64,000 bases of DNA, taken from the NCBI RefSeq assembly GCF_000173355.1, contig NZ_ABXA01000031.1:1-64000 (forward strand), written 5' to 3'. The notes beneath the pieces are model-generated. The model saw only the letters and a program-made list of their open reading frames with translations. It ran no database searches and was not told the DNA's origin. This stretch comes from Anaerococcus hydrogenalis DSM 7454 (GTDB lineage Bacteria; Bacillota; Clostridia; Tissierellales; Peptoniphilaceae). Of this stretch, positions 1 to 64,000 are shown one piece after another (the stretch's first letter is position 1; each line of letters starts with the position of its first letter). A program made the translations under genes and the position numbers.

Positions 1-312
1 AAAGTGTCTGTTGCCATATTTATATTTTAGGTTTGCGTGTCTATCGAATATTATCAGTGAACTTTTTCCTTTTAAATATCCCATTATTTGTGATATTGAG
101 TACTTTGGTGGTATTTCTACCAGCATATGGATATGATCTGGACATAACTCTGCTTCTATTATGTTTATCCCTTTTCTTGAGCATAATTCTCGAAGTATGC
201 TGCCTATGTCTTTTCTTAATTGTCTATATATTTCTTGTCTTCTGTATTTTGGTGCAAATACTATATGGTATTTGTATCTCCAACTTGTATGTGATAAAGT
301 ATTTTTATCCAT
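1..312 (-). CDS. tnpA: IS200/IS605-family transposase TnpA (3' end outside window)
   Basis: Reading the minus strand from the ATG at 312 gives 104 codons that stay open to the window edge, so the C-terminus lies outside. The start is backed by a strong ribosome site (GGAGGT, 5-6 bases upstream). The protein begins MDKNTLSHTSWRYKYHIVFA and continues with PKYRRQ and then CPDHIHMLVEIPPKYSISQI. This is the Y1 HUH-transposase signature (the HIH metal-binding motif). The family (about 130-150 aa) moves single-stranded DNA by 'peel and paste'. The catalytic Tyr and the 3' end cannot be seen. The open plus-strand frames here are shadows. Its position directly behind an orphan T-box is discussed separately. 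Confidence 0.9.
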   Translation of the reverse strand, partial: MDKNTLSHTSWRYKYHIVFAPKYRRQEIYRQLRKDIGSILRELCSRKGINIIEAELCPDHIHMLVEIPPKYSISQIMGYLKGKSSLIIFDRHANLKYKYGNRHF

Positions 313-401
313 GATTACCTCCTTGTTTAATTGTGCATGTGACTATCACAATTATACATTAAGGAGGTTTTCTTGGTGCTTAAAGCTAAAGCTTAATACC
401 T

Positions 402-426
402 CCACCTGCATAGCAGGTGGTTTTTT
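402..426 (+). terminator. Hairpin plus T-tract at the IS200 left end
   Basis: An 8-bp perfect stem with a 3-base loop is followed by TTTTTTG. It has the form of a plus-strand intrinsic terminator and may double as the transposase-recognised end hairpin. Both roles are inferred from sequence form only. Confidence 0.5.
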
Positions 427-466
427 GTTTCGCTTCTCTTTCGTTCGCTCAACTCACTTAAGTGGA

Positions 467-504
467 CAAAAAAAACCATCTGCTCCATGAAGGAGCAAAT
501 GGTT
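467..504 (-). terminator. T-box-controlled terminator
   Basis: On the minus strand AACCATTTGCTCC and its near-complement flank a short TTCA loop, followed by a run of eight T. It begins six bases after the conserved T-box, which is the normal terminator/antiterminator geometry of T-box leaders. Confidence 0.8.
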
Positions 505-785
505 AAATTCGCGGTGCCATCCTTTTTATATAAAAATAAATATTTATGTAAAAATAAATAAAATATTACACATCTTAATTCTGATACTAATTTAAAATAA
601 TTTCATATCATATCCCTATAACGTGGGAAGACGGCCTAGACTACTATTTTTCACCCGAGCACTCTCAGATCCATTCGGTTTTAGATCTTTACTTGCTTCC
701 ACCACACACAAGCTCTCTATAAAAGATTTATAAAACTTACTTACCTCTGATCAAAGTTTTATTTTTATTTTCTAACTTATAAGTT
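467..785 (-). promoter_or_regulatory. T-box leader riboswitch, probable Asn specifier, target gene not in window
   Basis: The minus strand carries the hallmarks of a T-box leader. There is an AG-rich AGAGAGC (712-718), GGTGG of the distal stem I loop (699-703), an AGTAG block (641-645), a stem III like CCCACGTTATAGGGA (612-626), and the T-box GGATGGCACCGCG (510-522). A terminator hairpin follows (474-504) with an A/T tract at 467-475. The triplet before AGTAG, at the place occupied by the specifier in known leaders (GAAA-xxx-A), is AAU (646-648), which suggests asparagine; this assignment is tentative. The normal target would be asnA, asnS or a transporter, but the next minus-strand gene is tnpA. 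A consensus promoter lies just upstream. Confidence 0.85.
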
Positions 786-1808
786 GTTTTTATTATATAT
801 CGCTTTATTATCTTTGTCAAATGCCTTATTAAAGTCAATATAAGAGCCCATAAATTCAAAATCCTTAGCATTTTCCTTTAAAAAATCTAATAGAATTCTT
901 ATTTTTTTTTCCCTAATAGAGCCCTCAAAATCAAAATAAAAGATAAATTCAAAGTCAGATCCTGGAATTGGTGATGATTCTAGTTTTGTCATATTTACAT
1001 CCAAAATTTTAAATTTTTCCACTATATCAAACAAGGACCCTGGCCTATCAAGAGCCTTTAATCTTACAGAAATTTGATCTGCCTTATCATAAATTTTTAA
1101 ATCTTTTCCTACAATTATAAATCTGGTGTAATTATTTGAAACATTTTGTATGTTTTCATCTAGAATTTTAAGTCCATAAAGATTTGCACAAAATTTTGAA
1201 CCAATAGCAGCAAGTTTTTTATCATTTTTTTCCTTGACATATTTTGCAGCAAGGGCCGTATTATAATATTCATTTTGGATAAATCCGTGCTCAAGTGTAT
1301 ACTTTCTACATTGACCCAAGGCTTGGGGATGGGAGTAAACTTCTTTTATATCAGAAATTTTTGAAAAAGAATTTCCTAGTAAATAATGCCTTATATCGAG
1401 CTTATAATTTCCTAAAATATAAAAATTTCTCTCAAGCATCAAATTATAAACTTCCTTAACAGATCCATAAGAAGAATTTTCCAAGGGAAGGATTCCAAAT
1501 TGACAAAAATTTTCATCAATCGCATCTAAAATTTGGTCAAATCTCTTAAAATATTTTATATCTCCTTTTGGAAAAACAATATGGCCAACCTGGTCAGCAT
1601 AAGAGCCCTTGGCTCCTCCAAGTGCAATTTTCCCAAAATTCGGAAAATTTTCACTTATAACTTTTTTCTCCAAATATTTAGAAAAATCTCCTGGATATTT
1701 TTTTAATAGGAAGTCCCTGTATTTTTCTTTTAAGATTAAATCTAGTTTTCTTAAATCCTCAACTTCTATATCTTCTTCTAATTCTTTTAACAAATAATCT
1801 TTATTCAT
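777..1808 (-). CDS. pheA: Prephenate dehydratase with C-terminal ACT domain
   Basis: PheA converts prephenate to phenylpyruvate for phenylalanine synthesis. I take the ATG at 1808 (MNKDYLLKELEE), which overlaps the aroC stop by 8 bases (ATGAATAA); an open frame back to 1850 would overlap aroC more. The prephenate dehydratase domain starts near residue 60 (GKIALGGAKGSYADQ in place of the usual GPxGTFS), with the LPLENSSYGSV and NYTRFIIVG (TRF) motifs. A C-terminal ACT domain (ALDRPGSLFDIVEKF, KLESSPIPGSDFEFIFYFD) is the phenylalanine-sensing part. The first 55 residues are charged and helical but lack a clear AroQ chorismate mutase pattern. It is the last gene of the aroF-aroC-pheA operon, which has a Phe-type attenuator in front. 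A consensus promoter lies inside its 3' end. Confidence 0.93.
   Translation of the reverse strand: MNKDYLLKELEEDIEVEDLRKLDLILKEKYRDFLLKKYPGDFSKYLEKKVISENFPNFGKIALGGAKGSYADQVGHIVFPKGDIKYFKRFDQILDAIDENFCQFGILPLENSSYGSVKEVYNLMLERNFYILGNYKLDIRHYLLGNSFSKISDIKEVYSHPQALGQCRKYTLEHGFIQNEYYNTALAAKYVKEKNDKKLAAIGSKFCANLYGLKILDENIQNVSNNYTRFIIVGKDLKIYDKADQISVRLKALDRPGSLFDIVEKFKILDVNMTKLESSPIPGSDFEFIFYFDFEGSIREKKIRILLDFLKENAKDFEFMGSYIDFNKAFDKDNKAIYNKNNL
792..820 (-). promoter_or_regulatory. Sigma-A promoter inside the 3' end of pheA, driving the T-box leader
   Basis: The minus strand reads TTGACA (815-820), 17 bases, TATAAT (792-797), both hexamers matching consensus exactly. The start point would be near 785, just in front of the T-box leader. 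It overlaps the last codons of pheA. Confidence 0.8.
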
Positions 1809-2877
1809 ATAAGTAATCCAATACTGTAAGGGCGAGTATTGCCTCTCCAATCGGCGGAGTTCTTAGGGCAAGGCAAGGATCGTGGCGGCCTTTTATCAAA
1901 AGGTCTTTTTCTTTTTTCTCCCTTATAGAAAATGATTTTTGATTTTTAGAAATTGATGGAGTTGGCTTAAAAATCAAATCAAAAACTACAGGCATGCCAT
2001 TTGTAATTCCTCCTACAATACCTCCTGCATTATTGGTTCTAGTTTTTACCTTACCATTTTCAAGCTCGAATTGGTCGTTGTGGGCTGAACCTCTCATATT
2101 TATAGAATTTAGGCCCTCGCCAAAAGAAATTGCCCTAAGGGCAGGAATTCCAAAAGAAAGATAGGAAATTTTTGCCTCAAAAGAATCAAATAAGGGATCT
2201 CCCAAGCCTTGGGGAATATTTTCTCCAAAAACTTGGCAAATTCCACCAATAGAATCCCCCTCACTACTTATATCTTCCAATAATTTTCTAATTTCCTCTT
2301 CCTTTTTTTCATCCAAAACAGGAATTTCTTTTTGAGAAATTTTTTCCAGTTCATCCATAGGAGGATTTGCTAAATCAAGGTTTTTATCATAAATTCCACC
2401 AATATTTTTAATTCTTGATGCAATTTTTATATTTTTTTCTTCTAAAATTTGTTTTGCAATCCCTCCTGCCAGGCAAAATGGGGCAGTTAGCCTTCCAGAA
2501 AATGGACCTCCCCCATTCATATCCATATCTTTTCCGTATTTTATAAAACTTGTATAGTCAGCGTGAGATGGCCTTGGAATATCGTTTAAATTGTTATAAT
2601 CCTTAGATTTAAAATTATTATTTTTTATAAGGGCTGTTATAGTCTTTGAAATTATTTTATTTTCTCTAAGACCCGAAATGAAAATTGCCCTGTCAGCCTC
2701 TTTTCTTTTTGTAGTAAATCTTGATTTTCCAGGAGCCCTTCTTTGCATAAAGTCATCAAGCTTTACCATATCAATTTCAAAACCTGGTTTTACATTATCA
2801 ATTACCACCCCCATATATTCTTGGTGGCTTGATCCAAAAATAGTAACTTTTAAATTTTTTCCAAAGCTTTGACCCAT
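1801..2877 (-). CDS. aroC: Chorismate synthase
   Basis: At 358 aa this is the usual length. The enzyme makes chorismate from 5-enolpyruvylshikimate-3-phosphate with reduced FMN. Family signatures are visible: GSSHQEYMGVVIDNV at the N-terminus (usual GxSHGxxxGxxI), RRAPGKSRFTTKRKEAD, RPSHADY, GGGPFSGRLTAPFC and RGSAHNDQF, and near the end RTNNAGGIVGGITNGMP and RHDPCLALRTPPIGEA. The motif usually read as SGRxTA-RV is here SGRLTAPF. It starts one base after aroF ends and overlaps pheA by 8 bases, so translation is probably coupled across the operon. No other shikimate genes are in the window. Confidence 0.96.
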   Translation of the reverse strand: MGQSFGKNLKVTIFGSSHQEYMGVVIDNVKPGFEIDMVKLDDFMQRRAPGKSRFTTKRKEADRAIFISGLRENKIISKTITALIKNNNFKSKDYNNLNDIPRPSHADYTSFIKYGKDMDMNGGGPFSGRLTAPFCLAGGIAKQILEEKNIKIASRIKNIGGIYDKNLDLANPPMDELEKISQKEIPVLDEKKEEEIRKLLEDISSEGDSIGGICQVFGENIPQGLGDPLFDSFEAKISYLSFGIPALRAISFGEGLNSINMRGSAHNDQFELENGKVKTRTNNAGGIVGGITNGMPVVFDLIFKPTPSISKNQKSFSIREKKEKDLLIKGRHDPCLALRTPPIGEAILALTVLDYLYE

Positions 2878-2878
2878 T

Positions 2879-3889
2879 TTAGATTTCCTTTCTCAAGTCG
2901 TGGATTTTTTGGCTTGCCTTTAAAATTTTATCAAAATCATCTGGCACTACGCATTGGGCCCCATCAGAAAATGCTTTTGCAGGATTTTCATGAACTTCAA
3001 TCATTAGTCCATCTGCCCCAACAGCTGCTGCAGAAAGGGATAAATCTTTTACATATCTTGAAATTCCTGCTGCGTGAGATGGATCGAGTATTACAGGAAG
3101 GTGAGTTTTTTCGTGTAAGAAAGGAACTGCTGTAACATCTAAAGTATTTCTTGTTGCTGTTTCAAAAGTTCTAATTCCTCTTTCGCAAAGTATAACTTTT
3201 GTATTTCCCCTACTCATAATATATTCTGCCGCCATCAATAATTCTTCATAGGTAGCAGAAAGTCCTCTTTTTAATAAAATTGGTTTATCAGTTTCACCAA
3301 GGGCTTTTAATAAATCAAAATTTTGCATATTTCTTGCCCCAACTTGTAAAATATCTATATCATCAAAATATTTTAATTGGTTAATTTCCATAATTTCTGA
3401 AACAAGGGCAAGGCCTGTCTCTTCTTTTGCCTTTACAAGGTAATCAATAGCTTTTTTTCCGTAACCTTGGAAAGAGTATGGGCTAGTTCTTGGTTTAAAA
3501 GCCCCTCCCCTTAAAATTGTAGCCCCAGATTTTTTAATTTTTTTGGCAATCGATACAACTTGGTCTTCGCTTTCAACAGAACATGGGCCTGCCATATAAA
3601 CAAAAGATCCTCCCCCAATTTGTGTTCCATTATCAAGAGTGATTATTGTATCTTCTGGATGAAATTTTCTATTTGCTTTTTTGTAAGGTTCTTGGATTCT
3701 TATAACATCATCAACGATTTTTTTTGACTTCATATCTTCTTTTGAAACCTTGGAAGTATCTCCCAATAATCCCAAAATGGTTGTGTTTGATCCAACAGCC
3801 TTACTTACCTTAAGATCCATTTCTTCAATTTCTTTTATAAGATCTTGAATTTCATTTTCCTTTGCGCCATTTTTTAATTTAATAATCAT
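2879..3889 (-). CDS. aroF: 3-deoxy-7-phosphoheptulonate (DAHP) synthase, type I-beta with N-terminal regulatory domain
   Basis: This 336-aa enzyme catalyses the first committed step of aromatic amino-acid synthesis, condensing PEP with erythrose-4-phosphate. Residues 1-70 form a ferredoxin-like/ACT-type regulatory domain (MIIKLKNGAKENEIQDLI), as in the Thermotoga-type enzymes inhibited by Phe or Tyr. The barrel domain follows, with MAGPCSVES, GGAFKPRTSPYSFQG, QVGARNMQNFDLLKALG, KPILLKRG, CERGIRTFE and DPSHAAG. It is the first gene of aroF-aroC-pheA. A leader peptide and terminator lie between its promoter and start, so it is likely controlled both by attenuation and by end-product inhibition. 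The enzyme call is certain; the inhibitor is inferred. Confidence 0.95.
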   Translation of the reverse strand: MIIKLKNGAKENEIQDLIKEIEEMDLKVSKAVGSNTTILGLLGDTSKVSKEDMKSKKIVDDVIRIQEPYKKANRKFHPEDTIITLDNGTQIGGGSFVYMAGPCSVESEDQVVSIAKKIKKSGATILRGGAFKPRTSPYSFQGYGKKAIDYLVKAKEETGLALVSEIMEINQLKYFDDIDILQVGARNMQNFDLLKALGETDKPILLKRGLSATYEELLMAAEYIMSRGNTKVILCERGIRTFETATRNTLDVTAVPFLHEKTHLPVILDPSHAAGISRYVKDLSLSAAAVGADGLMIEVHENPAKAFSDGAQCVVPDDFDKILKASQKIHDLRKEI

Positions 3890-3911
3890 AATTTTCTCCT
3901 ATTCTTTTCTA

Positions 3912-3948
3912 AACAACAAAAAAGCTTCTTGGCTATTACCAAGAAGCT
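3912..3948 (-). terminator. Attenuator terminator upstream of aroF
   Basis: On the minus strand AGCTTCTTGG (3923-3932 complement) and CCAAGAAGCT form a perfect 10-bp stem with a 6-base loop, followed by TTTTTTGTTGTTT. It lies 15 bases after the leader-peptide stop and 23 bases before the aroF start. Its loop plus the 3' arm (AATAGCC) is exactly complementary to GGCTATT in the leader coding region, which gives a mutually exclusive antiterminator pairing. Confidence 0.88.
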
Positions 3949-3963
3949 CGATTCTAAAAAAAC

Positions 3964-4065
3964 TTAAAGTGTTTTAGGATTTTGCACATGATAAATAGCC
4001 TTACTTTTTGAAAAAGTAAAGTTAAAAAAGTAAAAGCTAATTTGTGCAAGACTTAAGTTTTTCAT
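3964..4065 (-). CDS. Phe/Tyr-rich leader peptide of the aroF-aroC-pheA attenuator
   Basis: A 33-codon frame starts with ATG at 4065, preceded by AGGAG. Residues 10-18 read SFYFFNFTF, i.e. five Phe and one Tyr in nine codons. The C-terminal half reads SKSKAIYHVQNPKTL. Codons 6-8 (CTT GCA CAA) contain TTGCACA, which pairs perfectly with TGTGCAA in codons 26-28, and TTTTACTTTTT pairs with AAAAAGTAA, so the Phe codons sit in one arm of a long hairpin. The next strand (GGCTATT, codons 23-24) can pair with the terminator. This is the arrangement of classical leader-peptide attenuators such as pheL. It is too short for routine gene calling. The function is inferred from architecture. Confidence 0.85.
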   Translation of the reverse strand: MKNLSLAQISFYFFNFTFSKSKAIYHVQNPKTL

Positions 4066-4096
4066 TTTTTTCTCCTAATGTTTTAAATTTTTTTAT

Positions 4097-4125
4097 ATTA
4101 TAGCACAGAATTTTTCTATAGTAAA
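4097..4125 (-). promoter_or_regulatory. Promoter of the aroF attenuator/operon
   Basis: The minus strand reads TTTACT (4120-4125), a 17-base spacer, and TATAAT (4097-4102). The start point would be near 4090, about 25 bases before the leader-peptide ATG. It overlaps the 3' edge of the upstream pyrophosphatase gene (stop at 4128). Confidence 0.75.
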
Positions 4126-4127
4126 GT

Positions 4128-5783
4128 TTAATTATTATGTGAATTCATAATTGCTTCTGTTAATTTTGGTATAACTTGTTTTTTTCTTGATAAGACACCT
4201 GGTGCTGAAATTGTTCCATTTTTTACCTTATTTCCAAAAACATTTTCTATATCACTTAAATAATTTCCCACAACCAAAAGTTCAGATTTTTGGTTAAAAA
4301 TATCTGTAAGTACAAGAACGAAGGTATTTTCTCCTTTAGAATTTATTTTTTCTCTCATTAAAGATGTTAATTTATCCTTTATTGGATCGAGCTCTTCTGG
4401 ATTCATGGTCATAACTTGGCCAACCCTGATCTTGTCATCCCCAATTGTAAAGGCCTTTACATCCCCATCAATCAAATCTTCAGGAGACCTATTTTTTAAA
4501 CTTGTTCCAGCCTTAAACATCTTTAGGGCAAATTCTTCTGGATTTATATCTGCAATTTTTGTAAGCCTATTTAAAACTCTCTTGTCAGTTTCTGTTGTTG
4601 TTGGTGACCTAAATAAAAGAGTATCAGAAATTATGGCAGCTGAAAGAAGGCCTGCTATTTCTTTTGTAGGTCTTATTCCTGATTCAAAAAACATTTTAGC
4701 AACAATTGTTGCAGTAGAACCTACAGGTTCTGCCCTAAAAAATAGGGGTTGGTTTGTAACAACATTGGCAACTCTGTGGTGGTCAATTATTTCAATAATA
4801 TCTGCATAGTCAATATCATCAACAGATTGGTTTCTTTCGTTGTGGTCAACCAAAATTAATTTTTTCTTTTCATCAGAAATCAAATGGTATCTTGAAATAG
4901 CTCCTAAAACTTTTCCCCTAGCATCTATTATCGGATAAGACCTAAATCTTGTTTTTCCCATAACTTCACGAACAGTATCAACTGTATCTTCTGGTGAAAA
5001 ATAAACCAAGTTTTCTGTACTCATTACATTTGCAATTGGCACTGCCATTGGCAAAAGCCTTGCTGTCATAAAGGTATCATACTCGGTAGAAATAATTGTA
5101 ATATTATTTTCCTCTGCCTCTTTTATTAATTCTTCTTTCATGGTTGAACCATTGGTTAAAATTATTAAAGAAATATTTTTCTTTATCAAATATTCTTGGG
5201 CTTCAAGCCTATTTCCAGTAATTACAAGATCTCCATCCCCAACTAAGGAATTTTTTGGTGAATCTTTTTCATTCATGGCATAAACCATCATTTTTCCTGT
5301 AAAGGCCATTGGATTTTTAGGACTTACTATTAATTTTGCAGATAAGATATCTACAATATTTTCAATCGGTGTGTGGGTTCTTCCAATAATCCTATCATCC
5401 CAAACTTCCATATAGGAATGGGTCAAATTTGAAAGAGATGCAACCCCAATTAATTTTTCATCATCATCCACTACAAAAAGAGAATTTAATTTGTTTTCTT
5501 GGATAATTGACCAGGCATTTCTAATTGGCAAGGATTCATCAACGTTATAAGAATTATCATAGTCTATATCTTTTATTTGAAGTTTCATTGAATCCTTATG
5601 TAAAGGTGCCTTAACTCCAAAATAATCAAGAACAAATTGAGTTTCTTGGTTGACATGTCCAAGCCTAATTGGGATGGCATTTGTGTGACCTAGTCTGTTT
5701 TTTAAATTTGCATAAGCAAGGGCTGAGCAAATAGAGTCAGTATCTGGATTTTTGTGACCTGTAACATAAACTGTTTGTTTCAT
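4128..5783 (-). CDS. ppaC: Manganese-dependent inorganic pyrophosphatase with CBS/DRTGG regulatory insert
   Basis: This family II (DHH) pyrophosphatase hydrolyses PPi to phosphate. The start ATG at 5783 (MKQTVYVTGHKNPDTDS) is preferred over the open ATG at 5801 because AGAGGT precedes it and the upstream start would overlap the previous gene. The 551-aa length fits the CBS-PPase subfamily rather than the 310-aa short form. The order is the DHH N-domain (GHKNPDTDS), a first CBS motif near residue 70, a DRTGG-type insert near 150-240, the second CBS motif near 245-300, the DHH core (LVDHNE, EIIDHHR) and the C-terminal SRKKQ substrate loop. Adenine nucleotides bound by the CBS pair regulate such enzymes (family knowledge). 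It starts 7 bases after the CorC-like gene ends. Confidence 0.93.
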   Translation of the reverse strand: MKQTVYVTGHKNPDTDSICSALAYANLKNRLGHTNAIPIRLGHVNQETQFVLDYFGVKAPLHKDSMKLQIKDIDYDNSYNVDESLPIRNAWSIIQENKLNSLFVVDDDEKLIGVASLSNLTHSYMEVWDDRIIGRTHTPIENIVDILSAKLIVSPKNPMAFTGKMMVYAMNEKDSPKNSLVGDGDLVITGNRLEAQEYLIKKNISLIILTNGSTMKEELIKEAEENNITIISTEYDTFMTARLLPMAVPIANVMSTENLVYFSPEDTVDTVREVMGKTRFRSYPIIDARGKVLGAISRYHLISDEKKKLILVDHNERNQSVDDIDYADIIEIIDHHRVANVVTNQPLFFRAEPVGSTATIVAKMFFESGIRPTKEIAGLLSAAIISDTLLFRSPTTTETDKRVLNRLTKIADINPEEFALKMFKAGTSLKNRSPEDLIDGDVKAFTIGDDKIRVGQVMTMNPEELDPIKDKLTSLMREKINSKGENTFVLVLTDIFNQKSELLVVGNYLSDIENVFGNKVKNGTISAPGVLSRKKQVIPKLTEAIMNSHNN

Positions 5784-5790
5784 AATACCT

Positions 5791-7044
5791 CTAACTTTCA
5801 CTATTAAATTTAACTCTAAGTAAATTTATCTTATATCTTTCAACTTTCTCACATATCAAGGTAACATCATCAACCTTAACAACATCTCCACTTTTTGGCA
5901 GGCGATTAAGATAGTCAATTACCAAACCTCCAATAGAATCATTTTTAACTTCTTGTAAATTTCTATTAAAATAATCATTGAAGTCGTTGATATGCATACT
6001 TGCATCAACTATAAATTCATTATCAGAAACCTTATAGACTTTTTCATCATCAGGGTCATATTCATCATAAATATCTCCCACAAGCTCCTCAATTATATCT
6101 TCAATTGAAACAAGTCCTTCTGTTCCCCCATACTCGTCTACAACAATGGCTAGAGAAACATTCATTTTTTTCATAGATTTAAAAAGATCAATAATATTCA
6201 TATTCTCATAAGCATAAAAAGTTTGCCTAAGCATATCCTTTAATATTACTTCTCTTCCCTCAGCTACAAAAGTTACTATATCTTTCATATGTAATACACC
6301 AACAATATTATCTATACTTTCCCCATAAACTGGAATTCTTGAGTGCTTACATTCAATTAAAAATTCATCAAATTCTTTTTTGCTAGAATCAATTGCTATA
6401 GCTTCCATATTGGTTCTTGGAGTCATAATATCTGATGCAAAAGATCCACCAAAATCAAAAACATTATTAATAATTTCACTTTCTTCGTTATTAATAACTC
6501 CTTGTTCCTCACCAACATCAACTATAGTTTTCAAATCTTCTTCTGTTACTATATCACTATTAACAGAGCCTGCTGACATTTTCTTTGTAAGATATTTTGT
6601 AAATAAACCCAGTAAAAATACCAGGGGTTTTAAAAATAAAGAAATTATATAAATTGGCTTGGCAAATCTAAGCCCCATTTTTTCGCTATTAATTTGGGCT
6701 GCAAGTTTTGGAGTAATCTCTCCAAAAATTAATACAGTAATGGTTACAACAACAGTAGAAATAGCTGCTCCAGCTCCTCCAAAAATATCAGTAAAAAAAA
6801 GGGTTGCAATAGTTGTTGTAAGAATATTTACAATATTATTTCCAACAAGAATTGTAGTTATAGTATTTTGGCTATCTTCAACTAGTTTTCTAAGCAATTT
6901 TGCATTTTTAATTTCCTTTTCTTCAAGCTGCCTTAATTTAAATTTATTTATAGAAGTAATGGCAGTTTCTGATGATGAAAAAAATCCAGATAATAAAATG
7001 CCAAAAAACATTACAATTAACTCAATTATATTTTTTGTCGTCAA
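5791..7044 (-). CDS. CNNM/HlyC-CorC family membrane protein with CBS domains
   Basis: This is a 417-aa membrane protein of the DUF21-CBS-CorC_HlyC family, proposed to act in Mg/Co ion export or regulation. The N-terminal DUF21 half has about four hydrophobic segments and the SGFFSSSETAITSIN signature. A CBS pair follows around residues 200-320 (FGGSFASDIMTPRTNMEAI and MKKMNVSLAIVVDEYGGTEG), then the C-terminal transporter-associated domain (DSIGGLVIDYLNRLPKSGD). The start codon is TTG at 7044, preceded by AAGGAGG at 6 bases; no ATG fits better. It is the promoter-proximal gene before the pyrophosphatase. The older 'hemolysin' name is historical. The ion is unknown. Confidence 0.9.
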   Translation of the reverse strand: MTTKNIIELIVMFFGILLSGFFSSSETAITSINKFKLRQLEEKEIKNAKLLRKLVEDSQNTITTILVGNNIVNILTTTIATLFFTDIFGGAGAAISTVVVTITVLIFGEITPKLAAQINSEKMGLRFAKPIYIISLFLKPLVFLLGLFTKYLTKKMSAGSVNSDIVTEEDLKTIVDVGEEQGVINNEESEIINNVFDFGGSFASDIMTPRTNMEAIAIDSSKKEFDEFLIECKHSRIPVYGESIDNIVGVLHMKDIVTFVAEGREVILKDMLRQTFYAYENMNIIDLFKSMKKMNVSLAIVVDEYGGTEGLVSIEDIIEELVGDIYDEYDPDDEKVYKVSDNEFIVDASMHINDFNDYFNRNLQEVKNDSIGGLVIDYLNRLPKSGDVVKVDDVTLICEKVERYKINLLRVKFNSES

Positions 7045-7091
7045 AACTTCCTCCTTGAATATATTATATGAGAAATTTATAAAAAAATAAA

Positions 7092-7120
7092 GTGATTAAA
7101 TAAAGTATTTATGATATAAT
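7092..7120 (+). promoter_or_regulatory. Promoter of the purine permease gene
   Basis: A TATAAT at 7115-7120 has a weak -35 (GTGATT, 7092-7097) 17 bases upstream. The gene start follows at 7148, leaving a leader of only about 20 bases, so there is no room for a purine riboswitch. Confidence 0.55.
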
Positions 7121-7147
7121 AAGCCCGAAAAAAACATAGGAGGAAAT

Positions 7148-8473
7148 ATGGAAAAAAATTCTAATCAATCTCTTGCCAACAAGATTTTCAGATTAAAAGA
7201 TCACAAAACTGATGTTAAAACTGAAATCATGGCAGGAATCACAACCTTTATGACTATGTCATATATCTTAGCTGTAAATCCCCAAATTTTAGGAGATGCT
7301 GGTATGGATAAGGGGGCAGTTTTTACTGCAACAATTATTTCATCAATTATCGCAATTTTAATTATGGCTTTTTATGCCAACCTTCCATTTGCACTTGCTC
7401 CTGGAATGGGACTAAACGCATTTTTCACCTATACAGTTGTAATGACTATGGGAAAAAGTTGGGAATTTGCTCTTGCAGCTGTATTTATAGAAGGAATTGT
7501 TTTTATTATTTTATCAATATTTAATGTTCGTGAAGCAATTTTTAATGCTATACCAAGAAGTTTAAAAACAGCAGTATCTGTAGGAATTGGATTATTTATT
7601 GCTCTAATAGGTTTATTAAATTCTACAGTAATTGTAAAAAATGATGTAGGACTTGGACTTGGTAATTTAGTTAGCAAAGAAAGTTTTATATTTTTTATAG
7701 GACTTTTGATTATGGCAGTTTTAACTGCAAGAAAAACAAAGGGAGCTTTATTAATAGGTATTATAATTTCTACAATTATTGCAATCTTTACAGGAGTAAG
7801 CAAGCTTCCAGAAGGCGGAATTATTCAACTACCACCATCACTTAGCCCAATATTTTTAAAACTTGATTTTTCATCAATGCTTTCATTTGAAATGTTTTCT
7901 GTTGTATTTGCATTTTTATTTGTAGACTTATTTGATACTGTAGGAACACTTACAGGAGTTGCAACAAAAGCAAAAATGTTAGATGAAAATGGAGAATTGC
8001 CTAATGCTGGACGTGCACTTTTTGCAGATAGTATTGGTACAACTCTTGGAGCACTTTTGGGAACATCAACAGTAACTACATTTGTAGAAAGTGCAACTGG
8101 AGTTGCAGAAGGAGGAAGAACAGGATTAACTGCTTTATCAGCAGGATTTTGCTTTTTCTTATCAATATTTTTCTATCCACTTATTACAATAATTCCACCA
8201 CAAGCAACTGCAGCAGCTCTTGTAATGGTAGGACTATTTATGATAGATTCAATTGTTGATATAAACTTTGGAGATTTTACAGAATCATTCCCTGCATTTA
8301 TGACAATAATAATGATGCCATTTGCTTATTCAATTGCAGAAGGAATCGCATTTGGAATGATTTCATACGCAAGCGTAAAATTATTAACAGGAAAAGGAAA
8401 AGAAGTTTCACCACTTGTTTATGTACTTGCCTTAGTATTTTTACTAAGATATATATTCCCACTATTTGGATAA
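7148..8473 (+). CDS. pbuG: AzgA-type NCS2 hypoxanthine/guanine permease
   Basis: This 441-aa, highly hydrophobic protein (about 12 or more membrane segments) takes up purine bases by proton symport. Family motifs are clear: AGITTFMTMSYILAVNP near the N-terminus, ALAPGMGLNAFFTYTVV, FVDLFDTVGTLTGVATKA with GxADSIGTTLGALLGTSTVTTFVES, and GGRTGLTAL. AGGAGG lies 6 bases before the ATG. It stands alone between two minus-strand clusters and ends at a shared bidirectional terminator. Together with xpt a few kb away and the nucleoside ABC transporter at 57-62 kb, it points to purine salvage. The exact substrate (guanine, hypoxanthine or adenine) cannot be told from sequence. Confidence 0.92.
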   Translation: MEKNSNQSLANKIFRLKDHKTDVKTEIMAGITTFMTMSYILAVNPQILGDAGMDKGAVFTATIISSIIAILIMAFYANLPFALAPGMGLNAFFTYTVVMTMGKSWEFALAAVFIEGIVFIILSIFNVREAIFNAIPRSLKTAVSVGIGLFIALIGLLNSTVIVKNDVGLGLGNLVSKESFIFFIGLLIMAVLTARKTKGALLIGIIISTIIAIFTGVSKLPEGGIIQLPPSLSPIFLKLDFSSMLSFEMFSVVFAFLFVDLFDTVGTLTGVATKAKMLDENGELPNAGRALFADSIGTTLGALLGTSTVTTFVESATGVAEGGRTGLTALSAGFCFFLSIFFYPLITIIPPQATAAALVMVGLFMIDSIVDINFGDFTESFPAFMTIIMMPFAYSIAEGIAFGMISYASVKLLTGKGKEVSPLVYVLALVFLLRYIFPLFG

Positions 8474-8487
8474 AAATAGGCACAAAA

Positions 8488-8517
8488 AATCCCATCATCA
8501 AGATGGGATTATTTTTT
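8488..8517. terminator. Bidirectional terminator between pbuG and the MTH1187-family gene
   Basis: A 9-bp perfect stem (AATCCCATC / GATGGGATT) with a 5-base loop has T/A runs on both sides. It lies 15 bases after pbuG and abuts the convergent gene's stop at 8516. Confidence 0.8.
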
Positions 8518-8815
8518 ACATTTTTTCTTCTACAGATTTTATTTTTTGATCAAGACTTGCTTTCTTGTCACGTCTGTCATCTATTTTTATTACTGAGTAT
8601 ACTCTATCAGCTCCGTTTTTAAAAACTGATTCTTGGCAGGCTCTTATTGCTTCAAAGGCTCTGTCTATATCTCCGTGAATTACTGTTCCCATTGGATTTA
8701 ATCTTACTTCCAAATCTTCATATTCTTTCAAAACTTTTTCGCATCCTGCTACATATTTTGAAACTGAAGTTTCTTTTGTTCCTATTGGTACTACTGTTAA
8801 TTCTAAAACTGCCAT
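8516..8815 (-). CDS. MTH1187/YkoF-family thiamine-binding-type protein
   Basis: A 99-aa soluble protein beginning MAVLELTVVPIGTKETSVSKYV, with the family features LNPMGTVIHGD and FKNGADRVYSVIKIDDRRDK. The MTH1187/UPF0045 family has a ferredoxin-like fold forming tetramers, and some members bind thiamine or its precursors. That ligand is family knowledge and cannot be confirmed here. A ribosome site (AGGAGG) precedes the ATG, 8 bases after the M18 aminopeptidase ends, so the two genes are probably co-transcribed. No thiamine gene is adjacent; thiN is 30 kb away. Confidence 0.85.
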   Translation of the reverse strand: MAVLELTVVPIGTKETSVSKYVAGCEKVLKEYEDLEVRLNPMGTVIHGDIDRAFEAIRACQESVFKNGADRVYSVIKIDDRRDKKASLDQKIKSVEEKM

Positions 8816-8823
8816 AATTCCTC

Positions 8824-10110
8824 CTAATATTTATTATTGTAAAAATCTTCAAATATTTTTATAGCTTCTATATGATCTTTAACTCCCCCAAGCTCCCTTA
8901 TTGAATGCATGGAAAGAATTGGTGTTCCTACATCAATTGATTTTATTCCAGATTTTGATGAAACTATTGGACCAATTGTAGATCCACCGACCTTATCAGA
9001 TCTGTTGTGAAAAGTTTGAACTTTAGCCCCAACATTTTTTGCATGTCTTAAAAATCTTTTTCTAGTTTCTATATTTGTTGTGTAGGCTCCATTAGAAGCT
9101 ACCTTTATTCCTATACCCATATTTATTCTTGTATTATTAGTAGAATCAAATAAATTACTATAATTTGGATGAATAGAATGAGAAAGATCTGCTGAAATTA
9201 AATACGAATTTGAAAGGGCAATAAAATAATCCTCCCTATCATATCCTAAATTCATTACAATTCTTTCCAAAACTTGGTCTAAAAATGGAGATTTGGCTCC
9301 AGCTCTTGTCCCTGATCCAATTTCTTCATTGTCATTTAATACGCATATATTAAATTTTTCATTTTTGCTATTTATTAAAGCAGTAAGAGATTGGTGGACG
9401 CTTGCAAGATTATCAAGCCTTCCAATATGGATAAATTCATCATCACTTCCCATGATAGATCCTTTTTGCCTATCAAAAAGTGCCAGGTCAAAATCTATTA
9501 TATCTTTATAATCAATACCAATTTCTTTTGCCAATAATTTTTGCAAATAACCATCTTTTTTAAAATCATCTTCTATTGTTTTTATTATAGGAGAAAGCTC
9601 ATCTTGCATATTGTATTTATAGCCTTGATTTAAGTCCCTATTTATATGAATTGCACAATTTGCAATTGTCAAAAGGTCCTTATCAATTTTTATAAGTTTT
9701 GATTTAAATTCACCACTATCTTCATAAACAAGCTTTCCTGCAAGGGATAGGTCCCTATCAAACCAAGAAGAAACAATCATTCCCCCATATCCTTCAATAT
9801 TAAATTTCAAAAATCCGTTTGAAGTCATTTCTGGATTTGATTTTATTTTGAAAGTTGGAGAATCAGTATGAGATCCAATTATATCAAACCCCCTTCTTGG
9901 ATCATCTCCCACACTAAAGGCAATAAGGGCCGTATCATCACGACTTACAAAATATTTTCCACACTTTTCAAGTTTCCATTTCTCATTTTCTTCTAATTTT
10001 TTAAAATCATTTTTTTCTAAAATTTCAATAGAATTTTTGACTGCAAAATAATTTATAGGACTATTGTCAATAAATTCTATTAAATCATTGATAATTTCTT
10101 TTGTATTCAT
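8824..10110 (-). CDS. apeB: M18-family aminopeptidase
   Basis: A 428-aa zinc aminopeptidase of the M18 family (aspartyl/lysyl aminopeptidase type), cytoplasmic, removing N-terminal residues from peptides. Visible signatures include FDIIGSHTDSPTFKIKSNPE (first metal His/Asp), WFDRDLSLAGK, HINRDLNQGYKYNMQDEL, GRLDNLASVH (bridging Asp), CVLNDNEEIGSGTRAGAKSPF (catalytic Glu) and the C-terminal GTPILSMHSIRELGG with the last metal His. The length is normal. It shares an operon with the short MTH1187 protein. Together with the M42 peptidase at the right end it fits an amino-acid-fermenting lifestyle, which is inference. Confidence 0.93.
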   Translation of the reverse strand: MNTKEIINDLIEFIDNSPINYFAVKNSIEILEKNDFKKLEENEKWKLEKCGKYFVSRDDTALIAFSVGDDPRRGFDIIGSHTDSPTFKIKSNPEMTSNGFLKFNIEGYGGMIVSSWFDRDLSLAGKLVYEDSGEFKSKLIKIDKDLLTIANCAIHINRDLNQGYKYNMQDELSPIIKTIEDDFKKDGYLQKLLAKEIGIDYKDIIDFDLALFDRQKGSIMGSDDEFIHIGRLDNLASVHQSLTALINSKNEKFNICVLNDNEEIGSGTRAGAKSPFLDQVLERIVMNLGYDREDYFIALSNSYLISADLSHSIHPNYSNLFDSTNNTRINMGIGIKVASNGAYTTNIETRKRFLRHAKNVGAKVQTFHNRSDKVGGSTIGPIVSSKSGIKSIDVGTPILSMHSIRELGGVKDHIEAIKIFEDFYNNKY

Positions 10111-10152
10111 ATAATATATATTACCCTTAAAGGTTTTTTATAAAAGTGAATT

Positions 10153-10182
10153 TTGACTTTTAAGAGAAATTTGTCTTATAAT
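10153..10182 (+). promoter_or_regulatory. Promoter of xpt
   Basis: TTGACT (10153-10158) and TATAAT (10177-10182) with an 18-base spacer lie upstream of xpt. The 5' leader is only about 25 bases, so the guanine riboswitch that often controls xpt is absent here. Confidence 0.75.
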
Positions 10183-10213
10183 AATAAAAAGAGCACGGAG
10201 GTAAATATTTATA

Positions 10214-10786
10214 ATGAAGAAATTACAAGAAGTAATATTAAACCAAGGTACAGTCCTTGGTAAAGATATTTTAAAGGTGGATTCATTTCTAAACCATCAA
10301 ATAAAACCAAAATTAATCAAGGAGATGGGCGAAGAATTTGCTGAACATTTTAAAGATAAAAATATAAATAAAATTCTAACAGTAGAATCATCAGGAATTG
10401 CCCCAGCAGTAATAACAGGCCTTGTACTTGATTGTGATGTAGTTTTTGCAAGAAAACAAAAATCTCTAACAACTGACGATAATACATATTCTTCAACTTG
10501 TTATTCTTACACAAAAGAAGAAATGAAAAGACTTATAGTAAGTAAGGACTTTTTAAATGAAGATGATAATGTCTTATTGATAGATGACTTTTTGGCAAAT
10601 GGTCAAGCTGCCAAGGCTATGGTTGCAATTTGTAAGCAAGCAGGAGCAAAGGTTGCAGGAGTTGGTATAGTTATAGAAAAATCATACCAAGACGGAAGAA
10701 AACTTCTAGATGACATGGGATTAGATGTTTACTCTCTAGCAAGAATTTCCCACATGGATGGAAAAGATATAGAATTTATTGATTAA
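10214..10786 (+). CDS. xpt: Xanthine phosphoribosyltransferase
   Basis: A 190-aa type I phosphoribosyltransferase converting xanthine plus PRPP to XMP in purine salvage. The PRPP-binding loop is VLLIDDFLANGQA near residues 117-129. Other family features are MKKLQEVILNQGTVLGKDIL at the N-terminus and VESSGIAPAV, where the substrate hood contacts lie. Length and start (ATG after ACGGAGG, 10 bases) match the family. It is monocistronic, with its own promoter and terminator. A xanthine permease usually follows xpt in related bacteria but is absent here; pbuG lies 1.7 kb away on the same strand. Confidence 0.93.
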   Translation: MKKLQEVILNQGTVLGKDILKVDSFLNHQIKPKLIKEMGEEFAEHFKDKNINKILTVESSGIAPAVITGLVLDCDVVFARKQKSLTTDDNTYSSTCYSYTKEEMKRLIVSKDFLNEDDNVLLIDDFLANGQAAKAMVAICKQAGAKVAGVGIVIEKSYQDGRKLLDDMGLDVYSLARISHMDGKDIEFID

Positions 10787-10790
10787 TTTA

Positions 10791-10821
10791 AGATGGCTTT
10801 GGCCATCTTTTATTTTTTTAT
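10791..10821 (+). terminator. xpt terminator
   Basis: A 7-bp stem AGATGGC/GCCATCT with a 4-base loop, followed by a T-rich tail, begins 4 bases after the xpt stop. Confidence 0.8.
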
Positions 10822-10832
10822 ATATTTTCACA

Positions 10833-10868
10833 AAAAAAGATTTCACCTTATTTAGTGAAATCTTTTTA
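10833..10868. terminator. Terminator of the tig-clp-lon-engB operon (bidirectional form)
   Basis: A 13-bp perfect stem (AAAAAGATTTCAC / GTGAAATCTTTTT) lies immediately after the engB stop on the minus strand and has T-runs in both directions. Confidence 0.8.
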
Positions 10869-10870
10869 TT

Positions 10871-11458
10871 TTATGAATTTATAATTACATCTACTTGTTC
10901 AAGTAGGACATTTTTATTGTGAGAGGTTGTTGATGAATAAGCAAATATCAAACCTTCATCGTCAATATTTAATGTCTTCATTATTTCTTTTATATGTTTT
11001 TTTAAGTGTGTTTTAGGTATTTTATCGTATTTGGTTGCTATAACAAATCCTGTAAATCCAGAATCTATTATCCACTCATACATTTCTTTATCTTGTTTAG
11101 TTGGGGCATGTCTTATATCAACTAAGAGAAAAACTTCCTTTAAATTTTCCCTCTTATATAAATATTCGTGGATCAAATTATTCCATTTTTCTTTTTCTTT
11201 TTTTGAAACTTTGGCATAGCCATAACCTGGAAGGTCCACTAGCCTAAATTTATCATTTATTTTGTAAAAATTTATGGTTTTAGTTTTTCCTGGTTTTGAT
11301 GAAGTTTTGGCTAGATTTTTTTTACCCAAAAAAGAATTTATGAAGGAAGATTTTCCTACATTAGACCTTCCTGCAAAGGCAATTTCATCAAAATTATCAT
11401 TTGGAAATTGGGAGGCAAATCCTGCAACTTGATCTAAATTTACTGTATTTATTTTCAT
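10871..11458 (-). CDS. engB: Ribosome-biogenesis GTP-binding protein EngB/YsxC
   Basis: A 195-aa essential GTPase for assembly of the 50S subunit. The GTPase motifs are visible: G1 GRSNVGKSSFINSFLG (residues 30-45), G2 around KPGKTKTINFY, G3 DLPGYGYAKV, G4 ATKYDK and G5 AYSSTT. Length and order match the family. The start overlaps the lon stop by 4 bases (ATGA-type coupling), a common lon-ysxC arrangement. It is the last gene of the tig-clpP-clpX-lon-engB cluster and is followed by a strong terminator. Confidence 0.96.
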   Translation of the reverse strand: MKINTVNLDQVAGFASQFPNDNFDEIAFAGRSNVGKSSFINSFLGKKNLAKTSSKPGKTKTINFYKINDKFRLVDLPGYGYAKVSKKEKEKWNNLIHEYLYKRENLKEVFLLVDIRHAPTKQDKEMYEWIIDSGFTGFVIATKYDKIPKTHLKKHIKEIMKTLNIDDEGLIFAYSSTTSHNKNVLLEQVDVIINS

Positions 11459-13785
11459 ATCAAGGCTTCCTTTAAAACTTGACCGACATTAGAAACTTTA
11501 ATAAAATTAATTTTATCTCTTATTTCCTTGTCTATATCTTCAATGTCTCTTTCATTTTCTTTTGGAATAATTACATTTTTTATATCATAAGAATAGGCTG
11601 CTAGGGCTTTTTCTTTAAGTCCACCGATTGGTAAAACTTCTCCTGTAATTGTAACTTCTCCTGTCATGGCAAGGTCTGACCTTACTTTTTTTCCTGTAAG
11701 AGCTGATGCAATTGCAGTTGTCATAGTAATTCCTGCTGATGGGCCATCTTTTGGAGTTGCTCCTTCTGGGACGTGGACATGGATATCCTTATTTTTATAA
11801 AAATCTGGATCAATTTTTAAATCTTTTGAATTTTTTCTTAAATATGAAATTGCAGCTTGGGCTGATTCTTTCATTACATCTCCCAGACTTCCTGTAAATA
11901 AATTGGCCCCTTTTCCATCCATGGCATTTACTTCTATTGTTAAAATTGTTCCCCCAACTTGGGTCCAAGCAAGTCCGTTTGCAATTCCTACCTTATCTTC
12001 CTTAATTCTTTGGTCATCAAAAAATCTTTCCTTACCAAGATATTTTTCATAATTTCTCATGGTAACATTGACTTTTTTCTTTCCTTCAAGGATTTCTTTT
12101 ACAGCACGTCTACATATTTTTGCTATATTTCTTTCAAGAGACCTTACTCCTGCCTCTCTTGTGTAAGATTTTATAATTTTTTCAATTACTGGATCTGAAA
12201 TATTTAAATCTTCTTTTTCAAGACCGTTATTTTCCATCTCTTTTTTTATCAAATATCTTTTGGCAATTTCCTCTTTTTCTCTTTGGGTGTAGCCAGAAAT
12301 TTGAATAATTTCAAGCCTGTCAAAAAGAGCTGGAGGGATATTTGAAATATCATTTGCTGTTGTTATGAAAAATACTTCTGATAAGTCAAATCCTATATCA
12401 AGGTAACGATCAATAAATTTATCATTTTGTTCTGGATCTAGGACTTCTAAGAGGGCTGATGAAGGATCTCCCCTAAAATCTGAGCCTAATTTATCAATTT
12501 CATCTAACAAGAATACTGGATTTTTTACCTTTATTCTTGATAAATTTGACATAATTCTACCAGCCATAGCTCCCACATAGGTTCTTCTATGACCCCTTAT
12601 TTCTGATTCGTCAGTTACTCCACCAAGACGCATTGAAATAAATTTACGGTTTAAGGCACGGGCAATTGATTTGGCAATTGAAGTTTTACCAACTCCTGGA
12701 GGGCCAGCAAGGCAAATTACTGCTGCTTGGTTGTCGCCTTTTTTCTTTCTAACAGCAATTGATTCTAAAATTCTCTCCTTAACTTCCATAAGGCCATAAT
12801 GGTCCTCATCCAAGACTTTTTTTGCATGGATAATATCAAGATTATCCTTTGATTTTTTGGACCAAGGAAGTCCCAAAACAAAATCAAGATAGGAAGTTAT
12901 AACCCCATAGTCAGGGCTCATCTCAGGAATCATTTCAAGCCTATCAATACTTTTTAGTAAAGTTTCCTTATCTTCCTTGTTAATTTTTAATTTTTTGATT
13001 TTTTTCCTAAAAGAATCAGCCTCATTTAAATCTTTACCTGTAAGGTCGTTTAGCTCATCTTTTACAGCATTTAATTTTTCCCTTAGGTAGTATTCTTTTT
13101 GTCCCTTATTGATATTTTCTTGAACCTTGGCGTCAATTTTTTTGGATATATCCTTTAACTCAATTTCTTTTTGGATAAGCTTGTGAAGATTTAGCAATTT
13201 TTCTTCTATATCAAGCTCCTTTAATATAGAATAATTTTCCTTAGGACTTAAGGGAAGATAATAGGTTATAAGGTTTGCAAGTTTATCAATATTATCAATT
13301 TCAACCAATGAAAAGGCAATTTCTGGTGGAATTGTGTTGTCAATAGAAACATATGACCTAAAGTCTTCTATCAACATTTTTTTCAAAGCTTCAATATTAT
13401 CATTACTTTCAAAATTTTCTTCATCAAAAATATATTCCTTTACATTAGCCTTAAAAAATCCATCTTCAATTTTTACATCCAAAACTTCCCCAAGACATTT
13501 CGCCTCAATCAAAACCCTGAGTTCTCCGTTTTGAAGGTTAAAGGTTTGTTTTATTTTTGCTACTGTTCCATAATCATAAATATCTTCTTTTTTTGGATTA
13601 TCTTCTAAGATATCTTTTTGATTTACCAAAAAAATTTCAGATTCATTTAAAAGGGCATCTTCTACAGCCTTTTTGGAAACTGACCTTTGGCAATCAAAAT
13701 GGACTACAGTATCAGGAAAAGCCCACAAGCCCCTTACAGGAACCATCGGGTATTCTTTTGTATCAGTTTTATAGATAAAGTTCAT
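11455..13785 (-). CDS. lon: ATP-dependent protease Lon
   Basis: A 776-aa cytoplasmic AAA+ serine protease degrading misfolded and regulatory proteins. The N-terminal substrate-binding LON domain spans about residues 12-200 (YPMVPVRGLWAFPDTVVHF). The ATPase has Walker A GPPGVGKTSIAKSIARA near residue 358 and Walker B VFLLDEIDK. The C-terminal protease domain has the catalytic Ser in PKDGPSAGITM near residue 680 and the Lys in LPIGGLKEKALAA near 724. All key residues are present and the length is normal. A terminator-like hairpin lies between clpX and lon, so lon may be partly uncoupled from clpX. No obvious CtsR or CIRCE site is visible upstream. Confidence 0.97.
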   Translation of the reverse strand: MNFIYKTDTKEYPMVPVRGLWAFPDTVVHFDCQRSVSKKAVEDALLNESEIFLVNQKDILEDNPKKEDIYDYGTVAKIKQTFNLQNGELRVLIEAKCLGEVLDVKIEDGFFKANVKEYIFDEENFESNDNIEALKKMLIEDFRSYVSIDNTIPPEIAFSLVEIDNIDKLANLITYYLPLSPKENYSILKELDIEEKLLNLHKLIQKEIELKDISKKIDAKVQENINKGQKEYYLREKLNAVKDELNDLTGKDLNEADSFRKKIKKLKINKEDKETLLKSIDRLEMIPEMSPDYGVITSYLDFVLGLPWSKKSKDNLDIIHAKKVLDEDHYGLMEVKERILESIAVRKKKGDNQAAVICLAGPPGVGKTSIAKSIARALNRKFISMRLGGVTDESEIRGHRRTYVGAMAGRIMSNLSRIKVKNPVFLLDEIDKLGSDFRGDPSSALLEVLDPEQNDKFIDRYLDIGFDLSEVFFITTANDISNIPPALFDRLEIIQISGYTQREKEEIAKRYLIKKEMENNGLEKEDLNISDPVIEKIIKSYTREAGVRSLERNIAKICRRAVKEILEGKKKVNVTMRNYEKYLGKERFFDDQRIKEDKVGIANGLAWTQVGGTILTIEVNAMDGKGANLFTGSLGDVMKESAQAAISYLRKNSKDLKIDPDFYKNKDIHVHVPEGATPKDGPSAGITMTTAIASALTGKKVRSDLAMTGEVTITGEVLPIGGLKEKALAAYSYDIKNVIIPKENERDIEDIDKEIRDKINFIKVSNVGQVLKEALI

Positions 13786-13802
13786 TTTATCTCCTTGTTA
13801 TA

Positions 13803-13827
13803 AAAAGGGAGCCCTAAGTCTCCCTTT
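13803..13827 (-). terminator. Intergenic terminator between clpX and lon
   Basis: On the minus strand AAAGGGAG and CTCCCTTT pair across an 8-base loop and are followed by TT. It lies directly after clpX. Given the close spacing to lon it may terminate only partially. Confidence 0.7.
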
Positions 13828-13828
13828 C

Positions 13829-15037
13829 TTATTTGTATATTAATTTTTTCTTATCTTCAATAGCGCCTTTTGATACAATAACTTCTTTTATGTGATCTTT
13901 TGAAGGAATTTCATACATTACATCTAAAAGTAGGTCTTCAAGAATTGTCCTAAGTCCTCTGGCACCTGTTTCTTGCTTGAAGGCTTTTTTGGCAATTTCT
14001 CTGACAGCTTCATCTTCAAAAGTTAATTTTACTCCATCAAGTTCAAACAGTTTTTGATATTGCTTTAATAGAGAATTTTTAGGCTCTTTTAAAATTTTTA
14101 CAAGACTGTCTACATCCAAATCTTCAAGTGAAACAACTATTGGAACCCTTCCTATAAATTCTGGAATTAAACCATATTTCAAAAGATCTTCTGTTCTTAC
14201 ATCAGCTAAAGAAATTTCTTTATTTTCACTATCATCTGATCCAAAACCAATTGATTTTTTGTTGGTTCTTTGTTTTATAATATCTTTGATTCCATCAAAA
14301 GCCCCACCAACAATAAATAAGATATTAGTAGTGTCAACTTGTATATATTCTTGGCTTGGATGCTTTCTTCCACCTTGTGGAGGAACATTGGCAACTGTTC
14401 CTTCAATAAGTTTTAAAAGCGCTTGTTGGACTCCTTCTCCACTTACATCACGAGTTATAGAAGGATTTTCACTTTTTCTAGTTATTTTATCAATTTCATC
14501 TATATAGATTATTCCTGTTTGGGCAAGTTCTATATCATAATCTGCAGCTTGAACTAATTTCAAAATAATATTTTCAACATCTTCCCCAACATAACCTGCC
14601 TCAGTTAAACTTGTAGCATCTGCAATTGCAAATGGTACATTTAATTTTTTGGCTAGAGTTTGGGCAAGAAGAGTCTTACCAGATCCAGTTGGTCCTAGCA
14701 TCAAAATATTTGATTTTTGAAGCTCAACCCCATCATCCTTATCATAATTTGAATTTATTCTTTTGTAATGGTTATAAACTGAAACTGATAGGGTCTTTTT
14801 TGCCATTTCTTGTTGGATAACATATTGGTCTAAATATTCTTTTATCTCTCTTGGTTTTGCAAGTTCTATATCCATATTTTTACTTTGACCAAAATTTTCT
14901 CTTTCAATTATTGATGAGCAAAGTTCAATACATTCATTACAAATAAAGGCATCAGGACCTGCAATTAACCTTTCAACTTCATCTGCACTTTTGCCACAAA
15001 AGGAACATCTATTTTCTTCAAATTCCATCTTACTCAT
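13829..15037 (-). CDS. clpX: ClpX, ATPase subunit of the ClpXP protease
   Basis: A 402-aa AAA+ unfoldase that feeds substrates to ClpP. The N-terminal zinc-binding domain has the four Cys ([17 protein letters not shown] then CNECIELC). The AAA module has Walker [20 protein letters not shown] near residue 112 and Walker [11 protein letters not shown], and the ClpP-docking loop [10 protein letters not shown]. Sensor 2 is [10 protein letters not shown]. It starts 3 bases before clpP ends in the usual tig-clpP-clpX order. A start a few codons downstream ([11 protein letters not shown]) is possible; the difference is only three residues. Confidence 0.97.
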
Positions 15038-15040
15038 ATT

Positions 15041-15628
15041 TTACTCAATTACCTTATCTATTAGGCCATATTCTTTTGCTTCATAAGCATCCATTGAAAA
15101 ATCTCTGTCAGTATCTTTTTGAATTTTTTCAATAGTTTGGCCAGTATTATCTGACAAAATTTTATTTAATCTTTTTTTGATTTTTAAAATTTGTTCAGCT
15201 TGGATTTGAATATCACTTGCTTGACCTTGGGCCCCACCTGATGGTTGGTGGATTAGGATATTTGAATTTGGAAGAGAAAATCTCTTTCCCTTTGCTCCAG
15301 ATGAAAGTAGGACTGCTCCCATTGATGCAGCTTGACCTATACAAATTGTAGATACATCTGGTTTTATATAATTCATTGTGTCATAGATAGCAAGTCCTGC
15401 TGTAACTACTCCACCTGGTGAATTTATATAAAATTGAATATCCTTGTTTGGATCTTGGCTTTCCAAAAACAATAGTTGAGCAATAATTATATCACTTACC
15501 CCATCTTCAACAGGGCCTGTTAGAAAAATAATCCTGTCTTTTAATAATCTAGAGTAAATATCATAAGCACGCTCGCCTCTGTTTGTTTGCTCTATAACTG
15601 TAGGCACTAAAAAGTTTTTTGCGTTCAT
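15041..15628 (-). CDS. clpP: ClpP, proteolytic subunit of the Clp protease
   Basis: A 195-aa serine peptidase forming the 14-subunit chamber used with ClpX (and ClpC, if present). The catalytic Ser lies in [14 protein letters not shown] near residue 97 and the catalytic His in [17 protein letters not shown] near residue 122. The N-terminal [27 protein letters not shown] is typical. It sits between tig and clpX with short gaps, the standard gene order. Confidence 0.97.
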
Positions 15629-15662
15629 AAAATCTCCTTATCTTTTTTGGAGTTTATGATTA

Positions 15663-16990
15663 CTAGTCTTCTTTTTCTTCTTCTTTAGTTTCTTCTTTTG
15701 CTGGAACTAATTTTACATTTTTTTCTAGAATTTCTACAGCCTTTCTTCTTTTGATGTTTTCAATAACTGTATCTCTAGAAACATTCTTTTCGAAGATTTC
15801 TTTGAATTTTTCGTAATCATCTACTCCGTATTGTTTAGCAGCATCTTTAATTTCTGCTTCAACTTCTTCATCACTTGCTTCAACATTTTCTTTTAAAGCA
15901 ACTTCATCCATTACAAGATTTGCCTTTACCTTATCTTCAGCAACAGCTCTATATTGGTCTCTAATGGCAGCCATGTCCATTTTTGTCATTTCTATATATT
16001 GTTGTAAAGAAATTCCCATTTGACGTAATCTTTGGTCAAGATTTTGCATTTCAAGATCAATTTCTCTATTTACAAGAGCATCTGGTGCGCTTACTTCTGA
16101 TTTTTCAACTAAAGCCTTGATAGCTTCATTTTGAATTTGAGTTTTTACAAATTTTTCCTTATCTTCTTTAAGTTTTTCTTTGTATCTTCTTTTAATTCTT
16201 CTAATGTTTCAAATTCAGAAATATCTTTTGCAAATTCATCGTCAATTTCTGGAAGTTCTTTTCTTGAAATTGAATTGATTTCTACTTCAAATTTTGCATC
16301 TTTTCCTTGGAATTCTTTTGCTTGGTAATCTTCTGGGAAGGTTACATTTACATCAAACTTATCTCCAACCTTGTGGCCTTCAACTTGTTTTTCAAAATCA
16401 CCTACAAATGATTTTGAACCAAGAACTAAATCATAATTTTCAGCTTTTCCACCTTCAAATCTTTCCCCATCAAGGAAACCATCAAAGTCGATATTTACTG
16501 TATCTCCATCTTTAGCTTCTCCATCTTCTACTGGAATGATTCTTGCATTTTCTTCTTGTTGGTGTTTAAGTTCGTGTTCAACATCTTCATCTGTAACTTC
16601 TGATGGAATTTCTGTAACTTCAAGTTCAGAATAATCTCCAAGTGTTGGATGTGGTTTTGTTTCAACTTCTACCTTAAATACTACATCTTTTCCTTTTTCT
16701 ATATCATCAAAATCAACTGATGGTTGATCGATTACTTCAAGATTTAATTCATCAATAGCCTTGTTATAAGGTTCTGGGAAAACTTCTTGGATTGCTTCGT
16801 CATAGAATACTTCTACTCCGTACATTTTTTCAATAATTCTTTTTGGAACTTTTCCCTTTCTAAATCCATCTACCCTATATTTAGACCTATTTTTTTTGTA
16901 TACATTATCAACTGCTTTTTGGAAATCTTCAGCAGCTACTGTAAGGTCAAATTTTGCTATATTATTTTCATGTGATTTTAATTCTGTCAT
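15663..16990 (-). pseudogene. tig: Trigger factor (one-base frameshift at an A5 run)
   Basis: This is a ribosome-associated chaperone and peptidyl-prolyl isomerase. The frame from ATG 16990 encodes the ribosome-binding domain (VDGFRKGKVPKRIIEKMYG) and FKBP domain (IDFDGFLDGERFEGGKAENY), then stops after 281 codons at 16145. The missing C-terminal chaperone arm continues in the next frame (EKFVKTQIQNEAIKALVEKS, then MQNLDQRLRQMGISLQQYIE) to 15663. Adding one A to the A5 run at 16173-16177 restores 442 codons, the normal length. The rest is intact, and the clpP start follows 34 bases on. Either a sequencing or assembly indel, or a real lesion; reading G AAA AAC with a -1 slip would also give the full protein. 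Confidence 0.9.
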
Positions 16991-17043
16991 CTTTTTTTCC
17001 TCCTAAAACACTACATACTCATTATTTTAATATACTACTTGTC

Positions 17044-18370
17044 CTAATTTCTATCAAGATTAATATATTTATTTTTTATATATTTAATAATTTCACTTTT
17101 TTTATTTACTAGCTTTTCATCCATTACCAATCCATAAACTTCCTTTAATACCATACCAAGTTCTTTACCTTCTTCAAAGCCCAAATCCAATAAATCACGA
17201 CCTGAAAAATCTACCTGGTCTTCTTTTCTTGGAAGATCAGAATTTAAAATTTCTTCAAGATATTTTTTTTGCTAGTAAAATATTTTCTGTATTATCATGG
17301 ACTGTTGCCAAAACATCTGCCCTTTGTAAGTCAAAAAGATCATAAATATTTTCCTCTCCAACTTTTCTAAGAAGTTTTCTCACAGATTTTTTGGTGTAGG
17401 TATTGGTATTATCCATATGTCTTTGAACTAAAAGGGAAGTATCTTCTATAAACTTTTTGGGATATTTTAAAATTTTTAGCCTTTTTCTTATTATTTTTTC
17501 AGAAATTTCTTGGTGGCCAAAAAATCTCCCCTCACCATTTTCGTCTAGAAAAAATGTATCAATTTTTCCCGTATCATGAAAAAGGGCTCCCATCCTAGTT
17601 TTTAAATTACTAGGACAATTTTCTAAGACTTTCATAGTATGGTCAAACAAGTCAAGATTATGGTGGGATGAATGTTGGTCAAATCCTACCATCTTTTTTA
17701 CTTCTGGAAAAATATAAGCCAAAAGATTTAATTCATCCAAAAGTCTAATCCCCCTTGAGGGATTTTTTGCAAGTAAAATTTTATCAACTTCATCCCTGAT
17801 TCTTTCTTTTGAAATTTCATCAATATGACCTGCCATATTTTTAATGGCATCTTTAAGATTATCTTCTATAGAAAAATCTAAAACAGTGGCAAATCTTACA
17901 GCCCTAAGGGCCCTTAGGTAGTCTTCTTCTATCCTTTCGTAAGGATTTCCAACTGCCCTTATTATTTTTCTTTCTAGGTCTTTTTTCCCACCAAATAAGT
18001 CTATAAAATCACCCTTTCTTTGGGCCATAGCATTTATGGTAAAATCTCTTCTTTTCAAATCTTCTTCTATTGTATTAGAAAAGGAAATTTGATCTGGATG
18101 TCTTTTATCCTTATAAGATGACTCTGCTCTAAAACTTGTAATCTCATATTCTTTTGACTTATAAATCACCTTGATAGTTCCAAATTTTTTCCCTATATCT
18201 ATTAATTTCAAATCAGAAAAAATTCTCATTATATCATTAGGCCTTGCCCTTGTTGTAAGGTCTATATCGTGGATTTCTTTTCCAAGAAGCCTATCCCTTA
18301 CAGCTCCACCGACAAGATAAGTTTCAAATCCTTCTTCTTCTAGCCTATCTATTAAATACTTATAAGACAT
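17044..18370 (-). pseudogene. cca: CCA-adding tRNA nucleotidyltransferase (one-base frameshift at an A8 run near the C-terminus)
   Basis: This enzyme adds or repairs the 3' CCA of tRNAs. The N-terminal nucleotidyltransferase domain reads GGAVRDRLLGKEIHDIDLTT. Then come RRDFTINAMA and an HD-type domain (HHNLDLFDHTMKV, FHDTGK). The frame from 18370 ends at 17255 after 371 codons (ILLAKKIS). The C-terminal domain resumes in another frame (YLEEILNSDLPRKEDQVDFS, GRDLLDLGFEEGKELGMVL) to the TAG at 17044. Removing one A from the A8 run at 17263-17270 joins them into 441 aa. The gene is normally essential unless all tRNAs encode CCA; the single tRNA in this window does. Start overlaps cdaR by one base. 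Confidence 0.9.
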
Positions 18371-19311
18371 TAATTTTTCTTTCCAATTTTTAAATGGACA
18401 TTTACAAAATTATCCCCATCATTGAGGCTAACCCCATCTGGAACATCAAGTTCAACTTTTTTATCAAATTCACCTTCCCTTATAGTAGATAGGTCAATCT
18501 TTTTGGTTTTAATCTTATCAATCTTATCCAAAATATTTTTCTCACCCTTAATTACAACCCTGTTAGGAGAGATTTCACTTTCCAAAATTTCTGCATTTTT
18601 AGAATACTTATCATCATAAGAAAGGTCAATTCCTACTTCCTTACTTTGTAAAACATCAAAAGCTATTGATACGTCATTTTGAGAAAGGTCTACATTTTCT
18701 ACAGTTTTTCCATTTTTATCAACAGGTCTTATAGATATATCATGAATATTTCCATCAAGATATTCTTCCTTGTCAACATTCAAAATTAGCCTATCAACCT
18801 TATCAATATTATTTCTAAGGCCAGATACTGTGATCTTGCTTGCAGATTGGTTACTTACATTAATAATCTTTGATTCTTTTAGCCTATCAGAAACCTTAAT
18901 TTCAACGGCTAATTCTTTTTTAACGATCTTTTCAATCTTAAAATTAACATTTGATGGGCTTGTACTTTCAACCCTAATTCCAGAAGGACCATCTACCTTT
19001 ATATTTAAAGTTTTGATTCCCTCACTTGGTGTTCCCAAATCAACACTTGCCACCAAATCATCAGCAGAAAGGGAAGCAAGGTCAGACCTTGATCCTTCAA
19101 CTTTTACATTAACGCTAGAAACTTCATCTTTTCCAACCAAGGCGAAGCCCTCTTTTTGCATTAACTCTTGGTTTTTTATTGTCAAAGGAACATTTCTAAC
19201 AGTTTTTGAAAGGGAAGGATTGGTTGATGTCATAACAAAAGCCCACATAATAATGGCCACAAGTATAGATAGGGCCATCAATTTCCTATCATTTTTCTTG
19301 TTCATCATCAT
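18370..19311 (-). CDS. cdaR: CdaR-type YbbR-domain regulator of CdaA
   Basis: A 313-aa protein with one N-terminal membrane segment (LMALSILVAIIMWAFVM) followed by about four YbbR repeats on the outside (e.g. KTVRNVPLTIKN, KELAVEIKVSDRL, KEVGIDLSYDD). CdaR interacts with the diadenylate cyclase CdaA and tunes c-di-AMP synthesis (known in Bacillus, Listeria and others). The reading frame starts 23 bases inside the end of cdaA, so the two are coupled. In many Firmicutes glmM is the next gene; here it is cca. Confidence 0.9.
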   Translation of the reverse strand: MMMNKKNDRKLMALSILVAIIMWAFVMTSTNPSLSKTVRNVPLTIKNQELMQKEGFALVGKDEVSSVNVKVEGSRSDLASLSADDLVASVDLGTPSEGIKTLNIKVDGPSGIRVESTSPSNVNFKIEKIVKKELAVEIKVSDRLKESKIINVSNQSASKITVSGLRNNIDKVDRLILNVDKEEYLDGNIHDISIRPVDKNGKTVENVDLSQNDVSIAFDVLQSKEVGIDLSYDDKYSKNAEILESEISPNRVVIKGEKNILDKIDKIKTKKIDLSTIREGEFDKKVELDVPDGVSLNDGDNFVNVHLKIGKKN

Positions 19312-20116
19312 CCCTCTTTCTTAAATTTAACTTATTTTCATCTTCTTTCAATTCCTTAACTAGCCTTGCCTTTAAGGATTGTTCATCAAAATACCTATTG
19401 ATAAGTCCATTACTTACAAGAGAAATTGTTCCTGTCTCCTCACTTACAACAACAACAAGACAGTCACTTTTCTCAGAAATTCCAATAGCTGCCCTGTGGC
19501 GGGTACCAAGTTCTTTAGACAAGGTATTATTAGTGGTTAAAGGCAAATAACAAGCAGCAGCCTCTATCAAATCATTTCTAATAATAACAGCCCCATCATG
19601 AAGGGGGGTATTTGGAATAAAAATATTAATCAAAAGCTCGCTTGAAATTTCTGACCTTAAACTTGTACCACTTTCAATAATATCATTAAGGCCAACCTCT
19701 CTTTCAATAACAACCAAGGCCCCAATCTTTTGCCTTGATAAAGAACTCATAGCTGAAACAATTTCATCAATAGATCTCTCATTTTTATTATAAGAATCAC
19801 TTATAAAAAAACTTCTCCCCCTACCAATTCTTTCAAGGGCAGATCTTAATTCTGGTTGAAAAACCACAATAATAAATACCAAAGAAACAGTAAAAAATTG
19901 ATTCATAAGCCATGAAACAGTATTCAAATTAAAAATATCTGCAATAGATGCAAAAAATAAAACAAAAATAAATCCTTTCATAACTTGCTCAGCCCTAGTA
20001 TTTCTTAGAAGCTTCAATAATTTATAAGCAATAAAAGCAATAAGAGCAATATCAATAATATCAGTAATCCTAATTAATGATAAATACGCAATAAAATTAT
20101 CTAAATAAGACATCAC
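19289..20116 (-). CDS. cdaA: CdaA diadenylate cyclase
   Basis: A 275-aa membrane enzyme making c-di-AMP from two ATP. Three hydrophobic segments lie in residues 15-90 (IDIALIAFIAYKLL, FIFVLFFASIADI, FFTVSLVFIIVVF), followed by the DAC domain with the hallmark motifs DGAVII (near residue 176) and TRHRAAIG (near residue 208). The translation start could be either of the two adjacent Met codons (MMSYLD). A terminator from the giant surface-protein gene lies just upstream. c-di-AMP controls potassium and osmotic balance and is essential in many Firmicutes. Confidence 0.95.
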   Translation of the reverse strand: MMSYLDNFIAYLSLIRITDIIDIALIAFIAYKLLKLLRNTRAEQVMKGFIFVLFFASIADIFNLNTVSWLMNQFFTVSLVFIIVVFQPELRSALERIGRGRSFFISDSYNKNERSIDEIVSAMSSLSRQKIGALVVIEREVGLNDIIESGTSLRSEISSELLINIFIPNTPLHDGAVIIRNDLIEAAACYLPLTTNNTLSKELGTRHRAAIGISEKSDCLVVVVSEETGTISLVSNGLINRYFDEQSLKARLVKELKEDENKLNLRKRDDDEQEK

Positions 20117-20185
20117 TACCTCCTAATTCTCTACATATATTATATACTTTATTAAAGTTTTTTGTATAAAAAAAGAAGAATTTAC

Positions 20186-20236
20186 ACAAAAAAACTGACC
20201 CCAAATTTGAAATCAATCAAATTAAGAGTCAGTAAA
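20186..20236 (-). terminator. Terminator of the giant surface-protein gene
   Basis: On the minus strand ACTGACTC and GGGGTCAGT pair (one G-U), with inner pairing of AATTTGA with TCAAATT, followed by T7. It lies just downstream of the stop at 20259. Confidence 0.8.
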
Positions 20237-20258
20237 AATTTAAGATAAATTTTAAAGA

Positions 20259-23200
20259 TTAACTATTTTTTCCAATATCCAATACCTTGTTCTTTTTCTT
20301 ATTGTAATAATAAGCTGCAAGAAGCATTAGGATAAGTCCAATAATAGTAAATCCAATCCAAGCCCTCAAACCACTTGTCATTGGTAGGCTTAGTTTTTTG
20401 TTTTCTATTTGGATAGGAGTATAAGCATTGGTTCCTTTATCTTTAGAAATTTCTTCCGATGTTGTGAACTTATAAGAGTGGTCAACATAATCATCACCCT
20501 TAGTTCCAATGTGGAATGTTCTATCTTCACTTATCTTATCATCGCCATCGCCTATTTCTATCTTAGAGTTAATATCTAATACTGTACTTAAGGTTAGAGT
20601 TGAAGACATTGATAATTCAATAGTATTTTCTGATGTTATTGTGTCACCAGTTTTATTTTCCAATTCTTTTACTAATTCATAAAGGTAGATAGTTATATTA
20701 CCCTTACTGTCAGTATCATATTGACTAAGAGGAACAGTATAAGTCTTAGTAGAAGAGTTTTGCTTATCCTTGTTTACTAATTTCGCATTGATAGTTATAC
20801 CTGTTTTAGATGAAATATTATTTTCATAATATTCACTATTCAAAGGCAATCCTGATAATGTTATTTTTGACTTACCTTGTTCATAAGTTATCTTTTCATG
20901 ATCAGGGTTAATATTCATTATTATATCAGTGTTATAAACTTCATGCATTCCATTAGCATAGAACCTACTCTTTTTCTTAGAAACTTGCATTTCCGTCAAG
21001 TATTTTTCTTCTTGAACCTTGCCATCTTTTACTACAAACTCTTTAACGTAGTCTCTTGGTTTTATATAACCTGATGGAGCTTTTGTTTCTTTAAGAGCAT
21101 AGTAGCCATTGGATTTTACTTTGAATTTGACTATACCATCTTTTCCACTTGTAAGTTTATTGCCTTCTACTTCTGTATATCCTGAAGGAACTTCATCAGC
21201 TTTGAAGGCATATATCACTCCATCACTATTCTTGTATAATTTTATGCTATCTTTTGGATATTCAGCATCTTTGTCTTGCTTATACAAGACTTGGAATTCT
21301 GCACCTTCAAGAACACTCTTGTCAGCTGCATCAACTTTCTTAAATACAATTTCATGTTCCTTCTCGTTTACCAATTCTATTGGTACTACACCTGGTTCTT
21401 CAACATATTTTTCTTGTATTTGTCCTTGTTTATCCTTGTAGTATTCTTTTCTAAATATTTTTCCATTATCATCTACTTTGAATTCTGCAAGTGGACCCTC
21501 TGGTGCTACATAACCCGCTGGTGCTGTAGTTTCTTTTAATTGATATTCACCTTTTGGAAGTTTTGAATATTCAATCAATCCATCTTCTTTAGTTGTAATT
21601 GGTTGACCATGAGAGTTCCAATTTCCTTTATTATCTTTCTTGAAAAGCTGGAATGTTGCACCTTGTAAAGCTTCACTATTACTATTAATCTTCTTAAAGA
21701 TTATCTTATTAGATGGGTTAACTGCTTTGATAGAAAGTTTGGCGTCTGCGGTTGCTTCATTTTTAAATCCATAAACACCATCATATCTGTCAACAAATAA
21801 TTTTCCACTATAATAATTATATGTTTGAAGAACACTTTCTGCTTGATAAGATGATTTATCTTTACCTGAAACTCTACCTGTTACTTTTACAATATATGAG
21901 TCTCTAGGAGACATACCATTTTCAAATGGAAGCTCTAATAGTTCTCCTTTATCCATGCTTTGTCTTGATACACCATAGCCTGATCTTTTTATATTGGAAC
22001 TATTTTCATTAACTCCAAATGATTCCGGCATATCAGCCTCAACCTTATTGTTGTTGTATAATCTGTACTTAGTAATTACTACATTTTCTACATCTTGACT
22101 TGGAATATAGTAGAAGGAATTTGTACGTGAATTTTCTTTATCCCTATTGATATAGAAATAGTGAAGGAATTCTCCAGTTTCTTGATTATACTTAACTATC
22201 TTGGAAGTCATATTTAGATAATCAATGCCATTATTATGTTTTTCCATTTTTAGTTCATAAACAACCTTGATGTCTTTATACTGACTTGTATCTTTTCCAA
22301 TTCCAAATCCAACTTTTTGACCGCTTAGACCTTTATCTGATGTTTTTACTTCATATAGGTCTATAAAAGCAGTAAGCTTATTTGAAAAATCAATTAGAGT
22401 ATAGGTGTCGGCATATTTTGTGAATGTATAAGTTAAAGTTCCAGCTTCTCTATTATAATCAGCTTTTGCTATAGTACCTACTCCATCAGCAACTATATCC
22501 AAATTTGATATGCTGTTTTCAAAAATACCGTGTAGGTCTATATTGTCACTTATATTTAGTACAAAATAATCACCAGGATTAATCTTTGTGTTTTCTGCAA
22601 GTTTGAACTTATTGGTAAATTCCATACTTTCACCATTGTGAGGATATATTTCCCCTTCTTTTGTTGGTGTGTCGTATTCTGGATTTAATACCTTCATTTT
22701 AGTGGTTTCAAGAGTAATCTTGTCAGATAAATCTTGACCAGTTCTTGCAATATAGCCAGAATATGGATCTAGACCCTCACCACCTACTGTAAAGTGCCAT
22801 ACTTGCTTAGTATTGATGTGTCCATCAGGAGATTCAATTTCTTCTAGTTTGTAGTTACCTATCTTAAGTCCTTCAAATGATAATTTACCATCTGTTCCGA
22901 CTATTTTTTCTATAGGTGTTGAACCATCTGTTAAGTTTGTAAGTTTAAACTTAGCTCCTGCTGTTAGTTCACCTTTTTCATTTGCAGTACCCTTTAAGGC
23001 ATTTCCATGTTCATCAACTTTATTTATAGTTACACTACCCTTACCTGGTTTTTCGTTTACGATTTTACCCATGTTTTTGGCAGTGGCGCTTGTTACATAG
23101 TCTACCAACAATCCATTTTCTTCAGTGGTTGATTTTTCTGGAATATATTGGTAAACACCATTTGCCTTATCGTATTCTAGAGAAATATATCCATTTGAAG

Positions 23201-26200
23201 TTGGAGTAATTTGGATTTCACTTAATTTATATGTGTCCTTAATAACTTTTCCTTCTTTATCTTTTATTTCTCCTGGGAACTTGATACTCAATTCTCTCAA
23301 GGAAACTTCTGTTTTCTTTGTAGGATCTGTAGGATCTATTATTTTAGTTGTTTCCAAATCGGCATTCTTGGCTTCACTAAATTTAATAATTTTTGTATCG
23401 TCTGTTGGATCACGCATTTCTAATTCTTCAAATTTGTAAGATTTATAATTTCCTGGGAAATAAAATCCAACTGTATTTACATTAATATTTTCACCAGTTC
23501 TTGGGTCAGTTATCCTTTGTGAAACTATACTTACTGTTTCAACTGAGAAATGTAGAAGTGGTCCATCAATCGGTTTGTATCCCTTTGGTGCTTGGACTTC
23601 TATTAGTCTGTAACGACCTGGTTCAAGTCCTCTAAAACCAAAGTAACCGTTAAAGGCTGATGATACGTAAGAACCTTCTACTTCTTCATAGATTCCTTCT
23701 CTTACTCTCTTTTCAAGCTTGAATACTGCACCTTCAAGTCTTCTCTTAGTAATTTCTTCTACAGAATCAGTGTCAGTAAGTTTACCGTGTTTAGAGAATG
23801 TAATGTTATATCTTTCTGCATCATTTATAACACTTAATCCTTCTTGAGGGACTGTGTTTGCTTTATTTGATGAGTATAGAGAGCTAATGTCCATGCTTGT
23901 ACTTATTTTACTAGATGGTGCTTTATAACCATATTGTCCTGGTGTAACAGGTGGTGTTACTACACCTGATTTGTTACTAACCGTATACCATTGGTTATTG
24001 TACCAAGTTGGATATTCTATTTCTTTACTTAGTTGATTTATATATTTTTGACCATATTTCTTAGACTTAAACCAACTTTTAGCATATTCTTTATTGTAGT
24101 ATTTTTCTAACCATTGTTTAATTGCTACTACACCGTCTTGATAAGACGCTTCGTCCTTGCCGTTATCATCTTTAATTGCACGATATTCTATTGTTCCATT
24201 ATTATTGTACAATTGTCGGAACTCTCTTGCACCATCAAAGAACTCAATATCAATATCAATCTTACCTAAATCTTCATCTGGCATTTGCTCTTTTGTTAAT
24301 TTGTAAGGATCTTTTAGTACTGGTTCAGTACTTGGAGTTACTCCATCTTTTTTAGTGAAGTTGTAGTTTTTATCTATAGCTACTTCATTAGTAACATTCC
24401 TATCTATAATAGAAGTATCATAGAAGCCTTCAATGTCGATATAATATACTCCTGGTTCAAGATTTAGTTGGTCTTCGTCAAATCCCCAATCGAATGGTCT
24501 CCACCTTGCAGTATTGACTACACTTACATCTGGATAAGATACGTCATAGTCATTTAAGATTTTGATCATTTGAGCTGGGTCTGGATCGCCATTTATTCCA
24601 GTTATCTTATAAGTTGACCTGTAAGCTGTCTTAACACCTTCTTTGATAGTTACTGGAGGAAGTCCAGGTCTGTCGATTTCTTCTCTCTTGTGTTTTGGAT
24701 TTATTTGAACATTGACAGTTCCTTTTTTATCCCTTGTATCAATATATACTCTTTGTATAAATGTTCTTGATTCTGTATCAATATGAGTAATCTTTGTTGC
24801 GTATTTTACACCGTTTGCTTCTTTGATGCCAAGATCTTTATTCTTTTCAATAAAGCTCTGTGGTGTTTCTTCTGGTCCCTTGTATTTTGCTACAAGTTGT
24901 CCATTTTCTTCTACAACTTCAACCTTCCAAGGAGCATTTGCTTTTCTATAACCTAGTGGGGCTGCTGTTTCTTCTATTAGATAATATCCTTTTTGTAATC
25001 TAATTAGATTACCTTCTTTATCCTTAAACTCTACAAGTCCTTCAGCATTTGATGTGCCCGTTTTTACCCCAAAGTCTTGGTCTTTATTTTCATAATTTTT
25101 ATCAGTTTTTCTGATTGTAAATATAGCACCTTCAAGCTTCCTGTCGTATCTGTCTTTCTTGTAAATCTTAAGATCAAGACCAGTTTGCTTGTTGGTAATT
25201 TGTGCAAATTCGCCAGGTTTTATTTCAACTTCACCTTGTCCTGGTTGGTCTGGCGTTTTTGTTTTCTTAAATGTTGCAGATACAGTCACGTTACTTGCTG
25301 GCATTGTGAATTTATACTGTCCATTAGCATCAGCTGTAATTGGACTTCCATCCTTTGTTACACTTTCGATTTCATAACCTTCACTTGGTGTAACAGTCAA
25401 GTTGATTTGTGTACCAACTGTTGCTGAATTAACACTTGGACTTATTGCACCGTTTTGTATATTTTCATCAACATTAATATTATAAGTTGAAGCTTGTGGT
25501 TTTTCATAACTTACATTGATTCCAACATCAGATGCTGGCATTTTAAATGTGTAAGTTGTGTCATTTACTTTTGTAGTTGCAACAGGTCCTGCCCCGCTAT
25601 TAACCTCTAATGACTTTAAAATATATCCATCAATTGGATTTAGTGTAAGAGTTACAGTATCTCCAGCTTTTATATTATCTTTAGGATTTGCTGTAACTGT
25701 TCCATTATTTTGAACATTGTAAGTTACACTATAAGTTTTTCCTTTAAAACTTGCAGTTACATTTACATCGTGATTAGGCATTGCGAAAGTGTATTGATTA
25801 TTGTTTACATCTTCAGTGACATCTTTTCCATCAACTTTTAATTGTTCTAATTCACATCCATTATCCGGTTTAACTTCTAGTGTAACACTTTCCTTTTCTT
25901 CAATATCACTTGTTTTTTCTGATTTTACCGAACCATTTTGCGAAGGAAGGATCTTCAAATTATAATTTTTTATTAGTTGTTTGTAATTAATATCTCCTGC
26001 ACCGTCATAGTTTTCAGCAGCCCATTGTTTTTGTGCATTAGTATAAGCATAGTAATCCATACCTACACCTATAGGGCCTGATTTTGGATAAGTGTATTCT
26101 ACTTCAACTGCCAAAGTTTTTTTAGTATATCCAGTATCTAGCTTAACACTAAATCTTTTATATGAATCAGACTTGGTATTTTTAGCTTCTTTGAAGCCAA

Positions 26201-26916
26201 AGCGTTCACCATCATATTTAATATTATCAATTGTAGAGTCCTCAGTTACTGACTTTATACTTACAATCCTGAAGTTATATGACTCGTTAGAAGCTTTCGT
26301 TGCACCCACACCAATGATACTACTTTGTGGAGGTTGTGCGTGGAAGTCAAATTTAGAATAAGTCATATCCCTATTATCTAAATTAACAAGGAATATTTGT
26401 CTATACTTTCCATCTACCTTGTTTATTTGAGTGATTTTTGTCTTAACATTAGAAGAATCACTTCTATTATCAGGCTGATTTGACCTAGCTGGATCTACAA
26501 CTTCCCAATCACTTTCAGCCCTTAATGGGTTTAGTACATCTACTAAATTTCCACCAATTTCAAGCTCTGTATTTGCTCCTGCCATTTGTAATCTTCTCAT
26601 TAGATTATTTCTAGCAGTTTCTGAATTTGTGCTAACAGTTACGCTTGGATTATCTGGATTTGCAGTTTTACTATTTTCTTTTATATAAGCTTTGCCGTCA
26701 TTTGCAATTCTTACTGTCCAAGTTGTATCTGTTTTTTCATAACCTGGAGCTGGTTTTTCTTCTACTAGTGTATATTTACCAGGTTTTAGACCGTTGAAGG
26801 AAATCATTCCGTCTTTGCCTGTGGTCATAAATCTTTCATCTTTACTATCGTCTGGTCCTGTTAGTTTGAAGACTGCTCCTGGAATTGTTGTATTAGTTTC
26901 GCCATCTTTTACTTTT
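20259..26916 (-). CDS. Giant Cna-B (SpaA-type) surface adhesin, C-terminal part with sorting signal
   Basis: This is the second reading-frame segment of one giant surface protein. There is no real start: the frame opens in the middle of a Cna-B domain (TIPGAVFKLTGPD, KPGKYTLVEEKPAPGYE) right after the frameshift at 26913-26917. About 2,210 codons follow. Three divergent beta-repeats of the InlB/Flg_new type are near 25265-25960 (VTLTLNPIDGYILKSLEV). Further Cna-B domains lie near 24.9-25.2, 23.5-23.8, 22.8-23.05, 21.45-21.7 and 21.0-21.4 kb, each ending in a YxLxExxAPxGY-like motif. The C-terminus has LPMTS, a membrane segment (IGFTIIGLILMLLAAYYY) and a Lys-rich tail, i.e. a sortase-type anchor with Ser in place of the usual Gly. 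Isopeptide cross-links are likely, by family knowledge. Confidence 0.85.
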
Positions 26917-29900
26917 TAATTTTAAATCCATAGGTTTTAAGATCGTTTGTAACATCAAGTGAACCTTCTGCTACGTAAGAACCAACTATTGTACCGCCAG
27001 TTTCACTTACAAGGCCTGCAGTTTTGATGTCGGAAACTCTTTCGTAGTAATCGGACTTCCAGTAGGTTGTGTTAGATTCTCTCCAGTCCATACCAGTACC
27101 AACTCCACCGTTTTCGTCTTTATATGGTACTTTGACGTCAACTACTATTGGCTTGTCCGTTTTTGGTAGTTCTAATTTTAGTCTAGTTTCTCCATGATGA
27201 GAAGTGTCGGGAGTTTTATTTACTTGCTTAGTAATATCAGTTACTGTATAAGATGCAAATCTTAAGTCAGATATTAGACCAGTAACCTTACCATCAGTAT
27301 TGCCACCTTTTTTAGATTCTAGGGTAAATATTTTTATTTCTTCATTACCCTTGTACCAATCCATATTTGGATATTCTGGTTTTTCTCTGTGGATTGTGGC
27401 TGCTGTTGTAGCATCAATATTTTTCGCTTCTGGGTTTATTATATATCTTTGAACTACATATTTCTCTTTCTTATTTATAGCAATAATCCTAGTACCCAAA
27501 TGCTGAGCATTTAGATTCTTATCTGCCCAACCTGTCCATCTATTGTCATAGTCAGACCAGCCTGATGTGTTTCTATTTTTAACATCAACCCATTCTGTGT
27601 CCTTATCTCCAAGAAGTGACTTTTCTACATCTCCGATTTTTGTGGATTCTGAATAGTTGTAGACTTTTGTCTTGCCATCTTCTACTCTTAGAACCCATTT
27701 TTTATTTAGTGGATTGTAGCCTGTAGGTGGCTCAACTTCTTCAAGTATATAATTCTTGCCTTCTTTTAGAGTATCTTCAAATTCTACAATACCATTTTGT
27801 CCTGATCTAGCTTCAGCTGAGAAGTTTGGATCATCTGGATCTGTTATCTTGAATTTTGCTCCAGGAAGTGGCTCGCCGTTTCCATCTTTTTTGTAGACTC
27901 TAAACTTTTGTCCGACTGGTTTATTTGGAACTTGGATATTAATAGGAACAGTCGCATTTGTGTACAACTTACTTTCGCCTGTTATAGAAGTTTCTCTTAT
28001 TCTTACGCTACCATCGCTTAGAACTGTAACTTGCCATTTTTTATTAGTAAGCTTATAGCCTTCTGGTGCTCTGGTTTCTTCTAATGAGTATCTACCTGGG
28101 GCAATGTTTTCAAAGTTAATTTCTCCATTTGCATCAGATGTTCTGTAAATTTTCTTTCCATTTTCATCTGTCAATGCAAAAGTTGCATTAGGAAGTTTAT
28201 TTGTTTGATTTGCTTCGTCGTATTTTGTAAGCTTAAAGTTTCCTGGTTTGTATTTGTTGTTTATAAGACCAACAATTTCCCTGTAATATTTTGGAATTTC
28301 TCCGCCAGCTTGATCACCTATGGCTGTGTTTACATTTGCCCTAGATGCGAAAGCTGATGTAAGATTACCATCATACATATAGAAAGCTCTCCATTTTGTG
28401 TTGAATTTTTCTATATCAGTAATCTTAAAGGTTTGTTCTACTACATATCCACCCTTATCTTTTGGTTTTGGTACTTTTACAATAAGAGGAGCCTTATTAA
28501 TATCTTTAGTAGCTAATTTTTCTGTGGTTTTTATATTATCTGAATTATAGTTAATATATATACCATTTTGTGTCCTTTCACTATCATTTCCAGGATTTAT
28601 CGTTTGATGCGCTAATAGGTGGTAGATATTTGGATCTTGTTCTGGCCTTATACCCATTGATAGAGGCATATACCTATTTAAAGGGATTCCTTCTAACCAA
28701 TATTTTGCATAATCAGTTCCGTATACTTTTACATCATTAAGTTCATATAGAGGTTTGTAACCCTTACCTGACCATTCTGCAATACGGTTGTCTTGAAAAT
28801 CAGTTGTTAGCCAGTTATATCTAACTGTTTTTGCACTATAATCAAGTCCAAGTGGGTTTAGATATGTTAGAACTGTTACATACCAATTGCCATCTTCTTT
28901 TTGGTATACATCTCTAAAGTAGTAAGACTGGTTAGAGTCGCCTGTCTTTGAGTGGTGGCGGCCGTAGTCCGCATTTATTTCTTTGGTTAAATTAGGGGTT
29001 CCTCCAATAGTTCCTTTTTGTCCTGGTGCTACCTTTATATTAAATGTATACTTACCTGTTTCTTTAGCGAAATATTTATCCGGGATTATACCCCTGAGGT
29101 TGATCGAAGCTGTTACATCTTTTTTTGCTTTGTTATTAAATACATAAGTCAATAGGTTTGTATTGTAGTCAAAGTGTGGATCTGCAACTTCTACTCCATC
29201 TATTACTATCTTAGGGAATTCACTAAAGTATTGGGTAAAGTCAAGGTTCCTATCAAATTGGATTTCAAATCTTGACCCTTCTGACACATTAGTTAAAGTA
29301 ACATCGGCATGGTATTTTAGCGATTCATAAGAATATGCTTCCCATACGCCTGTCTTTGTACCAATATCACCTGGTTCGTTTTCTAGATATTCAAGTCTTT
29401 GGTTAACACTAGTTACTGTAGCTTTTGCTGAGCTTCCTGTTTCTTCACCCTTTTCAATGTAGTAATCTTGTCCTGCTTGTGGAGTTCCAATACCATCTTC
29501 AAATCTTGCGGTATAGGTTACTTGACCTTCATCATCTACTACAACTTCAAAATATACACCGTTTTTTTGGTAACCATCTGGGGCGGATTTTTCTTCAAGT
29601 CTGTATGTTCCTGGTGGATATTTTCCAAAATCGGCTGTACCATTTTCGTCAGTAAATTTATTGGCAATTACATTACCATTACTATCTTTTAGGACAAATT
29701 CTGCACCTTGTAGTCTATTTCTATTTCCTTTATTATTAAAAGAGTCTGCAAATTTAGTAACAGAAATTGGACTTTTTGTAAATTCTTCGTTTGTTACTAA
29801 TAATTGGTTAGTTTCACCTTCTCCACTTGCTTTGCTTATAACAACTTTTTGAGTTAGATTTGTTTGGTTAGCTGTATCATCATTTGTTAGCCAATCATAG

Positions 29901-32900
29901 TCTAAACTTACAGAATTTTTATTTCCTATATTAGCTTTTACTTTAACTAAGAATCCCCAGTCACCTGCAAATCTTTCTTGTGGGAAATAAACTTCATAAC
30001 CAGTTTTTCCTGTATAAAGATCCCTTGTATTTTCTTTACCTGTTATTACATGATTATTTGAAGCATTTATTACATTATTTCCAAGCAAAGGAATGTAACC
30101 ATCAACATTTTGTTGTTCCATGCTGTGCTTAACGTTATTTCTATATCCTGGAGATACGTCGTAAGCTTTTACATCTGTAATGCTTACACCTGGTATAGAA
30201 ATATTAAGTCTGGTATCTCTATTTGTACCATCTTTACCATTATTGCTTTCTGGTTTTAGGTATAGGTAGAATTCCAATTCGCCTTGGTCATTAATCTTTC
30301 CATAGTGCATGGCATTCATATAGTCTGGCCAGTTAGGGTAGCTGTCGTGTTGGACTAGTTTTGTTGCACTTGTGCTTCCACCTGATTGGATATTGCTTCC
30401 ATTTACACTTATATTTCCATCTTCTGAAATAGTGATTGTTTTTCTTCCTTGGTCAAGCTTATAACCTGCTGGAGCTTTTTCTTCTATTAGAGTATAAGTT
30501 CCAGGAAGTACATTATTAAAGCTAGCCCTACCTTGATCATCAGTAATTATAGATGGTTGATTATCACCTAGTAATTTAAATCTTGCTCCTGCAAGTTTTT
30601 TACTTGGGTCTTTACTATCAACTTTCACAACAGTAAAGCTTACTGGTTTTTTAGTTGTTTGTTCTATTGCAGAGTTGTGGATATATTGACTTTTTGTATC
30701 GATTTGATAGTAGTTTGCATTTTCGTTGTACTTGTATTTTTTTCCACCTGCTTCAACTGTATCTGGGTCGAATTTTTGTTCGATTTTATTTTCTCTTTTA
30801 GAAGCTTCGTGAGAATTTTCGTCAATATCCCAATATCTTGCATTAGGAATTGTGACAAATCTTGTAGTCTCTCCAGCGCTTCCTTTATCTACATGGACTT
30901 TACCAAGTTCTTTACCATCATTATCTTTTGCAATAAAGTTTTGTCCTGGCATAGTCATGCCTTTTACTGGCAAGTTCCATTCTTGGTCAATATATAGGTC
31001 TTGGAATTTTGATATTTCAACTCCTGACATAGTGTAAGATTTAGGAGTTGTTGATTCATCTACGTCGTGTGTAAATTGATATACGCCAATGTTACCTACA
31101 GCTTGGGAAGTATTAGGATCAGCTTCTTTAGCTGGAATATCAGTTAAGCCTTTTTCTTCTTCTTTTACTACCATCTTACCAGTAGTTGGATCTACACCAT
31201 AAACTACTCTCTTACCAGTTTTTATATTTGCTCCTTTAAGAGTTCTAGTTTCTAAAGGTAGGCCATTATTTTTATCTAATGTACACACTCCATCTGTTAT
31301 AGTCCATTGAGCCTTTGTGTTTGATAAAAATTTACCTTCTATAGTAGTACGATTGTTTATACCTACTCTGGTAGGTGTGTCTTGTTCTACTTTGTCCTTT
31401 GGATATCCCTTATCCATTACACTTCTAACTGCACCGACATATGGTTGACCATCAGTCAAATCTTTAGTAAGGACAGTAGATATATCTAACACATAGTCAG
31501 CTTGTCTATTACTTACAGGTGTATAGATAGTATACATATAGGATTTCGTTGATTGATTTACTGTAGAGTGCTTTGAATCAACTATTCCTGTCTTGCCTTT
31601 AATAGCATTATCTTGGATTTTTTCAGTAGCATCACTGGAAGTAATGCTTTCGATTTTTTCAAGTCCTGAACCTTCTACTAGAGTGAAGTTCATCTTCATT
31701 CCTAGGTCATTTTTTAAATCTTTATCAGATTCAATTTTTACTACCCAGTTTATTCCAACCATTTCCCCGTTTTCTATGACTGGATTACCTACTGAGTCAA
31801 TATCCAATCTATAGTTTTTACTTGAGTCAACTATTTGGGTTACATCATTCCTGCCTGGTTCTATGATTGATCCTGCAGGGTTCCCATTTACATCTACCTT
31901 TTGTGGAAGAAGGTCCTTAGGTGGATTAATTAGTCCCAAACCTGATACCTTATTTATAACTGTAAAGGTCCCATCCTTATCAAGTTCTACATTTCCTTGA
32001 TTGTAGTCTACTGGAATATTTAATGGTATTTGGATATTTTCTTTAATTTCCTTAACTATCTTGTATTCAATGATATTGTCTTTAGAGTTGTATTTTGGCT
32101 CTGCTATAACCTCTCCCTTATACCTGATAGGTTCAAGCTTAGTTCCCGGTTTTACTGTTAATTGTTTATCTAAGTGAATATTAAAGTATTGGACTGGTTG
32201 GATTGGTCCGGTCGCATTTGATGTGTCAAAGCGAGTTAGGATATGGAATTTCTTGCCTTCTAAGTTAAGCTTGTTTCCTCCTTTTTCTTCTTCGTTAGCT
32301 GATCTAGATTGGGCAGGGTAAGGTGTACCCACAAAGAGCATTCTTAATTTTGGCATAATGCCTTGTAAGTCTTCTGATTTTTCTTCAGTTGATTTCTTGT
32401 CAGTTTTTTCTTCTTTTTTCTCAGCTGTTTTTTCTTGAGTCTTATTTTCTTCTTGTTTTTTAGACTGATCTTTTGCTTTTTCTTCCTTATTAGAATCTTT
32501 ATTAGAATTTTTTTCATCTTTTGAAGATTCTTCTGACTCAAAACTTATTTCAGTCTTACTTTCTTTGTTTGAAGAGTCTTTTTCTTCTTTCTTCTCTTTT
32601 TTATTTGAGGAAGGATTAGAAGCTTCTTTCTTATCAGATTTTTCTTGGTCTGATTTTTCTTTTTGTTCAGCTTCTTTTTTAGCCTTTTCTGCTTGAGCCT
32701 TTTTTTCAGCTTGTTCTTTTTTGGCTTTTTCTTCCTCTTCTTTTTTAGCCTTTTCTTCGGCTTCTTTCTTTTCTTTTTCTTCTTTTAAAGTTTTTATATT
32801 TTCAAAATCTTCTTTTAAGGAGTTTGTTGTGTATAGAGTTTTCTTTTTATCACGAATTAGGGCTAAGATATCTCCCTCATTTTTTATGGTCAAATTTCCC

Positions 32901-33535
32901 TCTTGGTCTTTTTCATAGAGGTTGAAGTTTGGATCTGGAGATTCATATTTTAAAAATTCTATGTTGAAAACTAATTTTTCTTCCTTAAATAGTTTTTGAT
33001 TTCCCTTTTCGTTGAAATCAAAATCATCCATTATTTTAAAGTCTATGTATGAGTAATTTTCACCGTATGGACTTTTTTCTTTGTCTTCTTCTATATTTTC
33101 TTCTTTTGTACTAAGTTTGTAGCCGTTTTCATCTTCAATTATATCCAAATCAAGGTCTAGGCCTTGGTTATTTAGCATATCTTTTATATGCCAATACTCC
33201 TTGCTAGCTTCTTCATTTGTCTTATAATAAGTGTCTTCGTAAAGTTTTAGGTCATTTCTTTTTACAAGCCTAAATTTAGATGTGGTATCTGGAAGACTTA
33301 CTGCTACAGAGAATTTATCCTCATCTTTTTTACTCTGTTTCTTATCATAAATCTCATGCGATTTACTTACCGAGAGACTAGAATCTTTGTCTTCTTCTAG
33401 CTTATCAATAGCCTTTATGGTGTTTGGGTTTTCTTCTTGGGCCTTAGATTTTGTCATAAAAGCCGGAAGCATAACTTGGACTACCATAAAAAAAGCCATC
33501 AAAAACGATGTTAGTTTTCTTAGTATCTTTTTCAT
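26909..33535 (-). CDS. Giant Cna-B (SpaA-type) surface adhesin, N-terminal part with signal peptide
   Basis: First segment, 2,208 codons, of a locus that would encode about 4,425 aa if joined. ATG 33535 has AAGGAG 6 bases before it. Residues 1-32 are a signal peptide (LTSFLMAFFMVVQVMLPAFM). Residues about 245-395 are a very Lys/Glu-rich stretch. Residues 400-960 form an adhesin-like region. Cna-B domains start near residues 960 (LAGARFKLLG, GTYTLIEEKAPAGYK), 1253 (GTYRLEEKSAPDGYQ), 1765 (GRYSLEETRAPEGYK) and 1870 (YILEEVEPPTGYN), separated by long SpaA-like blocks. The frame ends YGFKIKK at 26909; adding one A to the A5 at 26913-26917 continues into VKDGETNTTIPGAVFKL. No sortase or pilin partner is nearby. 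Adhesion is inferred. Confidence 0.87.
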   Translation of the reverse strand: MKKILRKLTSFLMAFFMVVQVMLPAFMTKSKAQEENPNTIKAIDKLEEDKDSSLSVSKSHEIYDKKQSKKDEDKFSVAVSLPDTTSKFRLVKRNDLKLYEDTYYKTNEEASKEYWHIKDMLNNQGLDLDLDIIEDENGYKLSTKEENIEEDKEKSPYGENYSYIDFKIMDDFDFNEKGNQKLFKEEKLVFNIEFLKYESPDPNFNLYEKDQEGNLTIKNEGDILALIRDKKKTLYTTNSLKEDFENIKTLKEEKEKKEAEEKAKKEEEEKAKKEQAEKKAQAEKAKKEAEQKEKSDQEKSDKKEASNPSSNKKEKKEEKDSSNKESKTEISFESEESSKDEKNSNKDSNKEEKAKDQSKKQEENKTQEKTAEKKEEKTDKKSTEEKSEDLQGIMPKLRMLFVGTPYPAQSRSANEEEKGGNKLNLEGKKFHILTRFDTSNATGPIQPVQYFNIHLDKQLTVKPGTKLEPIRYKGEVIAEPKYNSKDNIIEYKIVKEIKENIQIPLNIPVDYNQGNVELDKDGTFTVINKVSGLGLINPPKDLLPQKVDVNGNPAGSIIEPGRNDVTQIVDSSKNYRLDIDSVGNPVIENGEMVGINWVVKIESDKDLKNDLGMKMNFTLVEGSGLEKIESITSSDATEKIQDNAIKGKTGIVDSKHSTVNQSTKSYMYTIYTPVSNRQADYVLDISTVLTKDLTDGQPYVGAVRSVMDKGYPKDKVEQDTPTRVGINNRTTIEGKFLSNTKAQWTITDGVCTLDKNNGLPLETRTLKGANIKTGKRVVYGVDPTTGKMVVKEEEKGLTDIPAKEADPNTSQAVGNIGVYQFTHDVDESTTPKSYTMSGVEISKFQDLYIDQEWNLPVKGMTMPGQNFIAKDNDGKELGKVHVDKGSAGETTRFVTIPNARYWDIDENSHEASKRENKIEQKFDPDTVEAGGKKYKYNENANYYQIDTKSQYIHNSAIEQTTKKPVSFTVVKVDSKDPSKKLAGARFKLLGDNQPSIITDDQGRASFNNVLPGTYTLIEEKAPAGYKLDQGRKTITISEDGNISVNGSNIQSGGSTSATKLVQHDSYPNWPDYMNAMHYGKINDQGELEFYLYLKPESNNGKDGTNRDTRLNISIPGVSITDVKAYDVSPGYRNNVKHSMEQQNVDGYIPLLGNNVINASNNHVITGKENTRDLYTGKTGYEVYFPQERFAGDWGFLVKVKANIGNKNSVSLDYDWLTNDDTANQTNLTQKVVISKASGEGETNQLLVTNEEFTKSPISVTKFADSFNNKGNRNRLQGAEFVLKDSNGNVIANKFTDENGTADFGKYPPGTYRLEEKSAPDGYQKNGVYFEVVVDDEGQVTYTARFEDGIGTPQAGQDYYIEKGEETGSSAKATVTSVNQRLEYLENEPGDIGTKTGVWEAYSYESLKYHADVTLTNVSEGSRFEIQFDRNLDFTQYFSEFPKIVIDGVEVADPHFDYNTNLLTYVFNNKAKKDVTASINLRGIIPDKYFAKETGKYTFNIKVAPGQKGTIGGTPNLTKEINADYGRHHSKTGDSNQSYYFRDVYQKEDGNWYVTVLTYLNPLGLDYSAKTVRYNWLTTDFQDNRIAEWSGKGYKPLYELNDVKVYGTDYAKYWLEGIPLNRYMPLSMGIRPEQDPNIYHLLAHQTINPGNDSERTQNGIYINYNSDNIKTTEKLATKDINKAPLIVKVPKPKDKGGYVVEQTFKITDIEKFNTKWRAFYMYDGNLTSAFASRANVNTAIGDQAGGEIPKYYREIVGLINNKYKPGNFKLTKYDEANQTNKLPNATFALTDENGKKIYRTSDANGEINFENIAPGRYSLEETRAPEGYKLTNKKWQVTVLSDGSVRIRETSITGESKLYTNATVPINIQVPNKPVGQKFRVYKKDGNGEPLPGAKFKITDPDDPNFSAEARSGQNGIVEFEDTLKEGKNYILEEVEPPTGYNPLNKKWVLRVEDGKTKVYNYSESTKIGDVEKSLLGDKDTEWVDVKNRNTSGWSDYDNRWTGWADKNLNAQHLGTRIIAINKKEKYVVQRYIINPEAKNIDATTAATIHREKPEYPNMDWYKGNEEIKIFTLESKKGGNTDGKVTGLISDLRFASYTVTDITKQVNKTPDTSHHGETRLKLELPKTDKPIVVDVKVPYKDENGGVGTGMDWRESNTTYWKSDYYERVSDIKTAGLVSETGGTIVGSYVAEGSLDVTNDLKTYGFKIKK

Positions 33536-33692
33536 ATGAACTCCTTTTTTATATTTTTTCTCTAAATAAAAACATTTTTGTCTTTATAAGTATCTTTCTT
33601 AAATATAATAAAATCTAGATAAAGTTTTTAGATAATATTTTGCTTTTTATTAGTCTGAAAATAAGGTAGACTTCAGACTTTTCCTTATATTT

Positions 33693-33721
33693 ATTATAGC
33701 CTTTATGATTTTTATAGTCAA
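33693..33721 (-). promoter_or_regulatory. Promoter of the giant surface-protein gene
   Basis: The minus strand reads TTGACT (33716-33721), 17 bases, TATAAT (33693-33698). Transcription would start near 33686, giving a leader of about 150 bases before the ATG at 33535. Confidence 0.75.
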
Positions 33722-33780
33722 TCAATTTTAGCTTTATTACTAAATTAAAACAATAAACTAAAATTGATTTTTTTCCACTA

Positions 33781-33819
33781 AAAAATCCCCTTAATTTTTT
33801 TATTAAGAGGATTTTTTTT
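33781..33819. terminator. Bidirectional terminator upstream of the giant gene
   Basis: Stem AATCCCCTTAAT / ATTAAGAGGATT (one C/A mismatch) with A- and T-runs on the two sides. It isolates the repeat island from the adhesin promoter. Confidence 0.7.
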
Positions 33820-33900
33820 ATAAATTTAAAAATCAGTTTTGATAGAATATTTTTTTATTGTTCATACTTACTCCGCGGGGCATTAGTAGAAATTGTGCCA

Positions 33901-34219
33901 GTAGAACATTTCAGAGCGTAGACAAAGTATGAATGTAGATAATATTTTATTTTAAAATAAAATTTAAACTAAGTACCATCTCGACTAGATGATTGTACCT
34001 TGAGTTGGTACAATCATCACTAAAACTAAGTGCGAAAGCACGAAGAAGTTTGAAAGGCAAACGTGTTTTAGTGTGAGTAAAACGAACGCACGGAGAGATC
34101 TCGTGAGATTTCTCGACTCACTACGTACGATAAATCGGGATAAACAACCGAACTCAACGGTTTTTTATCTGCTCGAAATGAATATTTTTTTAGTTTGTCA
34201 ACGGCCTGAAATTGTGCCA
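33901..34219. mobile_element. Probable 319-bp insertion inside a 130-bp repeat, flanked by a 12-bp direct repeat
   Basis: GAAATTGTGCCA occurs at 33889-33900 and again at 34208-34219. Removing 33901-34219 restores a complete repeat unit, including its hairpin (GTGCCACTGGCAC). The insert contains several perfect hairpins, e.g. GATGATTGTACC / GGTACAATCATC (33988-34018). It ends with TTTAGTTTGTCAACGG, a sequence shared with two other loci near 40.3 and 40.8 kb. Imperfect inverted ends (GTAGACAAA near 33918; TTTGTCAAC at 34194-34202) are present. There is no transposase, so it would be a non-autonomous element. This is inferred from the direct repeat and the healed unit. Confidence 0.55.
33966..34170. 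other. Chain of hairpins; candidate structured RNA or mobile-element core
   Basis: In 200 bases there are at least four strong hairpins. They are a 12-bp perfect stem at 33988-34018, GTGCGAAAGCAC near 34031, AGAGATCTC/GAGATTTCTC near 34093, and GATAAACAACCG / CGGTTTTTTATC at 34138-34169. Direct repeats AAACTAAGT (33966-33974 and 34024-34032) flank the first. No terminator follows. Role unknown. Confidence 0.4.
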
Positions 34220-34490
34220 CTGGCACACTTTTTAGCCCAACATACGCTCTTTGGTTGCGGTCGACTTAATTTGATTTTTTACTATTTTAAAATTTAAGTT
34301 TTATTCTTCGATTTTACTCCGCGGGATGTTGGTAGAAAACGTGGACCTTGGCCACGTTTTCTAGCCCAAGCATACGCTCAATAACCACGTTAAACTTGAT
34401 TTGGTTTTTTATCATATTAAAACTAATTTTTAATTCTTCGAACCTACTCCGCGGGATGTTGGTAGAAAACGTGGACCTTGGCCACGTTTT

Positions 34491-35285
34491 CTAGCCCAAC
34501 ATCACATCCAGGATCATCATTACTGCGAAGCCTACTGAAAACCAGATTACTCCTAGGTTGGAGTGGTCTTCTCCTTCTCCTGTTGCTTCTGGTATTAGCT
34601 CTTCTACTACTACGTATATCATTGCTCCTGCTGCAAAGCTTAGAAGGTATGGTAGGATTGGTATCATTATTTGGGATAGTAGTATTGTTATTACTGCAGC
34701 TATTGGTTCTACTGCTCCTGATAATACTCCCATTATAAATGATTTATTTTTTCCTATTCCTTGGCTTTTTAATGGCATGGATATTATGGCTCCTTCTGGG
34801 AAGTTTTGGATTGCTATTCCTATTGATAAGACTAGGGCTGCTGCCATTGTCATTTCTGTATTTCCAGCAAGAACTCCCGCAAAGGCAACTCCAACTGCCA
34901 TTCCTTCAGGAATGTTGTGGATCACAACCGCAAGAACCATCATGGTTGTTTTTCTTAAGGATTCATTTTTTGGTCCTTCTGCCACATCGCTGTCAACGTG
35001 TTGGTGAGGGATGACACTATCTAAAAATAGTAAAAAGGCAATTCCTACTCCAAATCCTACTACTGCTGGAATCCACGCCATTCTTCCCATATCTTTTTCT
35101 ACCATATCCATAGCTGGTATTAATAAGGACCAAATACTTGCTGCAACCATTACTCCTGCTGCAAATCCTGATAGGGATTTTTGTAATTTATGTGATAATT
35201 CATTTTTCATAAGGTAGACCATAGCCGATCCTAGGCTTGTGCCTAAAAAGGGTATGAGTAAACCTATTATTAAATCTTTGCTCAT
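34491..35285 (-). CDS. ZIP family metal transporter (ZupT/GufA-like)
   Basis: A 264-aa membrane protein with about eight hydrophobic segments. It has the ZIP metal-site motifs HNIPEGMAVGVAFAG and QNFPEGAIISMPL in the fourth and fifth segments and a short His-containing cytoplasmic loop (PHQHVDSD). Zinc or another divalent metal is the likely import substrate. The TAG stop lies inside the last 130-bp repeat unit, so the very C-terminus (MMILDVMLG) is close to a repeat boundary. It is followed by the repeat array and preceded by the glycogen phosphorylase gene on the same strand, 18 bases away. Confidence 0.92.
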   Translation of the reverse strand: MSKDLIIGLLIPFLGTSLGSAMVYLMKNELSHKLQKSLSGFAAGVMVAASIWSLLIPAMDMVEKDMGRMAWIPAVVGFGVGIAFLLFLDSVIPHQHVDSDVAEGPKNESLRKTTMMVLAVVIHNIPEGMAVGVAFAGVLAGNTEMTMAAALVLSIGIAIQNFPEGAIISMPLKSQGIGKNKSFIMGVLSGAVEPIAAVITILLSQIMIPILPYLLSFAAGAMIYVVVEELIPEATGEGEDHSNLGVIWFSVGFAVMMILDVMLG

Positions 35286-35303
35286 TTTCTCTCTTTTCTA
35301 ATT

Positions 35304-37666
35304 TTATAGTTTCCAAATATCTTTTGCGTATTCAAGGATTGTCCTATCTGATGAGAAATAACCTGCATTTGCTATATTTTTTAAACTCTTTCTTGCCCAT
35401 GTAAGTCTATCAGCATATTCCTTGTTTATTTTTTCGTGAGTTTTCTTATAGTCTTCAAAGTCTTTTAAGACAAAATAATTATCAGCCTTTTCTCCCCCTT
35501 GTGGGTTTATTAAGGAATTATAAATATCAAGGAACATATAGGAATCATTATCTTTTAATTCTCCTGATAAGAGAGCATCTACTGCATCTTTTATATCTTC
35601 ATTTGTGTGATAGAATTCTTTTGGATTGTAGGAATTATAAATTTCATTTAATTCCTCAACTTTCGCTCCAAATAAATAATTATTTTCAACTCCTGCATTT
35701 TCAAATATTTCTATATTTGCCCCATCATAGGTTCCAAGTGTTAGGGCTCCGTTTAGCATGAATTTCATATTTCCTGTTCCTGAAGCTTCTTTTCCTGCTG
35801 TTGAAATTTGCTCAGAAATATCTGCTGCTGGGAAGAGTTTTTCACCGTAGCTTACCCTGTAGTTATTTACAAACACTACTTTTATTTTGTCATTTACATA
35901 TGGGTCATTGTTTACTACTCTTGCTATCTCGTTGGCAAGTTTTATTATTGCCTTTGCCCTAAAGTATCCTGGTGCTGCTTTTCCTCCAAGTATAAAGGTT
36001 GTTGGGTAAAAGTCCATGTCAGGATTATTTTTTAATTCATGGTAGAGGTTTATTATATGAATAAGGTTTAGGTGTTGTCTTTTGTATTCGTGGATTCTTT
36101 TTATTTGAATGTCAAAAATAGAATTTGGATCTATGCTTATTCCTTCATTTTCTAGGATATATTTTGCCAAATCTTTTTTGTTTTCATATTTTATTTGGTT
36201 TATTTCTTCTAGAGTTTTTTCATCGTCTAGGAATTTTTCAAGGCCTTTTAATTTTGTTAGGTCGTATTTCCAATCACCTGTTCCCAATTTTTCTGTGATG
36301 AAATTTGATAGTCTAATATTTGAATAAACAAGCCATCTTCTTGGGGTGATACCATTTGTTTTGTTGTTGAATTTTTCTGGCATTAATTTGTACCAATTGT
36401 TAAAGGTATCATCTTTTAGAATTTGTGTGTGAAGTTTTGCAACTCCATTTACAGACTTACTCATAACAATAGCAAGATTTGCCATTCTTATTTGGTCAAA
36501 TCTAATAATCCTATAAGGATCGATTGCTTCTTCTGATAGGCCTTTTTTCTTAAATTCTTTTACAACATTTTCGTTTAATTGTTCTATTATTTCAAAACAT
36601 CTTGGGCAAACTTCAAGCATTATGTCTTTTGGCCATGTTTCTAGGGCCTCTTGTAAAACTGTGTGGTTTGTGAAGGCGAAGGTATTTTTTGTAATTTCTA
36701 CTGCCTTTTCAAAGTCAATTGAATTTTCATCAACCAAAACCCTGATTAGCTCAGGAATTGCAATTATTGGATGGGTATCATTTAATTGGATTACATGGTA
36801 TTTTGAAAATTCTTCAAATTGGAGGTCATTTTGGAAATATTGTTTGTATTTTGCAACCATATCTTGGATTGAAGCTGAGCAGAAGAAGTATTGTTGTTTT
36901 AATCTTAAAACTTTTCCTTCTCTTTGAATATCATTTGGATATAAAACCCTAGTTATATCTTCAGCCCTGTTTTTTCTTCGACTGCCTTATCATATTGAAA
37001 GTTATTAAAATATGAAAAATCAAATTCTTCAAATGGTTCTGCTTGCCATAATCTTAAAGTATTTACTTGTTCGTTTTCAAATCCTAACATTGGCATATCG
37101 TATGGAACTGCCTTTACTGTTTGGTCCCTAAATTTTACAATTTTTGAATCAGATTCTACTCTTATTGACCAGCCATCACCATCTTTTATCCAGTGGTCAC
37201 CTTCTTCTACCTGAAAGCCGTTTTCAATTTTTTGTTTGAAAAGTCCTTCCCTATATCTTACTCCGTAACCATACATATCTAGCTTTTGGGTTGCTGCTGA
37301 GTCCATAAAGCAAGCTGCAAGTCTACCAAGCCCTCCATTTCCAAGGGCAGCATCATCTTCAAAATTTTCTATTGATTCAAAGTCTATATCAATTTCTTTT
37401 AAAATTTCCTTAACCTCGTCATAAATACCAAGGTTTATAAGGTTATTTCCAAGTGATCTTCCTACCAAAAATTCTGCTGAAAAGTAATAGGCCTTTCTTG
37501 ATTTTCTGGTCCTATTTTTACAATTTCTCCATTCTTGGTTTATTAGTTCCATTATTGTATCGCAAAGGGCAAAGTACCTGTCCTTGTCTGAAGTATCCTT
37601 AAAGTTTTTCAGCGTTATTCTTTGCAAGTTTTCTATATAGCTTTCCATAAATTTATTTTTGTTCAT
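35304..37666 (-). pseudogene. glgP: Glycogen/starch phosphorylase (one-base frameshift at an A6 run)
   Basis: This enzyme releases glucose-1-phosphate from glycogen or maltodextrin, using pyridoxal phosphate. The frame from ATG 37666 covers the N-terminal part (KAYYFSAEFLVGRSLGNNLI, DDAALGNGGLGRLAACFMDS) and stops at 36953. The rest, in the next frame, begins RAEDITRVLYPNDIQREG and includes the cofactor-site GTGNMKFMLNGALTLGTYDG. It ends at 35304. Adding one A to the A6 at 36970-36975 gives about 787 aa, the normal length. No other glycogen gene is in the window. Both halves look functional otherwise. Confidence 0.92.
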
Positions 37667-37722
37667 ATTATTCTCTCCTATATTTTTTCTTTAATATTAA
37701 AGTATTTTTAATATCTTAAGCC

Positions 37723-38343
37723 TTAAGCCACTATACTATCTCTTTCAAAATAAATAAAACCTGTATAGGTTCTTGCTTGATTTAAAAATTCTTTTAAAGA
37801 AATTTTATAGACCTCTCCCCAAGAAGAAAGGGTTAGAATATAGTCATCTTCTTTTTTATCTAATTGGGTAATTGTTACCCCGTGATGTTTCATGACATCA
37901 ACTGAACTACTTAGCCAATTAAAAAATATTACAGGTAGGTCTTTTGCAAGGGCTCCATTAATAAAGTTTGCAATTTCATCTATTGAGTGTCTTTTTATTG
38001 GCAAATCTTCTAAAATGTGAGATTTAAGTCTTAGGTGGTAGGATTTTCTAATCCTATTTAGCTTAAAATCTAACATTCTTGCTGTAGGAATCCCATATAT
38101 TTTTGGCCTTAAAGTTTTAAAAAACCAATATTGGTAGTCATTAAATTCGTCATAAGAAAATTTCTCACCATCTTTAAAAAGATATAGGTAGGTGTTGGTA
38201 AAGGCTGTAACTACACAAGACCTATCCCTATAAAACTTACTTACTCCTATATCTTTTAGCATATTTTGAAAACCACCAAAATATATTTTATTTTTCCTAA
38301 CAACCGGAACAAATTCTCCCTTTTTAGATCTTTTTAATTTCAT
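37723..38343 (-). CDS. Uncharacterised protein, possible C39-like cysteine-peptidase fold
   Basis: A 206-aa soluble protein of no family that I recognise with certainty. There is a Cys in a helix-like context (RSCVVTAFTNTYLYL, Cys43). A later His lies at the start of a beta-rich stretch (MKHHGVTITQLDKKEDDY, His153/154), followed by LTLSSWGEVYKISLKEF. This Cys - His - SSWG layout resembles the papain-like C39 peptidase fold, but the match is by eye. No signal peptide or membrane segment is visible. It ends one base before the AI-2E permease stop's neighbour and lies 57 bases upstream of glgP, so it may be co-transcribed with both. Confidence 0.55.
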   Translation of the reverse strand: MKLKRSKKGEFVPVVRKNKIYFGGFQNMLKDIGVSKFYRDRSCVVTAFTNTYLYLFKDGEKFSYDEFNDYQYWFFKTLRPKIYGIPTARMLDFKLNRIRKSYHLRLKSHILEDLPIKRHSIDEIANFINGALAKDLPVIFFNWLSSSVDVMKHHGVTITQLDKKEDDYILTLSSWGEVYKISLKEFLNQARTYTGFIYFERDSIVA

Positions 38344-39566
38344 CTAATCTTCTTCCTTTTTGTAGTGGACTTTTTCTGCCAATTCTTTTATTTGATCTTT
38401 TGAGATTTCTTTTTTCTCTAATTTTTTATCCATTTTTTCATTCATTAGTGTGTATAAAATTGATGCTATAGGAATTGAAACAAGCATTCCTACAACTCCA
38501 AACAAACTTCCTCCAATGGCTATTGAAACTATTATCCAAATTGATGGAAGACCAATTGTTTTTCCGGCAAGGGCTGGATAAATTATTGATCCTTGAACTT
38601 GTTGGACTATTAATAAAAATATTAAAAATACCAAGGATTGGAAGGGTGATTCTATAAAAATTAAAATCATCATAATAATTGTTGCAATCAAAGGACCAAC
38701 ATAAGGGATAAAGTCTGCTATTGCAACCATGATTGCTGCCATTGCTGCAAAGGGAATCTTTAAAATAAACATTCCAATCAAAACTAAAAGTCCCAAAATC
38801 AAACTTGAAAGGGCCTTTGAATTTATATAAGAAGCGAATGTTGAATAAGATAGGCTTGCCACCTTATTTATTTCATCGGCTGTTTCTTTTTTAAAGATTG
38901 AATAAATTACCCTGTTTGCCAAAATTTTCAAATCTTTTTTGCTTATTAAAACAAATACTGAAAATATCAGGCTAGTTGCTACAGTTACAAGGGTAGATGA
39001 AACTGAATTTATAATAGTTGTTGTCTTATCAAAAATATTTCCAGCCTCACCCATGAAGTAATCCCTAACTTGGACTAGTTTATGGTTCCAATCAACACTA
39101 TATATATATTTTTGCACATCATCAGCAAATCTTTTTGTAATTTTATTTTTATTTAAAAGTTTTACAAAGTCATTTAAAAATACTGGGAACCTGTCAATCA
39201 AAGTAGTTACTGCTGATGAAATTCTTGGAATCAAGACATTTAAAAATATAGTAATACCAAGAATAAATAAAATCCATGATGTAATTAGTGAAAATACAGG
39301 GATTAATTTTTGGTTTTTTCTGTTTTAAATACTTTTGAAAATACTTTCTTTTCAAAAAAATTCATTGGCAAATTAATAATAAAAGCCAACATAAATCCAA
39401 TCAAAAAAGGTTGAATCACAGCTAAAAATACTGTAAGGGCATTAGTTACATTTTTTATATACCAAAATGTAAAAAATACCAAAATAGAAATAAGAATCAC
39501 CCTTAATAATTGTGAATTCTTTTGGTCTAATTTTTTCATTAAAATATAACTCTCCTTATTTATCAT
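38344..39566 (-). pseudogene. AI-2E family (PerM/YdiK-like) transporter, one-base frameshift at an A5 run
   Basis: A permease-like membrane protein of about 407 aa when joined. The frame from 39566 gives two hydrophobic segments (VILISILVFFTFWYI, PFLIGFMLAFIINLP) and ends KTEKTKN at 39303. The next frame continues LIPVFSLITSWILFILG, and then MIPRISSAVTTLI and the conserved core (IADFIPYVGPLIATII) to 38344. Adding an A to the A5 at 39307-39311 joins them. Family members include exporters with roles in ion tolerance or autoinducer transport; the substrate here is unknown. The true start is probably at or near 39536 (MKKLDQKNSQLL). It is divergent from thiN. Confidence 0.85.
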
Positions 39567-39637
39567 TCTTATTCATTTTACCATAGATATTTTCTTTATT
39601 CTATAATATCCGTGCTATAATAAGGATGAGGTGGATT

Positions 39638-40260
39638 ATGAAAAAATGTTATATTTTTGCCGGTGGAGAATTTGATGGGTTTTTTGACCAGGTAAAAGAA
39701 GGAGATTATATAATAGGAGCTGACAAGGGATATACCTATATTGAAAAAATAGGCCTAAGGCCCCATATAATAATTGGTGATTTTGACTCAGCAAAAAAAC
39801 CAGACTTTGAAAATAAAATTGTCCTAAAACCCGAAAAAGATGAAACCGACTTGTATGCTGCAATAAATATAGGAATAAAAAAAGGATATAAAAAAATCAT
39901 AGTCTATGGGGCCTTGGGAGGAAGAATTTCCCATACCATAGCAAATATAAAAATCCTTGAAGACTTTAAGAAAAAAGGAATAGACATAGAGTTAAAAAAT
40001 AAAAATCAAAGGCTATTTGTAATAGATAAAAATTTCATAGAAAAAAACAAATAGAAAATACCTATGTCTCCCTTTTTGCCTTGACAGAAAAGGTCGAAAA
40101 CTTATCTTTAATAAATTTAAAATACCAACTTAAAAATTACACTCTAGAAAATGACATGCACATAGGAGTATCAAATGAGCCTATTGGTAAAGAATTTAAA
40201 ATTGAATTTGATAAGGGCATGGTTCTTGTAATTTATGAAAATAAAAACACATATAAATAA
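39638..40260 (+). pseudogene. thiN: Thiamine pyrophosphokinase (one-base frameshift at an A7 run)
   Basis: This enzyme converts thiamine to thiamine diphosphate with ATP. The ATG at 39638 follows GAGGTGG at 4-6 bases. The N-terminal Rossmann-like part shows GADKGYTYI and IIGDFDSAKKPDF, then PEKDETDLYAAIN and VYGALGGRISHTIANI. The frame stops at 40054 (FIEKNK). The missing C-terminal beta domain (ENTYVSLFALTEKVENLSLI, then YTLENDMHIGVSNEPIGKEF) continues in another frame to 40260. One extra A in the A7 run at 40041-40047 would give about 207 aa, the usual size. Its usual neighbours rpe and rsgA are absent here, and no TPP riboswitch is visible. Confidence 0.88.
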
Positions 40261-40278
40261 GGCAGGATTTTCTGCCTT
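40259..40278. other. Hairpin after thiN
   Basis: A perfect 7-bp stem AAGGCAG/CTGCCTT with a 6-base loop overlaps the thiN stop, but no T-run follows, so it is only a weak terminator candidate. Confidence 0.5.
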
Positions 40279-40280
40279 AG

Positions 40281-40378
40281 ACTGTCTACAAACCACCCAC
40301 TAATTTCGAGCAGATAAACAACTGAAACGGACTTTGTTTATCTAGTAGAAATGAATAAAATTTTAGTTTGTCTACAGT
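40281..40378. repeat. 98-bp palindromic element
   Basis: The ends ACTGTCTACAAAC and GTTTGTCTACAGT match in 11 of 13 positions as an inverted repeat. An inner pair (ATTTCGAGCAGATAAACAA / TTGTTTATCTAGTAGAAAT) matches in 16 of 19. The arms enclose CTGAAACGGACTT. It shares the end TTTAGTTTGTC-ACAG with the elements at 34190-34204 and 40780-40793. It looks like a MITE- or REP-like element. No ORF. Confidence 0.6.
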
Positions 40379-40449
40379 TTAAAATATTTTGTTATATATT
40401 TTTTATTTATCTTAAAGTTTTTTATTTTTAAAAATTAATTCTTCGTTAT

Positions 40450-40532
40450 GTTAGGGCGGAGGAAATGGGGGAGTTTCGATTCTCCCCCTTTTTCCTCCCC
40501 CCTAACAACCCCCCACTTTTTCGCCCCCCCCT
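40450..40532. other. Very GC-rich hairpin with G-quadruplex-like runs on the minus strand
   Basis: GTTAGGG at 40450 and CCCTAAC at 40500 flank a nearly perfect 24-bp stem (GGAGGAAA, GGGGGAG inside) with an 8-base loop. Just after it, C runs of six (40509-40514) and eight (40524-40531) bases follow; with the runs of five and six in the stem this gives four minus-strand G-runs of 5-8 bases separated by 6-9 bases. This is striking in a genome of roughly 30 percent GC. No gene is nearby on either strand to explain it. Confidence 0.65.
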
Positions 40533-40714
40533 GCAACCGACCATTGCATGGAGCTTTTCTTGTAAGAAGCTTCGCTTCTTTCAATTTTTTAAAATTATTT
40601 TCCAAATATAATAAATTTAAATGTATGACATAAAAATCAATTCATTTATTTATACATTTATCACACAAATTAAGCGAGCGAATAAATCTAAAGAAATCTC
40701 TTCAATTATTTCAT
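40533..40714. other. AT-rich spacer without recognised features
   Basis: Between the GC-rich hairpin and the next palindromic repeat I see no gene. There is only a small palindrome (AAGAAGCTTCGCTTCTT near 40565). Confidence 0.5.
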
Positions 40715-40793
40715 AAGATAAATCGGGAAAAATAGTCTAGACTGTCGGTTGTTTAGTTGGTTGAAATGAGCGAGAATTTAGTTTGTCAACAGT
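40715..40793. repeat. Third copy of the palindromic repeat family
   Basis: It starts AAGATAAATCGGG, as at 34129 (GATAAATCGGGATAAAC), contains GGTTGTTTAGTTGGTTGAAATG, and ends TTTAGTTTGTCAACAGT, as at 34190-34204. It is a diverged relative of the 40281 and 34130 elements. Confidence 0.55.
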
Positions 40794-40795
40794 AT

Positions 40796-40830
40796 AATCT
40801 CAAACTTTTCGCTTGAGATTTTTATTTTTC
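40796..40830. terminator. Hairpin downstream of the ArsC-like gene
   Basis: AATCTCAA and TTGAGATT flank a 9-base loop. A T-rich tail follows on the plus strand; on the minus strand the tail is weaker. It overlaps the stop codon of the ArsC/Spx-like gene at 40822. Confidence 0.5.
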
Positions 40831-41175
40831 TATATATTTTTCAATATTTAACCTTCCAACTACAACATCATCTCCATTTACCAAAATTGGTCTTTTTAAA
40901 AGCATGCCATCTGATGCTAGAAGGTCTAATTTTTCATCTTCTGACATATCCTTTAATTTGTCTTTCAAATTTAATTTCCTATAAATTTGCCCAGAAGTAT
41001 TAAAAAATTTCTTTATATCAAGGCCACTTTTTTCATAGAGATCTATTATTTGATCTTTTTCAGGTTTTTCTTCCTTTACATCTTGAAATTTATAAGAAAT
41101 ATTTCTCTCTTCTAAAAATTTCTCAGTTTTCTTGCAAGTTGAACAAGACTTATATCCAATTAATAAAACTTCCAT
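40822..41175 (-). CDS. ArsC/Spx family protein
   Basis: A 117-aa thioredoxin-fold protein of the ArsC/Spx/MgsR family. The N-terminal redox motif is CSTC (GYKSCSTCKKTEKFL), and the conserved region near residues 80-110 reads LASDGMLLKRPILVNGDDVVVG. Spx proteins bind RNA polymerase to control oxidative stress genes, while ArsC proteins reduce arsenate; the sequence alone does not decide between these (the length and CxxC are compatible with YusI/MgsR-like members). It starts after a terminator that closes the asp23 operon. The start has no close alternatives. Confidence 0.85.
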   Translation of the reverse strand: MEVLLIGYKSCSTCKKTEKFLEERNISYKFQDVKEEKPEKDQIIDLYEKSGLDIKKFFNTSGQIYRKLNLKDKLKDMSEDEKLDLLASDGMLLKRPILVNGDDVVVGRLNIEKYIEK

Positions 41176-41184
41176 TTTTTCTCC

Positions 41185-41215
41185 TTAAAAAAGAGATTGG
41201 AAAAACCAATCTCTT
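41185..41215 (-). terminator. Terminator of the amaP-asp23 operon
   Basis: On the minus strand AAGAGATTGG and CCAATCTCTT pair perfectly over a 5-base loop, followed by TTTT, just after the asp23 stop. Confidence 0.8.
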
Positions 41216-41222
41216 ATCTTTA

Positions 41223-41675
41223 TTATCTTCTATCTTTTTTATCGTCAGAGTCAGATTTTTTTGCCTTGTATTCTTCTCTTGTCATAACATCAACAACATC
41301 AACATTTACTGTTATAACGTCAAGACCTGTCATTTCTTTTACATTTTCTCTAACAACTTTTTTGATTTGTTCAAATATTCTTGGAGCTGACTTTCCATAT
41401 TCTAAGATAATTTGCATGTTTACTTTTGCTTCTTTTTCTCCAACTTCTACATCAACTCCTGATGTATCTTGTTCTGTTGAAGATTGGAAAACTGATGATA
41501 CAGAATCAAAAAAGCTTGCTTTCATATCCAAAATTCCATCAACTCTGTTGACGGCAATTCTTGAAATTTTTGCAACAACCTTGTCAGCTATAGATAATTT
41601 TGAAACTTCTTGTTCGATTTCTGCGTCTTTTTCTAGACCTTTTTCGTATTCTTTGTCAAATGTTTTTTCTGTCAT
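41223..41675 (-). CDS. Asp23/Gls24 family envelope-stress protein
   Basis: A 150-aa protein with the Asp23 domain, marked by LSIADKVVAKISRIAVNRVDGIL near residues 27-49 and VDVEVGEKEAKVNMQIILEYG. Residues 100-130 (REEYKAKK near the end) complete it; the last residues are charged. In Staphylococcus, Asp23 is membrane-tethered through AmaP and affects cell-wall stress genes. It is the last gene of amaP - DUF2273-like - asp23, an arrangement known from many Firmicutes. Expression in related organisms depends on sigma-B-type regulation, which is not visible here. Confidence 0.9.
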   Translation of the reverse strand: MTEKTFDKEYEKGLEKDAEIEQEVSKLSIADKVVAKISRIAVNRVDGILDMKASFFDSVSSVFQSSTEQDTSGVDVEVGEKEAKVNMQIILEYGKSAPRIFEQIKKVVRENVKEMTGLDVITVNVDVVDVMTREEYKAKKSDSDDKKDRR

Positions 41676-41694
41676 AATATACTCCCCTTTTTAT

Positions 41695-42018
41695 TTATTG
41701 AAATTTTTTTAATAAGTTGATTACAAATCCTATTACTTTAGGATCTTTGTCAAGCCATCCGCCTAGGCAATAGCAAAATCCTAATACTATCCAGATACCA
41801 AGAGTTCTAAAAAATCCATAATCAAATAAAGATCCAATAGTTACAATTCCCAAGATTAGAGAAATTATCTTATACTTATTTTCCTCTTTAAATTTCTTAC
41901 ATTCTGCTTCTTTTCTCTCTTTAATATCTAATTTTCTCATCTCTACATCATAGGTGGATACTTGTTTTTCATTTTCTTGATTTTTCAAACCTAAATTTTC
42001 ATTATTTTTATCCATCAT
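41695..42018 (-). CDS. DUF2273-like small membrane protein of the Asp23 module
   Basis: A 107-aa protein with a charged N-terminal half (STYDVEMRKLDIKERKEAE) and two hydrophobic segments (IISLILGIVTIGSLF, TLGIWIVLGFCYCLGG). Small proteins with two membrane segments sit between amaP and asp23 in this operon in many Firmicutes (DUF2273), and position is the main evidence. The extended charged N-terminus is longer than in the typical 60-75 aa member. Function unknown. Confidence 0.6.
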   Translation of the reverse strand: MMDKNNENLGLKNQENEKQVSTYDVEMRKLDIKERKEAECKKFKEENKYKIISLILGIVTIGSLFDYGFFRTLGIWIVLGFCYCLGGWLDKDPKVIGFVINLLKKFQ

Positions 42019-42023
42019 TCCAC

Positions 42024-42563
42024 CTACCTAATTTCTCTTTCTTGACTTTTTTGGGCCTTGTTTAATTGAACATGTGCACTTATATTTTCTATTCCTGTAA
42101 GATTTTTTAAGGCAAATTCAATTTCTGCTTGAATTTTTCTACCTATATCTTCAAAATCTCTTTCACCAAAAATATCACATTTTACATTTGCATCTATATT
42201 ATTGCCCTTAATTATCTTAACTTTTGAATCAGTTAGCTCTGCTCCATGGAATTTCTTCACAGCAGAATCTACCGTAGCATCTAATGAGTTTTTTGTTATA
42301 AAAATATCCCCAGTATTATCTTCTACTAAATATTCACGCTTATCATTTTGATTTGCGATAATATCTATTAAAAGAATGATAGCAAAAACTAATACAGCAA
42401 TCGCTACTCCTAATAGCACATACCTGTAATTTTGGATTTCTAAATATGATAATAAATCATGACGAATTCCATCATCAACAAGAGATACAGTACCTAGTAC
42501 CGCAGCTATTATTATGAGAACTATAGTCATTAGAGACCACAAAAATTTTTTAAAACCTCCCAT
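42024..42563 (-). CDS. amaP: AmaP, alkaline-shock response membrane anchor protein
   Basis: A 179-aa protein with two membrane segments (SLMTIVLIIIAAVLGTVSLV, VLLGVAIAVLVFAIILLIDI) in the first 70 residues. A C-terminal domain related to Asp23 follows (GDIFITKNSLDATVDSAVKKF, ENISAHVQL). The family anchors Asp23 to the membrane. It is the first gene of the three-gene operon, beginning 53 bases after the ABC-F stop on the same strand. The start MGGFKKFL has AGGAGG 4-6 bases upstream. Confidence 0.82.
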   Translation of the reverse strand: MGGFKKFLWSLMTIVLIIIAAVLGTVSLVDDGIRHDLLSYLEIQNYRYVLLGVAIAVLVFAIILLIDIIANQNDKREYLVEDNTGDIFITKNSLDATVDSAVKKFHGAELTDSKVKIIKGNNIDANVKCDIFGERDFEDIGRKIQAEIEFALKNLTGIENISAHVQLNKAQKSQEREIR

Positions 42564-42616
42564 AAATCCTCCTCACTTATAATTTACCCACGCTTTAGTT
42601 TTTGAAACAAAACTTT

Positions 42617-44537
42617 TTAATTTTCTTCCAATTCTAAGGATAGGTCAAGCCACATATCTTGTACTTTTTGTTTTCTATCTTCAAGATTTTTTATCTTTTC
42701 AAAAGTTTTTATAACTTTTTCTTGGTCATCATAAAAACCTTCTTTTAGGCTTATTTCAGTTAATTGATGGATTTTTGTATCAATAGTATTAGATTCTTTT
42801 TCTAATTTTTCAAGTTTTTCTTTTATTTTTCTTATCTCAAGCCTTTTTAATTTTTCTTTTTTCTTCTTTTTTAATTTGGGTTTGGGTCATGGATGATTTT
42901 TTCTCATCTTCCATTGACTCCTCTTTTATTTTTTCTACATAATAATCATAATTTCCCAAATATTCTTTCATATTATCCTTATGCATATCAAGAATCTTAA
43001 CAGCAATTTTATTTAAAAAATACCTATCGTGGCTTATGACAAGGACTGTTCCCTCATAAGAGATTAAAGCATCTTCCAAGGCCTCTTTAGAATCTATATC
43101 TAGGTGGTTAGTTGGCTCATCCATCAAAATAAAATTACAATCTGACAGCATAAGTTTTAAAAGAGAAATTCTTGCTCTTTGGCCTCCTGATAATTCATTT
43201 ATCGGCTTATCTACTTCATCTTGATAAAACATTATTTTTGCAAGATATGATCTTATCTCAAAATTTGTAAGGTCAGGATAAGCTTCTCTTATCTCTTCAA
43301 ACAAAGTATTTTCTGTATTTAAAGATTTTTGTTCTTGGTCAAAATATCCAATTTTTACGCTTGAACCAAGTTTTATTTGACCTTCATCTTTTCTTTCTTG
43401 GTTTAAAATTATTTTAAAAAGGGTGGTTTTTCCTACACCATTTTCTCCAATTATTGCCACCCTATCATTTCTATAAATATTAAAAGAAATATCTTCAAAA
43501 ATTTCCTTATCATAGGATTTTTTTAGTTTATCAACACTTAATACATCAACTCCAGATACAATTCTTGGCGTAAATCTTATATTTATTGACTCATTAAGAC
43601 TATCAGGTTTTTCTAGTCTTTCCATCTTATCCAAAAGTTTTTGTCTTGATCTTGATTGGGAAATTCCCCTTTTTCTTTTTGAACCTCCAAGATTTTTAAG
43701 CCTATCAATTATCTCTTCTTGCCTTTTAATTTCTTTTTGTTGGGACTTATAAAGGTGGTTTTGAACCTTCAAATCTTTTTTTCTTTGCTTCATAAAAGAT
43801 GTGTAATCACCGTTATAAATTTTTAAGGATTCATTTTCTAATAAAAATATTTTTGATACAGTTGCATCAAGAAAATACCTATCGTGGCTAATTACTATAA
43901 CTGATCCCTTAAAATTTTTGACAAAATTTTCCAAAAAATTAATAGCCTTTATATCGAGGTGGTTGGTTGGCTCATCTAATAAAATAAGGTCAGGCTTTTC
44001 CAATAAAAGACAGGCAAGTTCAACCCTTGCCTTTTGTCCTCCTGATAAAAGCGAAACTTCTTTTTGAAAATCTTCTTCCTCAAAACCCATACCTATAAGA
44101 ACCCCTCTTATTTCTGACTTATAGGAATAGCCTTGTTTTTTTTCAAATTCTTCGCTTTTTTTTGCGTATTCTTTCATTATTTCATCGAGCCTGTCTGGAT
44201 TTTTTTCCTCGCTCATCTTTACTTCCAAGTCCCTAATATTTTTTTCAAGACTTATTAGATCTTTAAAAACATCCAAACAATAATCATATATACTTTTATT
44301 TGACATAAGACCTAGTTGTTGTTTTAAATATCCAAGACTTATGTCATTTGGTATATGTATATTTCCCTTATCTTTTGAAATCTCTCCTGTTAATATATTA
44401 AATAGTGTAGACTTTCCAGAACCGTTATTTCCTATTAGTCCAATCTTATCTCCCTTATTTATGGTAAAGGAGATGTTTGAAAATACATCTTTATTTGGGT
44501 AGGATTTTTCTAAATTTGATACTGAAGCTACAATCAT
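42617..44537 (-). pseudogene. ABC-F family ATPase (one-base frameshift at an A6 run near the C-terminus)
   Basis: A soluble protein with two ABC ATPase domains that binds ribosomes (ABC-F, YfmR/Uup-like). Walker A motifs are GNNGSGKSTLFNIL (residue 38) and GENGVGKTTLFKII. Signatures are LSGGQKARVELA and LSGGQRARISLL. Both Walker B/LLDEPTNHLD motifs (LILLDEPTNHLD, FILMDEPTNHLD) are present. The frame stops at 42837 after 566 codons. The C-terminal coiled coil continues in another frame (LEIRKIKEKLEKLEKES, FYDDQEKVIKTFEKIKN) to 42617. Deleting one A from the A6 at 42857-42862 gives 639 aa, the usual size. Whether it gives antibiotic resistance or acts in translation is unknown. Confidence 0.9.
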
Positions 44538-44543
44538 AATTAT

Positions 44544-45182
44544 CTAAAAAGCGAAATCTTCTGGTGAGTTGATAAAATAAGTTAAGGTAAATAATGATTC
44601 ATCTAGGTGAACATTTTCTATTACTACATTATTTTTTGTTTTTAAATCAACTGGTGCGAAGTTCCAAATTCCTTTTATTCCTCCTTCACAAAGAATATCA
44701 CATACTTCTTGGGCACCTTCTTTGGGTGTAGTGATTATTCCTATATCAATCTTATTTTCTTCTAAGTAATCTTTAAGCTTATCTATTGATAAAACCTCAA
44801 GTGTGTCTGTTGATACTTCTTCGTTATTTTTATCAAAAACTGCCTTTACATTATAGTCTAGACTTTTAAAGCCACTATATTGGTAAAGTGCATGGCCTAT
44901 ATTTCCGTAACCAATTATTACCATAGAATATTCTTTGTCTACACCGATAATTTTAGCAAGCTCATCCATTAGCTCTCTTACGTTATATCCGTATCCTTGT
45001 TGGCCAAAGCAACCATAGTGGTTTAGGTCTTGTCTGATTTGACTTGCTGTAAGTCCTGTGATTTGTGAAAGTTCTTTTGATGAAACTCTTACAATGCCTT
45101 TTTCATTTATTGCTTCTAAATATCTATAATATTTTGGTAACCTTTTTATTACTGATAAAGAAACACTTAGCTCTTTTTTCAT
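44544..45182 (-). CDS. rex: Redox-sensing transcriptional repressor Rex
   Basis: A 212-aa DNA-binding protein that senses the NADH/NAD ratio. An N-terminal winged-helix domain (residues 1-80: LPKYYRYLEAINEKGIVRVS, LTASQIRQDLNHYGCFGQQG) is followed by a Rossmann domain with IIGYGNIGHALYQYSGF near residue 85. The usual C-terminal motif (HLDESLFTLTYFIN) is present. Rex represses fermentation and energy genes when NADH is low. It lies between a small membrane protein and the ABC-F gene in a run of minus-strand genes. Its operator (TTGTGAA...TTCACAA type) is not obvious in its own upstream region. Confidence 0.95.
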   Translation of the reverse strand: MKKELSVSLSVIKRLPKYYRYLEAINEKGIVRVSSKELSQITGLTASQIRQDLNHYGCFGQQGYGYNVRELMDELAKIIGVDKEYSMVIIGYGNIGHALYQYSGFKSLDYNVKAVFDKNNEEVSTDTLEVLSIDKLKDYLEENKIDIGIITTPKEGAQEVCDILCEGGIKGIWNFAPVDLKTKNNVVIENVHLDESLFTLTYFINSPEDFAF

Positions 45183-45196
45183 AAGATAAACCTCCC

Positions 45197-45634
45197 TTAT
45201 TTTTTAATTTCTTCTTTATTTTTTATTCTTTTTATAAGGATTAAATTTATAATATGTCCTACATAGATTATAATTAGTCCACTATAAAAAATTTCTTGCC
45301 AATAATCTGTTATTCTTCCATCAACTGCTATGTATTTTGGTAAAAGTGGTGTGTAATTGCTTATCACAAGTAAGGCGTGAAAACTTAACAAGGAAAAAAC
45401 AACTACACTTATTAATGCTAAAAATATTGAATATCCCCTAGAATTTTTTTCCATCAATATATATAGGGGATAGGCTAACATTATAACCCACGAAATAATA
45501 AAGGAAATATTCCATATATGATTTACTATTTGTGGGTTAATTTTGGTAAGTATTAGCATTAAATTTGATAATAAAACCACTAAAATTGTCAAAAGCAAAG
45601 AAGTTGAAAGAAATCTTTCAAATCTTTTTTTCAT
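45197..45634 (-). CDS. Membrane protein of unknown function
   Basis: A 145-aa protein with four hydrophobic segments (LLLTILVVLLSNLML, ISFIISWVIMLAYPLYIL, IFLALISVVVFSLLSF, IFYSGLIIIYVGHIINL) and charged ends (MKKRFERF; KRIKNKEEIKK). I recognise no family. It lies between rex and typA, 8 bases after typA stops, so it is probably in the same transcript as typA. It could be a small membrane partner or an unrelated hitchhiker. There is no evidence of a signal-peptide cleavage site. Confidence 0.75.
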   Translation of the reverse strand: MKKRFERFLSTSLLLTILVVLLSNLMLILTKINPQIVNHIWNISFIISWVIMLAYPLYILMEKNSRGYSIFLALISVVVFSLLSFHALLVISNYTPLLPKYIAVDGRITDYWQEIFYSGLIIIYVGHIINLILIKRIKNKEEIKK

Positions 45635-45642
45635 GATCCACC

Positions 45643-47469
45643 TTATTTGCTATTTTTCTTAGCCTTGTATCTTAGATTATTATCTAAAATTCTTTTTCTA
45701 ATTCTTAGCTTATGAGGGGTAATTTCTATAAGCTCATCTTCTTCTACAAATTCCATCATTTCTTCAACGCTCATAATTTTTGCAGGAGATAAAACCAAGG
45801 CCTCGTCAGCTGCTGATGCTCTGACATTGGTTTGTTTTTTCTTTTTGCAGACATTTACGTCAATGTCAATTCCTTTTGCGTTTGATCCAATAACTTCTCC
45901 TTCATATACTTCATCTTGAGGTTTTACAAAAAGTTGTCCTCTTGATTGGGCAGCATGAAGGCCATAAGTTGTTGCAACTCCTGTTTCAAATGAAATAAGT
46001 GATCCTGCTTGTCTTTTTGCAATATCTCCCTTATATCTTTCATATGAATCAAATTCTGTATTTAAAATTCCAGTTCCTTTTGTATCAGTCAAAAATTCTT
46101 GCCTATAACCTATAAGTCCTCTTGCAGGAATTTTAAATATCATTCTTGTATATCCTGAAGAATTTGGAGCCATTTCTATAAGTTCTCCCTTACGAAGTCC
46201 TAATTTTTCTATAATTGCTCCAGTGTATTCTTGGTCTACATCTATTGTTGCAAGTTCAATTGGTTCTAAGGTTTTTCCATTTTCATCTTTCTTAAACATA
46301 ACTTCAGGCTTTGAAACTTGGAATTCGTATCCTTCTCTTCTTAAGTTTTCGATTAATACTGAAAGATGTAATTCTCCTCTTCCTGAAACCTTGAAGGCTT
46401 CTGTTGAATCAGTTGTCTCAACCCTAAGTGATACGTCTGTTTCTTTTTCTTTAAATAGCCTATCTCTTAAGTGCCTACTTGTTACATAATCTCCATCACG
46501 TCCTGCAAAGGGTGAATTATTTACAGAAAATGTCATTGAAAGGGTTGGTTCAGAAATTTTTGTAAATTCTATAGGATCCATATCACTTTCTGTACAAATT
46601 GTATCTCCTATATTTATATCTTCCATTCCTGATAGGGCAACAATTGAACCAAAGGAAGCTTCTTCTACTTCACTTCTTTCAAGTCCTTCAAATTCATAAA
46701 TTGTAACAATTTTGGATTTTACTTTTCTGTCTTTATCATTGTAATTTACAATTATACAAGAATCATTTTTCTTGATTTTTCCACTTTCAACTTTTCCAAT
46801 TGCAATTCTTCCAAGATAGTTATCATAATCTGTTGTTGAAACCAAAACCTTAAATGGACTATCTTCTTTAGCTTCAAAGGCAGGAGTATATTCTATTATT
46901 GTATCTAAAAGATCTGTCATATCTTCTTTTTCTTCACCAAATTCTAAACTTGCCCAACCTTGTTTTGCTGATGCAAAAACAAATGGGGAATCAAGATATG
47001 ATTCGTCAGCATCAAGTGAGATAAATAAGTCTAGGACTTCATCCATTACTTCCTCAACTCTTTGGTCTGGTCTATCAACCTTATTAATACAAATTATTGC
47101 TGGAAGATTTAATTCAATCGCCTTTCTTAATACAAATTTTGTTTGAGGCATTGGTCCTTCGTGACTATCAACTACCAAAACAACAGCTTCGGCCATGTTT
47201 AAAACTCTTTCAACTTCTCCACCAAAATCGGCATGGCCTGGAGTATCGATAATATTTATTTTTATATCTTTATAATTTATGGCAGTATTTTTTGAAAGAA
47301 TTGTAATTCCTCTTTCTTTTTCTATAGAGTTTGAATCCATAACTCTTTCATCAACTTTTTGATTTTCTCTAAAAATACCACTTGTCTTTAAAAGTCCATC
47401 AACCAAGGTTGTTTTTCCATGGTCTACATGGGCAATTATCGCTACATTTCTTATATCTTCACGTTTCAT
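45643..47469 (-). CDS. typA: TypA/BipA, ribosome-associated GTPase
   Basis: A 608-aa translational GTPase resembling EF-G. The G motifs are AHVDHGKTTLVDGLL (residue 14), DTPGHADFGGEVERVL and NKVDRPDQRVEEVMDEVLDL. The C-terminal domain follows, with LHVSVLIE-like RGELHLSVLIENLRREGYEF and PKPQDEVYEGEVIGSNA. It matters at low temperature and in stress by helping ribosome assembly. The gene is complete. A palindrome overlaps the -35 region of its promoter (47517-47544). Confidence 0.96.
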   Translation of the reverse strand: MKREDIRNVAIIAHVDHGKTTLVDGLLKTSGIFRENQKVDERVMDSNSIEKERGITILSKNTAINYKDIKINIIDTPGHADFGGEVERVLNMAEAVVLVVDSHEGPMPQTKFVLRKAIELNLPAIICINKVDRPDQRVEEVMDEVLDLFISLDADESYLDSPFVFASAKQGWASLEFGEEKEDMTDLLDTIIEYTPAFEAKEDSPFKVLVSTTDYDNYLGRIAIGKVESGKIKKNDSCIIVNYNDKDRKVKSKIVTIYEFEGLERSEVEEASFGSIVALSGMEDINIGDTICTESDMDPIEFTKISEPTLSMTFSVNNSPFAGRDGDYVTSRHLRDRLFKEKETDVSLRVETTDSTEAFKVSGRGELHLSVLIENLRREGYEFQVSKPEVMFKKDENGKTLEPIELATIDVDQEYTGAIIEKLGLRKGELIEMAPNSSGYTRMIFKIPARGLIGYRQEFLTDTKGTGILNTEFDSYERYKGDIAKRQAGSLISFETGVATTYGLHAAQSRGQLFVKPQDEVYEGEVIGSNAKGIDIDVNVCKKKKQTNVRASAADEALVLSPAKIMSVEEMMEFVEEDELIEITPHKLRIRKRILDNNLRYKAKKNSK

Positions 47470-47516
47470 TAAATCACTTCTTTCTTATCTATTATAAACT
47501 ATTTATTCATCAATTT

Positions 47517-47544
47517 ATTATATCATATGTGATAAGATTATCAA
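47517..47544 (-). promoter_or_regulatory. typA promoter with an overlapping palindrome
   Basis: The minus strand reads TTGATA (47539-47544), 16 bases, TATAAT (47517-47522). The perfect 14-bp palindrome TGATAAGATTATCA (47530-47543) overlaps the -35. It could be an operator; no known regulator is assigned. Confidence 0.55.
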
Positions 47545-47558
47545 TAAATAACAAAAAA

Positions 47559-47589
47559 AATACTTGATAAAATAAAATTACCAAGTATT
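47559..47589 (-). terminator. Terminator after the anti-sigma-like gene
   Basis: On the minus strand AATACTTG and CAAGTATT pair across a 15-base AT-rich loop, followed by T7. It overlaps the stop of the gene at 47588. Confidence 0.75.
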
Positions 47590-47986
47590 ATATATACAAT
47601 TTTATCTTCGAATTTCTTTTTACCAAGGCTATTATAATATTATCTTTAATTATTAAATCATCTGCTAGGGTATAAACAAGTTTTATCCCCCTACCATGAT
47701 CATTTAAACCATCATTTTCATAAAGATAATCAATTCCTTCTCCCTCATCTTTCACTTTTATTAGGCAACAATCATCATCCATGATAAAAGTTGTATCAAT
47801 GATCTTATCATACTGACACCTGTTTCCATGTTCATAGGAATTTATTATAAGTTCATCTAGGATTAATCTTATTTTAAAAATTAAATCCTCATCTTATTTT
47901 TTTTTTTTTAAATTTAAAACAAGCTCGTCCCTAAATTTTTTTATTGCTTCAAGGTCTGTAGGCATTGTGTTTCTAATAAGTTCCAT
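47588..47986 (-). pseudogene. RsbW/SpoIIAB-like ATP-binding anti-sigma-factor-type protein, in-frame stop
   Basis: From ATG 47986 (preceded by TGAGGG) the frame reads MELIRNTMPTDLEAIKKF, RDELVLNLKKKK and then stops with TAA directly after a run of 13 A. The same frame then continues open, DEDLIFKIRLILDELIINSY (N box ELIINSYEHGN), then VKDEGEGID and NDHGRGIKLVYTLADDL, to the stop at 47588. The parts together are the HATPase_c fold of RsbW/SpoIIAB kinases (133 codons). Because the frame is unchanged, the stop is a nonsense codon rather than a frameshift, unless two indels cancel. A partner anti-anti-sigma factor is not adjacent. Confidence 0.72.
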
Positions 47987-48065
47987 ATTATCCCTCATCT
48001 CTTACTAATAGACTTATACCCAATAAAAAAATTTTTGTCAATTTTTCTGCTAGTTTTTAAAATTA

Positions 48066-48092
48066 TTGATTTTTTTAATTTTGTAGTATAAT
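48066..48092 (+). promoter_or_regulatory. Promoter of the rubredoxin gene
   Basis: TATAAT at 48087-48092 with TTGATT (48066-48071) and a rather short 15-base spacer. AAAGGAG lies about 8 bases before the ATG at 48123. Confidence 0.65.
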
Positions 48093-48122
48093 GTTAATAT
48101 AACGAAACGAAAGGAGAATATT

Positions 48123-48281
48123 ATGAAATACGTATGTACAGCTTGTGGATATATCTATGATCCTGCAAACGGAGATCCAGATAACGGAATCGACGCAGGA
48201 ACAGAATTCAAAGATCTACCAGAAGATTGGGTTTGCCCAGTTTGTGGAGTAGGCAAAGATATGTTCGAAGAACAAGAATAA
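48123..48281 (+). CDS. Rubredoxin
   Basis: A 52-aa iron protein with one Fe bound by four Cys in two CxxC knuckles: [12 protein letters not shown] (Cys5, Cys8) and [13 protein letters not shown] (Cys38, Cys41). Between them lies the typical acidic [13 protein letters not shown] and LPEDW. Rubredoxins carry electrons to oxygen and peroxide-reducing proteins in anaerobes. It is monocistronic with its own promoter and a terminator hairpin. The unusual C-terminus (FEEQE) is normal for the family. Confidence 0.97.
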
Positions 48282-48294
48282 GATTTTTTTTATG

Positions 48295-48317
48295 AGAGGC
48301 TTAAGCCTCTCTTTTTT
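48295..48317 (+). terminator. Rubredoxin terminator
   Basis: AGAGGCTT/AAGCCTCT is a perfect palindromic stem followed by CTTTTTT, 14 bases after the stop. Confidence 0.8.
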
Positions 48318-48342
48318 GTAAATTCGTATTCATGATTTTTTT

Positions 48343-48939
48343 ATGAAATATTTTTTGAAAAAACATAGTAAAAAAATTAAAATATCTATAAGCATTGGTC
48401 TTTCTATTTTATTTTTTTATTTTTTATATAGATTATATGTATTAGGAATACTTACAAATTCAGATAAATTGTATGATTATATCGGTGCTTTTTCATATCT
48501 TGCTCCTTTAATATTTATAATTTTGAAAGTTTTAATAGGATTTGTTCCTTTTATTCCAACAACAATTTTTATAGTAATAGGTTTCGCTTTGTTTGGTCAA
48601 AAATTTGGCTTATTTTTAAATTACATAACAGGTCTTATGACTGCTGTTTTAAATTACACTTTGACAAGAATTTACGGTAAAAGATTTTTGAATTTATTTT
48701 TACCCAAAAAAAGTATAAAAAAGTATGAAAGTGCTAGAAGACAGAGTACAAAAAGATTTAAAAAAGTTTTATTTCTAACAAGTGCCATGCCTTTTGCTCC
48801 AGATAATGCACTTTCCATGGTGGCAGGTTTTAAAAAATTAAACTTTAAAGATTATATTAAGACAATGTCTTTGGCTAAATTAATTGAAATTGTGATAATA
48901 GCTTATTTAATGTATCATCTAAAATTATTTCTAGCTTAA
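48343..48939 (+). CDS. VTT/DedA-domain membrane protein (TVP38/TMEM64 family)
   Basis: A 198-aa integral membrane protein with hydrophobic segments IGLSILFFYFLYRLY, YLAPLIFIILKVLIGFV, TTIFIVIGFALFG and KLIEIVIIAYLMY. The VTT domain signature is GFALFGQKFGLFLNYITG, followed by ARRQSTKRFKKVLFLTSAMP and FAPDNALSMVAGF. These proteins are thought to scramble or transport lipids, which is family knowledge. The ATG at 48343 lies 26 bases after the rubredoxin terminator and has no clear ribosome site; a small start-up problem or a start near 48343 with leaderless-type initiation is possible. It ends at a shared hairpin with the GT8 gene. Confidence 0.82.
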   Translation: MKYFLKKHSKKIKISISIGLSILFFYFLYRLYVLGILTNSDKLYDYIGAFSYLAPLIFIILKVLIGFVPFIPTTIFIVIGFALFGQKFGLFLNYITGLMTAVLNYTLTRIYGKRFLNLFLPKKSIKKYESARRQSTKRFKKVLFLTSAMPFAPDNALSMVAGFKKLNFKDYIKTMSLAKLIEIVIIAYLMYHLKLFLA

Positions 48940-48972
48940 AAAAACTCCTAATTTTAAAATTAGGAGTTTTTA
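48938..48972. terminator. Bidirectional terminator between the VTT and GT8 genes
   Basis: AAAAACTCCTAATTTT and AAAATTAGGAGTTTTT form a perfect stem of about 16 bp, with T-runs in both directions. Confidence 0.85.
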
Positions 48973-49800
48973 TATGTTCATTGCATTTTTCCAAAAATAT
49001 AAATAAAGCGATGTGAATACACCCAAATTATTTTCATCTAACCAAGGTTTTCTTTTTCCACAAAAATGCAAAAAGCAAGTATTAGATATAATATAAGAGA
49101 GCTTATATTTTTTATCCTTCAATTTATAAGCTAAATACCTTCTTGCATCATAATTATATTTTATTTCATCAATTTTTATTATTTTATTTCTAAAAACAAC
49201 ATTCAAAAGATCTTGATCCGGCATTATTAGACCCAGTGATTTTGAATTTTCTACATAATTTAAGACTTCTTTTTCATATTTTTCGCTATTTCTTGCAAGT
49301 TCTAAATTTATCATCAAAATTCCAGAATTAAAGTAATTTTCTATATCTTTATGGCCTGATGTTAAAGACAGTCTTGCTACATTTGCTGATTGAACAGTTG
49401 GAATAGTGTGAGTTGCTGCTGCAAAATAATTATCAGATAAATCCATATTGTAAAGTTCTTCACACGAATTTAAAACTAGTACATCAGGATCAAGGTATAA
49501 AATTCTATCTAAACTTTTTGGCAAGTATTTGTATGCCAAAAGTCTATAATACATTTCTTCTGTGTAATAGAAAGTTGTTTTTGCCTTTGAAAAAAGATCT
49601 TCAACCTTTATTGTATTTAATTTTCCTTTTCCTAGACTTGCTTTTTCTACAAATTTTTCAATTTCTTTTATCTTTTCATCTCTTATATCTTTATGAATTA
49701 GATATATTTCAATTTGTATATAATTACTTTTAAATAATGAATATAACATGGTCTTTAATGGATTTATATAATTTTCATCACAAGAAACTAATACGTTCAT
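48970..49800 (-). CDS. Family 8 glycosyltransferase
   Basis: A 276-aa GT8 enzyme (lipopolysaccharide galactosyl/glucosyltransferase or general stress protein A type). It starts MNVLVSCDENYINPLKTMLYS, has the metal-binding DXD in RILYLDPDVLVL (near residue 102), FNSGILMINLE and LIMPDQDLLNVVF, and the C-terminal HFCGKRKPW (His contributing to the metal site). It transfers a sugar from a nucleotide sugar with inversion/retention by family. It lies next to a YitT-family gene, with 13 bases between them. The acceptor is unknown. Confidence 0.9.
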   Translation of the reverse strand: MNVLVSCDENYINPLKTMLYSLFKSNYIQIEIYLIHKDIRDEKIKEIEKFVEKASLGKGKLNTIKVEDLFSKAKTTFYYTEEMYYRLLAYKYLPKSLDRILYLDPDVLVLNSCEELYNMDLSDNYFAAATHTIPTVQSANVARLSLTSGHKDIENYFNSGILMINLELARNSEKYEKEVLNYVENSKSLGLIMPDQDLLNVVFRNKIIKIDEIKYNYDARRYLAYKLKDKKYKLSYIISNTCFLHFCGKRKPWLDENNLGVFTSLYLYFWKNAMNI

Positions 49801-49813
49801 TAATTTTTCCTTT

Positions 49814-50788
49814 CTAATGAAGGTCTGTAGAGTAAAAGCCCTTACCTATTATTGATGAGGTATCTAAAACTGTTATAAAGCAACGTGGGTCAATTTCTCT
49901 TATATATTTTCTAAAAAGGGCTGCTTCATAATCATTAGTTACACACAAAAATACTGATTGGTCTTTTTTATAATATAGGCCTGTACCATCAATTACAGTT
50001 GCTGACCTATTTAATTTGTCTCTAATAAATACACTGATTTCTTCTTGCTTGGACGTAATTATCAAAAATAATTTTGCCGTGTTAAAGGATGCAATAAATT
50101 GATTTACTACAAGTCCTTTCATCAAAAGTCCAAGGCATGATAAAAGTCCGATTTCTGCACCGAACATTTTTATTGACATCAAGGTTAAAATAGAATCTCC
50201 AATCAATAGAGATTTGCCAATATTTAAATTGGTGTATTTATTTATAATCATGGCGATTATATCGGTTCCTCCACTGGATGCAGATAGATTAAAAAGAATT
50301 GAGGAGCCAAGGGCAGGGATTAATACTGCACAAAATAATTCTAAAAGTTTATTATCTGTAAAGGGCGTTGTGTGAGGCATAATTTTACTTAATAAAAGGG
50401 CTGTTAAGGAATTTAGTATGGATACGTAGCCCGTTTTTATTACAAAGTTTTTCCCCAAAATAAAATACGCCAAGACTAATAAGGAAAGATTTAAAACCAA
50501 GGTTATAAAGGCTGGTGATAGAGGAAGGCTATTGGAAAGCAGTATGGATGCCCCCTCTACTCCGCCTATTACAAAATGGTTAGGATATTTGAAAAAATGT
50601 GTACCATTTGCCATCAAAACTGCTGCAAAACTCATCAAGAAAAACTTCTTTCTTGGACTTAAAGGTTCGTGGGCAAATTTATCTTTTTTCCTATCTTTTC
50701 TTAAAATTTTTATAGCAGCATTTCTTTCAAGAATATGTTTTAATTTTTCTTTTTCAGAAAAATTACTTTCACCTATATTTTCGTTCAT
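49814..50788 (-). CDS. YitT family membrane protein
   Basis: A 324-aa protein with about five hydrophobic segments (e.g. SFAAVLMANGTHFF, PAFITLVLNLSLLVLAYFIL, IPALGSSILFNLSAS) and the YitT/DUF161 signature SSGGTDIIAMIINKYTNLN. The C-terminal cytoplasmic DUF2179 domain reads FLIITSKQEEISVFIRDKL and YIREIDPRCFITVLDTS. An N-terminal charged extension of about 45 residues precedes the first membrane segment. It may act as a transporter or exporter; function is not established. The gene starts 56 bases after the CofE-like gene ends on the same strand. Confidence 0.85.
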   Translation of the reverse strand: MNENIGESNFSEKEKLKHILERNAAIKILRKDRKKDKFAHEPLSPRKKFFLMSFAAVLMANGTHFFKYPNHFVIGGVEGASILLSNSLPLSPAFITLVLNLSLLVLAYFILGKNFVIKTGYVSILNSLTALLLSKIMPHTTPFTDNKLLELFCAVLIPALGSSILFNLSASSGGTDIIAMIINKYTNLNIGKSLLIGDSILTLMSIKMFGAEIGLLSCLGLLMKGLVVNQFIASFNTAKLFLIITSKQEEISVFIRDKLNRSATVIDGTGLYYKKDQSVFLCVTNDYEAALFRKYIREIDPRCFITVLDTSSIIGKGFYSTDLH

Positions 50789-50844
50789 TTTTACTAATTT
50801 TTTAATCCTCCAAGTTTATAAAAAAAAAGCCTCTCGGCTTTTTT

Positions 50845-52026
50845 TTAATCATTTGAATAATTATCAAAATACCCTTGTATAAGAACAACAGGAGTTCCCT
50901 TATCACCAGAACCTGATGTTAAATCACAAAGTGATCCTAAAAGGTCTGTAATTTGTCTAGGTGTTGTTCCTAAAGTTTCATTTGTACCTTTTAAGTCATC
51001 TTTTTTGTGAGAAATTCTTTCTCTCATTTTTTCGGTTCTTTCATCAATTGATAAGTCTTTTAATTCGGTATCAGCTATATATTTGATTTTTAATTCGTTT
51101 GGTGTTCCAGAAAGTCCCTTTGTATATGCTGGGGATACAACTGGATCTGCAAGCTCCCAAATTTTTCCAACTGGGTCTTTGAAAGCTCCATCGCCGTAAA
51201 TCATTACTTCAATTTCTTTATTGTATTTTTCAATAAGTCTTTTTTGAAGCTCATCTACGAAAACTTGGCCGTCTCTTGGGAATAATTTTACTACATCGTC
51301 TGTAGAAAGATTTGATCCAAGTAAACCATAATCTTCGTTATAACCTGATCCATCAACTGATTGTGTCATTATTTCATCTAGTCCGTAAACTTCTTCGGCA
51401 CCAGATTTTTCAAGAAGTTTTTTAGTTAAGTCTCTTGTATGAATTTGGCAAACTAAAACACTTTTTGTAAATTTAAGCACATCTTTTGGATTGTTGAAAA
51501 AATGTACCTCACTGTTTTTTGCCATTTCCTTGTAAAGAGAAATATAGTCAACTCCAGTAAATTCGTGTTTGTAATCTCCTGCAAGTTTTCTAAATTCTTC
51601 TTCTGATAAGATATCTGAATAAGGATTTACATCACTTTCAAATAAGTCCATCCTATCCATAATATAATTTCCTACTTCATCTTGTGGATAAGATAAACAG
51701 ATGTGAAGTTTTTTACCACTTAAAGCGAAAGCTTTTAACATAATTGAAAATCTGTTTCTACTTAAAATTGGGAATAATATTGCTATTTCATCTGCTTTGA
51801 ATTTGTTATTGATGTCTTTAGCAATTTGTTCACAAGTTGCGTAGTTTCCTTGAGCTCTTGCTACAAGTGATTCTGTAACACAAACTACATCCTTATCCTT
51901 TAATTCGATATTCTTTGATTCAACAGCATTGTTTACGCTATCAAATACTATATCTACTAAGTTATCTCCTGTCTCAATAATAGGTGTCCTAACACCCATT
52001 GATACTGTTCCTATTAATCTATCCAT
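50845..52026 (-). CDS. CofE-like (coenzyme F420-0:L-glutamate ligase family) protein
   Basis: A 393-aa protein similar to F420-0:gamma-glutamyl ligase. It begins MDRLIGTVSMGVRTPIIETG and has VVCVTESLVARAQGNYATCE, RNRFSIMLKAFAL and YGDGAFKDPVGKIWELADPV (which contain metal and nucleotide contacts). F420 itself is not expected in Firmicutes of this kind, so the substrate may be different; related proteins are found across Firmicutes without F420. The gene stands alone, with a hairpin (AAAAAGCC TCTC GGCTTTTTT near 50822-50847) as terminator. Confidence 0.82.
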   Translation of the reverse strand: MDRLIGTVSMGVRTPIIETGDNLVDIVFDSVNNAVESKNIELKDKDVVCVTESLVARAQGNYATCEQIAKDINNKFKADEIAILFPILSRNRFSIMLKAFALSGKKLHICLSYPQDEVGNYIMDRMDLFESDVNPYSDILSEEEFRKLAGDYKHEFTGVDYISLYKEMAKNSEVHFFNNPKDVLKFTKSVLVCQIHTRDLTKKLLEKSGAEEVYGLDEIMTQSVDGSGYNEDYGLLGSNLSTDDVVKLFPRDGQVFVDELQKRLIEKYNKEIEVMIYGDGAFKDPVGKIWELADPVVSPAYTKGLSGTPNELKIKYIADTELKDLSIDERTEKMRERISHKKDDLKGTNETLGTTPRQITDLLGSLCDLTSGSGDKGTPVVLIQGYFDNYSND

Positions 52027-52093
52027 ACATGCTCCTTCCTCAGGTATTATACAATAAATTTTTTTAAAAATAAAGATAAAATTTAATTTTTTT

Positions 52094-52468
52094 TTACGAT
52101 TTTACCTTTTGTTTTGTCTTGCATTTTGGGCATTTTACCATAATTTTTCCTTTGCCCTTAGGAATACGTAATTCTTGTCCACAGGATTTACACTTAATAT
52201 ACTTATATTTTTTATCTCCAAATATTTTCCTCTTAATTTTTCTATATTTTTTTTGAATTGGATTTAAAAATTTTAATTTAAAAATATAATTTTCACTGTT
52301 TCTTTTAATCTCATTTGTTGAAATAGTCCTAAATATGGCATAAAAAACAATAATTAAGGGTAGGGCTTGTAAAAAATCAATTTTTAAAAAATAATTTAAT
52401 AGCATAAGTCCTATGGCAAACCATACTAGTCCTATTGATAGTTCATCTATTCCATGTCTTTTTTTCAA
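52094..52468 (-). CDS. Small membrane protein with C-terminal zinc-ribbon
   Basis: A 124-aa protein with two hydrophobic segments (LSIGLVWFAIGLMLLNYFL, LQALPLIIVFYAIF) and a zinc-ribbon near residue 93 (CKSCGQELRIPKGKGKIMVK, then CPKCK). Two CxxC pairs separated by 19 residues are typical of rubredoxin-like ribbons. The ATG is 2 bases before the sirtuin stop, so it is in the sirtuin transcript. I do not recognise a named family, so function is unknown. Confidence 0.7.
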   Translation of the reverse strand: MKKRHGIDELSIGLVWFAIGLMLLNYFLKIDFLQALPLIIVFYAIFRTISTNEIKRNSENYIFKLKFLNPIQKKYRKIKRKIFGDKKYKYIKCKSCGQELRIPKGKGKIMVKCPKCKTKQKVKS

Positions 52469-52470
52469 AA

Positions 52471-53208
52471 TTAAACACCTTCTACTAATTCTTTCATTAT
52501 TTTTGATATATCTCCCTTTAAAAGATAGTCTGCTTTATTATCTTTTGGGGTAGGATCTCTATTTATGACAATAAGTTTTTTGCCCCTATAAAAATCTATA
52601 AGTCCTGCTGCTGGATATACAACTAAACTTGTTCCTCCAACTATCAAAACATCAGCCTGACTAATTAAATTTACAGCATAGTTTATATTATCATTATTTA
52701 AACTTTCTCCATACAAAACTATATCAGGTCTTACAACTGATTCACACTCATCGCATGTGACTAAATTATTAAATTTTTTTACATAAGAAAGATCAAAATT
52801 TTTCCCACAAGATGTGCAGTAATAATCTCTCAAATTTCCGTGAAGCTCAACTACATTTTTACTTCCTGCTTCTTGGTGGAGAGAGTCTATATTTTGGGTA
52901 ACTATCCCCTTTAATTTTCCCATTTTTTCAAGTTTTGTTAGGGCAAAATGGCAATCATTTGGTTTTATCCCTTCAATCATCAAATTTTCTTTTGCATATT
53001 CCATAAATTTATCAGGATGGTTTACGAAAAATTCATGACTTAGCATATATTCTGGTGAATATGAAGAATTATTTTCTCTATTATAAAGTCCTGTTGCAGA
53101 CCTAAAATCTGGAACTCCAGATGCAGTTGATACTCCTGCTCCACCAAAAAATACAATATTGTTTGACTCTTTTATTATTTTTTTGACATCATTAATTTTA
53201 TTATCCAT
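52471..53208 (-). CDS. cobB: Sirtuin, NAD-dependent protein deacylase
   Basis: A 245-aa class of protein deacetylase using NAD. Motifs: FFGGAGVSTASGVPDFRS (residue 20), TQNIDSLHQEAG (catalytic His follows in VVELHGNL), a zinc site CTSCGKNFDLSYVKK ... CDECE, and GTSLVVYPAAGLIDF near residue 190. Length and order are normal. It is followed by the small zinc-ribbon protein. Bacterial CobB controls acetyl-CoA synthetase and other metabolic enzymes. Confidence 0.93.
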   Translation of the reverse strand: MDNKINDVKKIIKESNNIVFFGGAGVSTASGVPDFRSATGLYNRENNSSYSPEYMLSHEFFVNHPDKFMEYAKENLMIEGIKPNDCHFALTKLEKMGKLKGIVTQNIDSLHQEAGSKNVVELHGNLRDYYCTSCGKNFDLSYVKKFNNLVTCDECESVVRPDIVLYGESLNNDNINYAVNLISQADVLIVGGTSLVVYPAAGLIDFYRGKKLIVINRDPTPKDNKADYLLKGDISKIMKELVEGV

Positions 53209-53233
53209 AAGATCTCCTTACTATGACTATACC

Positions 53234-53398
53234 CTACTTGTGTTTTTTAAACTTATTGTCAATGCTTGCCCCAAAAAAGGCACCAAGAACTGCACAGATA
53301 ACTGCAACCATTTCTTTGTTTGGAAAATTATAGGCATTATTTAAAATAATAGAAATTATAACCCCTCCTATTATTCCTATATACATATTTTTATTCAT
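53234..53398 (-). CDS. Small membrane protein of 54 residues
   Basis: From ATG 53398 (GTGAGG 6-8 bases upstream) the frame reads MNKNMYIGIIGGVIISIILN, NAYNFPNKEMVAVICAVLGA, FFGASIDNKFKKHK. There are two hydrophobic segments separated by a short charged turn. It lies between sirtuin and a GntR-ABC cassette on the same strand, 7 bases after the permease stop. Such short proteins are often missed. Function unknown. Confidence 0.65.
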   Translation of the reverse strand: MNKNMYIGIIGGVIISIILNNAYNFPNKEMVAVICAVLGAFFGASIDNKFKKHK

Positions 53399-53405
53399 AT
53401 AAACC

Positions 53406-54140
53406 TCACGATAAATCTAGATCTTTTCTTAATATTTTTGCATTTATCCTAAATAAGATAAGCGTAACTATTATATAATAGGAAAAACTTGTTAAATTTA
53501 TATAGAAAGCGCCCTTATATTTTATATAGGCATAAATAAAAGCCATATAATTATAATTTTTTAAGAGCATTTTGTTATTTAAGAATAGAAAATTTTTATT
53601 TACAAAAAATCCAACAGCTAATATCAAAACCATAATTATAAAAATTAAGATGGCAGAAGTTTTTCTTCTTAGCATAAACCTATCCATTTGCATGTACAAA
53701 AATATTAGAAGAGATATTATATTTACTAAAATCATTATAAAAATTAATGATAAGAGAGATTTTAAATTCATATAAATTCCTACTACATAAAATAGGAACA
53801 CTGACAAAAATACCAAAAGCCAAAAGAATATATTTATCACCAAAAGTTTTGCACTTATAAATTCTTTAGCACTTATGGGCAAGGAAAATGTTAATATTGA
53901 CCTATTTGTGTAAAGGTCCTTGTAAAAAGAATTTATTATAAAATAGGAAATTGTAAGTATAAATACAACAACTACTATTATTTCTATTGAATTTACGGCT
54001 GAGTTTATCTCCAGTGATTGGGAAATGGCCCCAAGGGTTTTTATTGATAGTAAGGATATTAATAGGATCACAAATGTTGCAACTGTTGAAATAAAAAATT
54101 TCATATTTGATTTTACATCATATTTTAAATACTTTCTCAT
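53406..54140 (-). CDS. ABC-type export permease subunit (first of two)
   Basis: A 244-aa protein with about six hydrophobic segments (MKFFISTVATFVILLISLLS, IEIIVVVVFILTISYFIINS, LLVFLSVFLFYVVG, LIFIMILVNIISLLIFLY, IIMVLILAVGFFVNK, YIIVTLILFRI). It has the outline of ABC-2/YtrC-like permeases. The gene follows another permease and an ATPase on the same strand with only short gaps. It is likely the second membrane half of a heterodimeric exporter. The substrate is unknown. Confidence 0.75.
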   Translation of the reverse strand: MRKYLKYDVKSNMKFFISTVATFVILLISLLSIKTLGAISQSLEINSAVNSIEIIVVVVFILTISYFIINSFYKDLYTNRSILTFSLPISAKEFISAKLLVINIFFWLLVFLSVFLFYVVGIYMNLKSLLSLIFIMILVNIISLLIFLYMQMDRFMLRRKTSAILIFIIMVLILAVGFFVNKNFLFLNNKMLLKNYNYMAFIYAYIKYKGAFYINLTSFSYYIIVTLILFRINAKILRKDLDLS

Positions 54141-54148
54141 AAGATCTC

Positions 54149-54937
54149 CTAAAAATCTATCTTTTCTTCTATCAAAAATACATTATAAAAAAATGTAAGT
54201 GCTATTATTAAAACCGAAAAGATTAACATCCAAATATTTATCCCAATAATTTTTCCATCTAGGCCATTATAAAGCATTGATATATCTATCCCATTTATAT
54301 TTATAAGCCTTTGGATAGAGAAATTTTTAAGGCTTAGTGCTACCGGGCTTATTTGGTAGATATTTCTTAAAAGCCAGACTACAATTGTAAATAATACAAT
54401 AGATAAGACTACTGTTACAAAGGAATAGTATCTTTTAAAAATTTGAACTTTTGAAAGGGTCATGCCCAAAGTTAATAAAAGATAGGCTATTGAATAATAA
54501 ATTCCACTGACTACCACATAAGCTAGAAGACTTGAGGGAGAAATATTTACAAGTCCTTTGGAAATTTCTAAAATATTTGCCCCAAGGATCAAGGATCCTA
54601 CAAAAATTAAAAGACTTAAAAATCCCACCAATACACTTGCCAAAAATTTTGCAAAAATAATCCTTGCCACAGAAACATTTATGGTAAAAGTTATATAGGA
54701 TGACTTATCAAAAATATCCCTTTTGAACCTAACCGTAAAAAATATAAGGCAAATTGATAAAATTATAAGAGCCAAGGCAAGAAGGAGGATAAAAAATGAA
54801 AAATTTTTATTTTCCATATCAAAGCTATTAAATTTATAAAAAACTCCAGTAATAGCTACTGAAATTATGGACAAAAGTGCCATAAGCAGAAAAAATCCCC
54901 TAGACCTTTTTAATTCATACTTTAAAAACTTAATCAT
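54149..54937 (-). CDS. ABC-type export permease subunit (second of two)
   Basis: A 262-aa membrane protein with about six segments (ALLSIISVAITGVFY, FFILLLALALIILSICLIFFTV, FLASVLVGFLSLLIFVGSLIL, SIAYLLLTLGMTLS, VVLSIVLFTIVVWLLR, WMLIFSVLIIALTFFY). It starts 4 bases inside the end of the ATPase gene. Layout: ATPase, permease, permease, preceded by a GntR-like gene, as in ytrABC-type clusters. Both permeases are similar in size and may derive from an old duplication. Confidence 0.75.
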   Translation of the reverse strand: MIKFLKYELKRSRGFFLLMALLSIISVAITGVFYKFNSFDMENKNFSFFILLLALALIILSICLIFFTVRFKRDIFDKSSYITFTINVSVARIIFAKFLASVLVGFLSLLIFVGSLILGANILEISKGLVNISPSSLLAYVVVSGIYYSIAYLLLTLGMTLSKVQIFKRYYSFVTVVLSIVLFTIVVWLLRNIYQISPVALSLKNFSIQRLININGIDISMLYNGLDGKIIGINIWMLIFSVLIIALTFFYNVFLIEEKIDF

Positions 54938-55632
54938 ATTACAAAAATTTCCTTATATAAATCTACCATTTGTTTTTTATACTTATCCCTTAAATCTTCA
55001 GCATCTTCTTCCATAAGAATTTGCCCTCTTTGGATAAAGGCTGCCCTGTCAAAAAGATTTTCTAAATCTCCAATTTGGTGGGTTGTAATAATTATTGTCC
55101 TACCAATATCTACAGTCTTTATAATTGCAGATAAAATCATATCTTTAGCAATTGGATCTACCCCCTCAATCGGCTCATCTAAAATATATAATTTTGTATC
55201 ACGAGATAAAGTCAAAGCCAAAAGAAGTCTTTCCTTCATCCCCTTTGATAATTTATCAGAATATCCTTCTTTTGGAATTTTCATAAATTCAAAAAGTTCC
55301 TTGCAAACTCTCATATTAAAATCATCATAAAAATCCTTGTAAAGATTTACAGTATCTTCAATTGTTAAATTATCATAAAGATGATAGGCATCAGGAAGGT
55401 AGGAGATTATTTTTTTAGTATCGACTCCAACTTTTTTTCCATCAATTAAAATCTCCCCATCATTTGGCTTGATAAGACCCATAATACATTTTAAAAGGGT
55501 AGTTTTACCAGAACCATTTGGGCCCATAAGACCCAAAATCTTTCCCTTTTCAAGTTTTAAATTTATCCCATCAAGCACATTTTTCTTGCCATAGGTTTTT
55601 TTCAAATTTTTAATCTCTAAAATATTATCCAT
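54934..55632 (-). CDS. ABC transporter ATP-binding protein
   Basis: A 232-aa ATPase. Walker A is GPNGSGKTTLLKCIM (residue 37), the signature LSKGMKERLLLAL, Walker B LYILDEPIEGVDP. It is preceded by GKKVGVDTKKIISYLPD. The start codon is 8 bases inside the GntR-like gene and its stop overlaps the next permease, so the cassette is translationally coupled. YtrB/BcrA-like exporters of this form are often induced by cell-envelope antibiotics, but the substrate here is unknown. Confidence 0.88.
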   Translation of the reverse strand: MDNILEIKNLKKTYGKKNVLDGINLKLEKGKILGLMGPNGSGKTTLLKCIMGLIKPNDGEILIDGKKVGVDTKKIISYLPDAYHLYDNLTIEDTVNLYKDFYDDFNMRVCKELFEFMKIPKEGYSDKLSKGMKERLLLALTLSRDTKLYILDEPIEGVDPIAKDMILSAIIKTVDIGRTIIITTHQIGDLENLFDRAAFIQRGQILMEEDAEDLRDKYKKQMVDLYKEIFVI

Positions 55633-55975
55633 TAGCCCTCATCCTCAAACTTACAAAATCATAAACACCTTCATTGGAAATTCCAATAGAATTCATATTT
55701 TTTAAAAAATCATTCAAATATCCATTGGCAAATTCCACTATAAGGGCATTTTTCTTGCTTTCATCAATTTTCATATAATAGTAATCACTTTTTGCTTCAA
55801 TCAAATCTTCATCCAAAAGCCTTTGGTAAGTCTTATCAACATAAGAAGGATTTACCCTAAACTTATTGATTAGAAATTCTTTTTCATAAAACTTATCTCC
55901 ATCTTTTAGAAAATCATTTATAATATTTTTGGCAACAAAGTTTCTAATTTCATTATTTACAGACCTATCTTCCAT
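55625..55975 (-). CDS. GntR-family (YtrA-like) transcriptional regulator, short
   Basis: A 116-aa protein with an N-terminal winged helix (MEDRSVNNEIRNFVAKNIIN, then FLKDGDKFYEKEFLINKFRV, NPSYVDKTYQRLLDEDLIEA). The C-terminal part lacks a large effector domain, as in the YtrA subfamily. It is the first gene of the GntR-ABC-permease-permease cassette and probably represses it. Its start ATG has AAGGAG 6-7 bases upstream. The operator is not visible. Confidence 0.8.
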   Translation of the reverse strand: MEDRSVNNEIRNFVAKNIINDFLKDGDKFYEKEFLINKFRVNPSYVDKTYQRLLDEDLIEAKSDYYYMKIDESKKNALIVEFANGYLNDFLKNMNSIGISNEGVYDFVSLRMRANG

Positions 55976-56003
55976 ATTTTCTCCTTTTCTTTACTATATT
56001 AAG

Positions 56004-56258
56004 CTATGATAGAAAATCAATTTCTATGCCAAAAGAAAGGCTAGCCTTCATAAAACAAGACAGAAATTTTTCTCCATAATCACTTAAATTCTCATAAATA
56101 ATAGGATAATTTTCAATAATAATTTTTTCATCAACCATAGAAAGGCAGTCAAAAAGACCATCGAGATTATCCACTTCATATTCGAAATCAATTTTTTCAT
56201 TCAAATAAGAAAAAGCCTCATCCCTTGACTTAAATTCAAATCCATCCAAACAAATCAT
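56004..56258 (-). CDS. Barstar-family ribonuclease inhibitor
   Basis: An 84-aa protein beginning MICLDGFEFKSRDEAFSYL. It carries NLDGLFDCL at residues 31-39; the Asp residues 33 and 37 fall where barstar has Asp35 and Asp39, which fit into the RNase active site. It ends FGIEIDFLS like barstar's ITIILS. ATG directly follows the RNase stop (TAGATG), with GGAG inside the end of the RNase gene, so the two are coupled as in an antidote/toxin pair. It is cytoplasmic. Confidence 0.88.
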   Translation of the reverse strand: MICLDGFEFKSRDEAFSYLNEKIDFEYEVDNLDGLFDCLSMVDEKIIIENYPIIYENLSDYGEKFLSCFMKASLSFGIEIDFLS

Positions 56259-56708
56259 CTAATTCTCCTTAGTAAAAGTTTTATAGTGGTCATTGGTATA
56301 AAAAATATTAAAGTCTTCATCATAAATTAACCTTTCACCACCACGTCTTCCACCAAAATAATTTACATCACATTCCTTGTAATTAGCTTCTGGCAAATTT
56401 TTTTCAAAATTTCCAAAATAATCACCACCAATTACTCCCTTATCAGTAACTTCCCACAAATTTCCTTTTCTTGGAATCCACCCAAGTTTTTTTGCTTGAT
56501 TTTTTGTTAGGTAATTTTTGGGAAGTTTTTTATAAGATTTAATATAAGAAACTACATCATCTTTTTTATAATAAGCCTTGTCCTCTAAAATATTTTTTGA
56601 TTCAATATTTTCATTAGAATTAATATTTTCATGCTTTACACATCCTGTGAAGGCAAAAATAAGAAAAAAACTTAAAATAAATTTATAAAAAAAATTTCTA
56701 ATTTTCAT
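56259..56708 (-). CDS. Barnase-like guanyl-specific ribonuclease with lipoprotein signal
   Basis: A 149-aa protein of the N1/barnase family. Residues 1-22 are a signal peptide ending FAFTGC (Cys23, lipid-modified if cut). The mature part matches barnase: KKLPKNYLTKNQAKKLGWI (Lys69 = barnase Lys27), GGDYFGNFEKNLP, KECDVNYFGGRRGGERLIY (Glu112 = Glu73, Arg122 = Arg83, Arg126 = Arg87) and NDHYKTFTKEN (His141 = His102). All catalytic residues are present. The signal suggests export and surface tethering rather than free secretion. The barstar gene follows with no gap. Confidence 0.9.
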   Translation of the reverse strand: MKIRNFFYKFILSFFLIFAFTGCVKHENINSNENIESKNILEDKAYYKKDDVVSYIKSYKKLPKNYLTKNQAKKLGWIPRKGNLWEVTDKGVIGGDYFGNFEKNLPEANYKECDVNYFGGRRGGERLIYDEDFNIFYTNDHYKTFTKEN

Positions 56709-56751
56709 TTAAAATCTCCTTTGCTATAATTATATCAGAAAGGATAAAAAT

Positions 56752-57197
56752 ATGAATGTTTTAATATCAAGATGTCTTTTGGGAATAAATTGTCGCTATG
56801 ATGGAAAAAATAATAAAATAAAAATTTAAAAGAAAAATTTCCCCAAATAAATTTTATAGATGTGTGTCCAGAAGTTGATTCAGGAATGTCAACACCAAGA
56901 AAGCCTTGTGAGATAAAAAATTCAAAAGTTATAAATATAGATGGGAAAGACTTTACAAAAGAATTTGAAAAGGGAAGTCAAATAGCCCTTGATCTTTGTA
57001 AAAAACATAAGATAAGAGTCGCCTTATTAAAGGCAAAATCTCCATCTTGTGGGAAAGATTTAATATATGATGGGACTTTTTCAAAAAAATTAAAAAAATC
57101 TGATGGAATTACTTGCCAAGTCCTAAAGAAAAATGGTATAATTATTTTCAGTGAGAAAGAAATCGAAGATTTTTATTCTTACCTATCAGCTAAATAG
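56752..57197 (+). pseudogene. DUF523 family protein (one-base frameshift at an A5 run)
   Basis: The ATG at 56752 (GGATAAAAAT upstream) starts MNVLISRCLLGINCRYDG, and the frame stops after KNNKIKI. The rest continues in another frame: NFIDVCPEVDSGMSTPRKPC, then RVALLKAKSPSCGKDLIYDG. It ends at 57197. One added A in the A5 run at 56820-56824 joins NKIK to NLKEKFPQINF, giving 148 aa. The N-terminal SRCLLGINCRYDG and the SPSCG motif are those of DUF523, whose function is unknown. It is on the plus strand, in front of tRNA-Pro. Confidence 0.85.
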
Positions 57198-57236
57198 ACA
57201 AATCTTACAAAAATTTAAAAATTTTCAAAAAAAGAT

Positions 57237-57265
57237 TTGACAAAAGATTTTAAAGCTGGTATATT
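57237..57265 (+). promoter_or_regulatory. Promoter of tRNA-Pro
   Basis: TTGACA (57237-57242), 17 bases, TATATT (57260-57265), about 20 bases before the tRNA start. Confidence 0.75.
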
Positions 57266-57285
57266 ATATATTGTCGTTAGGACAT

Positions 57286-57362
57286 CGGGGTGTGGCGCAG
57301 CTTGGTAGCGCGCGTGGTTTGGGACCATGAGGCCGAAGGTTCGAATCCTTTCACCCCGACCA
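57286..57362 (+). tRNA. tRNA-Pro (TGG)
   Basis: A 77-base cloverleaf. The acceptor stem CGGGGTG pairs with CACCCCG, the D arm has AGCTTGGTAGCGC, the anticodon loop TTTGGGA (anticodon TGG) sits on the stem CGTGG/CCATG, and the T loop is GGTTCGAATCC. The discriminator is A, and the CCA end is encoded in the DNA. The promoter and terminator are adjacent. It reads all Pro codons or most of them by wobble. Confidence 0.97.
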
Positions 57363-57369
57363 TTTTTTT

Positions 57370-57392
57370 GCAAGCTAAAGCTTGCTTTTTTA
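57370..57392 (+). terminator. tRNA-Pro terminator
   Basis: Perfect 7-bp stem GCAAGCT/AGCTTGC with T7, 8 bases after the tRNA end. Confidence 0.85.
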
Positions 57393-57639
57393 GTTGTAAT
57401 ACGTAAATTTTCCCTTTTAAAATTGCACCGAGTGGTGCTTTTTTTATACTCATTTTTAAAAAATTGAATTTTAATAAAATATTAAATTAATAAATCCTTT
57501 AGTAATTAACGGAAAACAAAAATAACCCATCTCGACCTTGTGGAGAGATCTCATTTATTGACTTTATCTTAATTTTCATCTATGAGTCCTCTTTTTATTC
57601 TGTGATTGAGATGGGATTTATATTTTTTATATTCTGTTT
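57393..57639. other. Intergenic region with two hairpins, otherwise empty
   Basis: A stem GCACC/GGTGC with T7 is at 57425-57445. Long-range inverted arms CCCATCTC (57526-57533) and GAGATGGG (57608-57615) are followed on the minus strand by TTATTTTTG, so this could be the terminator of nupQ with a long loop. The loop holds GGAGAGATCTC, an 11-base match to the repeat island near 34092. No gene is seen. Confidence 0.5.
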
Positions 57640-58575
57640 TTATATATCTTCTGTCAAATAAGGCTTACCACTTGCCTTTGGTGCTTTTGATTTTTTATTA
57701 AATAAAATCAAGAAAAGTAAAATTGAAATATATGGAATCATTGAAATAAATTCCATTGGCAATTGTATGGATGTTCCTGTAAGATAGGTTGCTATAGCTT
57801 GGGTTAGACCAAAAAATAATGATCCTATCAAAACTCCTTGTGGTTTCCAGTTTCCAAATATTACACATACAAGGGCAATATATCCTTGTCCTGCAATTAG
57901 GGTTGGAGAAAATACACTTACAACTGCAAGTGACATAGAAGCTCCTCCAAGTCCTCCCATAAATCCTGAAAACATAACTGCAAGATATCTTATTTTTCTT
58001 ACAGAAATATCTAAAGTTTCTGCTGCCTTTGGGTGTTCCCCAACTGCAATCAACCTTAGTCCCCATTTTGTTTTATATAAAAATACATAAAGTAAGATTA
58101 CAGAAATTAAGGCAAGATAAACTGTTGCATATTGGGAGAAAATATTTTTTAATCCTTGATTTTTAATTAGGCCATCAAAAAGTCTTGGAATTTTATTTTC
58201 TAGAGGAATTGATGGAGTTTGGGTTGCCCCGTCAAAAAATAATCTTGCCAAAAAAAGTGCCAAACCTGGGGCAAGAGTATTTATAGCAATACCTGAAATT
58301 GTTTGGTCTCCTGCAAAAGTTACTGAAACTATAGCATGGATCAAACCAAAAAACATTCCTGCAAGGCCTCCTGCCAAAAATCCAAGCCATGGATTTCCCA
58401 CATAATAACCAACCGTTGCTGCAACAAGAGCACCAATTGTCATCATTCCTTCAAGTCCAATATTTACAACACCTGATTTTTCACTCATCATTCCACCAAG
58501 GCCAGTTAATAATACTGGTGTAGCATTTGAAAGTGTATTTCCAATTATCAATCCTAAAACTGTCAAATTAAGCAT
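57640..58575 (-). CDS. nupQ: Nucleoside ABC transporter permease (NupQ-like)
   Basis: A 311-aa membrane protein of the BPD_transp_2 family with about 8-9 hydrophobic segments. Signatures are VLLTGLGGMMSEKSGVVNIG and EGMMTIGALVAATVGYY, and near the C-terminus YLTGTSIQLPMEFISMIPYI. The last of four genes bmpA-nupO-nupP-nupQ, overlapping nupP by 8 bases. In Bacillus NupNOPQ imports nucleosides. Together with pbuG and xpt it points to purine/nucleoside scavenging. Confidence 0.92.
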   Translation of the reverse strand: MLNLTVLGLIIGNTLSNATPVLLTGLGGMMSEKSGVVNIGLEGMMTIGALVAATVGYYVGNPWLGFLAGGLAGMFFGLIHAIVSVTFAGDQTISGIAINTLAPGLALFLARLFFDGATQTPSIPLENKIPRLFDGLIKNQGLKNIFSQYATVYLALISVILLYVFLYKTKWGLRLIAVGEHPKAAETLDISVRKIRYLAVMFSGFMGGLGGASMSLAVVSVFSPTLIAGQGYIALVCVIFGNWKPQGVLIGSLFFGLTQAIATYLTGTSIQLPMEFISMIPYISILLFLILFNKKSKAPKASGKPYLTEDI

Positions 58576-59662
58576 TATTTCCCGCCTTTCTATTTTTATT
58601 TAACCTCGCCCTTATTATTTTAAATATTAAAGGAATAGCTGTAAATAAAATTATTGTTCCTATAATTATTGAAATTAATTCGCTTGGAACTCCCATAGTT
58701 CTTTGTAAATTAGATCCGGCATATTTTAAAGATCCTAAAAATAAACCAGAGAAAATACATCCTATCGGATTGTTTGAAGCTAAAAGTGAAACTGCAAGTC
58801 CATCAAATCCAAAATTTTCCATAGCTGATAAAAGAGGAAGTGAGTAAGTATACCCCATAATTTGAGTTACACCTGCAAGTGAGCACAAAGCTCCAGAAAT
58901 TGCCATTGATTGGACTATTTTTTTGTTGGCATCAATTCCACCATATTCACTGGCTTCCCTATTTAAGCCTACAGCCTTTAATTTATAACCTAGACTTGTT
59001 TTTTCAAGTATAAACCAAATAATAAGAACACTAATAATTGCAAGAATTATTCCTAAATGAATTGGTGCCCTGAAAAATTTACCAAAAAATCCATCAAATC
59101 TTTGGCCAGCATTTGTAAAAAGAGTTACTTTTGCTGAATCTTTTATATCAAAAGTTCCCATAGAATTCGGCTTTTGGTAACGATAAACTACAAAATTTTG
59201 TAAATAAAAGGCAACCCAGTTAAGCATGATTGTTGAAATAACTTCATGAATTCCAAATTTCGCCTTTATAAATCCAGCAAGTCCTCCATAAATAAAGCCT
59301 GCCAAAATCGCAATAGTTATTGTAAGAATAACATGGATTAGAGGAGGAAGATTTAATAAATAACCTAGCAAAAATCCTACCGTTGTTCCAATTATAAATT
59401 GTCCCTCAGCTCCCATATTGAAAAGACCTGTTTGGAAGGCAAAGCATACCCCAAGACCTGTAAGAATTATTGGTGTTGAATTTACAAGGGCCCAGCCAAT
59501 ATTTCTTGGAGATTTAAAAACTCCCTCTATTAATTTCCCATAGGCTTCAATTGGATTATAACCTGCAAGAAAAAGTACAAGGGCCCCAACTAAAAGTCCC
59601 AAAATTATTGATACAAGAGTAAATAATAATTTTGAATTTGCAAATGATTTTTTCTTATTCAT
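58568..59662 (-). CDS. nupP: Nucleoside ABC transporter permease (NupP-like)
   Basis: A 364-aa BPD_transp_2 permease with about ten hydrophobic segments, larger than its partner nupQ. Signatures are GLGVCFAFQTGLFNMGAEGQ (the EGQ motif), FGIHEVISTIMLNWVAFYL and YGGIDANKKIVQSMAISG. It overlaps nupO by 8 bases and nupQ by 8 bases. It forms the heterodimeric membrane channel with NupQ. Confidence 0.92.
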   Translation of the reverse strand: MNKKKSFANSKLLFTLVSIILGLLVGALVLFLAGYNPIEAYGKLIEGVFKSPRNIGWALVNSTPIILTGLGVCFAFQTGLFNMGAEGQFIIGTTVGFLLGYLLNLPPLIHVILTITIAILAGFIYGGLAGFIKAKFGIHEVISTIMLNWVAFYLQNFVVYRYQKPNSMGTFDIKDSAKVTLFTNAGQRFDGFFGKFFRAPIHLGIILAIISVLIIWFILEKTSLGYKLKAVGLNREASEYGGIDANKKIVQSMAISGALCSLAGVTQIMGYTYSLPLLSAMENFGFDGLAVSLLASNNPIGCIFSGLFLGSLKYAGSNLQRTMGVPSELISIIIGTIILFTAIPLIFKIIRARLNKNRKAGNNA

Positions 59663-61177
59663 GATCTCCTCCTGCCATCAATCTTCCGACTTCATATTCA
59701 TCAGTTTGTTTTGGATCAAGCTCTCCCACTATTTTTCCATCATAGATTACACAAATCCTATCGGATAAATCCATGACTTCATCTAATTGGAAACTTACCA
59801 ATAAAACTGCCTTTCCTTGGTTTCTAAGTTCAACCAAATATTGGTGGATAAATTCAATTGCCCCAACATCAAGGCCCCTTGTAGGTTGGGCTGCTATCAA
59901 AAGATCGGGATTGTTTGTAATCTCTCTTGCTATAATAACTTTTTGTTGGTTTCCACCAGAAAGGCTTCCTGCTTTTTCATTCATATCATTTGGTCTAATA
60001 TCAAATTTTTCTATCAAAGAATTAGCATTTTCTTCTATTTTTTTGAAATCTAGAATTCCATTTTTTGAAAAATCTTTGTCCAAATTTTCTAAAATCAAAT
60101 TATCCTTTATAGGATATTCCAAAACAAGGCCTCTTTTTTGCCTATCTTCTGGAATTTGATTCATACCGAGGTCAATTATGTTTCTAGGATTTTTATTTGT
60201 TATATCCTCACCTTTTAATGTAACTTTTCCTTTTTGAGATTTTCTCATTCCAGAAATGGCATCAATCAATTCTGTTTGACCATTTCCATCAACTCCAGCA
60301 ATTCCTAAAATTTCTCCCTTTTTAATAGAAAGGTTAAGGCCTTTTACCTTGTCAACTCCCCTATTATCTTTGACCCAAAGATCTTCAATTTTAAAAATCT
60401 CATCTCCAAGTTCTATTTTTTCTTTTTTAACATTAAAACTTACATCACGACCCACCATTTTTTCGGCAAGCTCAGCCTCACTTACATCCTTTACTACAAG
60501 TTTATCAATAAACTCTCCCCTTCTTATAACTGTGCAAGTGTCAGCCATTGCCTTTATTTCTTTTAGTTTATGAGTAATTATTATAACTGATTTTCCAAGT
60601 TCAGTTAGTTTATTAACTATTTCTATAAATTCATTTATTTCTTGAGGGGTTAAAACTGCTGTCGGCTCATCAAAAATTAAAATATCTGCTCCGTGATAAA
60701 GGGCTTTTAATATTTCAACTCTTTGTTGTTGACCTACAGAAATATCTGAAACCTTACTATCAGGATCGATCAGAAGTCCGTATTCTTCACTTAATTTTTC
60801 AACTTCATCCCTTGCTTTTTTCCTATCAATTAAAACTTTTTCCCTTCGTAACCTAAAATTATATTTTCAGTTACGCTAAAGGGTTCTACCAACATAAAAT
60901 GTTGGTGGACCATACCTATCCCCAAACTTATTGCCTTTTTGGGTGAATTATTTATTATTTTTTCGCCCTTTATATAAATTTCCCCATCAGATTGATTAAA
61001 CATTCCATATAAAATATTCATCAAGGTAGTTTTTCCGGCTCCATTTTCTCCAAGTAGAGCATGGACTTCACATTTGTGAAGATCAAAATCTATTCCCTTC
61101 AAAACTTTTTTGTCTCCAAAACTTTTATGAATATTTTTCAATGAAATAATAGGGCTTTCATTTAAATACTTATCCAT
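59655..61177 (-). pseudogene. nupO: Nucleoside ABC transporter ATP-binding protein NupO (one-base frameshift at an A5 run)
   Basis: A twin-ATPase protein of the YufO/simple-sugar class. The frame from 61177 has Walker A GENGAGKTTLMNILYGM and stops at 60830 (EGKKF). The remainder is in another frame: VLIDRKKARDEVEKLSEEYG, SVGQQQRVEILKALYHG (signature), ILIFDEPTAVLTPQE, then the second ATPase (GVDGNGQTELIDAI, SLSGGNQQKVIIAREI) to 59655. Adding an A to the A5 run at 60837-60841 gives 507 aa, the usual length. It is followed by nupP in frame with an 8-base overlap. Confidence 0.92.
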
Positions 61178-61223
61178 ATAACCTCACTATTAATTTAGAA
61201 TCTTCTAAACATTTACCTTTTAA

Positions 61224-61256
61224 AAAAAAGAGTAGTTTATCTTCCTACTCTTTTTT
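61224..61256 (-). terminator. Terminator between bmpA and nupO
   Basis: AAAAAAGAGTAG/CTACTCTTTTTT stem of 12 bp with a 9-base loop and T-run, 20 bases after bmpA. In such operons a partial terminator gives more binding protein than transporter. Confidence 0.8.
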
Positions 61257-61275
61257 AATTTACTATTTTCTTAAC

Positions 61276-62340
61276 CTATTTGTCATAGCCCATTGATTTA
61301 AATTCTTTTTCATTTTGTGGAACTTTAATTTTTCCATCAACTATTTGATTTCTTAAATCTTCAACCTTATCTTTAACTTTTTGGTCTACTAAGTCATTGT
61401 CACCATAAGCTATTCCTAGGGCGTCTCCGTCTTTTAATGAATATGCTTTTGTTTCTCCACCCTTGAATTTTCCATCTTTGTAATCATCAATTGTTAATTG
61501 GACAGCTTTTCCAACTCCCTTGATTGTAGAAACTAAGATATTATCTGGAGCTTCATCTTTTTGGTCACGGTCAACACCAATTACATATTTATTATTTTCT
61601 TTTGCTGCTTCAAATACACCAATTCCTGTACCACCTGCTGCATGGAAGATTACATCTGCACCTTTTTGATACATTTGGTTGGCAATATTTTTTCCTTTTG
61701 CTTGGTCAGCGTAAGAGTTTGCATATTGCACTTGAACTTCTATGTCTTGACCTTTTTCTCTTGCAGCTTCTTTAACTCCTGCCCTATAACCATATTCAAA
61801 TCTGTCAATTACTGCTGATTCCATTCCACCAACAAATCCTACATTGTTTGATTTTGTTGTCATACCAGCAATATATCCAACTAAGAATGAATTTTCGTGA
61901 TCTGCAAAGGTGATTCCTAGAAGGTTTTTAACCTTATCAGGATTTGCATTATCAATTATCGCATAATTTTGGTCAGGATTTTCTTTAGCAGCCTTGCTTG
62001 TTGCATCGAAAAGTGCATATCCTACTGTAAAAATTATATCTGATTCACTATCAAGTGCTGATTCAAGGTTTGGTTGGTAATCAGAATCTTTGTGAGATTC
62101 AATATAATCAAATTTAACCTTTCCATCTTTTTCGTAAGCTTTTAATCCTTCATAAGATGATTGGTTAAATGATTTATCATTTATACCACCTTGGTCAGTA
62201 ACCATAGTTGCAGAAACTTCTGCTTTTTTTGCATTTGATCCTGATCCATCATTGGATGCATCTTTTTTTGATCCACAAGCTGTAATACTTAGTGATAGCG
62301 CTAGAGTTAGGGCTCCAGCCATAATTTTTTTGATTTTCAT
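61276..62340 (-). CDS. bmpA: BMP-family nucleoside-binding lipoprotein (NupN-like)
   Basis: A 354-aa surface lipoprotein. The signal peptide ends LSLSITACGS (lipobox, Cys22). The PBP1-type BMP domain reads VTDQGGINDKSFNQSSYEGL near residue 47 and SDIIFTVGYALFDATS. Later HAAGGTGIGVFEAAKENNKY and VIGVDRDQKDEAPDNILVST are the family's binding-site stretches. It is the substrate-binding partner of NupOPQ, with a terminator-like hairpin before nupO. The exact ligand is likely nucleosides. Confidence 0.94.
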   Translation of the reverse strand: MKIKKIMAGALTLALSLSITACGSKKDASNDGSGSNAKKAEVSATMVTDQGGINDKSFNQSSYEGLKAYEKDGKVKFDYIESHKDSDYQPNLESALDSESDIIFTVGYALFDATSKAAKENPDQNYAIIDNANPDKVKNLLGITFADHENSFLVGYIAGMTTKSNNVGFVGGMESAVIDRFEYGYRAGVKEAAREKGQDIEVQVQYANSYADQAKGKNIANQMYQKGADVIFHAAGGTGIGVFEAAKENNKYVIGVDRDQKDEAPDNILVSTIKGVGKAVQLTIDDYKDGKFKGGETKAYSLKDGDALGIAYGDNDLVDQKVKDKVEDLRNQIVDGKIKVPQNEKEFKSMGYDK

Positions 62341-62427
62341 TTCTCCCCCTTAAAATTTAAGAAATAGTTTTTCTCTACAAGTCTATTTTATATGATTTTT
62401 ATTTATATGTCTAGATGTGAAAATTTA

Positions 62428-63467
62428 TTAATTTTTGTATTTTTCTACATAAGTTTTTAATAAAGAAAAAAGTCCCATCAAGGCTTTTTCATGACATCTT
62501 TCATAACCGTGAGATGCAGAAATTCCACAACCTAGAAGGGCATGCCTATAATCATAAAACGAAGTCATGGCGGCTGATGCATCTGAGCCATAAAATGGAT
62601 AAATATCAACAGCAAAATCTAGGCCTATATTTTTTGCCGTATTTATCAAATCATTTGTTAAATCAAAATTATAAGGACCTGATGAATCTTTTGCACAAAT
62701 TGAAACCATCCTATCATTTGTTTTTAAATCATCATAAACTACTCCCATATCAACTGCAATCATATCTTTTATTCCTGATGGATGACCAGAACTTGCACCG
62801 TGACCTACCTCTTCATAAGTTGTAAACATCATATAGATATTTCTATTAAATTTTAAATTTTCTTTTTTATTTCTTTGGCAAGGGCAAGCAAAACTCCACT
62901 TGAAGCCTTATCATCAAGATGGCGTGATTTTATAAAACCATTTGAATACCTAAATCTTGGATCAAAGGCCACAAAATCTCCAGCTCCTATTCCTAGTTTT
63001 TCTACATCTTCGTCGCTTTCAACAATTTCATCCAAGACAACTTCCATTTCGTCAAAATTTCTTTTTGAAACTCTTGGAGTATCTGATCCATGAACAGAAG
63101 GCTCGTTTAACCTAAAAACCCCTTCAAATTCTTTACCGTCTCTAGTAAAAATTTTTACATTTTCAAATTCTCCATAATTTAGGGGAAAACCACCAAGATT
63201 TGTAACTTGAAGTCCACCTTCTTCTTTTATACTTCTTACCATCAAGCCCAAAGTATCAATATGGGCTGATAATAAAAGTCCATCATTTTTATTATTTTCA
63301 TTTTCATAAATAGGAACTATGATATTCCCCTTATTATTTTGGTAGGGTTGGTATCCTAATTTTTTAAATTCTTCCATCAAATATTTTTCACATTTTTTTG
63401 TAAATCCTGTTGGCGATGGCCTAGTGCACAAGTCTTTTATATAAGAAATAATTGTTTCTTTTTCCAT
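62428..63467 (-). pseudogene. M42-family aminopeptidase/endoglucanase-like (one-base frameshift at an A6 run)
   Basis: A zinc or cobalt peptidase of the M42 (glutamyl aminopeptidase/FrvX) family. The frame from 63467 has the metal ligand LLSAHIDTLGLMVRS near residue 70 and RHLDDKASSGV (bridging Asp) near 183 and stops at 62853 (KEIKKKI). The next frame continues with NLKFNRNIYMMFTTYEEVGH (catalytic Glu pair), AVDMGVVYDD and FDLT, then the SASHGYERCHEKALMGLFSL end at 62428. One A added to the A6 at 62863-62868 gives 346 aa, the typical length. It is monocistronic and divergent from glpF. Confidence 0.92.
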
Positions 63468-63539
63468 TTTTTCTCCTTTATTTTTTATAAGATAATTATA
63501 AGTTAAATTATTTTGTTTGTAAATTTTAAAATATTTTAT

Positions 63540-63568
63540 TTGTAGAGAGAATATTTTTGTGCTATAAT
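63540..63568 (+). promoter_or_regulatory. Promoter of glpF
   Basis: TTGTAG (63540-63545), 17 bases, TATAAT (63563-63568). The start point would be about 63575, giving a leader of about 100 bases before the gene. Confidence 0.7.
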
Positions 63569-63610
63569 ATTAGTGTAAACATTTTCACAGTTAAATATAA
63601 AAGAGAGCAT

Positions 63611-63643
63611 GCAACAATTATTTATATTTTTGTTGCTTTTTTT
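63611..63643 (+). terminator. Leader terminator in front of glpF
   Basis: GCAACAA (63611-63617) and TTGTTGC (63630-63636) form a perfect stem followed by T7, between the glpF promoter and its ribosome site. In Bacillus the GlpP protein prevents termination at an inverted repeat of this kind upstream of glpFK when glycerol-3-phosphate is present. The same control is likely here but is inferred from position and form. Confidence 0.7.
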
Positions 63644-63673
63644 ATATTTACTAGTATATCACAGGAGGATATT

Positions 63674-64000
63674 ATGAGAGATATAATACTAGGTGAATTT
63701 TTCGGAACAATGTTACTTATTTTATTAGGAGACGGAGTTGTTGCAAACGTTCTTTTAAACAAGAGTGGACAAAAGGGTGCAGGTCCTGTTCAAATTACTT
63801 TTGCTTGGGGTCTTGCAGTTATGATTCCAGCTTGTATCTTTGGTGCATTGACAGGTGCTCATTTTAATCCAGCCCTATCAATCGCTCTTGCATTTAATGG
63901 TGGAATAGAATGGAATACAGTTCCTTCTTATATTATTGGGCAAATGCTTGGTGCTTTCGTTGGTGCTATTTTAGTTTATATTTTATTTAAAGACCATTAC
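63674..64000 (+). CDS. glpF: Glycerol uptake facilitator / aquaporin (3' end outside window)
   Basis: 109 codons from ATG 63674 (AGGAGG 6-7 bases upstream) to the window edge. The sequence is MRDIILGEFFGTMLLILLGD, then GVVANVLLNKSGQKGAGPVQ. The first NPA box is in GAHFNPALSIALAF (residues 66-79), as in GlpF. The second NPA and the rest are off the right edge. Upstream leader with a terminator fits glycerol control. The subtype (glycerol versus water) depends on the missing half; the AEF...GDGVVAN pattern favours GlpF. Confidence 0.92.
   Translation, partial: MRDIILGEFFGTMLLILLGDGVVANVLLNKSGQKGAGPVQITFAWGLAVMIPACIFGALTGAHFNPALSIALAFNGGIEWNTVPSYIIGQMLGAFVGAILVYILFKDHY

Follow-up and report, generated by a model that had tools for sequence, protein, structure and literature searches.

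The enteric pheA/pheL attenuator combines a Phe-rich leader peptide with the logic of a 1:2 hairpin, an antiterminator, and a terminator. The T-box (RF00230) is the tRNA-sensing device usually named for Firmicutes, and the usual account assigns leader-peptide attenuation of amino acid genes to Gram-negative bacteria and T-boxes to Firmicutes. Attenuation across phyla has reportedly been the subject of a comparative study by Lopatovskaya and others. Within the Firmicutes, the accessible parts of the literature describe leader-peptide attenuation for his operons (PMC9413887), for hisS and hisZ of bacilli (PMC2965389), and for ilv in Staphylococcus aureus, where the antiterminator of a Leu-rich attenuator is proposed to take up the poly-U (PMC5794164). 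The nearest published case that we found is uORFC-13-1, an open reading frame upstream of aroF known from 24 Acholeplasma and environmental sequences, for which control by the speed of Phe incorporation is proposed; the accessible text also cites an earlier hypothesis of attenuation for Escherichia coli aroF (PMC8632094).

Here we analyze a Phe-rich leader in front of aroF-aroC-pheA of Anaerococcus hydrogenalis DSM 7454, located in a stretch of 64,000 nucleotides (contig NZ_ABXA01000031.1; the window). The element shares with enteric pheA/pheL the Phe-rich leader and the three-pairing logic, and differs from it in that no Rfam leader family matches. In a T-box the RNA itself senses the tRNA, whereas here the ribosome would do so. 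The his, hisS/hisZ, and ilv attenuators of Firmicutes, as described in the accessible texts, are devices of the same class that serve other amino acids and operons. Compared by description only, uORFC-13-1 resembles the window leader in having aroF downstream, a ribosome binding site and start codon, a terminator directly after it, and a U-run that codes for at least one Phe; in the text available it is reported solely from Acholeplasma and environmental sequences (PMC8632094).

Architecture of the locus

The whole feature lies on the minus strand (4125-3915), where promoter, Phe-rich leader, 1:2 hairpin, antiterminator, and terminator are followed by aroF-aroC-pheA. The parts proposed in the initial annotation, namely a promoter, a 33-codon leader, and a terminator ahead of this operon, were all located:

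4097 to 4125, minus strand: promoter, with -35 TTTACT (4125-4120), a 17-base spacer, -10 TATAAT (4102-4097), and TG before the -10
3964 to 4065, minus strand: leader open reading frame of 33 codons, MKNLSLAQISFYFFNFTFSKSKAIYHVQNPKTL, with Shine-Dalgarno (SD) sequence AGGAG (4076-4072) six bases before the ATG
4012 to 4035, minus strand: regulatory codons 11-18 (F Y F F N F T F), read from the sequence; YYYY or YFYYYF in two aroF-tyrA relatives
4011 to 4049, minus strand: region 1, the 5' side of the 1:2 hairpin, TTGCACA plus a U-rich inner arm (from the fold and the cognate-pairing test)
3981 to 4009, minus strand: region 2 side of the 1:2 hairpin, AAAAAGTAAGGCTATTTATCATGTGCAAA (from the fold, conservation, and the cognate-pairing test)
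3987 to 4000, minus strand: antiterminator left strand, GGCTATTTATCATG, inside region 2
3931 to 3943, minus strand: antiterminator right strand, CTTGGTAATAGCC, comprising the terminator 5' arm, loop, and first 3'-arm bases
3915 to 3949, minus strand: intrinsic terminator, with a 10-bp stem AGCTTCTTGG/CCAAGAAGCT (3948-3923) and a T-rich tail
2879 to 3889, minus strand: aroF, DAHP synthase with an N-terminal ferredoxin-like domain, SD AGGAG at 3900-3896
1801 to 2877, minus strand: aroC, chorismate synthase (NCBIfam, Pfam)
777 to 1808, minus strand: pheA, prephenate dehydratase, start taken as the ATG at 1808 (the open reading frame tool starts at a TTG at 1850)

Transcription would start near 4090, judging from the promoter, and the leader transcript would then be about 175 bases long. 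The arrangement TTTACT-17-TATAAT recurs in seven other pheA-type Anaerococcus loci (L024-L030), and TATAAT in both tyrA-type loci. Codons 11-18 of the predicted translation include six Phe or Tyr, a cluster of end-product codons in a short, SD-preceded frame; an SD-preceded frame with six aromatics in eight codons arose in only 2 of 5,000 dinucleotide shuffles of the same 350 bases. The leader stop codon lies 3' of region 2, which corrects the earlier reading. The leader RNA folds at -41.9 kcal/mol, compared to -28.0 (standard deviation, 3.6) in 200 shuffles (z, -3.9). The terminator stem is followed by five T, its tail ends 25 bases upstream of aroF, and it is kept between leader and first structural gene in nine aligned leaders. 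Between 3500 and 4500, one terminator-like site was found, against 0.4 expected from shuffles.

The genes aroF, aroC, and pheA are closely spaced in that order (NCBIfam and Pfam), and AroF is 88 to 94% identical to its counterparts in named Anaerococcus relatives. PheA has an ACT-like stretch that falls below the Pfam cut-off. The initial annotation had also given AroF a regulatory domain, and residues 1-67 are the ferredoxin-like domain PF18152 (Pfam), which is presumably regulatory. As this domain is also found in a solved AroF relative (1rzm/3pg9, full-length sequence match), enzyme feedback is a plausible second layer of control beside the attenuator.

Alternative pairings and their co-variation

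The mutually exclusive pairings that had been read from the window by eye are all present. TTGCACA (4049-4043) pairs with TGTGCAA (3988-3982), the U-rich stretch pairs with AAAAAGTAA (4009-4001), and GGCTATT (4000-3994) pairs with AATAGCC (3937-3931), in competition with the 10-bp terminator stem. The last of these is a real core that was drawn too short: the antiterminator extends to about 13 pairs (GGCTATTTATCATG with CTTGGTAATAGCC) rather than 7.

This greater length matters for compensatory change, which holds for the longer pairing and fails for the 7-base core. GGCTATT is invariant in 10 Anaerococcus leaders, whereas AATAGCC is lost in A. porci, A. vaginalis PH9, and both tyrA-type loci; in each of these, different bases give a duplex that is about as strong. 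Differing loops (TAATA, TAGATT, TAAAT, and ATTA) keep 12 to 13 pairs with region 2, at -12.2 to -13.4 kcal/mol. The duplex reaches -13.2 kcal/mol in the window, -13.4 in A. porci (loop TAGATT), and -12.2 in A. vaginalis PH9 (TAAAT), and random loops did as well in 40, 291, and 144 of 5,000 draws, respectively. In the two tyrA-type leaders, region 2 is GGCTATTTCTGG and the terminator is CCTGGATTAGCC; random loops were as good in 600 of 5,000 draws, not a significant result, so their loops alone prove little. Across nine aligned leaders, AGT-AAG-GCT-ATT and GTG-CAA-AAT show zero synonymous changes, which points to RNA pairing. RNAalifold on nine leaders retains both the inner hairpin and the terminator, with both sides changed in at least one sequence for 3 of 20 pairs. 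In A. ihuae and A. vaginalis PH9, the 1:2 stem is interrupted at single bases. Because region 2 does not vary within the pheA clade, the evidence for co-variation there comes from the loops and from other genera.

In a 14 x 14 matrix (14 of 18 leaders, with close Anaerococcus left out and region 2 of L291 set by position rather than by motif), antiterminator duplexes averaged -14.47 kcal/mol between cognate partners and -10.05 when swapped, and 1:2 stems averaged -19.10 and -14.46. For antiterminator and 1:2 stem alike, none of 20,000 permutations, which keep row and column make-up but not phylogeny, was as low as the cognate partners. The cognate terminator was the best of its row for 3 of 14 leaders and among the best three for 10 of 14, with ranks 5 to 8 in L275-L278.

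Shuffle tests of single leaders gave a weaker signal for mutual exclusivity than did the cognate pairing and the fold states. Against shuffled controls, 6 of the 14 family leaders reached P ≤ 0.05 for the antiterminator (first 3' bases included) and 11 of 14 for the 1:2 stem. When transcripts were cut before the terminator 3' arm, antiterminators of eight Anaerococcus loci showed no excess over shuffled spacers (fractions 0.20 to 0.53). The same pair count over all 82 loci, relatives not collapsed, gave a mean of 11.6 pairs in stalled leaders and 9.1 in shuffled spacers, with 29 of 82 at ≤0.05. Duplex energies including the first 3' bases of the terminator were then used besides the pair count. 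Across the 36 testable leader clusters of 39 (named and class sets), both pairings were stronger than in shuffled controls: the 1:2 stem had a mean z of -2.1 (18/36 at P ≤ 0.05) and the antiterminator a mean z of -2.2 (22/36).

Folding of the predicted switch

A stalled ribosome was mimicked by omitting from the fold every transcript base as far as 14 bases beyond where the A-site codon begins. With the ribosome at an aromatic codon and the transcript ending 16 to 18 bases into the terminator, all nine leaders folded gave 9.4 to 13.3 expected antiterminator pairs. This number was 0.0 when no ribosome was placed and did not exceed 0.7 when one stood at the stop codon, with 1:2 pairs forming instead. 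In the weakest of the tyrA-type stalled states, the antiterminator fell to 1.6 to 2.7 pairs at 22 bases into the terminator. The full-length transcript favors the terminator in nearly all stalled states (the exceptions are codons 13 and 14 of A. senegalensis), so the switch must be kinetic: a complete 3' arm tips the balance to the terminator, and in the model the antiterminator would have to form earlier and hold for the length of the pause.

The leader stop lies 25 to 34 bases past the start of region 2 in the nine folded leaders. In trpL the stop is placed otherwise, and relative to enteric pheA/pheL the folding predicts for leaders of the window type a shut-off in which the 1:2 hairpin re-forms behind the ribosome.

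These folds suggest the following course of events. With ample Phe-tRNA, or with an untranslated leader, region 1 would pair with region 2 and block the antiterminator, and the hairpin at 3948-3923 would end transcription ahead of aroF. When Phe is short, a ribosome would stall in codons 11-18, cover region 1, and free region 2. The latter could then pair with the 5' arm, loop, and first 3' bases of the terminator while RNA polymerase is still making that terminator, and transcription would continue into aroF-aroC-pheA.

Conservation in Anaerococcus and other Peptoniphilaceae

The initial annotation had suggested looking for a Phe-rich leader and terminator upstream of aroF in relatives, and both are found. 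A DAHP synthase match occurs in 14 of 31 genomes of the genus, and 10 have a full-length aroF orthologue. All 10 of these loci have leader, SD, and terminator, down to 65 to 66% AroF identity. Eight of them, including the window, combine the core SFYFFNFTF or a close form with the pheA operon. The two distant loci precede aroF-tyrA-aroB and have the cores AYYYYLTSLF (L017) and AYFYYYFTSIF (L018, the same as L031, where aroA is next). As the whole leader of L031 contains 5 Phe and 4 Tyr and is Tyr-rich in its core only, the shift from Phe to Tyr there concerns the core. Before DAHP synthase paralogues with another N-terminus, no aromatic leader was found at four Anaerococcus loci (L019-L021 and L023); L022 is without a usable start.

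In the window's genome, tyrA-aroB-aroA is separate from aroF, and the 3.8 kb examined there contain no leader-like open reading frame. An apparent interruption of this tyrA by a TAA was rejected, as the TAA stands at the end of the open frame and is read as the gene's own stop. In L294 (window's genome, G000:C10), around 3310-3800, AroA matches two open frames (3310-3688 and 3605-3800), where L295 and L296 have one; this is either a broken gene or an assembly error. In L031, positions 2513-2645 match the Streptococcus small RNA family SpR18 (RF02446) with 88 bits (cut-off, 60), in an Anaerococcus genome.

Across the family, a match was present in 60 of 130 genomes. Among 19 aroF loci of other genera that are full-length or nearly so, nine have a recognizable leader homologue (eight by automatic rule, and L283 by eye, as it resembles L284), nine have none, and one is cut by a contig end. 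These leaders are built from AQxYYF, FYFT, KAxLGC, and relatives, and their terminators differ (CCCGATTAGCC, CCCCGAAAGCC, CCCAAAAA, and GCAGATTAACTTC), with region 2 changing along with them. The exact motif AAGGCTATTTN{2,8}TGTGCAAAA occurs in 8 of 130 family genomes, exclusively Anaerococcus. The covariance model R1 matches 28 of 130 at E ≤ 1; outside the genus, the matches in G085 and G072 were inspected at the site and the others via aroF only. L278 (G127) carries, between leader and aroF, two near-copies of the terminator in tandem, as if duplicated.

Breadth across Clostridia and Negativicutes

Leaders were called by a rule requiring an SD, 8 to 45 codons, and at least 4 aromatics in 8. 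Such a leader precedes 46 of 77 named aroF loci, compared to 2.7% of dinucleotide shuffles, and the rule applied to other open reading frames of the named loci gave 3 of 563. The 77, which include 8 Anaerococcus, are what remained of 80 loci after 3 with fewer than 250 upstream bases were dropped; these loci come from Anaerococcus, Veillonella, Acetobacterium, Ruminococcus, and many Clostridia metagenome-assembled genomes (MAGs). The evidence for Negativicutes consists of seven Veillonella and one Veillonellaceae MAG.

In the class draw, 112 of 157 genomes have a DAHP synthase enzyme. Among the matches listed, 42 of 105 class-sampled aroF upstream regions have a leader, and 39 of 105 a leader with a following terminator; a leader alone was found in 2.4% of their shuffles. 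The 105 regions comprise 80 loci plus 25 of the 28 with L142-L169, from 150 matches listed, and near-identical genomes (e.g., L184-L186) are counted separately. The sample leans to higher similarity, as part of the low-scoring tail was left out by choice, along with two genus matches, partial or fused frames, and contig ends. Several leaders share builds such as LFAAEYYYYYFF and ICAAN.

Rfam T-boxes occur in 2 of 40 leader-negative upstream regions (40 of the 63 in the class sample), both on the aroF strand. This is a lower bound, as only about 500 bases were searched in each and the Rfam cut-off passes just 10 of 17 T-box matches in the window's genome. In 8 of the 63 leader-negative regions, another open frame ends within 60 bases, so control may sit further up. 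The element had at first been called unusual on the ground that Firmicutes use T-boxes. Leader-plus-terminator arrangements at 39 of 105 loci, T-boxes at 2 of 40, the published Firmicute attenuators, and the proposed case at aroF of Acholeplasma speak against that view.

It is likely that, across Clostridia and in at least Veillonella among Negativicutes, the first shikimate enzyme is controlled at the RNA level mainly by attenuation through aromatic leader peptides. The leaders would form an old, fast-changing family in which a mix of Phe, Tyr, and Trp codons is tuned to operon end products (Tyr with tyrA, Phe with pheA) and both RNA stems co-evolve, with T-boxes the exception for aroF.

Codon choice and operon content

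The mean Tyr share was 0.24 in leaders of aroF-pheA operons (4 clusters) and 0.48 in those of aroF-tyrA operons (20 clusters; Mann-Whitney P = 0.018), with one mixed pheA/tyrA cluster (L155, L029, L030, and L031) of the 39 left out and cluster L045/L084 classed as pheA through L084 alone. The 15 other leader clusters averaged 0.41. That codon choice follows the operon, Phe with pheA and more Tyr with tyrA, is suggestive only, with four pheA clusters behind it.

Leaders of Veillonella (L032, L034, and L036-L040) and Acetobacterium (L052, L058, and L083) mix Tyr, Phe, and Trp (KQYFYWFF; YYYINSQSYWFFSFGYF), a composition that would fit sensing of all three amino acids. Short, almost purely Tyr leaders precede aroF at L074, L075, L088, L090, and L096 (ARYAKYYYVLY type; YYYYALY in L096), where the locus DNA examined gave no seed match to tyrA, pheA, aroA, aroB, or aroC. 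The two strongest matches among control open reading frames (L086, around 2239; L103, around 3016) are aromatic-rich leaders themselves, and that of L086 precedes a second DAHP synthase.

Discussion

We conclude that the window element is very probably a transcription attenuator of the classical, ribosome-mediated type, and that it senses how much charged tRNA-Phe and, to a smaller part, tRNA-Tyr is available. Conservation, cognate pairing, and folding of the predicted RNAs give good support to the Phe attenuation first proposed for this locus. The anatomy, its conservation, the co-variation of both stems between species, and the in silico switch are direct observations on the genomes and their folds; from them we infer stalling by uncharged tRNA, its timing, and its effects on expression.

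Three other explanations were weighed. The leader could encode an arrest peptide, with free Phe or another small molecule, rather than uncharged tRNA, sensed in the ribosome tunnel (as in TnaC). The part of the peptide after the aromatic codons is conserved, as SKAIxxVQN in Anaerococcus and KAxLGC in other genera, but in Anaerococcus this part coincides with region 2, which is fixed at the nucleotide level. The aromatic run, moreover, varies in order and in Phe/Tyr identity, and its Tyr/Phe balance leans with operon content, both of which argue against arrest and leave this explanation quite improbable. Still less probable is that a T-box, riboswitch, or protein-binding leader operates here beside a fortuitous open reading frame. 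The window's genome has 17 T-box matches, 10 of them above cut-off and one downstream of pheA (488-763), but no Rfam family reaches cut-off in 3880-4130, where the best weak match is a PyrR site (31 bits; cut-off, 54) and RF00230 is absent both at cut-off and up to E 5. Rfam 15 at curated cut-offs likewise places no family over the leader in the window, 16 distant loci, or 11 relatives, and the conservation of frame and aromatic codons argues against a fortuitous frame. Equally improbable is the reading of the hairpin as a mere 3' terminator of the upstream pyrophosphatase gene, which ends at 4128, 179 bases ahead of it, with the short frame incidental, given the promoter conserved between the two in pheA-type relatives, the leader kept in L031 despite other long upstream frames (ilvB/ilvN-like by eye), and the leader-then-terminator order at 39 of 105 class-sampled loci among the matches listed.

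The T-box downstream of pheA is on the minus strand, and behind it comes an IS200-type Y1 transposase (1-312, minus strand) that runs off the contig. In A. senegalensis (L024), the gene after the T-box at 7130-7390 lies at 7443 and encodes a tryptophan transporter (TrpP). Thus, in the window, T-box and trpP seem to have been separated by an insertion, unless this is an assembly edge.

In the literature searched, largely open-access papers, we found no leader-peptide attenuator of aromatic genes described for Clostridia or Negativicutes. The kind of attenuator proposed here is already known; what would surprise a specialist is its distribution and the Phe/Tyr difference between related leaders. 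If the leaders work as predicted, much of the Clostridia would control the synthesis of aromatic amino acids through the translation of tiny unannotated genes, and these natural differences would open a direct test of how specifier codons co-evolve with operon content.
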